Of a DNA stretch of 64,000 nucleotides, positions 1-64,000 are shown piece by piece. The DNA comes from Thermococcus pacificus. GTDB taxonomy: Archaea > Methanobacteriota_B > Thermococci > Thermococcales > Thermococcaceae. Below the pieces are notes generated by a model, which saw only the letters and a program-made list of their open reading frames with translations, did no database searches and had not been told where the DNA came from. Location: contig NZ_CP015102.1 of the NCBI RefSeq assembly GCF_002214485.1, positions 930,001-994,000 on the forward strand, read 5' to 3'. The first letter of the stretch is position 1; the number at the start of each line of letters is the position of its first letter. Made by a program: the position numbers and the translations under genes.

Positions 1-716
1 TCCCCAATCCGCCAGGCATGGAAGTGGTGGGCGTTCTTAACTCCCGGGATGGACTCGATTTCCCTTTTTATCACCTCGAAGTCGAGCTCTGGAGAAGCCT
101 CCATTAGAACCTCAACGCTCTCCTTCAGTATCTCGTAGCCCTCCCTCAGGATGTAGAGCGATATGAAGACCGTAACGAGCGGGTCAACCCAGGTGACGTT
201 CCACTTGATTATCAAAACCCCACCGACGACGACCGCCACGGAAGAGAGGGTGTCGCTCATGAGGTGCAGATAAGCGGAGCGGACATTCATGCTCTCGTGA
301 GCGTGGCTGTGGAGGAGGAGAACGGAGATGAGGTTGGCGCCAAGGCCTATTAAGGCAACCCCCAGCATAAGCGGACCGTCTATCGGCTCCGGGTTTTTGA
401 AGCGCCTGTAAGCCTCAACAAGGAGGAAGAGGGAAACCCCAACGAGGACGGCGGAGTTTATGAAGGCAACGAGGATTTCGGCCCTCTTGTACCCAAAGGT
501 GTACTTCTCGTTGGCCCTTCTCTCGCCGATTTTTATCGCGAAGTAGCTCGCGAGTAAACTCATCGAGTCACTGAAGTTGTGGAGGGAATCGCTGAGGAGG
601 GAGAGGCTTCCCGAGAGGATTCCACCGATTACTTCGGCAATCGTGATGACCAAGTTGAGAGCTATCGAGAAGGCCATCCTCCCCTTAAGCTCGCCGTGAT
701 GATGGTGATGGCCCAT
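1..716 (-). CDS. CDF-family divalent metal cation exporter (3' end outside window)
   Basis: Cation diffusion facilitator, a membrane antiporter exporting Zn2+, Fe2+ or similar ions in exchange for protons. The reading frame opens at the ATG at 716 with a short His-rich N-terminus (MGHHHHHG). Transmembrane segments follow, carrying the paired HxxxD metal sites of the family: SDSLHNFSDS in TM2 and HLMSDTLSS in TM5. The soluble C-terminal domain starts near FEVIKREIESIPGVKNAHHFHAW and runs off the left edge, so only about 238 residues are visible. The His cluster could bind metal. The metal specificity cannot be read from the sequence. Confidence 0.9.
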   Translation of the reverse strand, partial: MGHHHHHGELKGRMAFSIALNLVITIAEVIGGILSGSLSLLSDSLHNFSDSMSLLASYFAIKIGERRANEKYTFGYKRAEILVAFINSAVLVGVSLFLLVEAYRRFKNPEPIDGPLMLGVALIGLGANLISVLLLHSHAHESMNVRSAYLHLMSDTLSSVAVVVGGVLIIKWNVTWVDPLVTVFISLYILREGYEILKESVEVLMEASPELDFEVIKREIESIPGVKNAHHFHAWRIG

Positions 717-782
717 TCTTTACCCACCATTTTCCGGTGAAGTGAAGGGCTTAAAAATGTTTTGAACGTTAAGATTGAAATC

Positions 783-1112
783 TCAACGAAGCTTCCGAAG
801 GACATCTCCCACTTTCATGGGGGTATCGAGGACAACCATCTTAATCCCAGCTGAATCCAAAATCATCTTACCCTTAGGGCAGTCCGTTCTTGATATTATG
901 GCGTTGATGCCGAGGTTGACCAGAAAGAGGGCAACTTTTGAGCCTGCTCCATAAGGCTCCTGCCTGTAGGGGTTCTCAATGACTTTAACGTCCTTTACAG
1001 CTCCGTCTTCAACCTCAACAAGCGTAAACGTTTCGGCCCTCACCAAACTCTTGTGAACTTCATCGTCGAGACCGCCCTTTGAAGTAGGAACCGCAACCAG
1101 CGTTTTCACCAC
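783..1112 (-). CDS. NifX/NifB-associated (dinitrogenase Fe-Mo cofactor biosynthesis fold) protein
   Basis: 109-residue single-domain protein of the NifX/NafY/MTH1175 family, an RNase H-like fold that in nitrogen fixers binds FeMo-cofactor precursors. In non-diazotrophic archaea the role is unknown. It shows the family pattern: an N-terminal beta strand (KTLVAVPTSKGGLDDEVHKSL), a central ENPY strand, and GINAIISRTDCPKGKMILDSAGI containing the only cysteine. The start is GTG at 1112 or the adjacent GTG at 1109; no clear Shine-Dalgarno decides between them. It diverges from the OsmC gene. A second family member lies at 5073. Metal or cluster binding is inferred from the family only. Confidence 0.75.
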   Translation of the reverse strand: MVKTLVAVPTSKGGLDDEVHKSLVRAETFTLVEVEDGAVKDVKVIENPYRQEPYGAGSKVALFLVNLGINAIISRTDCPKGKMILDSAGIKMVVLDTPMKVGDVLRKLR

Positions 1113-1171
1113 CGGTCAAGAATGGGTGAAAGAATTTTTAAGTTTGCCTCCCAAGGACTTCCGGTGGTGTT

Positions 1172-1582
1172 ATGGAGAGGCTTGAGTACAAGGCCGAGCT
1201 TGAGTGGGACGGCAACGTCGGGAGCACTGCTAAAGTTAGAGAGTTCACCTTCAAAATTGACACCAACACCGACGGCCGCAATGCTGGCCCGAACCCGACC
1301 GAGTACCTCCTCTCGGCCATAGGCGGATGTCTGACGGTGAACTGGGGGCGGCTCATCAAGAAGATGCGTCTGGACGTGGAGGGCTTCAAGGTCGAGGTCA
1401 GGGGATGGCGCACGAGGGACGAGCCCCAGCTGAGAGAGATAACCTACAAGATCACCGTTTTCACGAACGAGCCGGAGAGAAAGATACTCCGCGTCAAGGA
1501 GCTCGCCGAGAAGTACGGGACGGTCTTCAACACAGTCGGAGCGGAGAAAATAAATGGGGAAGTCGAGATAGTCAGACCGTAG
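1172..1582 (+). CDS. OsmC-family protein
   Basis: 136-residue OsmC/Ohr-fold protein. The family includes Cys-dependent peroxidases for organic hydroperoxides and members of unknown function. The OsmC signature GRNAGPNPTEYLLSAIGGCLTVN is visible around residues 35-57, with one Cys (GGC) at the position of the first catalytic cysteine. A second conserved cysteine is not evident, so classical two-Cys peroxidase activity is doubtful. The start ATG at 1172 is preceded by GGTGGTG, with a TATA-like TTTTTAAG at about 1134-1141. The 3' end overlaps the convergent BASS transporter gene by 11 bp. Confidence 0.85.
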   Translation: MERLEYKAELEWDGNVGSTAKVREFTFKIDTNTDGRNAGPNPTEYLLSAIGGCLTVNWGRLIKKMRLDVEGFKVEVRGWRTRDEPQLREITYKITVFTNEPERKILRVKELAEKYGTVFNTVGAEKINGEVEIVRP

Positions 1583-2588
1583 CTGGAGTTCCTCCCTCGC
1601 TGCACGTCTCGAAGATACATTTAATCCTCTCAGCGGCCTTCAGGTATAGGATGAGGAAGATTATCTGGAATATTGGGAGCGTAGCGGCTGGAATCGCCAC
1701 CAGGGGCTCGAATGCGAGGGTGGCAATCGCTATTGCCGTCCCGTTGTTCTTGCCGACGCTGAGGAAAGCGATGGCCATGTGCTCCCCGTACTTCAGGCCA
1801 AGGGCTCTGTCTAGCCACGTGATGAGGCCGAGCATGATCACCATGTAGACCGTGTTCACGACGGCAAGCTCGACGAGAAGCGTCCACTTGCTCAGCAGGA
1901 GTTCGGCCTTCATAAAGAATATCAGGCCGACGAGGACGAGCATTGTGGACATCGTTATGGCCCCAAAGAGTGGCTTCAGCGACAGGAAGCGCTCCGGGCC
2001 GAGCCTTCTTATGAGTGCCCTCCTCGTCAGGTCCCCGAGGAGCATCGGCAGGATTAGCATGATGAAGACCGTCCTGAGCAGCAGTGAAAGTGGAACCGGG
2101 ACGCTGTAAGCACTCCCCAAGAGTTTTATCCACAGGGGGAGCATCACGGGTATCAGAAGGAAGTTGACGCCGAGGGCAACGGTAGCAACTTCAAGGTCTC
2201 CACCGGCCAGTCCGGTGTAGCCTATGCTCATAGAGGAGCCGGGGACGAGCATGACCAGGAGAAAGCCCAGGGCAAGGTTCGGGTCGTGAATGAAGCCCTT
2301 AACGAGGAGGAACCCTATTATGGGCGTCAGGACGAAGTTGTACGCCAAGCTCAGGAGTACTGGCCTCGGTTCTTTCATAACTTGAGGGATACGCCCGAGG
2401 TTGAGGTTAATCATCATCGGGTAGATCATAAGGAACACTAGGAGGGTGGTTAAAGAGCTCAGTCCCACCTTGTGGGCCTTGGCAAACCCGGGAAAGGCTA
2501 GCCCAAGGAGCCAGCCCACGGCTATTGCAACCAGCGAGTACCATAGGAGGTTCTTTTTCAGGTTGTTGGAGAGCTTCAGCCAGTTCAT
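1572..2588 (-). CDS. BASS-family (bile acid:sodium symporter / arsenite-permease-like) transporter
   Basis: 338-residue polytopic membrane protein with about nine to ten hydrophobic segments. Family hallmarks are GYTGLAGGDLEVATVALGVNFLL and the crossover helix motif FLSVGKNNGTAIAIATLA. The family moves organic anions with Na+; some members export arsenite. It is distinct from the true ACR3 gene at 3794. It lies 3 bp downstream of the uspA stop with the RBS GAGGAGGTATGA, so the two are almost certainly cotranscribed. The substrate is not determined. Proximity to arsC/ACR3 makes an oxyanion plausible, but that is inference. Confidence 0.8.
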   Translation of the reverse strand: MNWLKLSNNLKKNLLWYSLVAIAVGWLLGLAFPGFAKAHKVGLSSLTTLLVFLMIYPMMINLNLGRIPQVMKEPRPVLLSLAYNFVLTPIIGFLLVKGFIHDPNLALGFLLVMLVPGSSMSIGYTGLAGGDLEVATVALGVNFLLIPVMLPLWIKLLGSAYSVPVPLSLLLRTVFIMLILPMLLGDLTRRALIRRLGPERFLSLKPLFGAITMSTMLVLVGLIFFMKAELLLSKWTLLVELAVVNTVYMVIMLGLITWLDRALGLKYGEHMAIAFLSVGKNNGTAIAIATLAFEPLVAIPAATLPIFQIIFLILYLKAAERIKCIFETCSEGGTPATV

Positions 2589-2591
2589 TCT

Positions 2592-3065
2592 TCATACCTC
2601 CTCGTGGGTTTTTATCAGCAGAACGGGCCGTTTCGTCTTCTTCAGCACGCGCATTGTGGTCGAGCCAAGGGATTCGTGGGAGAATCCGAGCTTCCCGTGG
2701 CTCGGGAGGATGATGAGGGAGACGTCCTCCTCTTCAGCGACCTTAACTATCTCCTCCCAGGGGACGCCGAAGCGGACCATTGGGGTGACCTTCTCAGCCC
2801 TGAAGGCCCTCTTGATCTCGTCCATTCTCTCAAGGAGCTTCTCCATGGCAACTTCTTTCAGTCTCTCCTCGATGTCCTTGAGCTCCTTTTCCTCGTCCCC
2901 GTAGAAGAGCGAGTAGCCGTCCATGAGCTCTTCAAGGGTTCCCTCGTCGACCACGTGGAGGAGGATGACCTCCCCAACCCTCATCTCATTCATCCTCTCA
3001 AACTGGAGCACCGCCCTGCAGTACCCCTCGCTGAAATCCGTTGGGAGGAGCACCTTTCTAAACAT
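2592..3065 (-). CDS. universal stress protein (UspA family)
   Basis: 157-residue soluble protein with the UspA Rossmann-like fold. It begins KVLLPTDFSEGYCRAV and ends with the nucleotide-binding signature LIILPSHGKLGFSHESLGSTTMRVLKKTKRPVLLI, where the GxxG(x9)GS(T) pattern is nearly complete. ATP or AMP binding is therefore likely. The ATG at 3065 is preceded by AGGTGAT, and a TATA-like ATTATTAAAG lies just upstream. It is the first gene of a two-gene transcript with the BASS transporter, a linkage often seen for USP proteins that modulate transporters. Confidence 0.88.
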   Translation of the reverse strand: MFRKVLLPTDFSEGYCRAVLQFERMNEMRVGEVILLHVVDEGTLEELMDGYSLFYGDEEKELKDIEERLKEVAMEKLLERMDEIKRAFRAEKVTPMVRFGVPWEEIVKVAEEEDVSLIILPSHGKLGFSHESLGSTTMRVLKKTKRPVLLIKTHEEV

Positions 3066-3193
3066 GAGGTATCACCTGTTAAGCTTTTCACTTTAATAAT
3101 TTTTCATATGTTTGGGATGCATAATGGTTTTAAAGTTTGCTGGACAGATGTGATTATTTTCAAGTGAGAAGAAAATCAGATCAGAGAAGTAGT

Positions 3194-3646
3194 TTAAGAG
3201 ATGCTGAAAAGACTCTTCTTTCCTATTATCTCCTCCCTGCTCTTTCCGGCCTTCAAGTCCTCGATGAGCTTTAAGACGCGCCTCTTTATCTCGTCCCGAA
3301 CCTCCCGATACTTCTCAATCGGCTTACCATAAGGATCCTCAAGCCCCCAGTCCCAGGTCTTCTCGGGAGGAGCATAGGGGCATTTGTCGAGACAGCCCAT
3401 CGTTATCACGAGGTAGGCCTTATCCGCCATCTCCTCCGTGTAGAGCTTTGGATACTGTCCCTCGAGGGAGATACCGATTTCCTCCATGACCTTCCTCGCG
3501 AGCGGGTCTATGTCCTCGGCCGGTTCTGTGCCGGCGCTCATGGCCCTAAAGCGCGGGTCGTCGTTGAAGTAATTGAAGAACGCCTCTGCCATCTGGCTCC
3601 TCGCTGAGTTCTTGACACAGACGAAGAGTATGAGCTTCTTCTCCAT
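3194..3646 (-). CDS. arsC: arsenate reductase, LMW-phosphatase type
   Basis: 150-residue thioredoxin-type arsenate reductase related to low-molecular-weight protein tyrosine phosphatases, reducing arsenate to arsenite. The P-loop CVKNSAR (CX5R) lies at the N-terminus. The redox cysteine pair is in VITMGCLDKCPYAP, and the general-acid loop is in LEDPYGK. The start is the ATG at 3646, with GGTGG just upstream, rather than an in-frame GTG 9 bp earlier. It is transcribed divergently from the ACR3 arsenite exporter across a 147-bp region containing two palindromes. Confidence 0.88.
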   Translation of the reverse strand: MEKKLILFVCVKNSARSQMAEAFFNYFNDDPRFRAMSAGTEPAEDIDPLARKVMEEIGISLEGQYPKLYTEEMADKAYLVITMGCLDKCPYAPPEKTWDWGLEDPYGKPIEKYREVRDEIKRRVLKLIEDLKAGKSREEIIGKKSLFSIS

Positions 3647-3706
3647 TTCTACCACCGGATGGACTCGGAGACGGCCTTTAAATTCCTTGCCAAAGTAGTC
3701 TATGTA

Positions 3707-3718
3707 GGCTATATAGCC
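3707..3718. promoter_or_regulatory. 12-bp perfect palindrome in arsC/ACR3 divergent promoter
   Basis: GGCTATATAGCC is a perfect dyad lying between the divergent arsC and ACR3 genes, upstream of the arsC TATA-like element (CCTTTAAATTCC, 3675-3686). It could be a repressor or activator operator. The cognate regulator is not adjacent. Confidence 0.45.
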
Positions 3719-3756
3719 CCCAGAAGGGTGGTAAACCTAAGGTTCTAAAAATCCTT

Positions 3757-3780
3757 TTATTTGAACGTTCCTTCAAATAA
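3757..3780. promoter_or_regulatory. inverted-repeat operator at ACR3 promoter
   Basis: Perfect 9-bp arms (TTATTTGAA / TTCAAATAA) separated by CGTTCC, directly downstream of the probable TATA box (GTTCTAAAAATCC, about 3742-3754) and 13 bp before the ACR3 start. This is the geometry of an ArsR/SmtB-type repressor operator covering the transcription start. The regulator itself is not identified in the window. Confidence 0.6.
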
Positions 3781-3793
3781 TAAGGTGAGGAAA

Positions 3794-4888
3794 ATGGGGA
3801 AGAAAGGGCTGAGCCTGTTTGAGAAATATCTCTCAATATGGGTCGCTTTGTGCATAATGGCGGGCATAGCCATTGGAAAGCTCTTTCCAGCGCTCCCGGA
3901 AACTCTGTCAAGGCTCACGATAGCTAACGTCAACATGCCCATTGCGGTGCTGATATGGGCCATGATTTACCCCATGATGGTCAAGGTGGACTTCTCGGCA
4001 ATAAAAAGGGTACACAAGGGGCAGATGCTCAAAGGTTTAACCGTCACGTGGGTGACCAACTGGCTGATAAAGCCCTTCAGCATGTTCCTCATAAGCTCGT
4101 TCTTCATAGGCGCGCTCTTCTCGGCGAAGCTCGGCCTCATAGAGCCCTCACTGGCGAAGGAGTACATAGCGGGCGCGATACTCCTCGGGGCAGCACCGTG
4201 CACGGCGATGGTCTTCGTGTGGAGCTACCTTGCGGATGGAGACCCGCTCTACACGCTCGTTCAGGTCGCTACCAACGACCTCATAATCCTCTTCGCCTTT
4301 GCCCCGATAGTTGGCTTCCTCATGGGGCTCAACGAGGTCCCCGTGCCCTACGACACGCTCCTCCTCTCGGTTGTCCTCTTCGTGGTGATTCCGCTCACGG
4401 CAGGTTATCTCTCCAGGAGGCACCTCCTCAGAACCAAAGGGGTAGAGTGGTTCGAGAGGAACTTCCTTCCAAAGCTGAGCACCGTCTCAATCGTCGGCCT
4501 CCTCCTCACGTTGATACTCCTATTCTCCTTCCAAGGGAAGATAATCCTGGAGAACCCGCTCCACATAGCCCTCATAGCGGTTCCGCTAACTATTCAGACG
4601 TACTTCATCTTCGCCATAGCCTACGGCTGGGCCTGGCTCTGGAAGCTTCCGCACAAGGTCGCGGCTCCAGCTTCTTTCATAGGGGCAAGCAACTTCTTTG
4701 AGCTGGCTGTTGCGGTGGCGATAGCCCTCTTCGGCCTTGAGAGCGGTGCAGCCCTGGCAACGGTCGTGGGTGTTCTTGAAGAGGTTCCCATAATGCTCAG
4801 CCTCGTCTGGATAGCCAACAAGACGAGACACCTCTTCACGGCGAAGTTCGAGGCAGGGAGCGCCGCGCCTGCACTCGCGGAGGAGTAA
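3794..4888 (+). CDS. arsenite efflux transporter ACR3
   Basis: 364-residue inner-membrane arsenite/H+ antiporter. The ACR3 signature GAAPCTAMVFVWSYLADGD, containing the essential TM4 cysteine, is intact, followed by QVATNDLIILFAF. About ten transmembrane segments are visible. The start is set at ATG 3794 because AAGGTGAGG sits immediately upstream; the longer frame from 3761 would run through the inverted-repeat operator. It is paired divergently with arsC. An oligo-T tract after the stop is the likely terminator. Confidence 0.92.
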   Translation: MGKKGLSLFEKYLSIWVALCIMAGIAIGKLFPALPETLSRLTIANVNMPIAVLIWAMIYPMMVKVDFSAIKRVHKGQMLKGLTVTWVTNWLIKPFSMFLISSFFIGALFSAKLGLIEPSLAKEYIAGAILLGAAPCTAMVFVWSYLADGDPLYTLVQVATNDLIILFAFAPIVGFLMGLNEVPVPYDTLLLSVVLFVVIPLTAGYLSRRHLLRTKGVEWFERNFLPKLSTVSIVGLLLTLILLFSFQGKIILENPLHIALIAVPLTIQTYFIFAIAYGWAWLWKLPHKVAAPASFIGASNFFELAVAVAIALFGLESGAALATVVGVLEEVPIMLSLVWIANKTRHLFTAKFEAGSAAPALAEE

Positions 4889-4891
4889 TGA

Positions 4892-4913
4892 CAGGTTTTT
4901 TCTTCTTTTTTAT
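4892..4913 (+). terminator. oligo-T terminator after ACR3
   Basis: A pyrimidine-rich run with TTTTTTCTTCTTTTTT directly after the ACR3 stop codon fits the oligo-T terminators used by Thermococcales. Confidence 0.5.
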
Positions 4914-5069
4914 CCTATCCAAAGCCGGAGAGCTACTGACCCCCGAGAAGCTCTGGAAGCTGAAGGTCAGAAAAATCGGGATAGACCTCGTTACGGGGAA
5001 ATTTTCAAGGAATGAGCGTGCATATGCACAAAGTTTATATTTGAAAAGATATTCATGGGTATGGTGATG
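4913..5069 (+). pseudogene. possible relic of a coding sequence (C-terminal scrap)
   Basis: One + frame reads without stops into ELLTPEKLWKLKVRKIGIDL and onward to a TGA near 5069, with Thermococcus-like codons but no start codon, RBS or promoter of its own. Its 3' part coincides with the promoter of the next NifX-like gene. It looks like the decayed tail of a lost gene. The family is not recognised. Confidence 0.25.
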
Positions 5070-5072
5070 AAA

Positions 5073-5465
5073 ATGAGGATCGCAATTCCGGCTGAGGATG
5101 ATAGAGGCCTGGAGAGCAACGTGAGCGGCCACTTTGGAAGGGCTAAATACTTCGTCTTCGTGGATGTGGAGGACAACGAGATTAAAGGCTATGAGGTCGT
5201 CGAGGTTCCCTTCGAGGAGCACGGGCCCGGAGACCTGCCGAGCTTTGTGAAGGAGCACGGCGGTGAGGTCGTTCTCGCCTACGGCATGGGCAGGAAAGCT
5301 ATGAGCTACTTCAACGAGCTCGGAATAGCGGTCGTCACCGGCGCCTACGGCCCAATTAAGGACGTCGTTAAAGCCTTCATAGAGCAGGTTCTTGAAGTCG
5401 ACCCCAACTGGAAGGAGAAGATAGAATGGGAGAAAGAGCACAGAGGAGAATGCGGGGAGCACTGA
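5073..5465 (+). CDS. NifX/NifB-associated (dinitrogenase Fe-Mo cofactor biosynthesis fold) protein
   Basis: 130-residue member of the NifX/MTH1175 family, a paralogue of the protein at 783-1112 but with the fuller signature: MRIAIPAEDDRGLESNVSGHFGRAKYFVFVD, then a strand, GGEVVLAYGMGRKAMSYFNELGI and a charged C-terminus ending in GECGEH. The Cys-His tail could bind metal. Four in-frame ATGs occur; the ATG at 5073 is preferred because GGTGA lies 5 nt upstream. A TATA-like GTTTATATTT is at about 5033-5042. The role outside nitrogenase systems is unknown. Confidence 0.75.
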   Translation: MRIAIPAEDDRGLESNVSGHFGRAKYFVFVDVEDNEIKGYEVVEVPFEEHGPGDLPSFVKEHGGEVVLAYGMGRKAMSYFNELGIAVVTGAYGPIKDVVKAFIEQVLEVDPNWKEKIEWEKEHRGECGEH

Positions 5466-5483
5466 GCTTTCTCCTTTTTACTT

Positions 5484-5500
5484 GTTTTGAACACTCGGTT
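5484..5500 (+). promoter_or_regulatory. SurR operator upstream of TDT exporter gene
   Basis: GTTTTGAACACTCGGTT matches the extended SurR consensus GTTn3AACn5GTT exactly. It lies immediately upstream of a TATA box (ATATTTAAAA, 5508-5517), the placement used for activation by reduced SurR in Pyrococcus. Confidence 0.75.
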
Positions 5501-5550
5501 TAAGAAATATTTAAAAATTTTCATATGTGAGTTTTTTCTGGTGAAGTCAA

Positions 5551-6555
5551 ATGAAAGTGAGCGTCAAGGACTTTGCACCGAGCTGGTTTGCGAGCGTTAT
5601 GGGCACAGGGGCACTGGCACTGGTGAGCCTTGCTTACTCAGGAAGACTAGCCGTTCTAAAAAACGTCGCAGTCTGGCTGACATACTTCAACACTGCCATG
5701 TTCTTCGTGCTCCTGATACCCTGGTCCCTCAGGTGGTTAAAATACAGGGAAAATTCCACAAAAGACCTCTATCACCCGATGGTCTCTCACTTCTATGGGA
5801 CCATAGCCATAGCAATGCTCGTCCTCTCTGCGGACTACCTGCTCATACTAAGGGAAACCGCCGTAGCTAAGGCCTTCTGGCTCATCGGAACACCCCTGAC
5901 GATATTCTTCGCCCTCCTGATACCCTATCTGATGTTCATTCAGGAGAAGATAGACATAAAGAGCGTCACACCCGCGTGGTTTATCCCACCTGTGGGGCTT
6001 ATAGTAATCCCCCTGAGCGGAGGCCCCCTCATCGGCACGTTCCACGGAATCTGGAAGGAGATTGCGATCTTGATCAACTACTTTGCATGGGGCTCAGGGT
6101 TCTTTCTGTACTTGGCCCTCTTCGCAGTAGTCATGCACCGTTTCATCACCCACGAGCCCCTGCCGTGCGGGATAGCCCCTGCAATTTGGATAAACCTCGG
6201 TCCAATAGGTGCGGGCACTTCAACACTCTACATGCTAGTCAGGAACTCAGACTTCATAACGGCAAAGGAGCCGTTCCTGGCGTTTGGAATTGTATTCTGG
6301 GGCTTCGGTGTCTGGTGGCTCGCAATGGCAGTAATAATGACGCTCCACTACATAAGAAGGCTAAGCCTCCCTTACAGCCTCGCCTGGTGGGCCTTCATCT
6401 TCCCGCTCGGGGCCTACGTCAGCGCCACCCACAACGTCGGCACGGCCTTTGGAATTGGGGCCATAGACTCCTTCGGCTTTGCCTTGTACTGGTTGCTCCT
6501 TGCGCTGTGGCTCCTAACTGGGGTGAAAACGCTGAAGCACACCCTGCTTGACTAA
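5551..6555 (+). CDS. TDT-family (TehA/Mae1/Ssu1/SLAC1-like) anion transporter
   Basis: 334-residue membrane protein with about ten hydrophobic helices, in the tellurite-resistance/dicarboxylate transporter family. It starts with the characteristic DFAPSWFASVMGTGALAL. It contains SHFYGTIAIAMLVLSADYLL and, late, YVSATHNVGTAFGIGAIDSFGFALY. The family includes yeast Ssu1 sulfite exporters, malate carriers and SLAC1 anion channels. The start is ATG 5551 with GGTGA upstream. The SurR operator in its promoter and the TauE/SafE gene nearby make a sulfur-anion substrate (sulfite or similar) attractive, but this is inference. Confidence 0.82.
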   Translation: MKVSVKDFAPSWFASVMGTGALALVSLAYSGRLAVLKNVAVWLTYFNTAMFFVLLIPWSLRWLKYRENSTKDLYHPMVSHFYGTIAIAMLVLSADYLLILRETAVAKAFWLIGTPLTIFFALLIPYLMFIQEKIDIKSVTPAWFIPPVGLIVIPLSGGPLIGTFHGIWKEIAILINYFAWGSGFFLYLALFAVVMHRFITHEPLPCGIAPAIWINLGPIGAGTSTLYMLVRNSDFITAKEPFLAFGIVFWGFGVWWLAMAVIMTLHYIRRLSLPYSLAWWAFIFPLGAYVSATHNVGTAFGIGAIDSFGFALYWLLLALWLLTGVKTLKHTLLD

Positions 6556-6576
6556 TTTTTCTTTTTTATCTGGTCG

Positions 6577-6768
6577 AAGTTCACTCCCCAAAAGGCCCTT
6601 TATAATCAGCTCCGTCGCTTCCTCTTTGGCTAAGCCCTTCGCCATTAGCTGGACGAGCTGGGCCTCGTTTACCCTGCCTATCGGGGCCTCGTGCGTGAGT
6701 TCCGCTTTATCATTCTTTACCCTAAGCAGGGGGACCGTCTGGACATCCTGCTCCGCCTGATCAGAATT
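6577..6768 (-). pseudogene. SufB/SufD C-terminal fragment
   Basis: The minus strand reads NSDQAEQDVQTVPLL, RVKNDKAELTHEAPIGRVNE, then an Ala/Leu-rich helix and TELIIKGLLG. This is the conserved C-terminus of SufB/SufD Fe-S cluster scaffold proteins, whose family pattern is LTHEAxxGxIxEExLxYLxxRGLxxEEAxxLI. Only about 60 residues remain of a protein normally over 300 residues long. No start codon with RBS precedes it, and it is squeezed between the convergent TDT gene and the 3' end of the TauE gene. The frame continues with a non-homologous tail to 6514. I call it a truncated remnant. Confidence 0.7.
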
Positions 6769-6787
6769 CACCAAGGAAAGAATGAAA

Positions 6788-7522
6788 TCAGAGGACGTTT
6801 GCAAGGGTTTTGAGGGCTATGAGGTAGATTATCACCCCTATTACCTTTTTTACATCATCCGAACTCATCTTGAAGTGCATCAGATGTGTTCCAATCCATC
6901 CGCCTGCTATCGCCGGAATCGAGACCCAGAGCAAAAGCATCCAGTCGAGGGCCCCCATGCCCCAGTAAGTCAGGAAACCGCTCAGCGAGGAGAAGAACAC
7001 CACGAGAGCCGTTGTTGAGGCCACTTTCTTGGGCTCGTAGCCGAGCATTATGAGGGCCGGGCTTATTATCCCTCCCCCGCCCACTCCAAGGAGACCGCCG
7101 AGGAAGCCCGCTATCCCGCCGATTATCGAGCCTTCAACGATGTGGTTCCCGTCCTTCGGCCTCCGCCTCGGCTTGAAGAAAATCATCATCGTCCCGGAGT
7201 AGAGCAGGAAGCCCAGGAAGACCCAGAGGACGTAGACTTTGGGGATGAACTTACCGGCGTAGGCACCAACCGGAGCCATAGCGGTGGCAACGAGAAGAAT
7301 CGGTAGGCCAAAGCGGTGGTCGAGCTTGCCGTGTTTGAGGTTCTTGAGCGTCGCGGAGAGCATCGAGAGCGTGTTTATGAAGAGACCAGTCGGCTTGGCG
7401 GTCATCAGGGGCACACCTAACCACGTCATCGTTGGAACTATCGCTATCGCACTCCCGACGCCCCCAATTGAAAAGACGATACTGAGGATGAGGGATATCA
7501 GCGCTAGTTCTGGATAGTTCAT
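6788..7522 (-). CDS. TauE/SafE-family sulfite/sulfoacetate-type exporter
   Basis: 244-residue membrane protein with about seven to eight helices, of the TauE/SafE (DUF81) family. Two internally related halves are visible: GGVGSAIAIVPTMTWLGVPLMTAKPTGLFINTLS near the N-terminus and GGLLGVGGGGIISPALIMLGYEPKKVASTTALVVFFSSLSG in the second half. Family members export sulfite, sulfoacetate or related sulfur anions. The start is ATG 7522, with a minus-strand TATA-like TTTTTAAG at about 7571-7578. It lies between the regulator gene (same strand, upstream) and the SufD relic. Confidence 0.87.
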   Translation of the reverse strand: MNYPELALISLILSIVFSIGGVGSAIAIVPTMTWLGVPLMTAKPTGLFINTLSMLSATLKNLKHGKLDHRFGLPILLVATAMAPVGAYAGKFIPKVYVLWVFLGFLLYSGTMMIFFKPRRRPKDGNHIVEGSIIGGIAGFLGGLLGVGGGGIISPALIMLGYEPKKVASTTALVVFFSSLSGFLTYWGMGALDWMLLLWVSIPAIAGGWIGTHLMHFKMSSDDVKKVIGVIIYLIALKTLANVL

Positions 7523-7655
7523 TAGGTTCGCCTCATTTTGTTGTACTTGTCGAATGAAGGGGAAGTCACTTAAAAAGATTTTGATACATCAGACGAATCC
7601 GACACAAAGGGAGAAATCGTGGCTGGAAGGAAACACGCGGGCAGAAAGAGGAAAA

Positions 7656-8132
7656 TCAGTCAGACCTGATGCAGTCGCTCTCCTGCTCCTCAAGCTTTAT
7701 TATCCTCTCGAGGACGCACTCCAGGGTGGAAAGGTCGTTAAGTATGCCCTCGAACCTCGTCCTGGCCTCCTCGGACTCGGCCTTCTCAGCGAGGCGGCCG
7801 ATTATCTCCTTGAGCGGTCTGACCTCGCGCTCGAGGATGTCCTTGGGCTGCTGGAGGAACTTCTCGAGGAAGGCCGGGACGGCGGAGAAATACTTTGTCT
7901 TTCCCTCTTTTCTGTAGGTCACGAGATAATCGCGCGTGAGTCTGGAGAGGGAAACGGAGACAGAAGACCTGCTCAGGTGCGTGGCCTCGGCGAGTTCGGA
8001 TATCGTGAGGGGCCTCTCACTTAGAAGGAGATGGGCGTATATCTTGCCATCGGTGTGGCTGTAGCCCCACCTGCCCAGGAGCTGGGCAACGATTTCAACG
8101 AACCTTCTGGACTCCCTTTTCGAGACCGCCAT
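7656..8132 (-). CDS. GbsR/MarR-type winged-helix transcriptional regulator
   Basis: 158-residue DNA-binding protein. A winged helix-turn-helix occupies roughly residues 20-85 (GYSHTDGKIYAHLLLSERPL, then ISELAEATHLSRSSVSVSLSRL and the wing LVTYRKEGKTKYF). A long helical, charged C-terminal part probably dimerises. The ATG at 8132 has GGTGAGGG upstream; a TTG just before it is not needed. The gene directly precedes the TauE/SafE exporter on the same strand (134-bp gap with its own TATA-like element), so local regulation of that exporter is a reasonable guess. One Cys near each end does not form an obvious sensor motif. Confidence 0.75.
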   Translation of the reverse strand: MAVSKRESRRFVEIVAQLLGRWGYSHTDGKIYAHLLLSERPLTISELAEATHLSRSSVSVSLSRLTRDYLVTYRKEGKTKYFSAVPAFLEKFLQQPKDILEREVRPLKEIIGRLAEKAESEEARTRFEGILNDLSTLECVLERIIKLEEQESDCIRSD

Positions 8133-8194
8133 CAATCCCTCACCCAGAGCACGCCTTAAAAGCCAAAAGGAAAAGAGGCTTAAAAAGGTTTTGA

Positions 8195-8260
8195 GTTCAC
8201 GCCGTTAAGGCCCTTGAGAACGCCGTGGAGCTGGGAATACAACCCCAGGACGTGGTTTAA
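8195..8260 (+). pseudogene. possible 3' coding scrap in regulator/radical-SAM intergenic region
   Basis: The + strand reads HAVKALENAVELGIQPQDVV then TAA, after an in-frame upstream TGA. It is a helix-like, codon-consistent string with no start. It could be the last 20 residues of a lost gene. The rest of the 143-bp gap (8133-8275) holds the regulator promoter (TTTTAAGG on the minus strand, about 8153-8160) and nothing else recognised. Confidence 0.2.
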
Positions 8261-8275
8261 AAGGAAAATGGAAGC

Positions 8276-9412
8276 TCAGTAGAACTTCCCGAAGTTATGC
8301 TGCGGAATCGGGCACTGGACGATACGCCTCGCCCACAGGCAGTCGGCACAGCTCGGCTCGTTGCCCCAGCAGTCTATATCGCTCGTCTTGACGAAGTCGC
8401 AGGCGTCAACAAGGGGACAATCGGTGCATGAAGGGTACATGTAGTTCTTCATCGTGAAGCGGAACCACGTGTACTTCTCGCTCGTCCATATCTCCGCGAG
8501 GCTTTTCTCCCGCACGTTCCCAAAGGAGTAGGCGTTCACCTTCTTCTTCCTGCCGAAGATGTACTCGTAATAGCTGTGCAGGAAGCGGTAGCAGGGGGCA
8601 ACTTCTCCATCCCAGCGCACAACGGCCACGTTGTTCTCGTCGAAGTCGCAGCTCCTTTCAGTCTTCAGCTCGAAGTAGGGGAGTTTTATGTAGAGGCCGT
8701 TGTGGGCTATTCTGTAGAGTTCCTCGAGGATTGGCTTCATATCCACGCTGCCGTCGTAAATGATGTCCTCCATCTGCTCTCCTGTCATGGGGAGGAGGTT
8801 CGAGACGAGCATGGAATCAACGCCGAGGTCGAGCAGGAAGCGCGCCATTTCGGGGAGCTGTTTGTAGTTCTCCTTCGTAACGACCACTTCAACGCCAACG
8901 CTCGGCCTGTGAGTGCCGTACTCATCGCGGTATTTAACGAGCCTCTTTATCCTGTCGGCGGTCGCAGCCGCGGCGAGGTGTCCTAGGGTTATAGCGTTTT
9001 GAGCCGTTGGGACTGTGTCCATGGAGAAATATATCAGATCAACGCCAAGCTTTGCGAACTCGCGGAGCATGTCGTCAGTCATGAGGGTTCCGTTGCTGCT
9101 CATTCCGAGGGCGAAGCCCCTCTTCTTAACCTCCCTCACCATGTCCATGAAGCGCGGGTGAACGGTCGGCTCTCCGATACCGCCAAAGTAAATCATCTTA
9201 AGCTCTGGGAACTCCTCCGCGTCGTCGAGGATCTTAAGAAATAGCTCCCAATCCATGTCTCCCTCTTCGTCTTCCCAGTACTGCTTGAAGCACATCTCGC
9301 ACTTTAGGTTACAGCGGCTCGTTATCTCGATGTAGAGGTACTTCATGTCGAGCTTCGGCCTGACTATAACCTTTCCATCCCAGAGGGAGAAGGTGTACTC
9401 CTTGTCGGTCAA
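8276..9412 (-). CDS. radical SAM maturase for tungsten aldehyde oxidoreductase
   Basis: About 378-residue radical SAM/SPASM enzyme. The SAM-cluster motif CNLKCEMC is near residue 40. The C-terminal SPASM-type auxiliary-cluster cysteines lie in CTDCPLVDACDF, CWGNEPSCADCLWARRIVQC and neighbours. It is placed directly after moaD and aor, matching the maturases that accompany tungsten pterin aldehyde oxidoreductases; the exact reaction is not established. The start is uncertain: a TTG at 9412 sits one base past the moaD stop with GGGGGCGGTTGA upstream, whereas the longer frame from 9475 would overlap moaD by 62 bp. Translational coupling to moaD is likely. Confidence 0.8.
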   Translation of the reverse strand: MTDKEYTFSLWDGKVIVRPKLDMKYLYIEITSRCNLKCEMCFKQYWEDEEGDMDWELFLKILDDAEEFPELKMIYFGGIGEPTVHPRFMDMVREVKKRGFALGMSSNGTLMTDDMLREFAKLGVDLIYFSMDTVPTAQNAITLGHLAAAATADRIKRLVKYRDEYGTHRPSVGVEVVVTKENYKQLPEMARFLLDLGVDSMLVSNLLPMTGEQMEDIIYDGSVDMKPILEELYRIAHNGLYIKLPYFELKTERSCDFDENNVAVVRWDGEVAPCYRFLHSYYEYIFGRKKKVNAYSFGNVREKSLAEIWTSEKYTWFRFTMKNYMYPSCTDCPLVDACDFVKTSDIDCWGNEPSCADCLWARRIVQCPIPQHNFGKFY

Positions 9413-9413
9413 T

Positions 9414-9671
9414 TCAACCGCCCCCTGCCGGCGGGAATATGCTAACGGTATCTTCATCCGAGAGGGGCGTATCAAGGCCCTGGAGATGCTCGATGTTCTT
9501 TCCGTTCACCAGGATTATGCGCCCCTTCTCAAGCTCCTTTTTAAAGCCGGGGAACATTCGATCCAGCTCTTCCAAAAGCTCGCCAACTGTTTTCGGGCCG
9601 CTTATTTCCAGCTTTCTCTTCCCAGTGAACTCAATGAGGGTCGCGAAGAGCTTAACCAGCACGAAGATCAC
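9414..9671 (-). CDS. MoaD/ThiS-family sulfur-carrier protein
   Basis: 85-residue ubiquitin-like sulfur carrier. The sequence starts VKLFATLIEFTGKRKLEISG and ends FPPAGGG, with the C-terminal Gly-Gly that is adenylated and thiocarboxylated to donate sulfur to molybdopterin-type cofactors. It has the usual beta-grasp length and lies between aor (62 bp upstream) and the radical SAM maturase. It most likely supplies or is dedicated to the tungstopterin of this AOR. An additional GG extends the tail (GGG), so the exact processed end is uncertain. Confidence 0.88.
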   Translation of the reverse strand: MIFVLVKLFATLIEFTGKRKLEISGPKTVGELLEELDRMFPGFKKELEKGRIILVNGKNIEHLQGLDTPLSDEDTVSIFPPAGGG

Positions 9672-9733
9672 CTTAACTCAGGTTCTTTTCGAAGGAACAT
9701 AAAAGAGTTGCTGGACAAAAATGGGAAGAAGAA

Positions 9734-11551
9734 TCAGAGGAACTCCGCTATGCCGAGCTCTTCCGCTTTCTCCTTCGGAACCCTTCCGTCCTCGGTCCAG
9801 CCGCGGAGAGCGTAGTAGCGCGGGAGCATCTCCTTCAGGCGGACAACGTGGCCCTTGTTCGGCCCCTCGGGCATCGGCTCTTCCAAGAAGCGCTTCGGCA
9901 GGTTGTCGTCCCTCTCCGGAACGAGTCCGGCCTTGAGGTTGAAAATCCTCTCGGCGTTCCAGATGCGCTCTCCAATCTTGAGGTAGTCCTCGGTTGAGAA
10001 GTCCCAGCCTAACGCGGCATTCAGCATGTCACGGTAGTCGTCCGCTCCAAGGCCGAAGGTCGTGAAGACACACAGTCCAGCGGCGTCGATGAGGGCCGTC
10101 AAATCCTGGAAGATTATGAGCATCTTCACCTTCTCATCGCTTATGTCGTGCGGGTCCATCTTATAGGGATACCCCAGAATCTCTGGGCTTATCATGTAGT
10201 TCTTGATGTGGCAACCGCCGCGGTTGTTGGTTGCGTAACCGAGGCCGTGTCCCTCGGCTCCACGAGGGTCATATGCCGGAAGCTCAAGCTTCTTGACGCT
10301 CATGGAGTACTCCGGGTGGCCGTAGCTCTCGGCGAGGCGGTAGCCACCCTCCGCGAGCTTGTCACCAAAGCCCTTCCTGTAGGCTATCTTCTCTATGTAG
10401 TAGTGCAGAACCTCCGTGTTCCCCCACCTGAACGGCGGCGCATCGCCGAGCTCCTCGTCCGTTATGTGGCCCTTCTCGTAGAGCTCCATGGCTGTGGCGA
10501 GCGTTCCACCGGTCGAGATGGTGTCGAGACCGAACTCGTCGCACTGGTGGTTGGCCTCGATTATGCTGGCTAAATCGTTTATGCCTAGGTTGGCTCCAAA
10601 GGTCCAGGTGCTCTCGTACTCTGGCCCCTCAGTTACTCCAACGGTCGGGAGCTTGTTGACCCTTCCACAGCCTATCGGACAGGCGTAGCACGGCTGGTTC
10701 CTTATGAGGTACTTGGCAGTCATCGCCTCACCACTCTGCTCGTAGGCGTGCTCAAAGACGCCCTTCTGGAAGTTCCTCGTTGGATAGAGACCGTTCTCAT
10801 TGATTATGTTGACCAGAACTGCTGTACCGTACTTTGGAAGTCCACCGCCGGCGACAGGGTCGTTCTTGATCTTGTTTATCTTCTCCCTGACGGTGAGCAT
10901 GAACTTCTGCTTGTCCGCTATCGGGACGCGCTTGCTTCCCTCAACGGCTATTGCCTTGAGGTTCTTGCTGCCCATGACTGCTCCAACTCCGGCCCTTCCA
11001 GCTGCCCTGTGGCCGTCGTTCATAATGGCGGCAAACTTAACGAGGTTCTCACCTGCCGGCCCGATCAGTGCTATCCTCACCTTCTTGCTCCCTATCTCCT
11101 TTCTGATGGCCTCTTCTGTCTCGCTCACGACCTTGCCCCAGAGGTGACTCGCATCGCGGATCTCAACGTTATCGTCGTTTATGTAGATGTACACCGGCTT
11201 TTCGGCCTTGCCCTCAACGATTATGCCGTCCCAGCCGGCAAACTTCAACTCGGCACCAAAGTAGCCACCCGAGTTTGCCATGGTTATAAAGCCCGTCAGC
11301 GGGCTCTTCGTGACGACGTTGTATCTTCCACCAGTTGGAGCGCTCGTACCGCTCAGCGGGCCCGGTGTAATGATCAGTTTGTTCTCAGGGCTGAGAGGGT
11401 CGACCTTTGGGTCCATCTCCTTTAGGAGGAAGTATATGGCCAGGCCCCTGCTTCCGAGCCACTTCTTGGCGAGTTCTTCGCCATACTCCTCAACCTTTAC
11501 CTCCCCCGTGGAGAGGTTTACACGCAGAAATCTACCCCAGTTGCCGTACAT
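9734..11551 (-). CDS. aor: tungsten aldehyde:ferredoxin oxidoreductase
   Basis: 605-residue cytoplasmic enzyme oxidising aldehydes from amino-acid fermentation to acids, with ferredoxin as acceptor. Cofactors are a bis-pterin tungsten centre and one 4Fe-4S cluster. The cluster cysteines C288, C291 and C295 (NQPCYACPIGC) match the Pyrococcus furiosus positions, and the fourth is in DAAGLCVF. Other family blocks include SGTSAPTGGRYNVVTKSP, DPRGAEGHGLGYATNNRGG and EGPEYES. The start ATG at 11551 gives the exact family length; the frame extends nine codons further without support. The minus-strand TATA is near 11584-11593. A core SurR half-site (GTTGCGAAC, 11612-11620) lies upstream, but its third GTT is missing. 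Confidence 0.96.
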   Translation of the reverse strand: MYGNWGRFLRVNLSTGEVKVEEYGEELAKKWLGSRGLAIYFLLKEMDPKVDPLSPENKLIITPGPLSGTSAPTGGRYNVVTKSPLTGFITMANSGGYFGAELKFAGWDGIIVEGKAEKPVYIYINDDNVEIRDASHLWGKVVSETEEAIRKEIGSKKVRIALIGPAGENLVKFAAIMNDGHRAAGRAGVGAVMGSKNLKAIAVEGSKRVPIADKQKFMLTVREKINKIKNDPVAGGGLPKYGTAVLVNIINENGLYPTRNFQKGVFEHAYEQSGEAMTAKYLIRNQPCYACPIGCGRVNKLPTVGVTEGPEYESTWTFGANLGINDLASIIEANHQCDEFGLDTISTGGTLATAMELYEKGHITDEELGDAPPFRWGNTEVLHYYIEKIAYRKGFGDKLAEGGYRLAESYGHPEYSMSVKKLELPAYDPRGAEGHGLGYATNNRGGCHIKNYMISPEILGYPYKMDPHDISDEKVKMLIIFQDLTALIDAAGLCVFTTFGLGADDYRDMLNAALGWDFSTEDYLKIGERIWNAERIFNLKAGLVPERDDNLPKRFLEEPMPEGPNKGHVVRLKEMLPRYYALRGWTEDGRVPKEKAEELGIAEFL

Positions 11552-11736
11552 AGGCATCGCCAAAAATAGGATGGACATTAATGCCTATAAATCTTAGTGA
11601 AAATAAAGAGAGTTGCGAACTGCCAACTGTTAAACGGAAGTGTTGATAAAGAAAAGGAGAGATTAGAAGTATGAAAATCTCCTCATCAATATCTGTGAGC
11701 AAACTCGGAAGGGCAGGAAGCGTTATGAAACCAAAG

Positions 11737-11754
11737 GTTGCAAACTCCACTGTT
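11737..11754 (+). promoter_or_regulatory. near-perfect SurR operator upstream of hypA
   Basis: GTTGCAAACTCCACTGTT carries the SurR core GTTn3AAC, with the downstream GTT spaced by six instead of five bases. It abuts the TATA-like GTTTTTAAAG (11752-11761), the same arrangement as the perfect sites at hypC and hypF. Confidence 0.5.
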
Positions 11755-11794
11755 TTTAAAGAAGAGCCCTCTACTATCTCAGGAGGGGTCGAAA

Positions 11795-12214
11795 ATGCAC
11801 GAGTGGGCCTTAGCAGATGCCATAGTTAGGACAGTTCTCGATTACGCTAACAGAGAGGGAGCGGAGCGCGTCAAGGCCGTCAAGGTCGTTCTCGGCGAAC
11901 TGCAGGACGTCGCGGAAGACATAGTGAAGTTCGCCATGGAACAGCTCTTTGCGGGCACCATAGCTGAAGGCGCGGAGATAATCTTTGAAGAGGAGGAAGC
12001 GGTTTTCAGGTGCAGGAACTGCGGCCATGAGTGGAAGCTCAAGGAAGTGAAGGACAAGTTTGACGAGCGCATTAAGGAGGACATTCACTTCATCCCTGAG
12101 GTGGTTCACGCCTTTATGGCCTGTCCAAAGTGCGGGAGCCACGACTTTGAGGTGGTCCAGGGCAGGGGCGTTTACGTCGCGGGAATAATGATAGAGAAGG
12201 GGGGAGAAGAATGA
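11795..12214 (+). CDS. hypA: hydrogenase nickel-insertion accessory protein HypA
   Basis: 139-residue nickel metallochaperone for [NiFe] hydrogenase. It starts MHEWALADAIVRTVLDY, with the N-terminal Met-His that binds Ni2+. The zinc domain has CRNCGHEW and, further on, CPKCGSHDFE, the split CX2C pairs, separated by a Thermococcales-type insertion. The ATG at 11795 is preceded by AGGAGGGG; the frame from 11738 would run through the promoter. The stop overlaps the hypB start (ATGA), as expected for a pair known in Thermococcus to form a HypA-HypB complex. Confidence 0.95.
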   Translation: MHEWALADAIVRTVLDYANREGAERVKAVKVVLGELQDVAEDIVKFAMEQLFAGTIAEGAEIIFEEEEAVFRCRNCGHEWKLKEVKDKFDERIKEDIHFIPEVVHAFMACPKCGSHDFEVVQGRGVYVAGIMIEKGGEE

Positions 12215-12945
12215 TTGCCGGAATAGACCCGCGCGAGATAGCTATAAGCGCGAGGCTTGAGAATGTCAAGAGGATCATTCCGGTCGTCAGCGGGAAGGGC
12301 GGAGTAGGAAAGTCGCTGGTTTCTACAACGCTGGCTTTAGCTTTGGCCGAGAAAGGCCACAAGGTAGGCCTCCTCGACCTCGACTTCCACGGGGCGAGCG
12401 ACCACGTCATCCTCGGCTTCGAGCCAAAGGAGTTCCCGGAAGAAGACAGGGGAGTCATCCCCCACACGGTTCACGGAATCAAGTTCATGACGATAGCCTA
12501 CTACACCGAGGACAGGCCGACACCGCTCCGCGGGAAGGAGATAAGCGACGCTCTAATCGAGCTGCTCACCATAACCCGGTGGGACGAGCTGGACTACCTT
12601 GTCATTGACATGCCGCCCGGCCTCGGTGACCAGCTCCTCGATGTGCTCCGCTTCCTCAAGAGGGGCGAATTCCTGGTCGTGGCAACGCCTTCAAAGCTCG
12701 CCCTCAACGTGGTCAGAAAGCTCGTCCAGCTCCTCCTTGAGGAGAAGCACAGGGTTATCGGAATAGTTGAAAACATGAAACTCGACGAGGAAAAGGACGT
12801 CGAGGCCTTAGCAAAGGAGTTCGGAATTCCCTACTTGGCAGGGATACCATTCTACCCAGACCTCGACGCTAAAATAGGAAAAGTTGACGAGCTGATGAAG
12901 ACCGAGTTCGCGGAGAGGATAAGGGAGATCGCTGAGAAGCTCTGA
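12211..12945 (+). CDS. hypB: HypB, Mrp/MinD-type ATPase for nickel insertion
   Basis: 244-residue P-loop ATPase of the SIMIBI class. The deviant Walker A motif SGKGGVGKS is at about residues 27-35, followed by LLDLDFHGASDHVILG and LVIDMPPGLGDQ. This is the MinD-like HypB found in Thermococcales, not the GTPase HypB of bacteria. It enhances nickel loading of HypA and transfer to the hydrogenase large subunit. It is translationally coupled to hypA. The N-terminus lacks a His-rich nickel store. Confidence 0.92.
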   Translation: MIAGIDPREIAISARLENVKRIIPVVSGKGGVGKSLVSTTLALALAEKGHKVGLLDLDFHGASDHVILGFEPKEFPEEDRGVIPHTVHGIKFMTIAYYTEDRPTPLRGKEISDALIELLTITRWDELDYLVIDMPPGLGDQLLDVLRFLKRGEFLVVATPSKLALNVVRKLVQLLLEEKHRVIGIVENMKLDEEKDVEALAKEFGIPYLAGIPFYPDLDAKIGKVDELMKTEFAERIREIAEKL

Positions 12946-12991
12946 GCGAAAGGGTTTTCTCCAGTTTTTCAAATTTGTTTAGGGGTCGGGA

Positions 12992-13312
12992 ATGAAGGAA
13001 AAAGAACTCATCAAGAAAACGGTTGTCGAGGTCTGTAGGGAACTCGGGATAGAGCTGGGGGAAGTCATCCTCTTCGGCTCCCGCGCGAGAGGGGATTTTA
13101 GAAAGGACAGCGACTGGGACATCCTACTCGTCACCGAGAGGGAACTTAGCTGGAGGGAGCGCCTCCGCCTCAGTGGGGAGATTAGAAAGAGGCTCGCGAA
13201 GAAGGGAATGCCCATCGACGTCCTCATAATATCCAGGGAGAAACTTGAGAGGCTAAAAAACGATCCCGGCTACGTTTACAGCTACGCCCTCTCGGAGGGA
13301 ATTAGGGTATGA
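12992..13312 (+). CDS. minimal nucleotidyltransferase (MNT) antitoxin-type protein
   Basis: 106-residue minimal nucleotidyltransferase of the pol-beta superfamily. The active-site motif is intact: GSRARGDFRKDSDWDILLV (GSx10DxD), with a later IDVLII strand providing the third carboxylate. Such proteins pair with HEPN proteins; in characterised MntA-HepT systems the MNT protein AMPylates and silences the HEPN RNase. The stop overlaps the HEPN start by 4 bp (ATGA). The pair sits inside the hydrogenase-maturation cluster, between hypB and hycI, and looks like an insertion. Confidence 0.85.
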   Translation: MKEKELIKKTVVEVCRELGIELGEVILFGSRARGDFRKDSDWDILLVTERELSWRERLRLSGEIRKRLAKKGMPIDVLIISREKLERLKNDPGYVYSYALSEGIRV

Positions 13313-13674
13313 GTTACGAGCGATGGATAAGCAAAGGCGAGGACGACATAAGGCTCGCTGAACTGGCCCTTGAGAACGGAATCTATGATTATGCCGCATT
13401 CCACGCCCAGCAGGCAGTTGAGAAGTTCCTGAAGGCTTTTCTTGTGAAGGCAGGCAAACCCGTTCCCAGAACTCACGACATCGCTTATCTAATTGAATTG
13501 TGTAAAGAGGTAGATCCATCTTTTGAAAGGCTCTACGACATGAACGCCCACTACCTCTCGGATTTTGCCGTTGAAGTTAGATATCCGGGCTACTATACTG
13601 TTCCTAAGGAGATTGCCGCTGAGGCTATAGAAACGGCAAAGAAAGTTCTGGAGTTTGTGCTGGATAAAATTTGA
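13309..13674 (+). CDS. HEPN-domain protein (toxin-type partner of MNT)
   Basis: 121-residue all-alpha HEPN protein of the COG2250 type. It has FHAQQAVEKFLKAFL in the second helix, PRTHDIAYLIELC after it and VRYPGYYTVP near the end, the usual conserved elements. HEPN proteins are commonly metal-independent RNases or nucleotide-binding modules. It is coupled to the upstream MNT gene. Whether this pair is a genuine toxin-antitoxin or a housekeeping regulator cannot be told from sequence. Confidence 0.82.
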   Translation: MSYERWISKGEDDIRLAELALENGIYDYAAFHAQQAVEKFLKAFLVKAGKPVPRTHDIAYLIELCKEVDPSFERLYDMNAHYLSDFAVEVRYPGYYTVPKEIAAEAIETAKKVLEFVLDKI

Positions 13675-13684
13675 GGTGTCTCCT

Positions 13685-14170
13685 ATGAATGCCCTCGAAG
13701 AAATCTTTGCGGGGAAGAAAAGGATAGTGATCTGCGGCATCGGCAACGACATCCGCGGGGATGACGCCTTTGGAGTTCTCGTCGCAGAGAGGCTTAAAGA
13801 GCTCCTCGACAGCCCGAACGTCCTCGTTCTGAACTGTGGTGAGGTCCCGGAGAGCTACGTGGGAAAAATAACTTCCTTTAAACCGGACTTAGTCGTCTTT
13901 GTGGACGCGGTTGACTTCGAAGGGGAGCACGGGGAGCTGATCATCACCGACCCCGAAGGAACGGTGGGGGAAGCCGTCTCGACGCACAGCCTGCCGCTGA
14001 GGGTGTTCGTGAAATATCTGAAGACGCAGATCAAAGCTGATTTCGTCTTAATGGGCTGTCAGCCAGCTTCAACGGGACTCTTCGAGGAACCGAGCGAGCT
14101 GATAAAAGAGATGGCTGAGAGGCTTGCCGAGTTACTAGCGGGAATCCTGCGCGGTGATGGGTATGATTGA
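13685..14170 (+). CDS. hycI: hydrogenase maturation endopeptidase (HycI/HyaD family)
   Basis: 161-residue nickel-dependent protease that removes the C-terminal peptide of [NiFe] hydrogenase large subunits after nickel insertion. Key features are CGIGNDIRGDDAFGVLVAERL, with the metal-binding Asp/Glu, VFVDAVDF, and THSLPLRVF, containing the metal-binding His. The ATG at 13685 follows GAGGTG in the HEPN 3' end. The target hydrogenase is not encoded in this window. Confidence 0.9.
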   Translation: MNALEEIFAGKKRIVICGIGNDIRGDDAFGVLVAERLKELLDSPNVLVLNCGEVPESYVGKITSFKPDLVVFVDAVDFEGEHGELIITDPEGTVGEAVSTHSLPLRVFVKYLKTQIKADFVLMGCQPASTGLFEEPSELIKEMAERLAELLAGILRGDGYD

Positions 14171-14393
14171 ATACGTGTGGCTTGTGGCCGGTATCCTGGG
14201 CGTTGTCTCTGCTCTTTTAGACCTGAAAGCGGAAGAGAGCAGGGAGGAGACACTGAAAGACCTCTTCCTCGGCACCGGCTTCTTGCTGTGGTATTTCCGA
14301 AGAGACGTTCTCGGCTCCATCTTCATCCTCGCGGCGGTGCTCGTTTACCTGCCCGAGTTAAGGAAGAAATGGATCAGATGGAGGCACGGATGA
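14163..14393 (+). CDS. small membrane protein
   Basis: 76-residue protein with three hydrophobic stretches: VWLVAGILGVVSALL, LFLGTGFLLWYF and SIFILAAVLVYLPEL. A charged tail ends in RWRHG. The start ATG 14163 has GGTGA 5 nt upstream; an upstream ATG (14157) and GTG (14154) are in frame. It overlaps the hycI stop by 8 bp, so it belongs to that transcript. The family is not recognised. Position suggests, but does not show, a link to hydrogenase biogenesis. Confidence 0.7.
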   Translation: MIEYVWLVAGILGVVSALLDLKAEESREETLKDLFLGTGFLLWYFRRDVLGSIFILAAVLVYLPELRKKWIRWRHG

Positions 14394-14436
14394 GAAAAGC
14401 ATATTAACACCAAAAACTAAACTCGGGTGATCGGTT

Positions 14437-14622
14437 ATGACGAGCATAGCAATTAGAGTTCCCGAGGGTGTTGATATAGAATTTGCAAAAAGGCTTGCAA
14501 AGCTGGTAGAGAAAAGGTTAGCCGAGCTGACGGAACTCAACAGACTTCTGAGTGACTCGGAACTAACCGACGAAGACATGGGGGAAGTAATCAAGGAGTT
14601 CCGAACACAACGGAGATCATAG
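14437..14622 (+). CDS. small protein, VapB-antitoxin-like
   Basis: 61 residues: an N-terminal strand ([11 protein letters not shown]), then two amphipathic helices with [25 protein letters not shown]. This resembles the C-terminal toxin-wrapping segment of archaeal VapB-type antitoxins. GGTGATC precedes the ATG, and a TATA-like element (CATATTAACA) lies upstream, so it is probably expressed. No PIN-domain VapC follows; the 3' end overlaps the convergent mobA by 6 bp. It is therefore an orphan antitoxin, or an unrelated small regulator. Confidence 0.6.
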
Positions 14623-15204
14623 AACCCTTTCCCGAGTGCCTCTGATTCTCCCCAAATCCTTCCTCGTGTTCACGTTGAAGAAGCTCTCCCTCCACTCCTC
14701 CGGAAGGCTTTCGATTTCAATGTAGCAGGCGTCGCTCTCCATTATTGCCCTGTTTATCGCATAATGCCCGGCTTTGATCTTCTCTTCCAAGAACTCTCTG
14801 AACTCCGAAGAATAGGCCGCATGGAGCGGCTCAAGGTAGCCGTTGCCCCATCTGGGAACGCAGGCGGGCTTTTTAGCTGTCTTAAAGCGCTCGACTATGA
14901 AGTCAACGAACTCCGGAACGAGAAGAGGCATGTCCCCCGCCACCACGAAGGCGTCTCCGAGGGATAAGGCAGTGTAGACACCGCCGATAGGGCCGACGAG
15001 GAGCTCGTCAACAACCACGTGGCCAAAGGCCTTGAGCTTATCAGCGTTTTCAGGAGAAGCAACTATGACGACCTTGGTTATTGAATCCGCTTTTTTGAGC
15101 CTCTCAATTGTATGGAGGGCCAGGGGCCTGCCGTCTATCCTGAAGAGGAGCTTATCTCCGCCAAAGCGCCTTCCAGAACCGCCGGCGAGAACCGCGGCAA
15201 TCAT
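14617..15204 (-). CDS. mobA: molybdenum cofactor guanylyltransferase MobA
   Basis: 195-residue nucleotidyltransferase converting molybdopterin (Mo or W) to its guanine dinucleotide form. The N-terminal motif [15 protein letters not shown], the VAGDMPLL segment with the Mg-binding Asp, and the C-terminal NVNTRKDL are characteristic. AOR itself uses a bis-pterin without nucleotides, so this enzyme probably serves another molybdo/tungsto-enzyme such as a formate dehydrogenase encoded elsewhere. It is antisense to its neighbours and diverges from hypC. Confidence 0.87.
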
Positions 15205-15239
15205 GTTCCGAAATTGGGTTGAGAGTTTTTAGGTTTGCG

Positions 15240-15256
15240 GTTTCAAACCGTAGGTT
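15240..15256 (+). promoter_or_regulatory. SurR operator upstream of hypC
   Basis: GTTTCAAACCGTAGGTT is a perfect GTTn3AACn5GTT SurR site, about 10 bp upstream of a TATA-like CCCTAAAAAG (15266-15275) and 50 bp before the hypC start. The upstream placement predicts activation by reduced SurR. Confidence 0.8.
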
Positions 15257-15305
15257 TAGAAAATCCCTAAAAAGGCCTGCGAGAACCAATCACAGGTGAG
15301 AGAAA

Positions 15306-15530
15306 ATGTGCTTAGCCGTCCCCGGAAGGATCATCGAGATTGAAGGAAAAACCGCCGTTGTTGATTTCGGAGGCGTTAAGAGGGAGGTAAGGCTCGACCT
15401 TCTCCCGGAGGCTAAAGTGGGCGATTACGTGATAGTTCACACGGGCTTTGCCATAGAGAGGCTCGACGAGAAGAGGGCACTTGAGATACTTGAGGCCTGG
15501 GCCGAGGTCGAGAGGGCCTTGGAGGGCTGA
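15306..15530 (+). CDS. hypC: hydrogenase maturation chaperone HypC
   Basis: 74-residue OB-fold chaperone. It begins MCLAVPGRIIEI with the essential Cys2 that, after Met removal, carries the Fe(CN)2CO group and contacts the hydrogenase large subunit. The usual VGDYVIVHTGFAIERLDEKRA motif is present. GGTGAG precedes the ATG. HypD follows after 2 bp. The promoter contains a perfect SurR operator. Confidence 0.96.
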   Translation: MCLAVPGRIIEIEGKTAVVDFGGVKREVRLDLLPEAKVGDYVIVHTGFAIERLDEKRALEILEAWAEVERALEG

Positions 15531-15532
15531 CC

Positions 15533-16642
15533 ATGGAGCCGCTCAGTGTTTTTAAGGACAGGAAAATCGCCCAGAGGATCGTGAGGCAGATACACGAGGA
15601 AGCGAAGGGACTGGAAGAGGTCCGCTTCATGCACGTCTGCGGAACCCACGAGGACACGGTAACGCGTTTCGGGATACGCTCCCTTCTCCCGGAGAACGTC
15701 AAAATCGTCAGTGGGCCCGGCTGTCCTGTCTGCATAACCCCCGTAGAGGACATAGTCAAGATGCGTGAGATCATGAAGGAGGCCTACGCCGAAGGGGACA
15801 GGATAATCCTCACGACCTTCGGGGACATGTACAAGATCCCGACCCCCCTGGGGAGCTTCGCTGATTTGAAGAGTGAAGGCTACGACGTGAGAATAGTTTA
15901 CTCCATCTTCGACACCTACAGGATAGCGAAGGAGAACCCGGACAGGACGGTTGTTCACTTCAGTCCCGGCTTCGAGACAACAACGGCCCCAACCGCCGGG
16001 ATGCTCAACACCGTCGTGGAAGAGGGGCTTGAGAACTTCAGGATTTACTCCGTCCACCGCCTAACGCCACCGGCAGTTGAGGCGCTTGTAAAGCAGGGCA
16101 CCAAGTTCCACGGCCTCATCGACCCCGGCCACGTCTCGACGATAATCGGCGTTAAGGGCTGGGAGTACCTCACCGGGGACTACGGCATACCGCAGGTCAT
16201 AGCTGGTTTTGAGCCCGTTGATGTTCTGATGGGAATCCTTATGCTCATTAGAATGGTCAAAAGCGGGGAGGTAAAGATACTCAACGAGTACACTCGCGCC
16301 GTCAGGTACGAGGGCAACGTTACAGCTCAGAGGCTCATAGAGAAGTTCTTCGAGGTCAAAGACGCCAAGTGGAGAGCCCTCGGAGTTATTCCGAAGAGCG
16401 GGCTTGAGCTGAAGAGGGAGTGGAGGGAGCTTGAGATAAGAACCTACTACGACCCGGAGGTCCCCAAGCTTCCAGACCTCGAAAAGGGCTGTCTCTGCGG
16501 GGCAGTGCTGAGGGGTCTGGCGCTCCCAACCGACTGCCCGCACTTCGGCAAGACCTGCACGCCCAGGAGTCCCGTTGGCCCGTGCATGGTGTCCTACGAG
16601 GGAACCTGCCAGATATTCTACAAGTACGGCGTCTTGTTCTGA
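15533..16642 (+). CDS. hypD: hydrogenase maturation protein HypD
   Basis: 369-residue scaffold on which, with HypC, Fe(CN)2CO is built. Conserved motifs include MHVCGTHEDT (redox Cys), GPGCPVCITP, FSPGFETTTAP and the C-terminal 4Fe-4S cluster cysteines in LEKGCLCGAVLRG, PTDCPHFGKTC and GPCMVS. Its length matches the family. It is the second gene of the hypCD transcript. HypF follows after a 91-bp region with its own promoter. Confidence 0.97.
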   Translation: MEPLSVFKDRKIAQRIVRQIHEEAKGLEEVRFMHVCGTHEDTVTRFGIRSLLPENVKIVSGPGCPVCITPVEDIVKMREIMKEAYAEGDRIILTTFGDMYKIPTPLGSFADLKSEGYDVRIVYSIFDTYRIAKENPDRTVVHFSPGFETTTAPTAGMLNTVVEEGLENFRIYSVHRLTPPAVEALVKQGTKFHGLIDPGHVSTIIGVKGWEYLTGDYGIPQVIAGFEPVDVLMGILMLIRMVKSGEVKILNEYTRAVRYEGNVTAQRLIEKFFEVKDAKWRALGVIPKSGLELKREWRELEIRTYYDPEVPKLPDLEKGCLCGAVLRGLALPTDCPHFGKTCTPRSPVGPCMVSYEGTCQIFYKYGVLF

Positions 16643-16650
16643 CACCAAAG

Positions 16651-16659
16651 GTTCAAAAC
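16651..16659 (+). promoter_or_regulatory. core SurR half-operator upstream of hypF
   Basis: GTTCAAAAC matches the SurR core GTTn3AAC but lacks the downstream GTT. It lies 10 bp before the perfect site at 16669, so the hypF promoter may carry tandem sites. Confidence 0.4.
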
Positions 16660-16668
16660 TCCCCTATC

Positions 16669-16685
16669 GTTTTCAACTTTTGGTT
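16669..16685 (+). promoter_or_regulatory. SurR operator upstream of hypF
   Basis: GTTTTCAACTTTTGGTT is a perfect GTTn3AACn5GTT site, 8 bp before the TATA box (CTATAAAG, 16694-16701) and about 50 bp before the hypF start. This is the activator geometry shared with hypC. Confidence 0.8.
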
Positions 16686-16733
16686 TTGGAAACCTATAAA
16701 GCCTTTGATTGCAAAGGAAGGACAGGTGAGAGG

Positions 16734-19052
16734 ATGAAGGCGTATCACATTCACGTTCAGGGAATAGTCCAGGCCGTTGGATTCAGGCCCTTCGTCTACA
16801 GAATAGCTCACGAGCACAACCTTAAGGGCTACGTCAAGAACCTTGGAGATGCGGGCGTTGAGATAGTGGTTGAGGGCAGAGAGGAGGATATAGAGGCGTT
16901 TCTTAGGGACCTACACCGCAAGAAGCCGCCGCTCGCGAGGATTGACAGGGTTGAGAAGAGGGAAATCCCGCCCCAGGGCTTTCCCGAGTTCTACATCGAG
17001 AGAAGCTCGAAGGGTGGAAAGGGTGGCGACTCAATAATCCCTCCCGACATAGCAATATGCGACGACTGCCTGAGGGAGCTCTTCGACCCGACCGACAAGC
17101 GCTACATGTATCCGTTTATCGTCTGCACCAACTGCGGACCAAGGTTCACGATAATTGAAGACCTCCCCTACGACCGCGAGAACACGACCATGAGAGAGTT
17201 CCCCATGTGCGACTTCTGCAGGAGCGAGTATGAAGACCCGCTCAACAGACGCTATCACGCCGAGCCGACGGCCTGTCCCGTCTGCGGGCCGAGTTACCGC
17301 TTATACACGAGCGACGGGAAGGAACTAACAGGCGACCCGCTGAGGAAGGCGGCCGAGCTTATAGACAAAGGCTACATAGTGGCCATTAAAGGCATCGGCG
17401 GAATTCATTTAGCGTGCGATGCGACCAACGAGGAGGCAGTTGTCGAACTCAGGAGGAGAACATTCAGGCCGCAGAAGCCCTTCGCGATAATGGCCGACTC
17501 CCTTGAGACGGTTAAAAGCTTCGCCTACGTGAGCAGGGAAGAGGAAGAAGAACTCACCAGCTACAGGAGGCCGATAATAACGCTCCGCAAGAAGGAACCC
17601 TTCCCCCTGCCCGAAAATCTGGCTCCAGGTCTGCACACCATCGGAGTTATGCTCCCCTACGCGGGAACCCACTACATCCTCTTCCACTGGAGCAGGAGTA
17701 AAGTCTACGTGATGACTTCAGCGAACTACCCCGGGATGCCGATGGTCAAGGACAACGAGAGGGCCTTCGAGGAGCTTAAAGAGATGGCCGACTACCTCCT
17801 CCTGCACAACAGGAAGATACTCAACAGGGCAGATGACAGTGTTATCCGCTTCGTCGATGGGAAGAGGGCCGTTATAAGGCGCTCCCGCGGCTTTGTGCCG
17901 TTGCCGGTAGAGATTCCCTTCGATTACCGCGGTTTGGCCGTTGGGGCAGAGCTGATGAATGCATTTGGCGTTTCAAAGAACGGAAAGGTTTACCCGAGCC
18001 AGTACATAGGCAACACGGGGAAGCTCGAAGTCCTTGAGTTCATGCGCGAGGCAATAGCGCACTTCAGAAAGATTCTCCGCGTCAAGGACTTTGACTTAAT
18101 CATCTCTGACCTCCACCCGGGCTACAACACGACGAAGCTGGCGATGGAGCTGGCTAATGAATTGGACGTTGAGCTCCTCCAGGTTCAGCACCACTACGCC
18201 CACATAGCGAGCGTTTTGGCAGAAAAGAACCTCGAATCGGGGGTTGGGATTGCCCTCGACGGAGTCGGCTACGGAACCGACGGGAACGTCTGGGGCGGGG
18301 AGGTTCTCTACCTGGGCTACGAAGACGTCGAGAGGTTAGCTCATATAGACTACTATCCGCTCCCAGGTGGCGATTTAGCGAGCTACTACCCGCTGAGGGC
18401 GTTGATGGGGATTCTGAGCAAAGTCTACTCAATCGAGGAGCTTGGGGAGATAATAGGGCGCTGCTGTCCCAAAGCGGTCGAGAGCCTCAAGTACGGAAAG
18501 GTCGAGTTCAGCGTTATCCTCAACCAGCTCGCCAAGGGCGTAAACACCGCCTACGCATCCTCGACTGGAAGGGTTCTAGATTCGCTCGCTGTTTTGCTCA
18601 ACGTCGCCTACAGGAGGCACTACGAGGGCGAACCCGCGATGAAGCTCGAGAGCTTTGCGATGAAAGGTAAGAACGACCTGAAGTTCGAAGTTCCCGTCGA
18701 GGGCGAGCTGATAAAGGTTGAAGAGCTGTTCCTTCAGGCCCTTGATGCAATCGAGAAAGCTTCTCCGGCGGACATAGCGTATTCAGTTCACCTGGCTCTC
18801 GCGAGAGCCTTCGCGAACGTTGCCATAGAAAAAGCCATGGAGTTCGGCGTGAAGGACGTTGCTATAAGCGGCGGCGTAGCCTACAACGAGCTCATCGTGA
18901 AGACGATTAGAAAAGCGGTTGAAGCATCCGGACTGAGGTTCCACGCGACGACGGAAGTTCCGCGCGGAGACAACGGGATAAACGTCGGCCAGGCCTTCCT
19001 CGGCGGCCTCTACCTTGAGGGCTACCTGAGCAAAGAAGATTTGATGCTTTGA
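16734..19052 (+). CDS. hypF: carbamoyltransferase HypF
   Basis: 772-residue enzyme making the thiocarbamate precursor of the hydrogenase CN ligands from carbamoyl phosphate and ATP. Domains in order: acylphosphatase (about 1-90, VQAVGFRPFVYRIA); zinc fingers (CDDCLRELFD, CTNCGPRFT, CDFCRSEY, CPVCGP); a YrdC-like domain (about 200-390, KGIGGIHLACDA); and a Kae1-like domain ending in GGVAYNELIVKTIRKA. VQHHYAH binds metal in the Kae1-like part. The start ATG 16734 has AGGTGAGAGG upstream and lies 33 bp after the TATA box. HypE follows on the same strand. Confidence 0.96.
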   Translation: MKAYHIHVQGIVQAVGFRPFVYRIAHEHNLKGYVKNLGDAGVEIVVEGREEDIEAFLRDLHRKKPPLARIDRVEKREIPPQGFPEFYIERSSKGGKGGDSIIPPDIAICDDCLRELFDPTDKRYMYPFIVCTNCGPRFTIIEDLPYDRENTTMREFPMCDFCRSEYEDPLNRRYHAEPTACPVCGPSYRLYTSDGKELTGDPLRKAAELIDKGYIVAIKGIGGIHLACDATNEEAVVELRRRTFRPQKPFAIMADSLETVKSFAYVSREEEEELTSYRRPIITLRKKEPFPLPENLAPGLHTIGVMLPYAGTHYILFHWSRSKVYVMTSANYPGMPMVKDNERAFEELKEMADYLLLHNRKILNRADDSVIRFVDGKRAVIRRSRGFVPLPVEIPFDYRGLAVGAELMNAFGVSKNGKVYPSQYIGNTGKLEVLEFMREAIAHFRKILRVKDFDLIISDLHPGYNTTKLAMELANELDVELLQVQHHYAHIASVLAEKNLESGVGIALDGVGYGTDGNVWGGEVLYLGYEDVERLAHIDYYPLPGGDLASYYPLRALMGILSKVYSIEELGEIIGRCCPKAVESLKYGKVEFSVILNQLAKGVNTAYASSTGRVLDSLAVLLNVAYRRHYEGEPAMKLESFAMKGKNDLKFEVPVEGELIKVEELFLQALDAIEKASPADIAYSVHLALARAFANVAIEKAMEFGVKDVAISGGVAYNELIVKTIRKAVEASGLRFHATTEVPRGDNGINVGQAFLGGLYLEGYLSKEDLML

Positions 19053-19101
19053 GCAAAGCGTTAAATTCAAAGGTGTATAACCTTAAACGGGGGAGTTGAA
19101 A

Positions 19102-20118
19102 ATGGGAGAAAAGATAAAGCTCGAACACGGAGCCGGCGGAGAGATAATGGAGGAGCTTTTGAGGGACGTGATACTCAAAACGCTGACCCTCAAGAGCGCC
19201 GGTGGAATAGGACTCGACGCCCTCGACGATGGGGCGACGATACCCTTTGGCGATAAGCACGTAGTCTTCACAATAGACGGTCACACCGTTAAACCGCTCT
19301 TCTTCCCCGGCGGAGACATCGGCAGGTTGGCAGTCAGCGGTACGGTGAACGACCTGGCTGTTATGGGAGCCCAGCCGCTCGCTTTGGCGAATTCCATGAT
19401 AATCGGCGAGGGCCTTGATATGGACGTCCTTGAGAGGGTTCTCCGCTCGATGGATGAGACGGCCAGAGAAGTGCCAGTCCCGATAGTCACGGGCGACACC
19501 AAGGTCGTTGAAGACCCGATAGAGATGTTCGTAATCACCGCAGGAATAGGTATTGCCGAGAGGCCGATAAGCGATGCCGGGGCCAAAGTTGGAGACGCTG
19601 TTTTGGTCAGCGGGACGATAGGAGACCACGGGATAGCGCTGATGAGCCACCGCGAGGGGATAGCCTTTGAGACCGAGCTGAAGAGCGATGTCGCGCCGAT
19701 ATGGGACGTCGTTAAAGCGGTGGGGGATGCAATAGGCTGGGAGAACATCCACGCGATGAAGGACCCGACGAGGGCTGGTTTGAGCAACGCGCTCAACGAG
19801 ATCGCTCGTAAGAGCAACGTGGGAATCCTCGTAAGGGAAGCGGATATTCCAATAAGGCCCGAAGTTAGGGCCGCGAGCGAGATGCTTGGCATAAGCCCCT
19901 ACGACGTTGCTAACGAGGGCAAGGTCGTGATGGTTGTGGCTAAAGAATACGCCGAGGAGGCCCTTGAAGCAATGAGAAAAACCGAAAAGGGCAAGAACGC
20001 GGCGATAATCGGTGAGGTAATAGACCAGTACCGCGGGAAGGTTATTCTTGAAACGGGAATCGGTGGGAAGAGGTTTATGGAACCCCCTGAGGGGGACCCG
20101 GTTCCGAGGATATGCTGA
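19102..20118 (+). CDS. hypE: hydrogenase maturation dehydratase HypE
   Basis: 338-residue PurM-like ATPase that dehydrates the thiocarboxamide on its C-terminal cysteine to thiocyanate and passes CN to the HypC-HypD complex. It starts KIKLEHGAGGEIMEELL, contains VFTIDGHTVKPLFFPGGDIGRLAV and ends exactly in VPRIC, the required terminal Cys. The ATG 19102 is preceded by GGGGGAG; a TTG 6 bp earlier is unnecessary. It lies 49 bp after hypF with a weak TATA-like GTATAACC between, so it may be cotranscribed with hypF or have its own promoter. Confidence 0.96.
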   Translation: MGEKIKLEHGAGGEIMEELLRDVILKTLTLKSAGGIGLDALDDGATIPFGDKHVVFTIDGHTVKPLFFPGGDIGRLAVSGTVNDLAVMGAQPLALANSMIIGEGLDMDVLERVLRSMDETAREVPVPIVTGDTKVVEDPIEMFVITAGIGIAERPISDAGAKVGDAVLVSGTIGDHGIALMSHREGIAFETELKSDVAPIWDVVKAVGDAIGWENIHAMKDPTRAGLSNALNEIARKSNVGILVREADIPIRPEVRAASEMLGISPYDVANEGKVVMVVAKEYAEEALEAMRKTEKGKNAAIIGEVIDQYRGKVILETGIGGKRFMEPPEGDPVPRIC

Positions 20119-20190
20119 CTTTTCCCTTTTCTTTTAGCGAAGAAATGAAGGGGTAGCGACTTTTAAACAACCCCTTCCTTTTAGGGAGAG
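20119..20190 (+). terminator. terminator region after hypE
   Basis: Directly after the hypE stop is a T-rich run (TTTTCCCTTTTCTTTT, 20119-20135). It is followed by an inverted repeat, AAGGGG...CCCCTT, with a T tract (about 20148-20180). Either could terminate the hyp transcript. Confidence 0.4.
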
Positions 20191-20234
20191 AAAAGACTAT
20201 AAAAGCTTTGCAAATCCGCGAACCTCAAACTGAC

Positions 20235-20251
20235 GTTTTTAACCATGGGTT
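20235..20251 (+). promoter_or_regulatory. SurR operator upstream of the cysteine desulfurase pair
   Basis: GTTTTTAACCATGGGTT is a perfect GTTn3AACn5GTT site, 11 bp upstream of a TATA-like GTATAAAC (20262-20269). Activator-type placement. A second, more distal TATA-like ACTATAAAAG occurs at about 20194. Confidence 0.78.
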
Positions 20252-20300
20252 CAAAAAAGCCGTATAAACGCCCCCGCGAAGATAATAACGGTGATTATGG

Positions 20301-20594
20301 ATGATTATCTCGAAGCCCTGTGTCACGATGAAGGGCATCGTCATAAGTGGCTACTCCTGGGAGAGGCCGATAAAGATAGACCTGGCGAAAACCGCCCAGT
20401 GTCTCAAGGAGAAGGGCTACACCGTCAAGAAGCTCATCCCGGACATGATGCTAATCGTTGAGATGGAAGGTTTTGAGGTTAGCGTTTATCCCAGCGGAAA
20501 GATAATAATCAAGCTTCTCGACGACGCTAACAGGGGCAGGGAGATGGCGACCGTTGTGTATGACTGCGCTGGGATTCTGGAGGTGGTATCATGA
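20301..20594 (+). CDS. small conserved-looking protein cotranscribed with cysteine desulfurase
   Basis: 97-residue soluble protein of unrecognised family. It has an alternating strand/helix pattern: GIVISGYSWERPIKIDLAKTAQCLKEKGY, then LMIVEMEGFEVSVYPSGKIIIKLL, then a Cys near the end (VYDCAGILEVV). The FEVSVYPSGKIIIK hairpin is reminiscent of TBP-like or helix-grip sheets, but that is only a visual likeness. The ATG 20301 follows GGTGAT. Its stop overlaps the desulfurase start (ATGA), so the products are likely made in fixed ratio. A partner or regulator of sulfur transfer is a reasonable inference. Confidence 0.7.
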   Translation: MIISKPCVTMKGIVISGYSWERPIKIDLAKTAQCLKEKGYTVKKLIPDMMLIVEMEGFEVSVYPSGKIIIKLLDDANRGREMATVVYDCAGILEVVS

Positions 20595-21790
20595 AGATTC
20601 CGGACGACGTTAGGAAGGATATTCCGCTTACCAGCGAGGTCATCTACTTCGACAACACGGCCACTTCGCTAACTCCGAAGCCCGTTATCGAGGCCATGGA
20701 CGAGTATTACCTAAGGTACCGCGCCAACGTCCACCGCGGGGTTCATCGCCTTTCCCAGATGGCGACGCACAAGTACGAGGAGAGCAGGAAGGTCGTGGCC
20801 GACTTCATCAACGCAGAGTTTGAAGAGGTGGTTTTTACCAAGAACACGAGCGAGAGCCTCAACCTTGTAGCACTGGGACTGGAGCACCTCTTCAAGCCGG
20901 GGGACAAGATAGTGACGACCCCCTACGAGCACCACTCGGATTTGCTCCCCTGGCAGAGGCTGGCGAAGAAAAAGGGCCTGAAGCTGGAGTTCATTGAAGG
21001 GGACGACGAGGGCAACCTCGATTTAAGCGACGCCGAGAAAAAGATAAGGGGCGCGAAGTTAGTGGCAGTTCAGCACGTCTCCAACGCTCTTGGCGTCATC
21101 CACGAGGTTGAAGAGCTTGGAAAGCTCGCTAAGGAGGAGGGAGCGATATTTGTCGTTGACGCCGCCCAGAGCGCCGGCCACATGGAAGTTGATGTGAGGA
21201 AACTGAACGCGGACTTTTTAGCGTTTTCAGGCCATAAGGGGCCGATGGGTCCAACGGGAATAGGGGTGCTCTACATCAACCGGGAGTTCTTTGACGTCTT
21301 TGAGCCACCGCTCATCGGAGGCGGGACAATTGAAGACGTTGATTTCGACGGTTACAAACTGACAGAGCCACCTGAGCGCTTCGAGGCGGGAACGCCGAAC
21401 ATCGGCGGGGCGATAGGCCTCGCAGCAGGAATACGCTACATCCAGAGGATAGGGCTCGATAAGATCGAGAGGCAGGAGCACAAACTCGTGAAGCGCATCA
21501 CTGAAGGCCTGGACGAGCTGGAAGTCCCGTGGTACGGGCCGAGGAACCTGAAGAAGCACGCCGGAGTTGTGAGCTTCAACGTTCCACCGCTTCACCCCCA
21601 CGACGTGGCGGCGATACTCGACGGGAGAAACATAATGGTGAGGAGCGGCCACCACTGCGCCCTGCCGGTTATGAAGAAACTCGGGATAAACGGCACGGTC
21701 AGGGCTTCCTTCCACGTCTACAACAGCGTTGAAGAGGTCGAGACTTTCCTGGGAGTGATGGAGGAGCTGGTAAAAAGTTTGAGAGGTTAG
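20591..21790 (+). CDS. cysteine desulfurase (SufS/CsdB class)
   Basis: 399-residue PLP enzyme releasing sulfur from cysteine as a protein persulfide. The PLP lysine is in FSGHKGPMGPTG, the cofactor-binding His/Asp in EHHSDLLPW and VDAAQSAGHM, and the persulfide Cys in RSGHHCALPVM. The short active-site loop fits group II (SufS/CsdB). It is transcribed from a SurR-marked promoter with the 97-residue partner, directly downstream of hypF-hypE. A supply of sulfur for Fe-S or hydrogenase biogenesis is likely. It ends 4 bp into the convergent neighbour. Confidence 0.93.
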   Translation: MKIPDDVRKDIPLTSEVIYFDNTATSLTPKPVIEAMDEYYLRYRANVHRGVHRLSQMATHKYEESRKVVADFINAEFEEVVFTKNTSESLNLVALGLEHLFKPGDKIVTTPYEHHSDLLPWQRLAKKKGLKLEFIEGDDEGNLDLSDAEKKIRGAKLVAVQHVSNALGVIHEVEELGKLAKEEGAIFVVDAAQSAGHMEVDVRKLNADFLAFSGHKGPMGPTGIGVLYINREFFDVFEPPLIGGGTIEDVDFDGYKLTEPPERFEAGTPNIGGAIGLAAGIRYIQRIGLDKIERQEHKLVKRITEGLDELEVPWYGPRNLKKHAGVVSFNVPPLHPHDVAAILDGRNIMVRSGHHCALPVMKKLGINGTVRASFHVYNSVEEVETFLGVMEELVKSLRG

Positions 21791-22686
21791 AGGGGCATCT
21801 CGCCCCATTCCACGTCTATTGTTTCAGGCGTGCGGTAGATGAAGGCTCCCTGCCCCTTGTGGACGTGCTTCCTCATCGGGCCTGGCGGAACTCCACTTGC
21901 TTCGTAGATCAAGCTCTGCACATCTGGGTCGTGATAAAGGAGCAGAACCGGGCCGGACATGTTCAGCAGGGAATCCAGGGCGTACTCGCTGGTGACCACG
22001 GTTACCCTTTTGAGGGCCGGCTTTGCTAGGATGGGAAGTCCCGCGCCTCCCGCGGTGGTATAGGCCAAAACGGCCGCATCGTTGAGGCCTACCATCACCC
22101 TTCTCCTCTTCTCGACGGCTGCTGACAAGATGAGGAAAGCGTTTCCAACGAGGGTTATGCTGTGGGCATCTCCAAAGTCCACGAGGATGTTCTGGCCGAG
22201 TTCCGGCACTTCACCTGAGTAGAGGAGCTGGTCTAAGGCAGTGTAGCTCTCCGCGATTACCTCCGAGTATTTTTGCCCGGCCTTTAACGCCTCCGGAACA
22301 CTCCCAACCTTCCCTGCCAGTATATCCGAATAGAGCATCTCCGTTAGCGTCCTGTCAAGGCCGTAAATCGTCTGAATTATCGTGGCGGCTGTGTAGAAGT
22401 CAAAGTGGCCTTCAGCTGCGAGCTTTATGGGATCCAGACCGCTGGGCTTCGTGTCCTGAATTCTGAGAACTGTATCAAAGCCTTCTTCACTGAAACTTCC
22501 CTTCGTGTCGAAGATGACCCTGGAGTAGTCTTTCTCCATGTATTTTCCGGCTAAATGTTCCAATGCCTTGTCTGGCCACTCGTCCATACCGAAGACCTTC
22601 AGCGTCCTGCCGTGATAGGCTGGGTCGTAGAAGACGACCTCGCCTTCCCTTTCAAAAAGTCTGACGGCTATGCTGCTATATCTCAC
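21787..22686 (-). CDS. uncharacterised protein
   Basis: 299-residue protein, predicted soluble, of unrecognised family. It begins VRYSSIAVRLFEREGEVVFYD, has a central NILVDFGDAHSITLVGNAFL that resembles the phosphate-binding strand-turn of actin-like ATPases, and a GGAGLPILAKP loop. The start is GTG 22686, with GGTGAT five bases upstream and a minus-strand TATA-like ATATTTTTAG before it. An in-frame TTG at 22746 would overlap the upstream NAD-kinase-like gene. It is probably cotranscribed with that gene. I would not assign a function. Confidence 0.7.
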   Translation of the reverse strand: MRYSSIAVRLFEREGEVVFYDPAYHGRTLKVFGMDEWPDKALEHLAGKYMEKDYSRVIFDTKGSFSEEGFDTVLRIQDTKPSGLDPIKLAAEGHFDFYTAATIIQTIYGLDRTLTEMLYSDILAGKVGSVPEALKAGQKYSEVIAESYTALDQLLYSGEVPELGQNILVDFGDAHSITLVGNAFLILSAAVEKRRRVMVGLNDAAVLAYTTAGGAGLPILAKPALKRVTVVTSEYALDSLLNMSGPVLLLYHDPDVQSLIYEASGVPPGPMRKHVHKGQGAFIYRTPETIDVEWGEMPL

Positions 22687-22738
22687 AAGTATCACCGCTA
22701 AGCTAAAAATATGGGGAGGGGGTATAAACGGGTTCCGT

Positions 22739-23875
22739 TCAGACAACCTTCACCATTCTCTCCATCCAGGGGCTCACCCTGACCTTTATGTACCCCCTAA
22801 GCTTTTCGTCCACTTCTCTGTCGCCCGTGTAGACCCTGATAAAGCCATTCCGGACTTTTGAGGGCGTGGCGACGACTATTATGTTCTCCTTGGGAATGTG
22901 CCTCAGAACTTCCGCAGAGAACTGCTGGTTGCCCCTGCCGAAGAGGAAGTTGAGGCCCCCGATGACCGTGACAACGATTTTCGGGTTCCGATCAACAAAC
23001 CTGAGGAGGTCTTTCTCGGTCGCGTCCTTTACGAGGAGTCTAGCCCTTCCACCCTGAACCTCAACGACATCGACGCCGAGCAGCGTTCCGTCTATTCCAA
23101 GCGCGTCCTTTATTCTCTTTATCGTTGAGCCGGAGCCGAGGAAGTAAATCCCGTCGTTCTCGAGTATCTCCTCCGCAAGGGCTTCAGCTATGGCTTCAAG
23201 CTCGTCCTCCTCATCGAGGGGAACTCCCTCCTTGCTCCCCTGAACGAGGGTCTCAACGACCGGAACGAGGGCCTTCCCGTAGGTTCTGGCCTTAACCTCG
23301 TCGTGCCTGTAGGCTTCTTCGTCTATGTCCCTGACCTCTCTCTCCTCAAGCCTTGCCTTTCCCCTGATGAACTCCACTAAAACCCTCGCCGCGTCCTCCG
23401 GCGATGCGGCAAAGACTCCTGAGTACATCTTGACGCCGGTGGGTATTCCCAGGATGGGGGCTTTCTCATCGACGGCTTCAACGACGTCCCTAGCAGTTCC
23501 GTCGCCGCCTGCGAAGATGAGCAACCCGACTTTTCCCAGCATGCTCTTCGAGAGTTCCTTTGTGTCCTCTGAAGTGGTGTCCGGAATTCTGATCCCTTCA
23601 ACAAGGTGATAGCCTATCTCCCTATGCCGGATAACCTCGTAGGGAAAATCGAACTCCCTAAGAACATCTTCCCCGAGCGGCCCCGGACCGGTTAGAAACT
23701 CAATTTTTCGGGCCTCTTCGTAGTGTGTCAATTCACTAAGAAACAGTCTCACGAGGTCAGCGGCTATGGGCCTGGCTCCACGTTTTATGGCCTCTCCCAC
23801 AACCCCATCGGTGCCTTTGAGGGCAACTTTTCCTCCCATTCCGGCTATTGGGTTGACTATGAGTCCAACGCGCAT
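22739..23875 (-). CDS. ATP-NAD kinase-like protein (COG3199 type)
   Basis: 378-residue member of the ATP-NAD/AcoX kinase superfamily. It has the N-terminal NPIAGMGGKVALKGTDG motif, the diagnostic LIFAGGDGTARDVVEAV (GGDGT), and GIPTGVKMYSGVFA. COG3199 proteins are longer than housekeeping NAD kinases and their substrate is not firmly known. The ATG 23875 is followed downstream by the uncharacterised gene at 22686 on the same strand. The channel gene upstream ends 4 bp away, so a three-gene minus-strand transcript is likely. Confidence 0.82.
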   Translation of the reverse strand: MRVGLIVNPIAGMGGKVALKGTDGVVGEAIKRGARPIAADLVRLFLSELTHYEEARKIEFLTGPGPLGEDVLREFDFPYEVIRHREIGYHLVEGIRIPDTTSEDTKELSKSMLGKVGLLIFAGGDGTARDVVEAVDEKAPILGIPTGVKMYSGVFAASPEDAARVLVEFIRGKARLEEREVRDIDEEAYRHDEVKARTYGKALVPVVETLVQGSKEGVPLDEEDELEAIAEALAEEILENDGIYFLGSGSTIKRIKDALGIDGTLLGVDVVEVQGGRARLLVKDATEKDLLRFVDRNPKIVVTVIGGLNFLFGRGNQQFSAEVLRHIPKENIIVVATPSKVRNGFIRVYTGDREVDEKLRGYIKVRVSPWMERMVKVV

Positions 23876-23879
23876 GTTT

Positions 23880-25322
23880 TCACCTCATGTACTTCCTCGC
23901 AAACACTGTCAGGAAGACCGCCCACATGAACATTCCGAAGAGCGCCTCGACCGACGCTATAGCCCTCCCCACACCTATTGGGTGGTAGTCACCGTAGCCG
24001 AGTGTGGTGGCGGTTACGATGCTGAAGTACTCGTAGTCCATGATTCCCATTGTGCTTGAAAGGCCTTCAACGCTCGCTGTGAGGATGTAGAGGATGGGAA
24101 AGAAGACGTTGACGGCCACAAGCCATATGAGTATCGGCCTCTTCCAGTCGGTTCCGTACTTACAGGTCAGGTCAGCAAACAGCCACTCGAAGACGGCCTC
24201 CAGCTTTATGAAGATTCTTTTAACGCCCTTTCTCCTGCCCCCCAGCCGTGAATTCCTCTTGGCCACCATCTCAAGGTAGTAGTAATTGTCGGCCCTCTCA
24301 AAGTCCCCGTTCCTCTCCCAGCTGATCCTGGCGAGGCGGTAGAACACCTCCGCCGCCCGCGGGCTGCTGAACCTGCAGTTTTCCACATCGACAAAGCCCT
24401 CGACGCTCAGTTCAACCGGGATGTTGGGAAGAACTGTCGAATTCCATGCAAAGTCGCCATGGAAGGCCGTCCTCCGGAATATCAGGTTACCCATGACCCT
24501 CGTGTGGATGAACTCAGGGTTCCGAAGCCAGCTGCCGGTAACCTCCGCATGGCCAAAGATGTTGAGGTTTTCGAGGACCAGGCCGCCGTGGAGACGCCTC
24601 ACGCTCAGCCGAATCTGCCTCTTGAATCTCGTGGCTTGATCGAACTCGATGTCTCTGAGAACTAAATCTGTGACCTTGACGCTCCTCTCCGATGAGGAGA
24701 CGGGATTTATGCCATGTTCTTCCAGGATACGCTTCAGCAAGGGGTAGCGAACGTTGATTCCAATCCTCCTCACGTCGCTAAGGTTACTCAGTTCTATCCT
24801 CCCCAACGCCTTCTTCTCCCCATACTCTTCTTCGCCCTTCTCACCGGTGCCCACGTATTCCGTCGAGTTTATCATGACGTAGCGGACGCTGGAATCCCTT
24901 ATGTAAATTGAGTTGGAAAAACTCGCCCTGAGGATGTTCAATCCGAAGACGTGGGAGCCCTGGAGGAGAAAAGTTCCAACCCTGCTCCCGAACAGGATTA
25001 TCCTCCCCACCCGAGAGTTGTAGAATGTTACCCCGGGGACATCAACGGAGTCGAAGAGTATCGTCCTGATCGTGGAGTTCTTGAAGACTACAGGCTTCTC
25101 TGTCTTGAGTTCGCTGATTTTAACGTCATAGAGGTAGACGCCCTCAAAGTAGGTGTATCCCGATTTCAGGCGCCTTTGGAAGGCCTCTCCCTTAACTTTC
25201 CCAGCACTCTCACCTAACAGCCGCTCAGCCTCATCGTACGGGATATGGAGGGGGCAATACTTCGAGCCCTCAACCGGTTTCAGCCTGCACTTCTGGCCGT
25301 TTTCATAAACGTATTCGCACAT
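23880..25322 (-). CDS. zinc-knuckle / beta-helix-repeat / two-TM potassium-channel fusion protein
   Basis: 480-residue protein. Residues 1-30 hold CEYVYENGQKC and KYCPLH, a C/C/C/H zinc-knuckle-like unit. Residues about 50-310 are a pentapeptide-like series of short repeats (GVTFYNSRVGRII, GTFLLQGSHV, NILRASFSNSIYIRDSSV and others), suggesting a right-handed beta-helix. Residues about 385-480 hold two hydrophobic helices flanking TATTLGYGDYHPIG, which contains the K+ selectivity filter GYGD. The membrane part is at the C-terminus, ending RKYMR. It is probably a K+ channel with an N-terminal sensor or scaffold. Confidence 0.82.
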   Translation of the reverse strand: MCEYVYENGQKCRLKPVEGSKYCPLHIPYDEAERLLGESAGKVKGEAFQRRLKSGYTYFEGVYLYDVKISELKTEKPVVFKNSTIRTILFDSVDVPGVTFYNSRVGRIILFGSRVGTFLLQGSHVFGLNILRASFSNSIYIRDSSVRYVMINSTEYVGTGEKGEEEYGEKKALGRIELSNLSDVRRIGINVRYPLLKRILEEHGINPVSSSERSVKVTDLVLRDIEFDQATRFKRQIRLSVRRLHGGLVLENLNIFGHAEVTGSWLRNPEFIHTRVMGNLIFRRTAFHGDFAWNSTVLPNIPVELSVEGFVDVENCRFSSPRAAEVFYRLARISWERNGDFERADNYYYLEMVAKRNSRLGGRRKGVKRIFIKLEAVFEWLFADLTCKYGTDWKRPILIWLVAVNVFFPILYILTASVEGLSSTMGIMDYEYFSIVTATTLGYGDYHPIGVGRAIASVEALFGMFMWAVFLTVFARKYMR

Positions 25323-25607
25323 AGGTCTCCCACGTTAAATTCATCATAGACTAGTTGTTAAGGTTTTCCCTGCTCGGAAGGGCGTGCATGCTGAACCTCC
25401 GGCCCCGACAGTCAAGCGGCCGGGGAGAAAGAGAAGGGGGAGTGCCACGAAAACCTATAACGTGGTGGGCTCGACGGGATACATAACTGGAAGCGCCTTG
25501 AGAGGGGTTCTTATCTGCGGAGCCGGTTTTGGTGGAGCCTTTGGCCTCCAGCCTGCTGCTCCTCTGAGGGAGCCAGGTACTGCTGGGGAAATGGGGGGAA
25601 AAAGAGT
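25323..25607. other. 285-bp GC-rich block without a convincing gene
   Basis: This gap lies between the channel gene start and the nsr stop. It contains several potential hairpins: CCACG/CGTGG around ACCTATAA (about 25442-25462) and GCTCC/GGAGC around 25558-25573. A + frame from 25384 of 96 codons, Gly/Pro/Arg-rich, runs into the antisense of nsr with no clear promoter. It could be a structured RNA, the worn-down 3' end of a TnpB-type element, or non-functional. Nothing here is established. Confidence 0.3.
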
Positions 25608-26936
25608 TCAGAACTTCAGAACCCTGGCAAGGACTATCAGCGGATCCCAGACCGGGGCGAAGGGCGGCGCGTAGGCAAGGTCGGTGAAGAAGACATCCTT
25701 CGTAGTGAATCCAGCGGTGAGCATCGCCGCGGCGGTGTCTATCCTTGGCAGTATCTCGGCACCGACGGCCTGGACACCGAGGAGCCTGTTGGTCTCGTTG
25801 TCAACAACTCCCTTCAACCATATTTCCCTGGCTCCTGGGTAGTAGTGGGGCTTCGTCTTGGCCTTGATGAACGCCGTCCTGACGTCATAGCCCTCCTTTA
25901 TTGCTTCGACCTCGGTGAGACCCGTCTTGCCTATCTCAAGGTCGAGGAACTTGGTGACGCTCGTTCCAAGCACTCCGGGGAAGTGTATCTCCTTCCCGGC
26001 TATGTTGCTTCCGGCCACGTAACCCATCTTGTTTCCTGCCGGGGCGAGGGGTATCCACACACGCCTGCCCGTGATGAGGTGCCTCGTCTCCGCAACATCT
26101 CCGGCCGCGTAAACGTTCTCGACGCTCGTCTGCATCTTCTCGTTCGTCCATATCGCGCCGGTCTCGCCTATCCTGACGCCCAATTCTCTGGCCAGTTCGG
26201 TGTTCGGCTTTATCCCAGTGGCAACTATGACGAGATCCGCCTTGTACTCTCCGGCGTCGGTGATGACCTTTTCGACCCTTCCGTCGCCCTCAAAGCGCAT
26301 GGTGAGCTCCCCTAGGCGGAGGTTGAGGTTAGCCTTAAGCGTCTCCTCCACTATGTCGGTGATCTCCTTGTCGAAGGTCTTCCTGAGAACGCGCTCGCTC
26401 CTGCCGATGAGGGTCACGTTTTTACCCCTCGCGACGAAGGCCTCGGCCATCTCAAGGGCGATGTAGCCGGTTCCGATGACGACCACGTCCTTGACGTCGT
26501 GCTTCTCCATGTATTCGGTTATTGCGACCGCATCAGGGGGCAGGTCGGCGGTGAAAATCCCCGGAAGGTCTATGCCCTCTATCGCCGGAACCCTTGGAGA
26601 GGCACCGTTGGCGAAGACGAGGTAATCCCACTCGTAGGTGTGCTCCCCGTCGGGCTCTCTCACTCGGACTTTCCCCTGCTCGACTTCAATGACTTCTGCT
26701 TTCATGTGGAGGTCAATGCCGCGCTTCTTGATGAAGACCTCGGGCGGGTAGTGCATCAGCTTCTCCTTCGGTGAAAGCCCCTCGACGACGTAGGGAACGC
26801 CGCAGGGGGCGTGGCTTACCCATTCGGTAGCTTCAAAGACCTTGACGTCCCACTCGGGCCTGAGCCTCTTGACACGCGATGCAGTGCTCATTCCCGCTGC
26901 TCCACCGCCTATGATAACAACCGTTTTTCTCTCCAT
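25608..26936 (-). CDS. nsr: NAD(P)H:sulfur oxidoreductase / CoA-disulfide reductase
   Basis: 442-residue FAD enzyme. In Thermococcales this CoA-dependent oxidoreductase reduces elemental sulfur or polysulfide with NAD(P)H. The FAD motif [14 protein letters not shown] is at the N-terminus, and the single redox Cys45 is in [13 protein letters not shown]. The NAD(P) motif [16 protein letters not shown] is near residue 155, with [10 protein letters not shown] and the C-terminal dimerisation domain following. The length equals known NSR/CoADR enzymes. The promoter carries a SurR site placed for repression, fitting an S0-induced gene. Confidence 0.9.
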
Positions 26937-26955
26937 GATCGCACCACCGGGGGGT

Positions 26956-26972
26956 GTTCTAAACCTTTGGTT
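26956..26972 (+). promoter_or_regulatory. SurR operator overlapping the nsr promoter
   Basis: GTTCTAAACCTTTGGTT (+ strand) is a perfect GTTn3AACn5GTT site. On the nsr strand the TATA box (CTTTTTAACC, 26970-26979) lies upstream, so the operator covers the TATA edge and start region. This geometry predicts repression by reduced SurR and release with S0. Confidence 0.8.
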
Positions 26973-27030
26973 AAAAAGATTGATGGGCAGAAACGGGTAT
27001 TGATATGGTCGTGCAAGGGTAAAGGAAAAC

Positions 27031-28197
27031 TCACTCCTTCTTTGACAGGAAGTATCTCCTCCCCTTAACCTCGACCATGTTGTAGATCTCCCCCTCTTTG
27101 AGGTTCATCTTGGGCCTCTCAAGCTCGTAGGTCTCGTAGGTTCTCATGTCCATGAGCTGAACCTCGTTAGGGGTAATGCTGGTCACCATGGCCTCGCTCT
27201 TCTCGTGCTCAACCGTATCGAGTTCCTCCCTTTTGACGGTCTTCCATGTCAAGTGCTCACTCTCCTCGGTGGCCAGGTTCCTCAGCGAGAGGCCCCTTCC
27301 GTCCACCTTCTCGACCTCGTAGACGTTGCCGCGCTTATCGGCCACTATGTCGCCCCTCCGGAACTTCGGTATCCTGATGCTCACGCTCGTCCTGTACGTT
27401 TCTCTGCTCGTCTGCCTGTCGACGCCGACCAGCTCGTATGCCTCGCTTATTGTCCCCCCAAAGCGCTCCTTTATGGCCTGGGCGAGCTTTCTCGCGCTGG
27501 AGGTGGAGCCCATGTAGAAGTCCAGACCCTCTTCCTTCTCTATGGTGTCCTGAATGAAGCCCATCCTGTCCTTCTGCATTATTTCATCGACCTTTTCCTC
27601 CACGAGCTTACCGATGACCTTCCGCTCTTCGTGGGTCAGAGGTCTTCCGTCGGCGCGGACCTGGAGAATGGCTTCAAAGTATCCTCCCAGGAACCTCGAA
27701 CAGCGGGGGCAGACGGTCTGGCGGACGTAGACGGTAACGTGCGTCCTCTCGTCGTGAAGCTCCCTCTGGAGTTCGTGGGTTCTTGCCTTAACGCGAACCT
27801 CGTAGGTTATTATCGCGGGGAAGTACTCGATGTGCCAGTCAACGGGCTGGAAGGCAATGACGGCCCTTCCCAGGGGGAGGTCATCCACCTCGTCGAGCTC
27901 CTCCATCGAAACGACCTCGTACTCCCTGGTTTTATCGCTCAGGGAGTCTTCTAGGGCTTCCATGAGCGCGTTGTCGGCGACCTCGAATATCAGCTCATCG
28001 AGCTCGTAGCTCTGAGGATCAACCCAAACTCCCCTCTTCTTGTAGCTCCCGCAGTTCTGGCAGAGCTCGGTGTTTACCTCGCCCTCGATGAGCAGTACGG
28101 GGTTCTCCTTGCGGTAGCACACCTGACAGAGCCCCTCGATGAGCGGACCTCCCTCGCTCTCGCTTATTCCACACCGGTAACAGAACCTCTCTCCCAT
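27031..28197 (-). CDS. NMD3-family protein
   Basis: 388-residue archaeal homologue of the 60S subunit export/assembly factor NMD3. The N-terminal treble zinc region has [19 protein letters not shown] and, after a gap, [15 protein letters not shown], the CX2C set diagnostic of NMD3. The C-terminal beta-rich part ([21 protein letters not shown]) resembles the OB/eIF5A-like domains. In archaea it is presumed to act in large-subunit maturation. ATG 28197 has GGTGAG upstream; the GTG three codons earlier overlaps the RBS. Confidence 0.88.
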
Positions 28198-28239
28198 CTC
28201 TCTCACCGGGAGAAGAATTGAGGGGAAGTTTAAAAACCT

Positions 28240-28539
28240 TCAGAGAAACAGCCTGGCCATCTGGGCGTGGGGGACCCCATCTATGTAAAGCACTCTTTCC
28301 TCATCGACGTAGCCGAGTTCGATCGCCTTAGAGACGCAACGCTCCCCGGTGAGGTTGGCTATGGTAGCTTCCTCAAGGAGGTTTTCCAGTGCATCCTCCT
28401 CCACGAGTTCACCTTTGTAGAAGCGCTCCTTGACCTCAAGCTTCAGCTCGCCCTCGCGGAAAGTCTTTCCAAGCAGTTCCTCGTCGCATGCCGCCAGAAG
28501 GACTTCACCCTGAACTCGGTAGATTTTAACGTATATCAT
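28240..28539 (-). CDS. DUF424 family protein
   Basis: 99-residue archaeal protein of the DUF424 family: IYVKIYRVQGEVLLAACDEELLGKTFREGELKLEV, then NLLEEATIANLTGERCVSKAIELGYV, with a conserved Cys and a C-terminal hydrophobic strand. The start ATG 28539 lies behind GGTGACGAGA. It sits 43 bp upstream of nmd3 on the same strand, so joint expression with this ribosome-assembly gene is likely. The molecular role is unknown. Confidence 0.75.
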   Translation of the reverse strand: MIYVKIYRVQGEVLLAACDEELLGKTFREGELKLEVKERFYKGELVEEDALENLLEEATIANLTGERCVSKAIELGYVDEERVLYIDGVPHAQMARLFL

Positions 28540-28624
28540 TCTCGTCACCAGAGGGGGGAAACGTCCAGACCTTTAAAAACCTTGAGCAAGAAGGAAAACT
28601 GAAAGAAAAGGGAAAAGCTGGAGC

Positions 28625-31600
28625 TCATGAAGCCTGGAGCTCCTCGACGGCCTTTTCGAGGATTCTGATGGCATCTTGTATACTGACATATGCTCTCCTG
28701 AAGCGGATCATGGCCAGTACTCCACTCGAAGTCGCCATTGGGTTCATGTATTCAAGGCCCTCCTTGTACCATGCCTCTGCAGCTTGCTGGTAGTTAAGTG
28801 CCATCTGAAGTGTCTCGTTGTCAACACCGAGCTCTACCGCCTTCTGGTAAAGCTCCGTGAAAGTCTGGTTGAGTCTGAGATACCTGCTGTAGTAGAAGTA
28901 GTTAATGCCGCTCACCGCTGGCTTAACTGGCACAAAGTCCACTGTAAACGTAACTGGTGAGCCATACTTGACTTTAACGATTAGATACGTTGCCATACTG
29001 CCAACTTCGTAGTAATAGTCAACTACCCCCTCTCCCTCAACTTTAGCGTAACCGCTGCTGTATGGTAGTGGCACAAGCACGTATCCCTCGTATCCACTGG
29101 GGCCATCAACAGTTATCCTGAGGCGATTTCCATAGGTTTCGTAGGAGGCAACTTGACCGAATCCGGAAATGACTTTTGGAGTTATCCTAGTAGTGTATTC
29201 AATGGTACTATCAAACGGCTCCTTAGCTTTTACTGCTATTTGTGTCTCAATGTCCTGGTACTGGGAATTAATTGCGTTTATCGTGAATGTCTCCTCTAGA
29301 TGCTTAGGCACATAGTAAACTGTCAGAGTACCATCGTCTGTGTAATATGGGACCCCATTTACTACCACTTTTGTCTCTCCTTTTATGGGTTCATCTGTTA
29401 CGGGGTCAATGAACTTTATTTTTATTACAGATCCCTTGCCAATAGTGGCATTTGTTGAAAAGACCATTGTCATGCTTGGTTTTCCTGCCTGAATTATGAT
29501 CGGGGCGTAACTTAAAATCTCCCCAGTGTCGGAGTTTCTAAGGCCAATAATTCCCAAGTAAGTGCCTTCGTCAGATATCGAGACTGACGCTTCAAGAGTT
29601 TCTTTGGCGCCTTTCATGAATTCGAAAGGTTCGCTCTGAATACTTATATCACCGCTGTCCCCGAGGATTTGGTAGTAGAACGTGTAGGTTATCTTGTCGT
29701 GACCAGCTGTGTCGTATCCGTAGACGTATACAAGATAGTACCCTGGGTCGGGCATGAATAGTTCAAGAACTTCCTCACTAGTTGGCCCTATTTGGTCAGT
29801 ATATAAGGTAGTATAATCGTTAATGTACCCATCTTGCAGATCATTAACCATCTGTTCGTATGTTGTGTAATATGCAACGTAGAGATCCAAGTCAGCAGCT
29901 GGATCTTCTGGGTCTGTTATCCCCATCTTCAGGAAGTATGTTGTCGGGTCTACACCTGCATATCCAACTATATCCACTTCATCTTGGCCTACCTGACTCA
30001 TCGTGCCTTCAGCGATATCGAGCCTTCCCATTCCATACCCCACAGGCTCAGCATTAAAGGTTTCGTAGTTATTGATAACCTGAGCTTGGACGTTAATAGT
30101 TCCTGGTTCTGCTATGTCCTTTACTATCAACTCTGGATTCATCTCCACATCACTGGTCATGACTTCAATTTCGTAATGTGCCTTTTCGTATCCGGTGCTG
30201 GCGTACGAGCTAACACTTACATAGGCTGTTATTTCCCAATTTCCTTCAACGGGGTTCTCGACGATCCATGTGTACTCAAGTGGCCCACCTGGACCGGCGT
30301 AGAGGTAACCCGGAACGCCGTCGTAAACAACCTCACCGAGCGGCCTAGCAATGACGAGCTTGACTCTTCCCATTGGAGTGCCCTCACTATCAGTGGGTAT
30401 TCTGAGGGTAATACGGAGTTCCTTGGTCCCACGGGGTACGTTGAAGAAGTAGTGTTTGGTCTCACCTGGATTGGCCGTGTCAGAGATCGTGGCACTGAGT
30501 TCTCCATTCCTGTTGAGCGGAATGTCTACAATAACCGGGACGTAACCGTCGATGTAGCTGGTGTCAGGATCGTCTATGTAAACGAGACCTACGTACGTTC
30601 CACTCTTCTGGAGCCTGGAGTAGTCTATGCTGATGGAGAACTGCCCCATGAGGTCCTCTATGTACCTAGCGTCTGCACCGTGTATGGTTACCTCCGTTGT
30701 GTTCGGGATGATCCAGTCAACGTTTGTGCTTATCGTGTACATCTTGTTCTCAAAGACGTACCCGAGTCCCCATCCCTGCCAATATTCAAGTGGTGAGAAG
30801 TATATTGGGACGCTTCCGGGGAACTCGTCCCTTATGTAGACTCCCCTGTAGAGGTACGGGAATCCGAAGACGCTCTGGAAGTAGCCGTTGAAGTCGACAT
30901 AAGCCTGGGATATTGGTATGAGCGGAACCTCGATGGGGTTCTTGAAGCTTGTAAAGGTCGTGCCAGCGAATATGTATATGCTCGGCTCCTGACTGAGCTC
31001 CTCAAGCTTGGCTATGGCCTTGTCCACCTGAATCAAACCAAAGCCTTGGTCAACCAAAGTTTGGTTCGTTGGCTTGGCGCTTAGCTCAAGGGCCCGCTTT
31101 ATCATGATCGGGTCGTAGGGTATGCCCCTTGCCTTGGCGTAGCTTATCATCAGGGCAACGGCACCGCTGACGTGTGGGGTGGCCATTGAGGTGCCGCTCC
31201 AGAAGCCATAGTACCTATAGGGGTCTTCATAGAGAACCGTGTACCACATCGGCAGGCTGGAGAATATGTCTGTTCCAGGCGCCATAACATCTGGATCGAG
31301 GAGACCATCGTCCCTCGGTCCCCTGCTGGAGCCCATAGCCGGGCCGTTGGCAACTCCCGGCAGGCCGTAGAGAAGCTCCCAGCGCTCGCTCTCCCAGTAG
31401 TTGCCAACTGTGATTGCTAGGTCACTGTCACCCGGAGCGTGGACGCTGTTGGTTGTTGGCCCTTCGTTGCCCGCCGCTATCGCGAACACCACGCCATAGT
31501 AGTCACTGAGCAGGTTAACATAGAATATCTCTGGAGTCTCAAGGCCGTCGTTTATCTCCCCGCCTCCACCGAGGGACATACTAATTACGTCCGCTCCATC

Positions 31601-32911
31601 GAGCGTGGCCTCGATCATTCCGTTGATTATCCAGCTAGTCCTTCCGAATCCCTGTTCTCCTGGGAGGACCTTGTACTCCATGAGCTGGGCGTTGGGGGCA
31701 ACTCCGTAGACACCATAGAACACCGGGTCGCTGGGCAGACCAACGCCCGCAACGGTACCGCTTACGTGGGTTCCGTGACCATGGGCGTCCCACATGAAGT
31801 AAGCCACATTGCCGTAGAAGCCCTCGAAAGCAACTGTAACATTCGTGGTGCTAACAACAACGTAGTCCCTCGTGAGGTCGTAGATGCCCATGGGCTCCTC
31901 ATCGGTGAAGTCGTTATTGAGGTTGAAGTCAATATAGGCAAAGAGGTTTCCACTTTGGTTGACTATAAGGACCGGATATACGTCACTGAGATCTCCAAAG
32001 AGCCCGAAGCCATAGGGATCGTTGGGAACTCCACTGAAGTTATTTAGGTCAAAATACCTCTCAGGGAGCAGTCCAAGATAGTACACGTCCCCAGATATTG
32101 AGCCCACTACATAGTCGCCCATGTGATAGGTAGTTATGGGATCGTGGCCGTAATAATTCGCATAGGCGCCCCAGTAAACAGTAACGTCCTTGTTTACTGA
32201 TATGACACCGCCCGAAACCGTTGTGGTGGTGTGATAAATCTCTACCATTCCCTCGTCGCTCATGTCCTTAATGTGAATAATCTTTGGCCTTCCATCGAGG
32301 GTCGTCTGAAGGAATGGATGAGCAACGTCGATACCAGTGTCGAGGATTGCGACGATAACGTTATCCCCGTAAATTCCATAGTTGTCCCAGACGTTGTACG
32401 CGTTTATTGTAAAGACGCTCATGAACATGTCGGGCAACTTAGGAGACTCCTTTGCGGGGGACTCCGCCAAAACATTCTCCTCCGGGGAGACTGGTTCCTG
32501 GAGTTTTACCATCCTATCTTTCCAGACGTGTAGAATGCCTGGTATATCTGCAAGTTTCTCAACGTTGCTCACAGGCATCTCAATGACGATGAACTGGTAC
32601 TCAGGCCTGCTTATTGGGTCTATCCTTCCAAGATCCTTGAGGGCGTTATAAACTTCCATTGCGTGCTCCCTGTCTGGGGCTACTATCAGCCTTACAGTCC
32701 GGTCGCTAGTCTGCAAGATTCTCTGGATCTCTTTTTGGAGCGCCTCCCCTTTAACAAAGTTAGTATTAGTAGTTGAACTAGCCACTGAAGTCGGGGTGTC
32801 TTTGAGATTATCGGCTGAAGCAGCAGACACCGATATTTCAGGAAGCATCACTGGCACTATTGAAAGGACCATTACTGCCACGATTAAAAGGCTTAACGCC
32901 TTCCTATTCAT
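28625..32911 (-). CDS. secreted pyrolysin-like subtilisin protease
   Basis: 1428-residue S8 serine protease, exported. The signal peptide is at residues 1-30 (KALSLLIVAVMVLSIVP). A propeptide runs to about 160. The catalytic domain has Asp191 (AILDTGID), His379 (GHGTHVSG), the oxyanion Asn in AIAAGNEGP and Ser575 (SGTSMATPHVSG). A large insertion lies between Asp and His, as in pyrolysin. Beta-sandwich modules (LKDTAN..GETKHYFF and later) and a C-terminal helical segment (about 1345-1428) follow. ATG 32911 has GGAGGTGG upstream; the TATA (ATTTATATCG) is about 32960-32971. No C-terminal membrane anchor is seen; it is probably cell-envelope associated. Confidence 0.92.
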   Translation of the reverse strand: MNRKALSLLIVAVMVLSIVPVMLPEISVSAASADNLKDTPTSVASSTTNTNFVKGEALQKEIQRILQTSDRTVRLIVAPDREHAMEVYNALKDLGRIDPISRPEYQFIVIEMPVSNVEKLADIPGILHVWKDRMVKLQEPVSPEENVLAESPAKESPKLPDMFMSVFTINAYNVWDNYGIYGDNVIVAILDTGIDVAHPFLQTTLDGRPKIIHIKDMSDEGMVEIYHTTTTVSGGVISVNKDVTVYWGAYANYYGHDPITTYHMGDYVVGSISGDVYYLGLLPERYFDLNNFSGVPNDPYGFGLFGDLSDVYPVLIVNQSGNLFAYIDFNLNNDFTDEEPMGIYDLTRDYVVVSTTNVTVAFEGFYGNVAYFMWDAHGHGTHVSGTVAGVGLPSDPVFYGVYGVAPNAQLMEYKVLPGEQGFGRTSWIINGMIEATLDGADVISMSLGGGGEINDGLETPEIFYVNLLSDYYGVVFAIAAGNEGPTTNSVHAPGDSDLAITVGNYWESERWELLYGLPGVANGPAMGSSRGPRDDGLLDPDVMAPGTDIFSSLPMWYTVLYEDPYRYYGFWSGTSMATPHVSGAVALMISYAKARGIPYDPIMIKRALELSAKPTNQTLVDQGFGLIQVDKAIAKLEELSQEPSIYIFAGTTFTSFKNPIEVPLIPISQAYVDFNGYFQSVFGFPYLYRGVYIRDEFPGSVPIYFSPLEYWQGWGLGYVFENKMYTISTNVDWIIPNTTEVTIHGADARYIEDLMGQFSISIDYSRLQKSGTYVGLVYIDDPDTSYIDGYVPVIVDIPLNRNGELSATISDTANPGETKHYFFNVPRGTKELRITLRIPTDSEGTPMGRVKLVIARPLGEVVYDGVPGYLYAGPGGPLEYTWIVENPVEGNWEITAYVSVSSYASTGYEKAHYEIEVMTSDVEMNPELIVKDIAEPGTINVQAQVINNYETFNAEPVGYGMGRLDIAEGTMSQVGQDEVDIVGYAGVDPTTYFLKMGITDPEDPAADLDLYVAYYTTYEQMVNDLQDGYINDYTTLYTDQIGPTSEEVLELFMPDPGYYLVYVYGYDTAGHDKITYTFYYQILGDSGDISIQSEPFEFMKGAKETLEASVSISDEGTYLGIIGLRNSDTGEILSYAPIIIQAGKPSMTMVFSTNATIGKGSVIKIKFIDPVTDEPIKGETKVVVNGVPYYTDDGTLTVYYVPKHLEETFTINAINSQYQDIETQIAVKAKEPFDSTIEYTTRITPKVISGFGQVASYETYGNRLRITVDGPSGYEGYVLVPLPYSSGYAKVEGEGVVDYYYEVGSMATYLIVKVKYGSPVTFTVDFVPVKPAVSGINYFYYSRYLRLNQTFTELYQKAVELGVDNETLQMALNYQQAAEAWYKEGLEYMNPMATSSGVLAMIRFRRAYVSIQDAIRILEKAVEELQAS

Positions 32912-33065
32912 CTTGCCACCTCCAGTTGTAGTATTCGCCCTTAATCTAGAATGGACACCGATATAAATATTTCGGCCTTTGAGTATGGTAAACTTAGCAA
33001 TAATACCTATGTACCACCTTAAGTGACTATATTGGGACATTAAATCACGTTTTTTGCAATAAACT

Positions 33066-34115
33066 TCAAACAGACTTTCTCTCCATTCTCAGAAATAGAA
33101 GCGTACTCACAATGAACATCAGCAGGAAAGCATCGACCCCCGGGTCGATTGAATAAATCATTAGTGACAAAACGGTCACCAGGCTTTCCGGAGTCCTCTC
33201 ACTATCGCGAAGAAACATTCCCAGGAGAAACGCCTCAAAGAGCCCCAGCAGGCCAAAGTCAGCTATCGGCTGGCCAAAGAAGAAGTACGTGTAGTTGGTC
33301 GGCCCGTCAAACAGGGAAGCCACCAGATGCCGTGGGTTGTTGCTCAGCAGGAGAGAGCCGTGGAAAAGGCCCCACGGGAGGGAAAGGCGAACGAGGTTGT
33401 GGAAAACCAGGAAAGTGAAGCCTACCCGAATGAAGACGGCTTCCAACCCACCACTCATTCCGACGACCAGAGCCAGTGGAAAAACGCTGAGAGGAACAAG
33501 CCACTTCCTAAGCTGAGGATAGCCTATGTAGACTGTTAGGAAGTACGCCAGGAAAACGAGGAGTGTCAGGGAGCGGAAGGTGCCGAGGAAGAATAGGAAG
33601 GAATACACGAACAGGAGGAGGGTCTTCCATCGAAGCGAAAGCTTTGAATAAGCTATTCCAATAACTGCTAGTATCGCGGCAAGAACCAAAGGACCAACAA
33701 GTTCATATCTTAAACATCTATCTCGAAGGGGTATCCCAACTATTACATAGAGGGACAGGGGTATGAGCAGTGACACTAAAAGGGACTCTTCTGGAAAGAG
33801 CCTGAAGGGATTTACCCCCTTTTTATAAGCCACTAAAACAATAAATGCCACGGGGGTTATAACCACCGGCCGGCTAAGGGAGAGAAGGAAGAACAGCCCG
33901 GCCAAGAAACCCGGAGGAAGCTCGATTTTCGCCGAGTAACCAAGGGCAAAGACCGCGAAGAAGGCGAGGGCATAGACAGTCCCGAGGACGAGCATCGAGA
34001 GTTCAAAGCCCCGGGAGTATATGGTGTCCCTGAGCCCCTCGTCAAAATAGTTAGCGTAGAGTGAAAGGCCAAGATACGAGAAGAAAGCGAGGCTAAAGAT
34101 TTTTAACCCCCTCAC
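33066..34115 (-). CDS. polytopic membrane protein, possible surface-polymer function
   Basis: About 349 residues with roughly ten to eleven hydrophobic helices and short basic loops. One extracellular-type loop carries FDGPTNYTYFFFGQPIAD. The overall look resembles O-antigen ligase/polymerase-like proteins, but no diagnostic motif is visible. The start is unsettled: GTG 34115 behind GGTGGTAAA, or ATG 34136, which would overlap the divergent gene's leader. It diverges from the GT-C fusion gene at 34172, and joint control of surface glycan genes is a guess. Confidence 0.65.
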   Translation of the reverse strand: MRGLKIFSLAFFSYLGLSLYANYFDEGLRDTIYSRGFELSMLVLGTVYALAFFAVFALGYSAKIELPPGFLAGLFFLLSLSRPVVITPVAFIVLVAYKKGVNPFRLFPEESLLVSLLIPLSLYVIVGIPLRDRCLRYELVGPLVLAAILAVIGIAYSKLSLRWKTLLLFVYSFLFFLGTFRSLTLLVFLAYFLTVYIGYPQLRKWLVPLSVFPLALVVGMSGGLEAVFIRVGFTFLVFHNLVRLSLPWGLFHGSLLLSNNPRHLVASLFDGPTNYTYFFFGQPIADFGLLGLFEAFLLGMFLRDSERTPESLVTVLSLMIYSIDPGVDAFLLMFIVSTLLFLRMERKSV

Positions 34116-34171
34116 TTTACCACCAATCAATGTCAAGACAGGAGCTTAAAAACTTGAGGGGTGTCCTCGTA

Positions 34172-36631
34172 ATGAATAAGGAACGCCTTTACCTACCCAT
34201 GATTCTCATCTTGTCCTTCATCGTCAGGCTCATTCCCCACAGGACACTTCTCCTGGCAACCTACGATGAGTACCTCCACCGCGACATAACCCTGAGGATA
34301 GCGAGCCAGGGGGTCGGCTCAATCTCCCGTGACATTCTATCCCTTTTCGGCCTGAGGGCCTACAGCTATCCCCCTCTCTTCCATATAATCGGAGCCGCTT
34401 TCTACCGGGTGTTCCCCTCGGATTACATATTCTTCGTCCTGCCGGCCCTCTATGGCACGTTGGCAGTTCTGGGGTTCTATCTGGCGTTTAAGGAGCTCAC
34501 CGGGGACAGGAACCGGGCAATTTTAGCTACGACCCTCCTGGCCTTTGCCCCTAACTTTATATACAGGACGAGCCTGTACATTCCAGAGAACCTGGGGCTG
34601 TTCCTTTTCTCACTTAGCATGCTCTTCGGCCTCAGGCTCCTGAAGTCAAGGGAGCCCTCAAACTTCCTCCTCTTTGGGGTAGTCTTTCTGGTTTACATGG
34701 TAACCCATAGGGGGTGGCTCTTCTTCGTTCTTGCAGCTTTCTTCGTAATGGTCTCCTACTGGTGGGGTTTCATAAGAAGGAATCTCCAGTACTTCCTGGC
34801 TCTCGCGGTGATCGGGATAATGGTCTACACTCAGGTGTCGTTCATCCAATCGACCGTCGGTGAGCTCGCCCTGAGGCTCCAGAGGAGTGAGGTGAGCTTC
34901 CTCGGTTACTTCAAGTGGATTGGGGTTATTCAGCTCGTCTTTGGTTCACTGGCGACTCCCTACTATCTGAAAAGCGACAGGATAAGGCGCGGCTTCGCAC
35001 TCTGGGCATGGGCGTTTATGCTGGCAGGGGGGGTATCCTTCAGGTTCCGCGATCCATACGCAGCAATACCCCTCTCGGTTATGGCCTCAGAATACATTCT
35101 AGACACGGTAATTCCCAGGATAGGCTCGCTCCTCAGGAAAACCTTCGAGGGCGTTAAGGGGCTCGGGGCAGAGTGGATAAGAAAGACGTCCCAGAAAAAA
35201 TGGGCAACCTCCATCGTGGTGCTCCTCCTCCTTAGTTCGCCGGTCGTCCAGGGGTTCTATGGTGCGTACAAATACGTTGAGGCCCCCACAGTTAGCGACA
35301 GGGAAGCTTATGAGTGGATATCCCAGAACACCCCCGAGAATGCCACCATACTCGTCTGGTGGGACATGGGATACCTCCTGATTGGGAATACTAAGAGAAA
35401 GGACGTTGTAATCTGGAAAAAGGTCTATCAGGGTTTCTTCGGAGAGGCACCAACTGTAAAGGAAGCCTCAAAAGCCTATTTCGATCATGTGGTCATGTTC
35501 AGCTCATCCCAGAGGGAATGGGTGTATTATCTTATGAAAAAATACAATGTGAGTTACGTCTTTGTTGACAGAAAAAGGTACTCCTACGGTCTCGTTCGGT
35601 ACGGCCTCATGGAGTACGCCGCCTACGACACCCATTTCAAGCTCGAGTTCTGCGACGGAAATTCGGTTATATACCGCTTTATTCCGGAGCCAGCTCTAAA
35701 GATGGAGCAGCCCTTCCCCATCGACTACAGCGGCAACTACTCTCCGCTTGTAGGCTTCCTGGAAAAGTTCTGGACCGGCTACAACTATGCAGACTTCGAC
35801 AGCAAGTACAAGGCGTACTTCAACCTCAACGCGTGGATCTTTGACGTGTACTCCCGTCTCTACCAGAAGACAGGGGAAGAGGAATTCAAGGAGAGGGCAA
35901 ACTGGCTACTCAGGTGGCTTTATTACAAGCAGATGAACAACGGTGCCTTCCCCTGGGGCGTTCCCCCGAACGACTACACCCTCTACACGGCCTATACCCT
36001 CGAACCTCTAATTGGGAGTAGCTTTGAGGGAAGCGAAAGAGCCCTCGACCTTCTCCGGGAGAGGCAGAAGGGGGACTTCTTCATGACGACCCCCAAGGAC
36101 AAGAAGGGCTCCCCATTAGTCAACTCCATGCTACTCCCACTCTACAGGGAATTTGGGATACTGAACCGCACCACCGAAAGGAACGTGCTGGAGAAAGCGC
36201 TTAGCGAGCAGAAGGGGGACGGAAGCTGGAACGATAATGTTGGGACGACGACTGCAATAGCTTCGAGCCTTGCCAGGTACTACCAGCTAACAGGCAATGA
36301 AACCGTTCTGAACGCCGTCAGAAAGGCCGCAGAGTGGCTGGCAAAACAGCAGGGAGAGGACGGGAAATTGGAGGACGAGAAGTACGAGTACGCCTTCTCC
36401 CGCTCAACCTACGTCCAGATGGCCTACATATACCACGTTGCCGGCCTTAAAGATGCTGAGGAGCTCACACTCAAGTTCATTCACGAGACCTTTGACCCTA
36501 ACAAAGAAGCTTCCCCATTAGATTCGGTCATCACGATGTACCGCTATTTCAGCTACGCCTACGGGAGCGACAGGGCCCTGGAGATGGTAAACGACCTCCT
36601 GAAGCTCCACCCCCTGCTTGAGTTCGGGTGA
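34172..36631 (+). CDS. STT3-like GT-C membrane protein fused to an alpha/alpha-toroid domain
   Basis: 819 residues. Residues 1-370 hold about a dozen transmembrane helices with an early acidic loop, ATYDEYLHRD, placed like the first catalytic DxD/D motif of GT-C enzymes. Residues about 380-530 resemble the STT3/AglB soluble domain: EAYEWISQNTPENATILVWWDMGYLL, containing the WWDxG signature of oligosaccharyltransferases. Residues about 545-819 are a helical repeat domain with GAFPWGVPP, DGSWNDNVGTTTAIASSLARYY and KLEDEKYEYAFSRSTYVQM, typical of alpha/alpha-toroid folds (terpene-cyclase or glycosidase-like). Glycan transfer at the cell surface is likely; the exact reaction is unknown. ATG 34172 follows GAGGGGTG. 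Confidence 0.75.
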   Translation: MNKERLYLPMILILSFIVRLIPHRTLLLATYDEYLHRDITLRIASQGVGSISRDILSLFGLRAYSYPPLFHIIGAAFYRVFPSDYIFFVLPALYGTLAVLGFYLAFKELTGDRNRAILATTLLAFAPNFIYRTSLYIPENLGLFLFSLSMLFGLRLLKSREPSNFLLFGVVFLVYMVTHRGWLFFVLAAFFVMVSYWWGFIRRNLQYFLALAVIGIMVYTQVSFIQSTVGELALRLQRSEVSFLGYFKWIGVIQLVFGSLATPYYLKSDRIRRGFALWAWAFMLAGGVSFRFRDPYAAIPLSVMASEYILDTVIPRIGSLLRKTFEGVKGLGAEWIRKTSQKKWATSIVVLLLLSSPVVQGFYGAYKYVEAPTVSDREAYEWISQNTPENATILVWWDMGYLLIGNTKRKDVVIWKKVYQGFFGEAPTVKEASKAYFDHVVMFSSSQREWVYYLMKKYNVSYVFVDRKRYSYGLVRYGLMEYAAYDTHFKLEFCDGNSVIYRFIPEPALKMEQPFPIDYSGNYSPLVGFLEKFWTGYNYADFDSKYKAYFNLNAWIFDVYSRLYQKTGEEEFKERANWLLRWLYYKQMNNGAFPWGVPPNDYTLYTAYTLEPLIGSSFEGSERALDLLRERQKGDFFMTTPKDKKGSPLVNSMLLPLYREFGILNRTTERNVLEKALSEQKGDGSWNDNVGTTTAIASSLARYYQLTGNETVLNAVRKAAEWLAKQQGEDGKLEDEKYEYAFSRSTYVQMAYIYHVAGLKDAEELTLKFIHETFDPNKEASPLDSVITMYRYFSYAYGSDRALEMVNDLLKLHPLLEFG

Positions 36632-36699
36632 ACCTCTACCAACGCCAACACCTGGGACCGGAAGGATTTTCAAAGAGAAGGGTTTATCGTTTACGCTGG

Positions 36700-36724
36700 G
36701 GAGGGTTATGCCCTCCTTGTTTTT
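36700..36724 (+). terminator. hairpin terminator after the GT-C fusion gene
   Basis: Stem GGAGGG / CCCTCC with loop TTATG, followed by TTGTTTTT. It lies 68 bp after the stop codon and 120 bp before ppsA. Confidence 0.5.
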
Positions 36725-36843
36725 AAATGGGCACATTCGACTCCTTTTTCATTTCTGTACGCCAGAGAACAGCCTTGGATAGTTAATTTTAAAAGTGGTC
36801 CCCCGATATATCACCCGCAGTAAACAATTGTGGAGGGATTCGC

Positions 36844-39195
36844 ATGAGCGAATACAAGTTTATAAGATGGTTTGAGGAGCTTGGAAAGAACGACGTTCCC
36901 CTCGTTGGTGGAAAGGGTGCCAACCTCGGAGAAATGACCAACGCGGGAATACCCGTTCCGCCCGGGTTCTGTGTCACCGCTGAGGCCTACAAGTACTTCG
37001 TCGAGAATGTCAAGCTCGAAGACGGTACCGTCCTCCAGGACTGGATTATGAACATCATAGCCCAGACCAACGTTGATGACTCAAAGCAGCTTCAGGAGAA
37101 CACCGCCAAGATCAGGCAGAAGATAATCGAGCTCCCGATGCTCCCCGAGATAGCCAAGGAGATAGAGGACGCTTACAAGAAGCTCAGCCAGAGGTTCAAC
37201 AAGGACGCCGTTTACGTCGCGGTTCGCTCCTCAGCTACCGCCGAGGACCTTCCGGAGGCTTCCTTTGCCGGCCAGCAGGAGACCTACCTCGACGTCTACG
37301 GCGTTGACGACGTCATAGACAAGGTCAAGAAGTGCTGGGCCAGCCTCTGGACTGCCAGGGCTACCTTCTACAGGGCCAAGCAGGGCTTCGACCACAGCAA
37401 GGTCTACCTCTCAGCCGTCGTCCAGAAGATGGTCAACAGCGAGACCAGCGGTGTTATGTTCACCGCCAACCCGGTCACCAACGACAGGAGCGAGATCATG
37501 ATCAACGCCGCCTGGGGTCTCGGTGAGGCCGTCGTCAGCGGCAGCGTTTCCCCGGACGAGTACATTGTCGAGAAGGGCACCTGGAAGATAAAGGAGAAGT
37601 ACATCGCCAAGAAGGAAGTTATGGTCGTCCGCAACCCGGAGACCGGCAAGGGTACCGTCTACGTTAAGGTCGCCGACTACCTCGGGCCGGAATACGTCGA
37701 GAAGCAGGTTCTCACCGACGAGCAGATCATAGAGGTTGCCAAGATGGGTGCCAAGATCGAGGAGCACTACGGCTGGCCGCAGGACATCGAGTGGGCCTAC
37801 GACAAGGACGACGGTAAGCTCTACATCGTCCAGAGCAGGCCGATAACAACGCTCAAGGATGAGGTTAAGACGGAGGAGGCTGAGATGACCGAGGAGATGA
37901 AGGTTCTTCTCAAGGGTCTTGGAGCTTCACCCGGCGTTGGTGCCGGTAAGGTCGTCGTCATATTCGACGCCAGCGAGATTGACAAGGTCAAGGAAGGAGA
38001 TGTCCTCGTCACCACCATGACCAACCCGGACATGGTTCCGGCCATGAAGAGGGCAAGCGCCATCGTCACCGACGAGGGCGGAAGGACCTGCCACGCCGCC
38101 ATCGTTAGCAGGGAGCTTGGCATCCCGGCCGTCGTCGGTACCAAGGAGGCCACCAAGGTCCTCAAGGACGGCATGCTCGTCACCGTTGACGGTACCAGGG
38201 GTGTCGTCTACGAGGGCATAGTCAAGAGCCTCGTTAAGAAGGAGGAGGAAGAGAAAGCAACCGGTGGCCAGGTCGTCGTTGCCGGTGCCCCGCTCGTCAC
38301 CGCCACCGAGGTCAAGGTCAACGTCTCAATGCCCGAGGTTGCCGAGAGGGCAGCTGCCACCGGCGCCGATGGTGTTGGTCTCCTCAGGGCCGAGCACATG
38401 ATCCTCGGCATCGGTGCCCACCCGGTCAAGTTCATCAGGGAGGGCAAGGAGGAGGAGCTTGTTGAGAAGCTCGTCGAGGGCATCAGGAAGGTCGTCGAGG
38501 CCTTCTACCCGAGGCGTGTCTGGTACAGGACCCTCGATGCCCCGACCAACGAGTTCCGCGAGCTTCCGGGCGGAGAGGACGAGCCGGAAGAGAGGAACCC
38601 GATGCTCGGCTGGCGCGGAATAAGGCGCGGTCTCGACCAGCCGGAGCTCCTCAGGGCCGAGTTCAAGGCCATCAAGAGGCTCGTCGACGAGGGCTACGAC
38701 AACATAGGCGTCATGCTCCCGCTCGTCAGCCACCCCGAGCAGATAAGGAAGGCCAAGGAGATAGCCCTCTCAGTTGGCCTCGTCCCGCACAAGGACGTCG
38801 AGTGGGGTGTCATGATCGAGACCCCGGCCAGTGCCCTCATCATCGAGGACCTCATCAAGGAGGGCCTTGACTTCGTCAGCTTCGGCACCAACGACCTCAC
38901 CCAGTACACCCTCGCCATCGACAGGGATAACGAGCGCGTCTTCAAGCTCTACGACGAGAAGCACCCGGCAGTGCTCAAGCTCATCGAGAACGTCATCAAG
39001 ACCTGCAAGAAGTACGGCGTCGAGACCAGCATCTGCGGCCAGGCCGGAAGCGACCCGAAGATGGTCAAGCTCCTCGTCAGGCTCGGCATCGACAGCGTCA
39101 GCGCCAACCCGGACGCGGTCGAGCTCGTCAGGAAGACCGTCGCCAGGGAGGAGGCCAGGATCAGGCTCGAGGCCGCCAGGAAGGCCCTCGAGTGA
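36844..39195 (+). CDS. ppsA: phosphoenolpyruvate synthase
   Basis: 783-residue enzyme interconverting pyruvate + ATP and PEP + AMP + Pi, central to archaeal sugar metabolism. The N-terminal ATP-grasp part has VGGKGANLGEMTNAGIPVPPGF and VRSSATAEDLPEASFAGQQET. The phospho-His is in GGRTCHAAIVSRELGIPAVVGT, and the C-terminal TIM-barrel motif is in SICGQAGSDP. Codon choice is strongly biased to GTC, GCC, CTC and AAG, marking a very highly expressed gene. Promoter: TATA-like TTTTAAAAG (36787-36795), then TATATCACC just downstream, which resembles half of the glycolytic-motif site TATCACn5GTGATA but is not a full match. RBS GGAGGGA. Confidence 0.97.
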   Translation: MSEYKFIRWFEELGKNDVPLVGGKGANLGEMTNAGIPVPPGFCVTAEAYKYFVENVKLEDGTVLQDWIMNIIAQTNVDDSKQLQENTAKIRQKIIELPMLPEIAKEIEDAYKKLSQRFNKDAVYVAVRSSATAEDLPEASFAGQQETYLDVYGVDDVIDKVKKCWASLWTARATFYRAKQGFDHSKVYLSAVVQKMVNSETSGVMFTANPVTNDRSEIMINAAWGLGEAVVSGSVSPDEYIVEKGTWKIKEKYIAKKEVMVVRNPETGKGTVYVKVADYLGPEYVEKQVLTDEQIIEVAKMGAKIEEHYGWPQDIEWAYDKDDGKLYIVQSRPITTLKDEVKTEEAEMTEEMKVLLKGLGASPGVGAGKVVVIFDASEIDKVKEGDVLVTTMTNPDMVPAMKRASAIVTDEGGRTCHAAIVSRELGIPAVVGTKEATKVLKDGMLVTVDGTRGVVYEGIVKSLVKKEEEEKATGGQVVVAGAPLVTATEVKVNVSMPEVAERAAATGADGVGLLRAEHMILGIGAHPVKFIREGKEEELVEKLVEGIRKVVEAFYPRRVWYRTLDAPTNEFRELPGGEDEPEERNPMLGWRGIRRGLDQPELLRAEFKAIKRLVDEGYDNIGVMLPLVSHPEQIRKAKEIALSVGLVPHKDVEWGVMIETPASALIIEDLIKEGLDFVSFGTNDLTQYTLAIDRDNERVFKLYDEKHPAVLKLIENVIKTCKKYGVETSICGQAGSDPKMVKLLVRLGIDSVSANPDAVELVRKTVAREEARIRLEAARKALE

Positions 39196-39216
39196 AGCCT
39201 TCCGGCTTCCTCTTTT
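39194..39216 (+). terminator. hairpin terminator at ppsA 3' end
   Basis: GAAGCC-TTCC-GGCTTC stem-loop starting at the ppsA stop codon, followed by CTCTTTTC. It is the clearest intrinsic-type terminator in the window. Confidence 0.6.
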
Positions 39217-39329
39217 CTACTTCGTTTTGAGTCTGTATCGTTGTTCTGGTTATAATGGGACTGCATCTTGGTAGCTGGCTCTTTTATCCACAACAAACTT
39301 TTTATACCAACGTTTCGATAGCCGTCTCA

Positions 39330-40739
39330 ATGAGGAGCGAGAAAGTTGAAGCCATGCGCGAGCAGATCCTCAACGGCCCGATAGTCAAAACGCTCATCCT
39401 GTTAGCATACCCTCTGATAATCAACCAGCTCGTTCAGGTCCTCTACAACCTCACCGACACGTTCTGGCTCGGTAAACTTGGCAGGACTGAACTTTCCGCC
39501 CCGGGAACTGCCTGGCCCCTCGTGTGGTTCTTTATGAGTATAGGCATGGGCTTTGCAACTGCTGGCTTCGCCTTCGTGAGCCAGTACGTCGGTGCCAGGG
39601 AATACGATAAGGCGAATCGCGCTGCTGGAGCGCTCTATTCCCTCATGCTCATCTTCGCCACAGCAGTTGGCATAACCGGAGTGCTTCTCGCCCCCCAACT
39701 GCTCCACCTGATGAACGTCAGCGATACCATCTACCCCTACGCGCTCAGCTACACTAGGGTCATATTCGGGGGGATACCCTTCTCCTTCACCCTCTTCGCC
39801 TTCAACTTCCTGCTGAGGGCGGTTGGAGATACGAAGACACCGGTCAAGATAAACATCGCCACGGTAATCCTTAACATAATCCTCGACCCCTTATTCATCT
39901 TCGGCTGGGGGCCGTTTCCAGAGCTCGGCGTTGTCGGAGCGGCGATAGCGACGATGCTCTCCAACACGGCCGGTTCCATAGTAGGCGGCTACCTTCTGTT
40001 CACGGGTAAGGTGGGAATTCACATCACCCCTGAGACCCTGAAGCCGGATTTCAACTTCTACTCCCGCATCTTCCGCGTCGGCCTTCCGGCGAGCATCGGT
40101 AGCTCAACAACGGCTTTGGGCTTCGTTATTCTGACGAGGGTTATCTTTACAATCGGAAAGCTCTACGGCCAGGCTCACGGCATCCCCAACTTCGAGGACG
40201 TTGCTTTTGCCACATACAGCATAACCAACCGCCTAACGAACTTCATGTTCGCCTTCTCAGATGGAATCAGCATGGCCATGGGAACTATGGTTGGTCAAGC
40301 CATAGGGGCGAAGCTCTATGACAGGGCAAAAACCATAGCCGAGAAGACGATGGTCATAAACTTCACGATACTCGGCGTTGGAACGCTCCTCTTCATATTC
40401 TTCCGCGTGCCCATCTTCAGGTTCTTCATAAATGACCCGGCCGTCATAGCCGAGAGCGCCAAGGTTGTGAAGTACTTCTCGGCATCTCTGCCCTTCTTCG
40501 GGATCTTTGCAGCGGTAAACAACGTCTTTCAGAGCGCAGGACAGACAAAGAAGAGCATGGTGCTCGGCATGGTGAGGCTCTGGGGGATAAGGCTCCCGCT
40601 CAGCTACGGTCTCGGGGTTCTGATGAGAGACACCGCCGGGATGTGGCTTGGGATGGGCCTGAGCAACGTCATTGGGGCGGTGGTTGCCCTGGCTTGGTTC
40701 CTGAGGGGAAGCTGGATGAAGGCAATAATCGAGGAGTAG
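39330..40739 (+). CDS. MATE-family multidrug/cation efflux transporter (copy 1)
   Basis: 469-residue, 12-helix MATE transporter exchanging Na+ or H+ for organic cations. It has two homologous halves, with GDTKTPVKINIATVILNIILDP in the first and SAGQTKKSMVLGMVRLWGIRLPLSY in the second. The start at ATG 39330 is chosen by alignment with copy 2, which also has 8 residues before MREQILNGP. It is only about 25 bp after a TATA-like TTTTTATACC (39298-39307), so the mRNA may be nearly leaderless. ATG 39354 is the alternative. Copy 2 follows 43 bp downstream. Confidence 0.87.
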   Translation: MRSEKVEAMREQILNGPIVKTLILLAYPLIINQLVQVLYNLTDTFWLGKLGRTELSAPGTAWPLVWFFMSIGMGFATAGFAFVSQYVGAREYDKANRAAGALYSLMLIFATAVGITGVLLAPQLLHLMNVSDTIYPYALSYTRVIFGGIPFSFTLFAFNFLLRAVGDTKTPVKINIATVILNIILDPLFIFGWGPFPELGVVGAAIATMLSNTAGSIVGGYLLFTGKVGIHITPETLKPDFNFYSRIFRVGLPASIGSSTTALGFVILTRVIFTIGKLYGQAHGIPNFEDVAFATYSITNRLTNFMFAFSDGISMAMGTMVGQAIGAKLYDRAKTIAEKTMVINFTILGVGTLLFIFFRVPIFRFFINDPAVIAESAKVVKYFSASLPFFGIFAAVNNVFQSAGQTKKSMVLGMVRLWGIRLPLSYGLGVLMRDTAGMWLGMGLSNVIGAVVALAWFLRGSWMKAIIEE

Positions 40740-40782
40740 CTTTTTATTGGCGCATTTCGACTACTGTCTAACTGTGGTGCTG

Positions 40783-42204
40783 ATGGAGCGCGGAAAACTG
40801 CTCAGAATGCGCGAGGAAATACTCAACGGCCCCATTGAAAAGACACTCCTCAAGTTAGCATATCCTCTAATCGTCAACAACCTCGTTCAGGTTCTCTACA
40901 ACATAACGGACACATTCTGGCTTGGAAAGCTCGGGAGGGAGGCGTTGGCCGCTCCTGGGACCAGCTGGCCGATAATAGGAACCCTAATGGCCCTCGGCAT
41001 GGGCTTTGCAACGGCCGGCTTTGCCCTCGTCGGCCAGTACATAGGCGCGGGGAACTACGAAAGGGCCAACCGCTCCGCTGGAGCGCTCTACTCGCTCATG
41101 CTCCTCTTCTCCACGGCAACCGCCATAATAAGCCTGGCCATCCTCCCCTACGCGCTCCGCTTCATGAAGGTCACACCCAACGTCTACCCATACGCAAAGG
41201 CCTACGCGCAGGTGGTCTTCGCCGGCGTACCACTGTCATTCTCCTTCATGGCGTTCTCTGCCCTCATGAGGGCTTCTGGAGATACAAAGACGCCCGTAAA
41301 GATAAGCATGCTTACCGTTGGGATGAACATAGTCCTCGACCCGATTTTCATATTCGTCCTTGGGCTCGGCGTTGAGGGAGCGGCGATTGCCACGGTTCTC
41401 TCAAACGGCACTGGAGCCATAATCGGCGCGAAGATTCTGACAAGCGGGAAGGCCGGCCTGCACCTCACGCGCGAGACCATGAAGCCTGATTTCGGGTTTT
41501 ACAGGAAGATATTCCACGTTGGCCTTCCGTCGGCCGTTGGCCAGTCAGCGGACAGCTTCGGCTTCGTCGTCCTCACAAGGATCATCTACGGCTACGGCGA
41601 CGTGGTTTACGCTGCCTACACCATAACCACCCGCCTCGTCAACTTCATAACGAGCATAGCGAGGGGCGTTAGCATGGCCATGGGGACGATGATAGCCCAG
41701 AACGTTGGGGCCGAAAACTACGGGAGGGCCAAGAAAATAGCTGAGAGGGCAATGGTGATTAACTTCCTCATAGCGAGCTTTGCGATAGTTGTTATCGGCC
41801 TCTTCCGGGTTCCCGTTTTCAGGGTCTTCCTCGACGACCCAGCGGTTATAGCCCAGAGTGAGTACGTGCTCAAGTACTTCCTCATCTCCGTGCCCTTCTT
41901 CAACGGGATATTCGTCGTAGTCACGAGGACCTTTAGCTCAGCAGGCCACACAAAGAAGAGCATGTTCCTCAGCATGCTGCGCCTCTGGGGCCTCAGGATT
42001 CCGCTTAGCTACGCCTTCGGCTACGTCGGTGCTATAACGGTGCTCGGCCTCACGATACCACTGGCGAAGCTTTTCGGCTTCACGAGCAAAGGCGTATTCT
42101 TCGGGATGGGCATGAGCAACTTTCTGGCGGCGCTGGTGGCTCTAGCATGGTTCATGCGTGGAACCTGGATGAGGCGCATTATCGAAGATGAATCAAAAAA
42201 GTGA
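40783..42204 (+). CDS. MATE-family multidrug/cation efflux transporter (copy 2)
   Basis: 473-residue MATE paralogue of the preceding gene, very similar throughout (LNGPIEKTLLKLAYPLIVNNLVQVLYNITDTFWLGKLGREALAAPG). The differences concentrate in the C-terminal loop, where it carries an extra VLGLTIPLAKLFGFTSKG stretch. The start is ATG 40783 behind GGTGC; the frame from 40747 lacks an RBS. Tandem duplication with divergence suggests different substrates or a heteromeric use; nothing in the sequence decides this. Confidence 0.87.
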   Translation: MERGKLLRMREEILNGPIEKTLLKLAYPLIVNNLVQVLYNITDTFWLGKLGREALAAPGTSWPIIGTLMALGMGFATAGFALVGQYIGAGNYERANRSAGALYSLMLLFSTATAIISLAILPYALRFMKVTPNVYPYAKAYAQVVFAGVPLSFSFMAFSALMRASGDTKTPVKISMLTVGMNIVLDPIFIFVLGLGVEGAAIATVLSNGTGAIIGAKILTSGKAGLHLTRETMKPDFGFYRKIFHVGLPSAVGQSADSFGFVVLTRIIYGYGDVVYAAYTITTRLVNFITSIARGVSMAMGTMIAQNVGAENYGRAKKIAERAMVINFLIASFAIVVIGLFRVPVFRVFLDDPAVIAQSEYVLKYFLISVPFFNGIFVVVTRTFSSAGHTKKSMFLSMLRLWGLRIPLSYAFGYVGAITVLGLTIPLAKLFGFTSKGVFFGMGMSNFLAALVALAWFMRGTWMRRIIEDESKK

Positions 42205-42273
42205 TACATTGATGGCGAAATTGGCAGGCGGAAGTCTAATAAACCCTCCGCCGAAGTTCTGCCGGTGAGACTC

Positions 42274-42942
42274 ATGAAGAGAGACGAACGCTGGGAAGGT
42301 GTCTACTCCTTCGAGGACAGCCCGTTCATCATGGAGATTCTGACTGAGCTTCGCGACGAGAGAACGGGGCCAATAGCCTTCAGGAAAGGCCTTGTAAAGC
42401 TGGGAAGGTACATGGCCTACGAGCTGACGAAAACGATGGAGGTTGAGAAGGTTCCTGTGAAGACACCCCTCGAGGAGACGGAGGGGGTTCTCGTAAAGGA
42501 CAGGCGAAACGTTGTCATAATAACCGTTCTCCGCGCTGCGATACCGTTAATGGAGGGCCTTATCAAGGTTCTCGACCACGCGCGCGTCGGCATCGTCTCC
42601 GCCTCGCGCGGAAAGGCACCGAAGTTCGAGATAGAGATGAATTACGTTAAGATTCCAGAGATAAAGCCGGAAGACACTGTTATAGTCGCCGACCCGATGA
42701 TAGCAACGGGCTCGACTCTCATTAAGGTTCTCGAAGAGGTCAAGCGCTACGGGAGGGCCAAGCGCTACGTTGTAGTGGGCGTTTTAGCGGCCCCAGAGGG
42801 AATAAGCAGGATAAAGGAGGCCCACCCGGACGTCCAGATTTTCGTGGCGGCTATAGACAGGGAGCTGAACGAAAAGGGCTACATACTTCCGGGCCTCGGT
42901 GACGCCGGCGATAGGGCCTTTGGGGCACCGGTGAAGCTCTGA
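42274..42942 (+). CDS. upp: uracil phosphoribosyltransferase
   Basis: 222-residue pyrimidine-salvage enzyme: uracil + PRPP to UMP + PPi. The PRPP-binding loop is [36 protein letters not shown] and the C-terminal uracil-binding [15 protein letters not shown] are characteristic. GGTGAG precedes ATG 42274. It lies 69 bp after the second MATE gene and upstream of tRNA-Leu. Confidence 0.94.
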
Positions 42943-43033
42943 TTCTCGTTTCTATCATTTTCTGGTGGCGTTTATCCTTGGGACACGTTAAATTTATAAG
43001 CTCGCCGGGATTTATTATTCTCGAGCCCTCCAC

Positions 43034-43121
43034 GCGGGGGTTGCCGAGCCTGGTCAAAGGCGGTGGACTCAAGATCCACTCCCGCAGGGGTTCAGGGGTT
43101 CAAATCCCCTCCCCCGCACCA
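43034..43121 (+). tRNA. tRNA-Leu (anticodon CAA), CCA encoded
   Basis: Class II tRNA. The acceptor stem GCGGGGG pairs with CCCCCGC, followed by discriminator A and a genomic CCA. The anticodon stem GTGGA/TCCAC encloses loop CTCAAGA with anticodon CAA at 43070-43072, reading UUG. A long variable arm (CTCCCGCAGGGGTTC region) and a T-loop with TTCAAAT are present. The promoter TATA (AATTTATAAG) is at 42991-43000. No intron is visible. Confidence 0.96.
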
Positions 43122-43253
43122 TTATAGCCCTTTCTGACGAGAGCGCTGGCGGAAGATAGAGTCTAATTAAATGTGTTAAACTCCCTGACACTTTCTCCTT
43201 GAACACATCACGACTGACCTTTTGCTCTTTCATGGGGAAGGGCACTCTTTAAT

Positions 43254-43301
43254 CAAACTTTGTGGAGCAAAGTTTGTTTGATGGAACTTTGCCCTGCAAA
43301 G
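43254..43301. repeat. tandem palindromic intergenic element
   Basis: Two adjacent stem-loops: CAAACTTTG-TGGAG-CAAAGTTTG (43254-43276, perfect 9-bp arms) and CTTTGC-CCT-GCAAAG (43287-43301, perfect 6-bp arms), sharing the ACTTTG/CAAAGT word. It sits in the 233-bp gap between tRNA-Leu and the DUF357 gene. It looks like a dispersed palindromic element or a degraded insertion next to a tRNA. The rest of the gap shows no gene. Confidence 0.6.
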
Positions 43302-43354
43302 CCACAGGATAAGGTTTATAAGACAGCATCCCAACCACTCGTGAGGCGAGACCG

Positions 43355-43642
43355 GTGGGGCGGGAGATAACCGAGGAAAAGCTCCAGAAGTACTTTAGAA
43401 TCACAGAAGAGGCTCTGAGAACCCTTGAGGTTGCGGTTCATGAGAAAAGCCTGCTCTGGGTCGCCGCACAGGATTTTCTGACGATGGCGAAGAGCTATTT
43501 TGAGGACGCCAAATATTACTACGAGAAGGGCGACTACGTCACAGCGTTCGCGGCGCTGAACTACGCCCACGGCTTTATCGATGCGGGCGTAAGACTCGGA
43601 GTTTTCAGGGGAGAGGATGACCGACTTTTTGCCTTCGGCTGA
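43355..43642 (+). CDS. DUF357 family protein
   Basis: 95-residue all-helical archaeal protein of the DUF357 family: [24 protein letters not shown], then [48 protein letters not shown], a TPR-like helical hairpin. The start is GTG 43355, about five bases after GAGGCGA; there is no better ATG. A TATA-like GGTTTATAAG lies at 43313-43322. The DUF555 gene follows after 10 bp. The function is unknown. Confidence 0.82.
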
Positions 43643-43652
43643 GGTGAGAAAG

Positions 43653-44033
43653 ATGGGAGACTACGTCGTCGTTTTGGAGGCGCCGATAATAGTGAGGGAC
43701 GTTGAAACGAGCGAGGATGCGATAAACGTCGCCGTTTCCAAGGTCGCAAAGGCGCTCAACAAGGAGAAGCTCGACTTTGTGAGGGTTGAAATAGGCTACT
43801 CCCAGTGCCCCGTCTGCGGGGCCCACTTCGAGAGCGCCTTCGTTATTGGATCGGTCGGGCTCGTGGGCATGTATCTGACCATAAAGGTCTACAACGCTCA
43901 AACTGTGGAGCACGCCGAAAGGATAGCTAAAGCGGTCATAGGCAAGGCCCTCAAGAAGGTCCCCCTCAAGGTCTACGAGATAAGGGAGCTGACCGAGGAA
44001 GACGAGGGAGACGGCGTCGAGCTGGGGGAGTGA
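43653..44033 (+). CDS. DUF555 (UPF0212) family protein
   Basis: 126-residue archaeal protein of the DUF555 family. It begins GDYVVVLEAPIIVRDVETSEDAINVAVSKV and carries a CPVCGAHFESAFV zinc-knuckle-like CX2C, then YLTIKVYNAQTVEHAERIAKAVIGKAL. The C-terminus is acidic (EEDEGDGVELGE). ATG 43653 has GAGGTGAG upstream. It is cotranscribed with DUF357. Its stop abuts the end of the convergent membrane-protein gene. The biochemical role is unknown. Confidence 0.85.
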   Translation: MGDYVVVLEAPIIVRDVETSEDAINVAVSKVAKALNKEKLDFVRVEIGYSQCPVCGAHFESAFVIGSVGLVGMYLTIKVYNAQTVEHAERIAKAVIGKALKKVPLKVYEIRELTEEDEGDGVELGE

Positions 44034-46673
<2,640 letters not shown>

Positions 46674-46675
46674 CG

Positions 46676-47566
46676 TCAGAAGTCCATTCCAAGCTCGGCC
46701 AGCTCTTCGTCCACTTTTTTCAGTTCTTCCATTCTCTGCAGTTCTCTGTAGAACGCAACCCCAGCGACCCAGATGAACGTGGAGAGGAGGGCGTTGAACG
46801 GGGCTTGGAGGAGTGCCGAGACGTAGGTCCCCGCGTCTGAGGTGAGGAACAGCTCGGTTATGAACGCTATCGGCGCGGATACCATTGCTATTCCAAAGAT
46901 TCCGACCCACACCAGAAGGCCGAAGCCCATGCTCGAAAGTACGTTTCTGAATACCAGCCCGAACGCCTCGAAGGCTGCCCCAATGCTGCCTCTGTCAGCG
47001 TAGAGAGGTATCGCGAGGGCGGACAGGGAAGTAACGAGCGCTCCGATGAGAATCAGAAGGACAATTCCAACGAGGATGAGAACCCCGCCTACGGGAAGGG
47101 TCAGGACTCCCGCCACAATCGGGATGAAGGCAATCCCGATGAACGTAAAGGCGATGAGTGAGTAGACCACGTTTATCACGAACACGCCGGGGAAGTGCCT
47201 CACGCCGTCCAGGATGAGGTCTCTTAGGGCCCTCTCCTCCCCCGCCAGATAGGCGAGTGCCCCCTTGGCAACGCTGTACTCAAAGATCGAGCTCAGGACT
47301 ATCGAGATGAGCAGGTACACTGCCAGGCCCTTCATGAGCTGGAGGAAAACGTCCATCTCGTCCTCGTTTAGGAGGCTCCCGTATTCCTCCACGATGACAC
47401 TGCCCTTCTGTATAGACGTCTGGTTCTGCTCGAAGGGTATCTCGTTAGGGACGAGGTAGGCTCCCATTGGGGCCAGTATGAGTGTGAGTATGAGCGCCAG
47501 CAGGTAGAGCTTTTTGTTCGCCAGTATAAGCGAGAAAGTTTTTACGAAGGCGTCAACCGCTCCCAT
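46676..47566 (-). CDS. membrane protein
   Basis: 296-residue protein with about six hydrophobic helices (KLYLLALILTLILAPMGAYLV, MFVVNVVYSLIAFTFIGIAFIPIVAGVL-type segments, and YLLVWVGIFGIAMVSA-type segments), an acidic periplasmic-side loop, and a short charged tail (EELKKVDEELAELGMDF). It resembles the gene at 44034-44957 in layout. The start ATG 47566 is preceded by GGTGGTG; the longer frame to 47683 runs into the rpS8e promoter. It is convergent with pyrG by 2 bp and divergent from rpS8e. Function unknown. Confidence 0.65.
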   Translation of the reverse strand: MGAVDAFVKTFSLILANKKLYLLALILTLILAPMGAYLVPNEIPFEQNQTSIQKGSVIVEEYGSLLNEDEMDVFLQLMKGLAVYLLISIVLSSIFEYSVAKGALAYLAGEERALRDLILDGVRHFPGVFVINVVYSLIAFTFIGIAFIPIVAGVLTLPVGGVLILVGIVLLILIGALVTSLSALAIPLYADRGSIGAAFEAFGLVFRNVLSSMGFGLLVWVGIFGIAMVSAPIAFITELFLTSDAGTYVSALLQAPFNALLSTFIWVAGVAFYRELQRMEELKKVDEELAELGMDF

Positions 47567-47695
47567 CACACCACCCGTGAGAGTAAAGCTGAAAGGTTTA
47601 AAATCTTTTTGGATGCCTCTAGAAAAGCTTATAAACGGACTCCCGAAAGTGGCGATAGGTTGTAAAACTGATGTCAATCTCATGAGGTGAGAAGA

Positions 47696-48088
47696 ATGGC
47701 CATCTGGCAGGGAAGATCACTTAAGAAGCCCTCAGGCGGAAGGATTATCCTCGCGAGGAAAAAGAGGAAGTACGAGCTTGGCAGGGAGCCGGCCTTCACG
47801 AAGGTTGGCGAGGACAGGGAAAAGAAGAAGATAATCAGGACCTACGGCGGCAACAGGAAGGTCCGCCTCGTTGAGGCCCTCTACGCCAACGTCTTCGATG
47901 GCGGAAAGGGCAAGAAGGTCAAGATCCTTAACGTCGTTGAAAACCCGGCCAACAGGCAGTACGTCAGGAGAAACATAATCACCAAGGGCGCCATAATCGA
48001 GACCGAGGCCGGCAAAGCTATCGTCACCAGCAGGCCGGGTCAGGACGGAGTTGTCAACGCCGTTCTCATAAAGGAAGAGAGCGCCTGA
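47696..48088 (+). CDS. rps8e: 30S ribosomal protein S8e
   Basis: 130-residue small-subunit ribosomal protein. It begins [31 protein letters not shown] with the basic N-terminus, followed by [19 protein letters not shown] and [26 protein letters not shown], all conserved S8e blocks. ATG 47696 has GAGGTGAG upstream and a TATA-like CTTATAAAC at 47629-47637. A monocistronic unit between two unrelated genes. Confidence 0.97.
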
Positions 48089-48093
48089 TGGTG

Positions 48094-49008
48094 CTACCGC
48101 CCACAGTATGGGCAGAACTCGAGATGGATGGGCTTTAGGGCCCCGCAGTGTTCACATTTTTCTTTCAACTTTGCACCACAGTTCGGACAGTAGAGGTAGT
48201 CATCTTTTACGGGAAAGCCACAGTTGTAGCATCTTCCCTGGGCGATTCTCCTCTTGTAGACCCTCTCCGGCCTGAAGTATTCCCTCCTGATGTAGTAGAG
48301 GGCGGCAAACGTCGCGAGGGCCCCGAAGAGGCTCAGGCCTATGGTGTGTACTGTGTCCCATATTGCGGACAGTATCAGGTAGAGCAGGAGCAGGGAGGAG
48401 TACGTGACAAACGATGACGTATAGATGTTCTTGTACCTCCTGAGGAGCAGCAGAGACGCGGCAAAGAGGGACAAGACGAAGGTCAGCTTCAGGATCAGAA
48501 CCTTGAGCCTGTATGCCTGATACGCGCGGTTGTACTCTCCGTTCGCCTTGATTTCCAGCTCCCGGATTCTGGAGTTGAACTCCTCGAGCTGAGAATGGAC
48601 TTTCTCGTAGGCACTTTTCGCACCGAGGTACCTGCGGTAGGCCATCTCGTAGGATTCCTTTGCAGTCAAATATTCATCCTCCAGCTGTTTAAGCTTCTCC
48701 CCCGTAACGTTCCCGCTCTCCAGTGCCACCCGGTATTCCTCCCTCCTGAAGAGGTAGAGCCTCTCTGCCTCCGTCAGGTTGGACTCCGTCCCCTTGTAGA
48801 CCTGGAAGAGCTCCTTCTCGAGCTTCGCCAGGCGGCTCTGGTTCTCGTAAAGGTCAGGTATCCCATATTTCTCCTGATAGTACCCATAATCCGGCCTCAG
48901 AGGGACGTTCTCAAGCTCGCGGAGGAAGTTGATGCTAGCCACGAGGAGAAACGCAACGAATAAACTCGCAAGTATCTTCTCAATCCTAGAGTATTCCACA
49001 TGTCTCAC
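48094..49008 (-). CDS. membrane protein with coiled coil and double zinc ribbon
   Basis: 304 residues. An N-terminal TM helix (ILASLFVAFLLVASINFL) is followed by a roughly 130-residue charged helical segment (SRLAKLEKELFQVYKG to EKVHSQLEEFNSRIRELEIK) that should form an extracellular coiled coil. Three TM helices follow, then a C-terminal double zinc ribbon: CYNCG, YCPNCG, CEHCG and FCPYCG. The zinc ribbons would be cytoplasmic with this topology. The family is not recognised, though the double ribbon is common in archaeal membrane proteins of unknown role. The 167 bp upstream hold its promoter and no other gene. Confidence 0.72.
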   Translation of the reverse strand: MRHVEYSRIEKILASLFVAFLLVASINFLRELENVPLRPDYGYYQEKYGIPDLYENQSRLAKLEKELFQVYKGTESNLTEAERLYLFRREEYRVALESGNVTGEKLKQLEDEYLTAKESYEMAYRRYLGAKSAYEKVHSQLEEFNSRIRELEIKANGEYNRAYQAYRLKVLILKLTFVLSLFAASLLLLRRYKNIYTSSFVTYSSLLLLYLILSAIWDTVHTIGLSLFGALATFAALYYIRREYFRPERVYKRRIAQGRCYNCGFPVKDDYLYCPNCGAKLKEKCEHCGALKPIHLEFCPYCGR

Positions 49009-49175
49009 CTAATAAGAATACGTGCTCAAAGTATATAACCCCTCCGACGGGAACCTTTACGTCACATTTTTGGCACGTTATGAAACCTGCAAGAGGGAGT
49101 ATGCTGCAACAGGCCTTGTGAAAAGGGTGGAAGCGCGAAAATAGGAAGAATTGGTGGGGCGAAAGTGTGAGGGGC

Positions 49176-50252
49176 TCAAAACTCCTCTTCCCTGTACTTC
49201 CTGAGTTCCCGCTCCATGATCTTCCTCGCCTGTTCCTCGACCATCGGCTTAACCAATTCGACGACGCGCCGCTTTAGTTCATCAAGCCCCTCGCCGTTGA
49301 GCGCCGAAATCCTCAGCGGTTCGAGGCCCTTGGCCATAACGAACTCCTCGATTGCCTTTATCTTCTCCTCGTCTGCAATGTCCACCTTGTTGAGCACCAC
49401 TATGAACGGAAACTCCCCGAACTCGCGGTGGATCTCCTCGAAGAGGTGGATCTGCTCCTCTATCGGGTAGCCGCAGTACTCGCTGGGGTCGAAGATGTAG
49501 ACGATGACCTTTCCGAGGTGCTTCAAAGCGAGTATCGCCTGCCTCTCCACCTCGTTCCTCTCGCTGAGCGGCCTGTCAAGAAGGCCAGGTGTGTCTATGA
49601 CCTGGTACTTGAGGTGGTGCTCCTCAAACTGGCCGACGTTTATGCCCTTGGTGGTGAAGGGGTAGCTCGCCACCTCGGGCTTCGCGTTGGTCAATGCCCT
49701 CAGGAGAGTGCTCTTGCCCACGTTCGGGTGGCCTGCTATGACCACAGTGGGAAGCTCTAAATCGACAACTGGAAGATCCTTCAGCACATTCCTCGCCTGG
49801 TTGAGGTACTCGAGGTCATCGGCGATGCTCTTTATGACATCCGCGACGCGGCCGTAGAAGCTTCTCCTGACCTTGGCTATCTCAGCTGGGTCCCTAAGAT
49901 AGCGTATCTTCTCGACGTGGCGCTTTTCAAGCTCCCGTATCGTTTTTATTGCCCAGTTGACCCTTCCAAGGGAGCGGTGGAACTGGTCCCTGTCGACCAG
50001 AGTGTCCACAAGCTCGCGGTAGAACTCAGGCAGTTCTGAAACACCGGGCGTTCTGTCAAGGAGCTTTCTGAGGTTATCCCTTACGACGTTGGAAACTGTT
50101 CTAACGCGAAGCTCCTCCCTCTCCCTCGCCTTGGCCCTTGGTCCCCCTTTGGGTGTGAGGGCTGAGGCGGCCTTCTCCGCCCTTCTGAACGCCTTGTCGA
50201 TGAGCTCGTCAGCGGTAAGAACCGTCGGCATCTTTTCGAAAGGGTTCTTCAT
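49176..50252 (-). CDS. NOG1/Obg-family GTPase (ribosome large-subunit assembly)
   Basis: 358-residue GTP-binding protein of the NOG1 type. An N-terminal helical domain (NPFEKMPTVLTADELIDKAFRRAEKA) is typical of NOG1. The G motifs are G1 AGHPNVGKSTL, G3 DTPGLLDRPLSERNEVERQA and G4 NKVD, with a C-terminal helical tail. NOG1 proteins act in late large-subunit maturation. ATG 50252 follows GGTGAG. It lies apart from nmd3 in this window but serves the same process. Confidence 0.88.
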   Translation of the reverse strand: MKNPFEKMPTVLTADELIDKAFRRAEKAASALTPKGGPRAKAREREELRVRTVSNVVRDNLRKLLDRTPGVSELPEFYRELVDTLVDRDQFHRSLGRVNWAIKTIRELEKRHVEKIRYLRDPAEIAKVRRSFYGRVADVIKSIADDLEYLNQARNVLKDLPVVDLELPTVVIAGHPNVGKSTLLRALTNAKPEVASYPFTTKGINVGQFEEHHLKYQVIDTPGLLDRPLSERNEVERQAILALKHLGKVIVYIFDPSEYCGYPIEEQIHLFEEIHREFGEFPFIVVLNKVDIADEEKIKAIEEFVMAKGLEPLRISALNGEGLDELKRRVVELVKPMVEEQARKIMERELRKYREEEF

Positions 50253-50313
50253 CTCTCTCACCTCTCCTTTCTCTCGCGATGCTTAGCTTTTCGGCCGGGT
50301 ATTTAAAGGTTCG

Positions 50314-51120
50314 CTAAAACTCGATGGTCTTTCCCACGTGGAGGTGCTCCACTCTCTCTCCGAGCTTTGCCTTCAGGTATGCGTAGGAGTCAACGCCCGT
50401 GCAGTGGCCGGCGTAGAGCTTCTCTGCATCTATCTCCTCTGCCACTTCGTCCAGGATATCTCTCTTGGCCCCTATGAGGTGGAACCCCCCTATAAGGGCC
50501 TTAACCGGCTTCCCGGCGACGTCTTCTGCGTGCCAGGCTATGTTGAGGACACCTGAGTGCCCGCACCCAGTGACCACGGCGACCTTTTCACCAAGGTCTA
50601 CTATCAGCGTCATGTCATCCGGGACGGCGTCCTTCACGAGCCTCTCCTCCTCTTCAACGTATCCCACAGCCCTGTCCCACGTGCGCCTCGCTATCTCGCC
50701 CGAGCTCCAGAGGCCAGGTGCAAACTCGAAGGGCTTCCCGTTTAAAACGAACTCCGCCCCAAGTTCTTCAAGCTCCTCTTTGGTGAAGGGTATTCCAATC
50801 TCCCTCCTGTGCGGCTTGAGGGCCACCCTACGCCTGAAGATTTCCGGGTGTGCGATGACCTTAACCGGCCTTCCCCTTGCCTTGAGGAAGTCCTTCAGCC
50901 CGCCGGTGTGGTCGTAGTGACCGTGGGTTATGAAGACGTAGTCGATGTCTCCAGGCCCGACTCCAAGCTCCCCCATGTTGCTGAGGAGAACCCTCCCATC
51001 TGTCCCGGTGTCAACGAGCACATTAACTCCGTCCAGTTCCACCAGGGCTGAGAAGCCATGTCCTCCGAGAAGGCCCTTCTTAAAGCCAGAGTGGTTCTCA
51101 TATAGGATGGTTAGCTTCAT
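50314..51120 (-). CDS. metallo-beta-lactamase-fold hydrolase (MptA/DHPS-like COG1237)
   Basis: 268-residue MBL hydrolase. The metal-binding HGHYDHTGG motif is at about residue 66, with DTGTD before it, GCGHSGVLN in the middle and GGFHL plus YAGHCTG near the end. This layout matches COG1237 proteins, some of which are annotated as 7,8-dihydropterin-6-yl-methyl-beta-D-ribofuranosylaminobenzene 5'-phosphate synthase. The actual substrate is unknown. It diverges from the UppP-like gene; the shared promoter region is about 56 bp. Confidence 0.82.
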   Translation of the reverse strand: MKLTILYENHSGFKKGLLGGHGFSALVELDGVNVLVDTGTDGRVLLSNMGELGVGPGDIDYVFITHGHYDHTGGLKDFLKARGRPVKVIAHPEIFRRRVALKPHRREIGIPFTKEELEELGAEFVLNGKPFEFAPGLWSSGEIARRTWDRAVGYVEEEERLVKDAVPDDMTLIVDLGEKVAVVTGCGHSGVLNIAWHAEDVAGKPVKALIGGFHLIGAKRDILDEVAEEIDAEKLYAGHCTGVDSYAYLKAKLGERVEHLHVGKTIEF

Positions 51121-51176
51121 CCAAAATCCCTCGAAAAGTTTATGTTCCAGCTCGTTAAAATCCTTTTGTGGTTACC

Positions 51177-51992
51177 ATGGTAGCATCTCTGGATTATATT
51201 TCGCCCCTAATCTCTGGAATCATCGTGGCCCTGACGTCGTGGTTTCCCATAGGGTCCGGCGGGTACGCCGTCTCACGCCTGCTCGAGGCTGTAGCTCCTG
51301 TGTACGGTGATTACCTCGTCCCCTCCTACATGGGGGTTATCTTCGCGGTTCTTTTCTACTTCAAGGATCTGATAGGTCCGGACACCCAGAAAGCCCTCGT
51401 AGGTCGCTTCAGCTCCACCATCAAGTATTTTGTCTACGCCGCGATATTCACCGTGCTCGTGGGATATCCCCTCGCCCGTGGACTGGGGGGTTCCCTGGGC
51501 CCCAGAACCTCCGATCTGGTAAACGCCGTCATAGGCGCCGGGCTGGTGGTTGTGGGGGTGATATACTGGAAGCACCTCAGAGCGCCCCTTGAAGATGTTG
51601 AAGAGCGGGTAAGGGAGGACGAGGAGGACACCACCCTCATCGACGCCCTTATATCGGGGGTAGCTCAGGGGGTTGCCCTCATCGGGGGCATCTCCAACGT
51701 GGGGCTTGTTCTCCTGGGGCTTTCAAGCACTGGCATCAATATAAAAAAGGCCCTGGAGCTCACCTTCGTCGTTGCCCCAATCTACCTAACCATGAAACTC
51801 CTTTTTATGGGTGGCGGGAGCCCGGAGCTTCCGGTGTCCCTGCTCTTCACAGCGTTCGTGGCATCCTTCATCACGAGCATCCTCACAATGAGGGCCCTGC
51901 TTAAGGCCGCCGAGGCCTTGGGGAGAGAGACGTTCCTCGTCCTGTTCGGTTCGGTGTCCATCATCGTCTGCCTGATGGGGGTGATAATTTGA
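51177..51992 (+). CDS. degenerate UppP/BacA-like membrane protein
   Basis: 271-residue polytopic membrane protein aligned by eye with undecaprenyl-diphosphatase (UppP/BacA). ISGIIVALTSWFPIGSGGYAVSRLLE matches the family's VEGLTEFLPVSSTGH block, and QGVALIGGISNVGLVLLGLS matches the QCLALWPGFSRSGATIS block. The catalytic Glu pair, the SSxGH serine/histidine region and the RSG arginine all appear replaced, so canonical phosphatase activity is unlikely. ATG 51177 is chosen; GTG 51168 is possible. The stop overlaps the downstream nucleotidyltransferase start (TTGA). It may have become a lipid carrier flippase-like or regulatory protein. Confidence 0.72.
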   Translation: MVASLDYISPLISGIIVALTSWFPIGSGGYAVSRLLEAVAPVYGDYLVPSYMGVIFAVLFYFKDLIGPDTQKALVGRFSSTIKYFVYAAIFTVLVGYPLARGLGGSLGPRTSDLVNAVIGAGLVVVGVIYWKHLRAPLEDVEERVREDEEDTTLIDALISGVAQGVALIGGISNVGLVLLGLSSTGINIKKALELTFVVAPIYLTMKLLFMGGGSPELPVSLLFTAFVASFITSILTMRALLKAAEALGRETFLVLFGSVSIIVCLMGVII

Positions 51993-53248
51993 AGGGGGTT
52001 ATTCTTGCCGCGGGTAAAGGTGAAAGGCTCCGTCCGCTCACGGACGACAGGCCGAAGGTCATACTGAAGGTCGCCAACAGACCTATAATCGATTACGTGC
52101 TTGAGAACCTCGACCCGTTTGTGGACGAGTTCATAGTCGTAGTCCGCTACGAGAAGGAGAAGCTGATAAAGGCCCTGGGCGACGAGTTCAACGGGAAGCC
52201 GATAACCTACGTGGAGCAGCTGCCAGGAAAAGGGACGGCAAAGGCGATAGAGTCCGCGAAGGGAAGCGTTGGGGACGAGGAGTTCATCGCAGTCAACGGG
52301 GACATATACTTTGAGATAGACGGCGTTAAGGAGCTTGTCTCAACCTTCAGGAAGGAGAAGGCCGATGCGGCTTTGCTCGTCAAGGAGTTCGACGACCTGA
52401 GCCAATTCGGCAAGATAGAGGTTGAAGGGAACCGTGTTAAAGCCGTTCTTGAGAAGCCGGGGAGGGTTTCCGGCTACGCCAACCTTGGGGTCTACATCTT
52501 CAGGCCAGAAGTGTTCGAGTTCATCGAGAAAACTCCCCTGAGCGAGCGCGGGGAGTACGAGATAACCGACACCCTCAATCTCATGATTGAGGAGGGGAAA
52601 ACCGTTGTGTATGCCCCCTACTCAGGTTACTGGAACGACATAGGCCGTCCCTGGAACCTGCTCGAGCTCAACGAGTACCTGCTCAAGACCAAGCTGAGGC
52701 ATTCAATAAGAGGCATAGTCGAGGAAGGGGCAACGATAGTCCCGCCTGTGGAGATAGGTGAGGGGACGGTAGTCAGGAGTGGGGCCTACATAATCGGTCC
52801 CGTCAAGATAGGGAAGAACTCACGCATAGGGCCGAACTGCTTCATAAGGCCCTACACGAGCATAGGCGATAACTGCCATGTCGGCAACGCTGTGGAAATA
52901 AAGAACTCCATAATAATGGACAATTCCAACGCGCCGCACCTCAACTACGTGGGCGACTCCATAATCGGCGAGAACTCAAACCTCGGTGCCGGAACGATAA
53001 CAGCAAACTTACGGCACGACAGGGGCAACGTCAGGGTTGAAATCAAAGGAAAGCTCGAGGACAGCGGGAGGCACAAGCTCGGGGCGATAATCGGCCACGG
53101 AGTTAAGATAGGCATAAACGTGAGCATCTATCCTGGAAGGAAGATAGGCAGCGGTTCCTTCATAGGGCCTGGCGCAATAGTTGACAGGAACGTTCCTCCA
53201 AAGAGCCTGCTTATCGTCAAACAGGAGAAGGAGGTGCGCACGAGATGA
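51989..53248 (+). CDS. bifunctional sugar-1-phosphate nucleotidylyltransferase / acyltransferase (GlmU-like)
   Basis: 419 residues. The N-terminal nucleotidyltransferase domain (about 1-230) has GVILAAGKGERLRPLTDDRPKVILKVANRPII, AVNGDIYFE and NDIGRPWNLLELN. The C-terminal left-handed beta-helix (about 245-410) has hexapeptide repeats (VEIGEGTVVRSGAYIIGPVKIG and onward, with HLNYVGDSIIGENSNLGAG). This fits archaeal GlmU-like enzymes producing UDP-GlcNAc or dTDP/UDP-sugars. The start is TTG 51989, which overlaps the upstream stop (TTGA) behind GGGGTGATAA. The DUF835 membrane gene follows with an ATGA overlap. Confidence 0.9.
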   Translation: MKGVILAAGKGERLRPLTDDRPKVILKVANRPIIDYVLENLDPFVDEFIVVVRYEKEKLIKALGDEFNGKPITYVEQLPGKGTAKAIESAKGSVGDEEFIAVNGDIYFEIDGVKELVSTFRKEKADAALLVKEFDDLSQFGKIEVEGNRVKAVLEKPGRVSGYANLGVYIFRPEVFEFIEKTPLSERGEYEITDTLNLMIEEGKTVVYAPYSGYWNDIGRPWNLLELNEYLLKTKLRHSIRGIVEEGATIVPPVEIGEGTVVRSGAYIIGPVKIGKNSRIGPNCFIRPYTSIGDNCHVGNAVEIKNSIIMDNSNAPHLNYVGDSIIGENSNLGAGTITANLRHDRGNVRVEIKGKLEDSGRHKLGAIIGHGVKIGINVSIYPGRKIGSGSFIGPGAIVDRNVPPKSLLIVKQEKEVRTR

Positions 53249-54348
53249 CGTGGGACACAATAATCGCATACCTCAACATCATCTCCAGGTGGGCACTCTT
53301 TATAGCCGTTCTCCACAAAGCCTACCAGACGAGGGAGAAGGGGTGGGCACTCCTCACCACCGCCTTCTTCATCGATGTGATGGACATAGAGGACTACGTC
53401 CTCGGCCCGCTTGGGATGACCATTAATTCCCGCGCATATGAAGTGGCTTCAACAATCCCCAACTTCTTCATTGCGATACTCCTCGTCTGGGGCGCAATCC
53501 ATCTCAAATACGGCAGTAGTAAGCTGAAGCACGTCCTCTACATCTCAGGCGTAACGGTTGTGGCATACGTCTGGATCTTCCTGCTCGCAACTGACCTCAT
53601 AGAGAGCCCCTCTATCCGTGCCTCAGTCCCCTCTTTACTATTCGGGCTGGCCTCCATCTACTTTGGGAGGGTGCTCCTGAACTACGTGGTCTCGTCGCAC
53701 TGGATTGAAAAGCTATTCCCGTGGGGGCTTATTCTCCTTGGTGCACTCAACTTAATCTATCCCATTGCGAGGTTCATCGACTGGTTTGCACCGATAGGGT
53801 TCCTCTTAGGGGCAGTATTCAGGTTTATCGCCGCAATTGGAGCCCTTAAGTTCGTGTTCTATCCCGTAAGTCCTGTAACTTCCGAGACAGAGCTTGACAT
53901 AAAGCCAGGTGCTTTCATGCTCCGCTCCAAGGAAGAAGTTCTCTCCAAGTTCGGAGAGTTCTACGCAAAGCCCGGAACCGTTTTAGTCACAAGGGAGGAT
54001 ATCAAGGAGCTTTCCCAGCGGGCTCATCCCGAGACGCTAGTGTTCTGGATAACCCGCTCCGCAGAGGGCAAGCTGAGTGAGTCGCCAACGGTCTACGCCA
54101 CAAGCCCGACAAGGATAGACATCCTCACGGACCTCATAGCAAAGGCAGTGAGCCAGGGATATCACGTGGTTTACATAGACGCCTTTGAGTACCTGATGCT
54201 GGAAAACAGCTTTGAGAACGCGGTCAAGTTCCTGCTCAACGTCAAGGACAGGGTTATAAGCTCGGGCGGGACGCTGATACTCGTTATCAACCCAGACACT
54301 CTCACAGAAAGACAGAGGAAGATAATAGAAAGGGAGTTTGGCGAATAA
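53245..54348 (+). CDS. multi-TM protein with C-terminal DUF835 domain
   Basis: 367 residues. The first about 215 form six to seven hydrophobic helices (IISRWALFIAVLHKAY, LLVWGAIHLKYG and others). The rest is a soluble domain (MLRSKEEVLSKFGEFYAKPGTVLVTRED, GYHVVYIDAFEYLMLENSFENAVKFLLNVKD, LILVINPDTLTERQRKIIEREFGE), the DUF835 family, a P-loop-like fold seen at the C-terminus of many archaeal membrane sensors. It is the third gene of a tight operon with the UppP-like and GlmU-like genes. A sensory or regulatory role in envelope sugar metabolism is inferred from context only. Confidence 0.75.
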   Translation: MTWDTIIAYLNIISRWALFIAVLHKAYQTREKGWALLTTAFFIDVMDIEDYVLGPLGMTINSRAYEVASTIPNFFIAILLVWGAIHLKYGSSKLKHVLYISGVTVVAYVWIFLLATDLIESPSIRASVPSLLFGLASIYFGRVLLNYVVSSHWIEKLFPWGLILLGALNLIYPIARFIDWFAPIGFLLGAVFRFIAAIGALKFVFYPVSPVTSETELDIKPGAFMLRSKEEVLSKFGEFYAKPGTVLVTREDIKELSQRAHPETLVFWITRSAEGKLSESPTVYATSPTRIDILTDLIAKAVSQGYHVVYIDAFEYLMLENSFENAVKFLLNVKDRVISSGGTLILVINPDTLTERQRKIIEREFGE

Positions 54349-54352
54349 GGCC

Positions 54353-55528
54353 TCACATGAGGCCCATCTTTTCTATAAACCTCTTGTAGTAGTGGGTGTC
54401 CTTCTCGAGCTCCGCCTTCTGGAGAAGCTGTCTCTCTATGGCCCTGAGGGCGTCGTGGACAGCCTGGATTGCACCCCAGGTTTCACCTGTGGCTACGAAC
54501 ACTCCCCTGTCGGTCACAACTCTCATCCTGGCTTGGTAGAGGTGCACTCCCCTGAACTTCTCGGGGAAGCGCCTTATGTAGAGGTAGATTATGCCCTCCT
54601 GGCCGAGCAGGTCCTCGTAGCCGTCGACGAAGCGCCTGACGTCCTCGATTATTCTCTCCCTGGTGAAGTCGCTGAGTATCTCCGCGTCTCCGCCGAGCTG
54701 GAGGTAGAAGCGCGCCTCCTTCTCGACCATCCTTGATATTGGCAGGAGTAAATCCTTGACGGTTAAGATCCCCACGACCCTGTTGTCCTCGTTGACCACC
54801 ACCAGTCCGTCGATGTCGTTGTCCTTCATTGTGGCAACGGCTTCCCTGACCTTTGCGTCGGGAAGAATAGTTATGACACCCCTTATCATAACGTCGCGGA
54901 GCTTCATGCTGAAGGGGGGTATCTTCTCTCCAGCCACTTCGCCGGCCTGCGCCTTAAAGCGCGGCTTGATGAACCTTATGATGAGGTCGTGGAGGGTCAC
55001 CAGTCCCTCGAGCTTGCCCGCCTCGTTTACGATGGGTATCCTCGATATGGCATGGTCGCGCATCGTGGCGAAGGCCTTGGCGACGGTGTCGTCCGGCTTG
55101 AGGGTTATCACGTCCTTGGTCATGAACTCCTCTATCTTCCTCTTTCCGAAGTCTCCCTCTGAGACCCTCTTGAGAAGCTCTATATCGCTTATAACACCGA
55201 TGATTTCAGCCTTGCTTTCCCCAACCGGGAGGGAGCGCAGGTCAACCTCCATCATGAGCTTGGCAGCCTTGCTGAGGTCCTCATCGGGCTTGATAACGGG
55301 GGCAGGTTTGTAAACGTCCCTAACTTTCGCCTTCGTTGGATCCCACTTGAGGTGGGATCTAATTATCAGGTCCTGGGTCAGGACTCCTTTGTACAGGTTC
55401 CCATCGAACACGAGAATCAGGTCAGGGTCTTCCTTCTCGAATATTCCGATCGCCTCAGAAAGCGGGGCGTCGATGTCTATCTTCTGGAACCTGTCGGTCA
55501 TAACCTCCTGCACAAGAATACCGACCAT
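54353..55528 (-). CDS. four-CBS-domain protein with C-terminal HPF/RaiA-like domain
   Basis: 391 residues: two Bateman modules and a tail. CBS 1-4 begin at about VQEVMTDRFQKIDIDAP, VRDVYKPAPVIKPDED, IEEFMTKDVITLKPDDT and LRDVMIRGVITILPDAK, each ending in a GVLT, GVISD, GLVTL or GILTVKD motif. The tail (about 265-391) has FYLQLGGDAEILSDF and YLYIRRFPEKFRGVHLYQARMRVVTD, with ATGETWGAIQAVHDALRAIERQLL, a beta-alpha pattern like ribosome hibernation factors of the HPF/RaiA family. CBS pairs typically bind adenine nucleotides, so energy-dependent ribosome hibernation is a testable idea. It diverges from tRNA-Ser. Confidence 0.78.
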   Translation of the reverse strand: MVGILVQEVMTDRFQKIDIDAPLSEAIGIFEKEDPDLILVFDGNLYKGVLTQDLIIRSHLKWDPTKAKVRDVYKPAPVIKPDEDLSKAAKLMMEVDLRSLPVGESKAEIIGVISDIELLKRVSEGDFGKRKIEEFMTKDVITLKPDDTVAKAFATMRDHAISRIPIVNEAGKLEGLVTLHDLIIRFIKPRFKAQAGEVAGEKIPPFSMKLRDVMIRGVITILPDAKVREAVATMKDNDIDGLVVVNEDNRVVGILTVKDLLLPISRMVEKEARFYLQLGGDAEILSDFTRERIIEDVRRFVDGYEDLLGQEGIIYLYIRRFPEKFRGVHLYQARMRVVTDRGVFVATGETWGAIQAVHDALRAIERQLLQKAELEKDTHYYKRFIEKMGLM

Positions 55529-55663
55529 GCTGCCACCTCCTTTTCATTCTTATTAAGGCACTCACTAATTTAAACCTTTGCAACCCGGAGACTTTTAGTT
55601 AATCGATGTTAATAAATTTTTCGCGGAAAGATTTATAAAACCGGAGCGGGAACTCAAAACCGC

Positions 55664-55749
55664 GCCGGGGTAGCCTAGCCTGGGAAGGCGCGGGACTCGA
55701 GATCCCGTGCGCTCTGCGCACCAGGGTTCAAATCCCTGCCCCGGCGCCA
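55664..55749 (+). tRNA. tRNA-Ser (anticodon CGA), CCA encoded
   Basis: Class II tRNA. The acceptor GCCGGGG pairs with CCCCGGC, followed by discriminator G and genomic CCA. The anticodon stem CGGGA/TCCCG encloses loop CTCGAGA with anticodon CGA at 55698-55700, reading UCG. A long variable arm (GTGCGCTCTGCGCAC) forms a stem, and the T-arm carries GGTTCAAAT. The promoter TATA (ATTTATAAA) is at about 55631-55639. A hairpin GAGGG/CCCTC about 20 bp downstream may terminate it. Confidence 0.96.
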
Positions 55750-55890
55750 TCTGCCGAGCCCGAGAGGGTTTCCTACCCTCCTTCCCCCTTCCGTTTGCCG
55801 AGCGGGGATTAATCTAAAACAAAACCAGCTATTTTGCATCGTAGACTGTATGCTTCTTGGCTACGAACCCTATAAGGAAGAAGAGGAAAC

Positions 55891-56781
<891 letters not shown>

Positions 56782-56873
56782 TTATCACCATAACGGGGAA
56801 AGCGCCGGTTCCCTTAAACCTTTCCACGGGAAAACCTTTTATTCCCTGTGAGCGCTACCCCTACGGTGGGCCT

Positions 56874-58355
56874 ATGCTGGAGCTCGGCAAGCACATCAAC
56901 ATCTCGGATGACCTGTTCGTCGTCAAAAACCTCATCGGCTCTATCCTGCAGGGCGTTGGAATCGCCTACCTCATCCCCGTGCTCCTCGGGTGGTTTTATC
57001 CAGAGGAGATCAAATACGTTGTTTACTTCGCCGCCCCGGGAGTGTTCAGCATACTACTCGGGGCGTGGCTGAGCAGGCACATGGGGAAAATCGAGGACGT
57101 TAACCTGAGGCAGGCCATGGTGTCGGCCGCCTTCACGTGGCTCTTTGCCTCCGCGATAAGCGTTATCCCGTTCATGGCGATAGCCCACATGTCCTTTGTC
57201 GACTCGTACTTTGAGAGCATGAGCGCATGGACCGGCACGGGGCTCACAATGATGAGCCATTTGGAGAGCTACCCTCGCATACTCCTCTTCTGGCGCGCCT
57301 GGATGCAGTGGCTCGGTGGTATCGGTATAGTCCTCGTTGCACTGACAGTTCTCATACGCCCGGGCGTCGCTGCAGCGAGGCTTTATAGGGCCGAGGCGAG
57401 GAGTGAGAGGATCCTGCCCAACCTCGTGAACACATCAAAGGTCATCTTCCAGATATACTTCATCCTGACGGTCGCTGGCATATACCTCTATTATATCAAC
57501 GGCATGCCCCTCTTCGATGCCGTGACCCACGCCATGACCGGCCTCGGAACCGGCGGTATGAGCACCCACGACCTCAGCATCGGGTACTTCAACAGCACCG
57601 CTATAGAGGCCGTCACAATATTTCTCATGATAATGGGTGCCGTCAACTTCACCGTCCACTACAAGATGTTCGTGAACAGGCGCCTGAAGCCCTTCTTCGA
57701 GGACATTCAGGTCAGGTACATGTTCTTCTTCCTCGTTCCTACGGTGGCCATAACGGCCTACAGCCTCCTCCAGATTGGGGATACCCCTGCAGATTCCATC
57801 CGCCAGTCCGTTTTCCACGCGGTCTCGGCCATTACCTGTACCGGTTTCGGGATTGCTGACCTCAGTAAGTACCCCGAGCTCGGCAAGTTCATACTGGGCA
57901 TCCTCATGGTCATAGGCGGTGGAGCGGGAAGTACCGCCGGTGGTATAAAGCTCATCCGTGTCACGCTGATGTACGAGAGCCTCAAATGGACCCTCCAGCA
58001 GGCGATACTGCCGAGGGGAGCCGTCATCAAGCGCAAGGTCGGCGACTACATCTTCACAGAAGAGGACGTTCAGGAAGTCATGAGCTTCACAATGACCTAC
58101 ATAGCCTTCCTCCTCGTGGGGACCGTGTACACGATGATACGCATGGGGACGAGCCTCGTGGATGCTTTCTTTGAGGTGGCCTCCGCCCAGGGCAACGTTG
58201 GTTTGAGCGTTGGAATAACCTCCCCAAGCATGCCGGTCGACATGAAGGTTCTCCTTATCCTCCACATGTGGATAGGAAGGCTTGAGATATTCTCAACCCT
58301 CGTGTTCATAATAAGCGCGTTCCTTCTCGTCCCCAGGGTGGTGAAGGGCAAATGA
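56874..58355 (+). CDS. TrkH/Ktr-type potassium uptake membrane subunit
   Basis: 493-residue membrane protein with the four P-loop-like TM repeats of TrkH transporters: SMSAWTGTGLTMMSHLE, AMTGLGTGGMSTHDLS, AVSAITCTGFGIADLS and ASAQGNVGLSVGI, each carrying the filter glycine. GGAGSTAGGIKLIRV follows the third filter. No TrkA (NAD-binding) gene is adjacent. The start is ATG 56874 behind GGTGGG. Its stop overlaps the ABC ATPase start by 4 bp (ATGA). Confidence 0.92.
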   Translation: MLELGKHINISDDLFVVKNLIGSILQGVGIAYLIPVLLGWFYPEEIKYVVYFAAPGVFSILLGAWLSRHMGKIEDVNLRQAMVSAAFTWLFASAISVIPFMAIAHMSFVDSYFESMSAWTGTGLTMMSHLESYPRILLFWRAWMQWLGGIGIVLVALTVLIRPGVAAARLYRAEARSERILPNLVNTSKVIFQIYFILTVAGIYLYYINGMPLFDAVTHAMTGLGTGGMSTHDLSIGYFNSTAIEAVTIFLMIMGAVNFTVHYKMFVNRRLKPFFEDIQVRYMFFFLVPTVAITAYSLLQIGDTPADSIRQSVFHAVSAITCTGFGIADLSKYPELGKFILGILMVIGGGAGSTAGGIKLIRVTLMYESLKWTLQQAILPRGAVIKRKVGDYIFTEEDVQEVMSFTMTYIAFLLVGTVYTMIRMGTSLVDAFFEVASAQGNVGLSVGITSPSMPVDMKVLLILHMWIGRLEIFSTLVFIISAFLLVPRVVKGK

Positions 58356-59212
58356 ACGTTATCACCGTGGAAGACCTGAGCTTCAAGTACCGGAGGGCCG
58401 AGAGGTACTCCCTCAGGGACGTGAGCTTCACCGTGAAGGAAGGTGAGCTTCTGGGCATAATAGGGCCCAGCGGCAGCGGCAAATCGACCCTCTGCCTGAC
58501 GCTGAACGGGGTCATCCCCAACTCCATACGGGGCGAGTTTAAGGGGGATGTCATTATAAGGGATCCTCGCACGGGCGAGGAGTTCAACACAAAGGAAACC
58601 CCCGTAGCGAGGCTCTCAACGGTCGTAGGCCTGGTTCTCCAGAACCCCGAAAGCCAGCTCTTCAACATGACCGTGGAGGAGGAGATAGCCTTCGGCCTTG
58701 AGAACCTTGGCCTTGAGAGGAACGAGATCCTCAGGCGCCTCCGCTGGGCTCTGGAAGTGACAGGTTTGAAGGGCCTTGAGAAGGAGTTCCCGCCGAACCT
58801 AAGTGGTGGTCAGCAACAGCGGCTCGCCATAGCCGCCATACTGGCCATGGGGCCCTCGGTACTCGTCCTCGATGAACCAACCAGCCAGCTCGACCCTGTT
58901 GGCAGGAAGGAAGTCCTCGGCCTCGTTTCCCTCCTCAACCGCGAGCACGGCATGACCGTTGTGCTGGTGGAGCACCACACCGACTACATCCTGCGCTACG
59001 CAGATAGGGTCATGGTGATGACCGACGGGTCGATAGTGATGGAGGGGAAGCCAGAGGAAATTGCCGAGGAGGCGGAGGAACTTAGGAGGCTGGGCATCAA
59101 ACTGCCTGCCGTCCTGGAGGTATCCCACGAGCTCAGAAAGAGGGAACTGCTCGATCGGGTTGTTCTCACTCCTGAGGAGCTTCTCTCCACTCTAAAATGT
59201 CCCTCACGTTGA
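58352..59212 (+). CDS. ECF/CbiO-type ABC transporter ATPase (orphan)
   Basis: 286-residue ABC ATPase of the energy-coupling-factor type. It has Walker A GPSGSGKST, Q-loop VLQNPESQLFNMTVEEEIAFGLENLG (the ECF-type NPESQL signature), signature LSGGQQQRLAIAAIL, Walker B VLVLDEPTSQLDP and the H-loop VLVEHHTD. ECF modules normally carry two ATPases, a T subunit and an S subunit; none is nearby. The 3' end overlaps the convergent gene by 47 bp. It is coupled to trkH. Confidence 0.86.
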   Translation: MNVITVEDLSFKYRRAERYSLRDVSFTVKEGELLGIIGPSGSGKSTLCLTLNGVIPNSIRGEFKGDVIIRDPRTGEEFNTKETPVARLSTVVGLVLQNPESQLFNMTVEEEIAFGLENLGLERNEILRRLRWALEVTGLKGLEKEFPPNLSGGQQQRLAIAAILAMGPSVLVLDEPTSQLDPVGRKEVLGLVSLLNREHGMTVVLVEHHTDYILRYADRVMVMTDGSIVMEGKPEEIAEEAEELRRLGIKLPAVLEVSHELRKRELLDRVVLTPEELLSTLKCPSR

Positions 59213-59993
59213 AGCCCTCGCCGAGGATGGAGTGCTTCAGGTCGTAGAGCTTCAGGCTGAGCTCGAACCTTGCGTCCGGGTCTTCCACCTTCTCGGCCTC
59301 TTTGAAGGCCGCGTCTATGAGCTTGAGGGCCTTTTCGCGGTTCCTCTGTCCCTCAATGGACGCCATGTAGTAGAGGGCCATTGCCCTGTGGAACGGGCTC
59401 GTTATGTGCCTGAGGATAAGCATGGCCTTCTCCACGTCACCAGCGAGGTAAAAGCCCTCCGCTATGTGGGTCAGGACGACGTCGAGCTTTTCCGGATCCT
59501 TGACCATTTTCATGGCGTAGCCGGCCTTGTCCAGGAGACCTCTCCTTATGAGCTCCATGAGGATGTCCCTCACTATGTTCGCCTCATCGCCGGCCAGGTT
59601 TATGGCCGCCCTGAGGGCCATGTCACCGTTGAGTTCATCGTTGAGCCTGTAGAGGAGAACCGCAAGGTCCGAGAGGAGAAGCGCACGGTACCTCTTGTTG
59701 AAAAGCCCGTTCACTGCCGGGACGAGATTTTTAATTCTCTCCTTTGTCTTTTCGAGTTCGTAGTCGGTTAATCCGCCATTTTTCTCCGCCTCATCGAGGC
59801 TCTCTGTTATGGTCCTTATTATCATCCTCAGCGCGAGGTAGAGGTTGTGCTCCTTCCCGAGCGCCTCGAGGAGGGGTATGGTATCGTCTATCCTGCCCTC
59901 ACTCAGATAACTCTCTATCTCCTCGAGCACTTCAAGCTCGGAGCGCTTCTTCTCCCCGCGCGGGTCTCGGAAGAATTCGTCGAGCTTCCCCAT
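59166..59993 (-). CDS. TPR-like helical repeat protein
   Basis: 275-residue soluble, nearly all-helical protein with TPR/HEAT-like repeats, for example RYRALLLSDLAVLLYRLND, AEGFYLAGDVEKAMLILRHI and ALYYMASIEGQRNREKALKLIDAAFKEAEK. No catalytic motif is seen. It is the last gene of a minus-strand run (HepT-like, archaemetzincin relic, CYTH, this), starting 4 bp after the CYTH stop. The 3' end overlaps the ECF ATPase gene on the other strand. Function unknown; a scaffold for the CYTH enzyme is one possibility. Confidence 0.65.
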   Translation of the reverse strand: MGKLDEFFRDPRGEKKRSELEVLEEIESYLSEGRIDDTIPLLEALGKEHNLYLALRMIIRTITESLDEAEKNGGLTDYELEKTKERIKNLVPAVNGLFNKRYRALLLSDLAVLLYRLNDELNGDMALRAAINLAGDEANIVRDILMELIRRGLLDKAGYAMKMVKDPEKLDVVLTHIAEGFYLAGDVEKAMLILRHITSPFHRAMALYYMASIEGQRNREKALKLIDAAFKEAEKVEDPDARFELSLKLYDLKHSILGEGFNVRDILEWREAPQE

Positions 59994-59996
59994 GGT

Positions 59997-60530
59997 TCAC
60001 CTCCTTTCGAGTAGCAGTTCCAGGTAGGAGCGCCTCTCGAAACGCTCGACGCCCAGCTCCTTGAGTATACCCCGCAGCCTCTCAACGGTCTCCTCGACGG
60101 CTCTTTCGTTCTCTGCGAGGGCCTCTATCTCGATGAACTTGCCGAGGCCTTCAACCTCGTCGAGCGCTATGATTATCCCCTTGTCCACGTAGTATTTCTC
60201 CCTCACCTTCTCGACGGTCAGAACCTCCTGGAACCCAAGGCGGGAGAGTATCTCCGAGTGCTTGTCGGGGTCACTTATGGGAACCTCTATTTCCCTTCTC
60301 GTCTTGGAGTTCGGGTCAATCTTAGGCCCCTTGTACGTCAGAAACGCCTCGAAGTGTCCGTTGAAGCGCCTCACCCTTATCCTCAGTGCTTCGTCAGTCT
60401 CGGTGAAATCCCTGCACGGGTGCTGGAAGTAAGTGTCCTCGTGGTACTCGCGCCTTATCAGCTCGAAGTCCTCCCTAACCCTCTCGAAGATTTTATCGTC
60501 CGCATAGCCCTTAACCTCAATCTCTATCAC
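59997..60530 (-). CDS. CYTH-domain protein (CyaB class IV adenylate cyclase-like / thiamine triphosphatase superfamily)
   Basis: 177-residue CYTH protein. The N-terminal ExExK motif (IEIEVKGYADDKIFERV), FLTYKGPK, RREIEVPI and ALDEVEGLGKFIEIEAL are the usual tunnel-lining strands. Archaeal members are often labelled CyaB, but many CYTH proteins are triphosphatases; the substrate cannot be read. The start is GTG 60530, overlapping the stop of the 48-residue relic gene (GTGA). It is part of a tight four-gene operon. Confidence 0.86.
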   Translation of the reverse strand: MIEIEVKGYADDKIFERVREDFELIRREYHEDTYFQHPCRDFTETDEALRIRVRRFNGHFEAFLTYKGPKIDPNSKTRREIEVPISDPDKHSEILSRLGFQEVLTVEKVREKYYVDKGIIIALDEVEGLGKFIEIEALAENERAVEETVERLRGILKELGVERFERRSYLELLLERR

Positions 60531-60673
60531 GAAACCACCCCCAGGTTTTCCTTCAGTCTGGCTTCGCAGGAGGGGCAGTATGTTGCCCCCTTGATGTCGG
60601 TGTCTACTATCGAGTTGGAGAAGTCGTCAACGATGTACTCTTCAACACTCCCTATGGGCACGATGAGCATCAT
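60527..60673 (-). pseudogene. internally deleted archaemetzincin (48 residues)
   Basis: 48-codon frame starting ATG 60673 (ATGA overlap with the upstream gene) and ending in the GTGA overlap with the CYTH gene. The N-terminal MMLIVPIGSVEEYIV resembles the beginning of archaemetzincin proteases. It is followed directly by DDFSNSIVDTDIKGATYCPSC, which matches the C-terminal part (FSNSLxDTDxK..CPxC) of the same family. The central catalytic region with HExxHxxGxxH is missing, so an in-frame deletion of over 100 codons is the simplest explanation. It is probably an inactive remnant kept by operon coupling, unless the small CPSC protein gained a new role. Confidence 0.65.
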
Positions 60674-61062
60674 GTCAACCCCTCCAGATGGGCCAGGACG
60701 TCCTCGACGAACTTCGCGTACTCCTCCATGTCCCTGAAAGCTATCTCATCGTTGACGAGGTCGTAGTCGTATATGAGAACCTCCCTGAGCTGGGCCAGAA
60801 AAGTCGCTTTCTCCGCTACGTCCTCGGGGATCAAACCTTTCTCCCTGAGCGAGGCGACGACATCCCCGTAGGAGATGGCTATTACACCGTGCTCTTTAGC
60901 CCTCTCCGCTAGTCCCTCGAGGACGAGCCCTATGGCGAACTCCAGTCTCTTGTATATCCCGTCCTTCGCGAGGCCGAGAGATTTAAACTCCTCCAGCGAC
61001 GGGGGCATTCCCTTCCTGATGGCCTCAATGCTCTCCAGAACCTTCTCTCTCAATCTCCCCAC
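60670..61062 (-). CDS. HepT/DUF86-like HEPN protein with altered active site
   Basis: 130-residue all-helical protein similar to HepT (DUF86) toxins. KVLESIEAIRKGMPPSLEEF and AQLREVLIYDYDLVNDEIAF occupy the position of the HepT motif RxxxxHxY (LRNxLVHxYxxVDDE). Here the catalytic His is replaced by Tyr (R-EVLI-Y-D-Y), so RNase activity is doubtful. No MNT partner is adjacent; it is instead first in the operon with the archaemetzincin relic and the CYTH gene. Start ATG 61062. A TATA-like element lies before it (minus strand, about 61087-61093). Confidence 0.68.
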   Translation of the reverse strand: MGRLREKVLESIEAIRKGMPPSLEEFKSLGLAKDGIYKRLEFAIGLVLEGLAERAKEHGVIAISYGDVVASLREKGLIPEDVAEKATFLAQLREVLIYDYDLVNDEIAFRDMEEYAKFVEDVLAHLEGLT

Positions 61063-61134
61063 CAGTACATAATATGACGGTATGGGGTATAAACTTTTCC
61101 CGGTGGGAAATTGAAAGGTAGAAAAAGAAGAAGC

Positions 61135-62172
61135 TCACGGGGTAAGGTCCATAGGTTTAAGCTCCTCGAGGAAGTGCTTCGCGAACTCAATGGTCTTCTC
61201 GATGTCCCTTAAATCAGCGGTCTCGACCTGGCTGTGCATGTACCTTATCGGGACGCTCAGAACTGCGGTGGCGACGCCCTCGCGATTTATCTGCATTATG
61301 TTGGCATCGGTTCCGGTCGGCCTAGGGCTGGCCTCGACCTGGAGCGGTATGTTGTACTTCTTAGCCACCTCATCGGCGAAGGCGCGAATCTTGGGGTTGA
61401 TGTTCGGTCCGACGTCCATGACCGGCCCGCCGCCGAGCCTGGGAACGATTTTGCCCTTGTCGCCGACCTGCTTGGCGAAGGTAACGTCCATGGCTATGCC
61501 TATCTCTGGGTCGATGGCGTAGCTCGCGACGCGCGCTCCCCTGAGGCCAACCTCTTCTTGGACGCTGGCGACGAAGTATATGTCAGCCTCGTGGCTTTCG
61601 AGCCTCTTGGCGGCCTCTATCATGGTGTAGAGGCAGACCCTGTCGTCGAGGTATGGGGTGGCTATGCGGTTCTCATTGAGCTGGACGAAGGCCGGAGCGA
61701 ACTCGCCTACGGTGCCAACGCGGAAGCCAAGCTCCTCGGCCTCCTCCTTGCTGTCGACGCCTACGTCAACGACTATGGTGTCCCAGTCAGCGGCCTTCTT
61801 CCTGTCCTCCGGCTTCTGGAGGTGCGGAGGTATATGGCCGACGACGCCGAAGCGCTCGCCCTTCTCGGTGAAGAAGCGGATCCTCTGAGCGACGAGCGTC
61901 CTTGGGTCAACTCCTCCAACAGGAACGACGTGGAGGTAGCCCTCCTTGTCTATGTGGTTGACCATGACTCCAATCTTGTCCATGTGAGCGGCTATCATTA
62001 TCTTTGGCCCGCTACCCTTCTTGTGGGCTATGACGTTGCCAAGCTTGTCAGTGTATATCTCATCAACGACCGGTTCCAGCTCCTCTATAACGACGTCCCT
62101 TATTCCAAGAAACTCGTAGCCGGAAACGCCCGGCGTTTCAACAACCTTCCTGAGCAGCTCTATGTCCACCAT
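61135..62172 (-). CDS. M42-family TET aminopeptidase (deblocking / glutamyl-type)
   Basis: 345-residue dinuclear-zinc peptidase of the M42 family, forming dodecameric tetrahedral particles in Thermococcales. Metal ligands and active-site blocks: [44 protein letters not shown] and [14 protein letters not shown]. It processes short peptides released by the proteasome or other proteases. A clean promoter region lies upstream with AAAGGAGG before ATG 62172. Which TET subtype this is cannot be settled here. Confidence 0.9.
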
Positions 62173-62245
62173 GGCTTTTGCCTCCTTTAGATTTCCATCT
62201 GAATGTATTCGGCCGGCTTAATAAGGTTTGCGAAAGGAAACACTA

Positions 62246-63805
62246 TCACCCAAGGAGAACCTGGAGGTAGGCCTCCTCCCCGGGTTCGAGGTGCTCTATC
62301 TCCCAGAGGACCCTTCCGTCCTCTATTTTGGCCTTCCCCTTCGTTGCCCTGACCTCGAGGGCGTTGGTTCTCTTCTCGAAGCTGAAGCTATCGAGGCCCT
62401 TCAGCTTAGGAGCCCTGACCTTGACGAAGTAGTAGCGGTCTATCGTCTCCTCCTGGACTATCGGCCTGAAGAAGGCAACGTAAGAAGTTCCCGCCAGCAG
62501 GATTCCGGACAGTATGAGTATGAGCGGGAGGGGCCCGTAGTTCTTCGGCGGCTTTGTCAGGACCATCGTGGTGGTAATGGGCGGCATTGTCGTTGGGGAG
62601 GAATTTGACGGTGTAGTGTTCGTCTCCGTGGGAGTTGGAGTAGGTGGCTGGAAGGTCTTGGCGGTGGCGGAGGCGCCGAGGTAGTTGCTGTTCTCGGCGC
62701 TCAGGATTATTATGCCGTAGCCAGTTTTTCTCAGGTCTATCACCGCCCTGCCCGAGGAGTTCGTAACGGAGTAGTCCCTGTCGAGCGCCCCAACTGCCTT
62801 CACCGTGACGTTGGGAACGGGGAAACCGTTGGAATCACGGACCTCAACGATGAGTCGGGTTTTATTCTGCTCGTAGGAAATCCTAAGCCCCTTCACCTCC
62901 ACCGGAACGCGAACTATCTTCCCATCGAGGTCAAGGGTAACGATGTAAGTCCCAGGCTCAGAAACAGGAACGCTCAGCCTGCCATCATCTCCAGTCGTCA
63001 GGGTGGTATTGCCGATGGTGACCGGGATGTCACTCACTCCCGAGCCGGTTTTGTTGTAGACGAAGACGCTTATCTCGCCGTCTCTGAAGCCCACCTTGTA
63101 TTCAAGGTGCCGTCTGTAGACTTGGAAGGTCCCCCACGTTTCTTTATAGACCCCGCTGAAGTTAGCCCAGAGGTGAACCTCGTAGTTTCCGAGCGGGAGG
63201 TCGTGCAGGAGAAGCCTCTGGGTCCAGCTCTGACCGGGCTTTACGAAGGTTACCGTGGTCCTGTTGAGGACCGTTCCGGAAGGGCCGATTATGTAGTAGC
63301 CAACGCTCCCGCTGAGGATCCCGTTTGACTTTGAGGTTATCCTCAGTTTCACCTCGACGGGCTTTCCAATCAAATAGCGCTCCTTGCAGTCAACCCCCAG
63401 GGAATAGTCTGTTATCCTCTTCACGTTAACGAAAACCGGGGCTTGGCTGTAGGTGCTGTTGTGGCGGGCCACGAGGAAGAGCTTGTATCTCCCGAGGGCG
63501 GTGTTTAGAACCTTGATGGTGAGGGTGCCGTTGTAGTCTCCTCCGGGGGGAATCGGGCCTGAGATGAGCGTGTTCTGGTAGAGGAAGTCCCCCGCTGGAC
63601 CCGTGATATAGACGGTGACGTTCTCGAGGATCTCACTCCCGAGGTTCACCAGCCTGAAGGGAACCACCACAGTATCGCCGGGAAGGGCGGTAAAGTTGTT
63701 GTTGAGCGGTGCTATCGAGAAGAGCGCGCTGTCGGAGGCCTTGACAGCAGGCAGGAACAGCAGGACGAGAGCTACCAAGAGCAGGAGGTTGGACCTAGGT
63801 CTCAC
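62246..63805 (-). CDS. secreted, membrane-anchored beta-sandwich repeat protein
   Basis: 519 residues. Signal peptide at 1-23 (LLLLVALVLLFLPAVKA). Four to five beta-sandwich modules of CARDB/COG1470 type (LPGDTVVVPFRLVNLGSEILENVTVYI; GKPVEVKLRITSKSNGIL; VSVPVSEPGTYIVTLDL-like; NGFPVPNVTVKAVGA). A Thr/Pro-rich stalk (about 378-411, PTPTPTETNTTPSNSSP). One TM helix (LPLILILSGILLAGTSYVAFF) and a C-terminal intracellular domain of about 80 residues ending in YLQVLLG. Many N-glycosylation sequons. The start is GTG 63805, overlapping hjc. A cell-surface adhesin or transporter-associated protein is possible; no function assigned. Confidence 0.75.
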   Translation of the reverse strand: MRPRSNLLLLVALVLLFLPAVKASDSALFSIAPLNNNFTALPGDTVVVPFRLVNLGSEILENVTVYITGPAGDFLYQNTLISGPIPPGGDYNGTLTIKVLNTALGRYKLFLVARHNSTYSQAPVFVNVKRITDYSLGVDCKERYLIGKPVEVKLRITSKSNGILSGSVGYYIIGPSGTVLNRTTVTFVKPGQSWTQRLLLHDLPLGNYEVHLWANFSGVYKETWGTFQVYRRHLEYKVGFRDGEISVFVYNKTGSGVSDIPVTIGNTTLTTGDDGRLSVPVSEPGTYIVTLDLDGKIVRVPVEVKGLRISYEQNKTRLIVEVRDSNGFPVPNVTVKAVGALDRDYSVTNSSGRAVIDLRKTGYGIIILSAENSNYLGASATAKTFQPPTPTPTETNTTPSNSSPTTMPPITTTMVLTKPPKNYGPLPLILILSGILLAGTSYVAFFRPIVQEETIDRYYFVKVRAPKLKGLDSFSFEKRTNALEVRATKGKAKIEDGRVLWEIEHLEPGEEAYLQVLLG

Positions 63806-64000
63806 GGTTTATCACCCCTACGAGGGAGGCTTGCCTCCCCGTGATTTCATCGAAGGTCAGATATTCCTTTGTCTGGACGTCGAGCTTATAGTTTTTGCCC
63901 CCCTTCCTGAGGTTCTCTGGGTAGAAGAAGCGCCAGCCCCGGTTTATGAACTTGACCGCTATAACCGCTTTTCCTCCAAAGCGCTCGGCGAAGGAGGTGA
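63795..64000 (-). CDS. hjc: Holliday junction resolvase Hjc, C-terminal part
   Basis: The last about 67 codons, reading into the window from the right edge: SFAERFGGKAVIAVKFINRG, WRFFYPEN and onward to a TAG at 63795-63797. FGGKAVIAVKFxxxGWRF matches the C-terminal part of the archaeal Hjc nuclease, which resolves four-way junctions; the catalytic Glu/Asp/Glu/Lys residues lie outside the window. The tail is longer than the minimal 123-residue Pyrococcus protein. It overlaps the GTG start of the secreted protein gene by 11 bp. Confidence 0.82.
   Translation of the reverse strand, partial: TSFAERFGGKAVIAVKFINRGWRFFYPENLRKGGKNYKLDVQTKEYLTFDEITGRQASLVGVINRET

Follow-up and report, generated by a model that had tools for sequence, protein, structure and literature searches.

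A divergent pair of STT3-toroid and Wzy-like genes forms one of two alternative modules beside pps in Thermococcaceae

The window, a stretch of 64,000 nucleotides from Thermococcus pacificus, carries two divergent genes between a pyrolysin-like subtilase and pps. They are named here STT3T, for the STT3-toroid protein, and WzyT, for its Wzy-like partner. Residue numbers of STT3T are counted from an upstream ATG at 34130, residue 15 being the ATG at 34172. The features of the locus are as follows.

28625-33040, minus strand: pyrolysin-like subtilase, left-hand landmark of the swap site
33066-34136, minus strand: WzyT, Wzy-like O-antigen polymerase (PF01901), divergent partner; its true start may be a GTG near 34115
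34172-36631, plus strand: STT3T, 819 residues; the open reading frame could reach upstream to 34130
34172-35254, plus strand: GT-C membrane half of STT3T, with profile matches to AglB-S and STT3 and Foldseek matches to STT3A/B, AfAglB, DPY19, ArnT and PglB
34262-34279, plus strand: YDEYLH in the first external loop, equivalent of the first DXD Asp; D46, Y48 and H50 invariant in 20 diverse members
34583-34588, plus strand: second acidic motif (P152-E153), opposite the D of RGDN in the alignment with AglB-S
34706-34717, plus strand: HRGW, invariant family-wide
35039-35059, plus strand: FRFRDPY, invariant family-wide
35282-35704, plus strand: predicted extracytoplasmic core, resembling the central-core unit of STT3
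35357-35371, plus strand: WWDMG; W-W-D-x-G invariant in 30 of 30 Thermococcaceae, degenerate elsewhere
35372-35404, plus strand: YLLIGNTKRKD, whose Y, G, T, R and D are kept family-wide
35729-36628, plus strand: (alpha/alpha)6 toroid domain of STT3T
36844-39195, plus strand: pps (PEP synthase), right-hand landmark of the swap site

A single open frame spans 34130-36631 of the plus strand. The start at 34172 is likely that of the STT3T gene, since the alignment with 29 further Thermococcaceae members begins at this conserved ATG, upstream of which residues are variable, and an AT-rich, TATA-like stretch lies just 5' of it. A chance or mis-called frame is ruled out by full-length relatives, found at 50-76% identity in Thermococcaceae and at 33-46% in other archaea. 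In two genomes the gene is divided between two frames (G007:C1:1189951-1192412, 163 and 712 residues; G373, L228 8269-10655, 559 and 257 residues), for which decay, sequencing error and a split gene are the candidates.

Pfam places PMT_2 in the N-terminal half and Pec_lyase and C5-epim_C in the C-terminal half. The AlphaFold2 model of the full-length protein is of moderate quality (pLDDT 73.5); Foldseek matches it to the STT3 of human and yeast (E about 2e-8) and to AfAglB, DPY19, ArnT and PglB, and its C-terminal half to class II terpene cyclases, UGL and sugar epimerases. STT3 proteins are the best solved relatives, whether the query is the single sequence (E 4e-6, the match spanning WWDMG) or the family profile (E 1.6e-12, two stretches matched). 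Profile-profile comparison with the Thermococcales AglB-S covers 385 columns (probability 98.7, E 3e-16; probability 99.4 against all AglB types) and pairs YDEYLH with YDPYFH, PEN with GDN and WWDMG with WWDYG. All the parts described in the sequence-only reading are there, namely a GT-C-like membrane half, an acidic first loop, WWDMG and a helical-repeat C-terminus with QxxDGxW-type motifs; the alignments and the fold match bear out that the membrane half is homologous to STT3/AglB, WWDMG falling at the position of WWDYG. STT3T may work like STT3 and, by homology, would face the extracytoplasmic side.

The oligosaccharyltransferase motifs are defined in PMC8342417 and PMC3703281. The first DXD Asp, in EL1, is present (D46, 20 of 20 diverse members), while the second DXD position, in EL2, is a Glu instead of an Asp (E153, again in all 20). 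Invariant in 30 of 30 Thermococcaceae members are D46, H50, E153, E254, R305, R307 and WWDxG, and FRFRDPY would occupy the place of the conserved transmembrane Arg segment of STT3. The TIXE/SVSE consensus of EL5 is absent from STT3T, E254 being found in 10 of the 20 diverse members and P, A or T in the rest. The Asp of the DK motif is replaced by Gly in all 30 Thermococcaceae members, of which 30 keep the K/R and 29 the M; this K/R-xxx-M remnant of a DK or MI motif is mostly missing from distant members. As judged from these alignments, STT3T appears to fail the motif tests for a sequon-reading oligosaccharyltransferase.

About 40 of 94 Thermococcaceae genomes contain a relative of STT3T, as do, in a search covering 396 related genomes, 12 other archaeal genomes. 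That search overturned the restriction to Thermococcaceae hinted at by phylum searches and a contig scan. The 12 genomes represent five archaeal families, and ten of them encode methyl-coenzyme M reductase and are hence methanogens. Eleven of these outside relatives were aligned, the twelfth being the split G373, and all eleven possess both domains. None retains WWDxG, which becomes WWTTG, TMDDA, TLEDS, RINES or WKEEG. Since this motif is degenerate in distant full-length relatives, the sequon-pocket motif would be no requirement of the family, and WWDxG does not support the oligosaccharyltransferase chemistry that had been read from it. The 20 diverse members share 74 invariant positions; those of the membrane half and core include D46, Y48, H50, E153, HRGW, FRFRDPY and Y415, G419, T421, R423 and D425 (YxxxGxTxRxD). 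Trees of the membrane half and of the toroid half group the same lineages, with a long-branch warning for the toroid tree, and the distances of the two halves correlate within Thermococcaceae (rho 0.91). The presence of both domains in distant relatives, the congruent trees and this correlation therefore suggest that the fusion is old and stable.

WzyT scores 59.2 bits against PF01901 (cut-off 24.2), its assignment as a Wzy being based on Pfam and HHpred-type similarity. A divergent PF01901 gene directly adjoins STT3T at all 30 distinct Thermococcaceae loci examined, and near-orthologues of the two proteins are found in the same genomes, fragmented assemblies excepted. The same divergent adjacency is observed in the methanogen G337. 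In G220 and G375 the order is STT3T, GT4, PF01901 and polysaccharide flippase (flippase and GT4 typed in G220), and PF01901 is encoded in 12 of the 12 outside genomes. Such adjacency is evidence of a shared pathway, not of chemistry. In eight methanogen genomes (L220-L226, L228) the STT3T relative is immediately preceded by a gene of the same direction, which is geranylgeranyl-reductase-like in the three tested; the Wzy of methanogens with such a neighbour is located elsewhere in the genome. These neighbours hint at polyprenyl lipid substrates or a link to polyprenyl lipid reduction. In one genus the WzyT gene is tandem-duplicated (L022, L023, L025, L027, L094). A literature search returned nothing on Thermococcales Wzy/STT3 systems except PMC5898192, and no experimental test of archaeal Wzy-like polymerases.

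The Wzy partner and the exchange of modules at this site, both missed in the sequence-only reading, carry most of the functional information. In genomes devoid of STT3T, the same position on the pps side is occupied at 18 of 19 loci by a cassette in which a gene for a TrmB-like protein is joined by two PF01901 genes and often by a PMT_2 gene, the latter usually being the one that adjoins pps. This cassette has been linked by prediction to lipopolysaccharide biosynthesis or glycosylation (PMC5898192). Among 74 good genomes, 35 carry the cassette, 31 carry WzyT-STT3T, none carries both intact and 8 carry neither, as raw genome counts that ignore shared ancestry. The eight genomes with neither (L149-L156) form one clade in which the site is empty and the pyrolysin gene abuts pps. 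At two loci, L088 (G077:C1:598000-614000) and L148 (G081), the cassette lies between a C-terminal remnant of the toroid, beside pps, and a 130-residue C-terminal remnant of WzyT. These remnants record a module replacement in the sequence itself.

The module state changes at least 13 times on a FastTree phylogeny of AglB-L from 76 genomes, a count based on this one gene tree; T. pacificus carries WzyT-STT3T, while its nearest relatives carry the cassette. STT3T distances track those of AglB-L (rho 0.86), so that the two modules resemble long-standing alternatives, swapped chiefly between relatives. A search for spread on plasmids or viruses gave no match. In G076 (L134 and L157) the cassette is found at another place and the pps site is empty, from which it follows that the cassette is able to relocate or to be reacquired at a different site.

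The modules correspond in part: WzyT aligns with the second Wzy of the cassette (hhalign probability 100, E 3e-41), and STT3T stands where the cassette has its PMT_2 gene, next to pps. The toroid may replace the TrmB-like sugar-binding protein, as both would be outside the membrane. Neither module at the pps site is accompanied by a sugar-nucleotide gene or one for a cytoplasmic glycosyltransferase, and we infer from this that the two probably start from a common lipid-linked precursor, which they polymerise and finally transfer in different ways. The swap would then probably alter the polymerisation and placement of this precursor, not its composition. Mutually exclusive modules at one site suggest a variable cell-surface sugar coat, and their repeated replacement suggests that surface variation is under selection, possibly by viruses.

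Homology and gene context together make it fairly probable that STT3T serves a Wzy-dependent pathway for surface polysaccharide or lipoglycan, in which it would act as a glycan transferase of the GT-C type outside the cytoplasm. This reading draws on the STT3 homology, the Wzy linkage within and outside Thermococcaceae and the geranylgeranyl-reductase-like neighbours, and further on the cassette of PMC5898192 at the same site, the exclusion counts, the empty sites and the switches of module. A dolichyl-(pyro)phosphate-linked glycan would be made in the cytoplasm and flipped outward, where WzyT would polymerise or extend it. STT3T would then take a sugar or glycan off the lipid carrier and attach it to an acceptor with the help of D46, E153 and the arginines of RFRDPY, and the toroid, on the same outer side, would bind or process the glycan. 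WzyT and STT3T would together make up one of the two interchangeable modules. Of this scheme, the homology, the conserved residues, the fusion, the Wzy linkage and the exclusion and replacement of modules are observed, and donor, acceptor, sidedness, order of steps and toroid role are predicted. A bolder version, offered tentatively, makes STT3T an archaeal terminal ligase of a Wzx/Wzy-type pathway, which would hand a polysaccharide polymerised by Wzy on to an acceptor, either a lipid or the S-layer, the toroid capturing or editing the chain, with Thermococcaceae switching surface type by wholesale replacement of the module.

The toroid has been analysed separately. Predicted alone by AlphaFold2, it folds with high confidence into 13 helices (pLDDT 91.4, pTM 0.91), and Foldseek matches it to many toroid families at TM-scores of about 0.5-0.6, class II cyclases being at the top. 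The C-terminus is therefore a true toroid, other than the ordinary periplasmic domain of AglB. Its earlier assignment to the cyclases, glycosidases or epimerases stays unproven, as the matches spread over many families with no conserved catalytic signature. It is possible, though on balance doubtful, that STT3T is bifunctional, with the toroid as an active sugar enzyme (C5-epimerase, lyase or hydrolase) that would modify the glycan either ahead of its transfer or afterwards, a proposal compatible with the transferase reading. The toroid scores above the cut-offs of Pec_lyase and C5-epim_C (PF06662, D-glucuronyl C5-epimerase: 29.9 bits against 23.3, with 7 of 18 members matching at E 1e-3, other toroid families scoring equally or better), and the archaeal GlcA C5-epimerase Agl32 is likewise all-helical (PMC13308652). 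Invariant aromatic and polar residues are concentrated on the loops of one face (25 of 81 positions, against 0 of 18), which suggests a binding or active site there. Against activity, the profile matches are scattered across Pec_lyase, GH127, GH88, C5-epim_C and SQHop. Moreover, among the toroid residues invariant in 20 diverse members (E545, W548, G550, Y553, Q694, G698, W700 and Y761), E545 is the only carboxylate, position 555 being always D or E. Of an AGE-type catalytic His set, H769 (29 of 30) and H827 (25 of 30) are nearly conserved in Thermococcaceae, and none is invariant family-wide. The toroid thus matches no single enzyme family.

Rather unlikely is a role for STT3T like that of PMT/ArnT or the GT-C enzymes of three-component systems, in which dolichyl-phosphate sugars would serve as donors and single sugars would be added, on the outer face, to a glycan still growing or already finished. 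PMT_2 does match 18 of 18 members tested, and the pps-side gene of the alternative module is usually of this family; yet the membrane half lies nearer to AglB-S than to that PMT_2 protein (hhalign scores of 131 and 80), which is rejected as its closest relative, and STT3T keeps the STT3-like central core. Less probable still, STT3T would be one more oligosaccharyltransferase of the AglB type, with proteins as its N-glycosylation substrates and the toroid as an unusual peripheral unit. AglB-S is indeed the best profile match, and in Thermococcaceae the invariant WWDxG and the K/R490-xxx-M494 segment are such that part of the Ser/Thr pocket may persist. The missing TIXE consensus, the unconserved E254, the absent Asp of DK and the loss of WWDxG in full-length relatives speak against it, and PF02516 has no match in the T. 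pacificus genome, in a search that missed AglB-L as well. A canonical AglB-L is already encoded by a gene of its own, in T. pacificus as in Thermococcaceae at large, which also supports the role outside AglB that had been proposed for STT3T. Finally, a class II terpene-cyclase-like toroid acting on the polyprenyl carrier is very improbable: despite the cyclases heading the Foldseek matches and the geranylgeranyl-reductase-like neighbours in methanogens, the DxDD motif occurs in just 14 of 30 Thermococcaceae members, its second Asp, D557, is unconserved in distant members (10 of 20 diverse members), and GH76, UGL, AGE and C3d structures reach the same TM-scores. The cyclase reading of the DFD motif is accordingly rejected.

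With STT3, AglB and PglB, of which the Thermococcales AglB-S is the nearest, STT3T shares the GT-C fold, the first-loop Asp, an acidic second motif and, in Thermococcaceae, the WWDxG core. It differs by a shortened EL5 loop, by a toroid in place of the IS/P units and by its linkage to a Wzy. Compared with the arCOG03206 cassette (two PF01901 proteins, TrmB-like arCOG03414 and PMT arCOG00563/00566; PMC5898192), which likewise places a GT-C gene beside pps, the WzyT-STT3T module has one Wzy, no TrmB-like protein, an STT3-toroid protein instead of a PMT_2 protein of about 490 residues, and a divergent gene order. The toroid resembles Agl32 and other (alpha/alpha)6 enzymes in being all-helical with a possible glycan substrate, but it is fused to a membrane transferase and no catalytic signature was found in common. 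A linked polymerase, with flippase and GT4 in G220/G375, recalls the bacterial Wzx/Wzy pathway with its terminal ligase, whereas the putative transferase is GT-C/STT3-like with a toroid and not of the O-antigen-ligase type. An old archaeal architecture, present in methanogens and one further lineage as well as in Thermococcaceae, is thereby defined, in which predicted STT3-like catalysis is untied from the sequon-binding motif, joined to a toroid and tied to archaeal Wzy-like polymerases. The swap site, for its part, provides natural pairs of close relatives that differ by one module, so that the surface product of each is directly comparable.

A second GT-C protein of 756 residues, encoded in the same genome at G000:C1:1129320 (L090 2078-4348), weakly matches the archaeal STT3 profile; it was rejected as AglB-S, its sequence being devoid of WWDYG. 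The 1471-residue subtilase at 28625-33040 has relatives at the swap site that vary between 24 and 68% identity, and this neighbour may diversify too. Downstream of pps, at 39255-42204 of the window, lie two tandem MATE transporter genes that are also present at the loci of many relatives.
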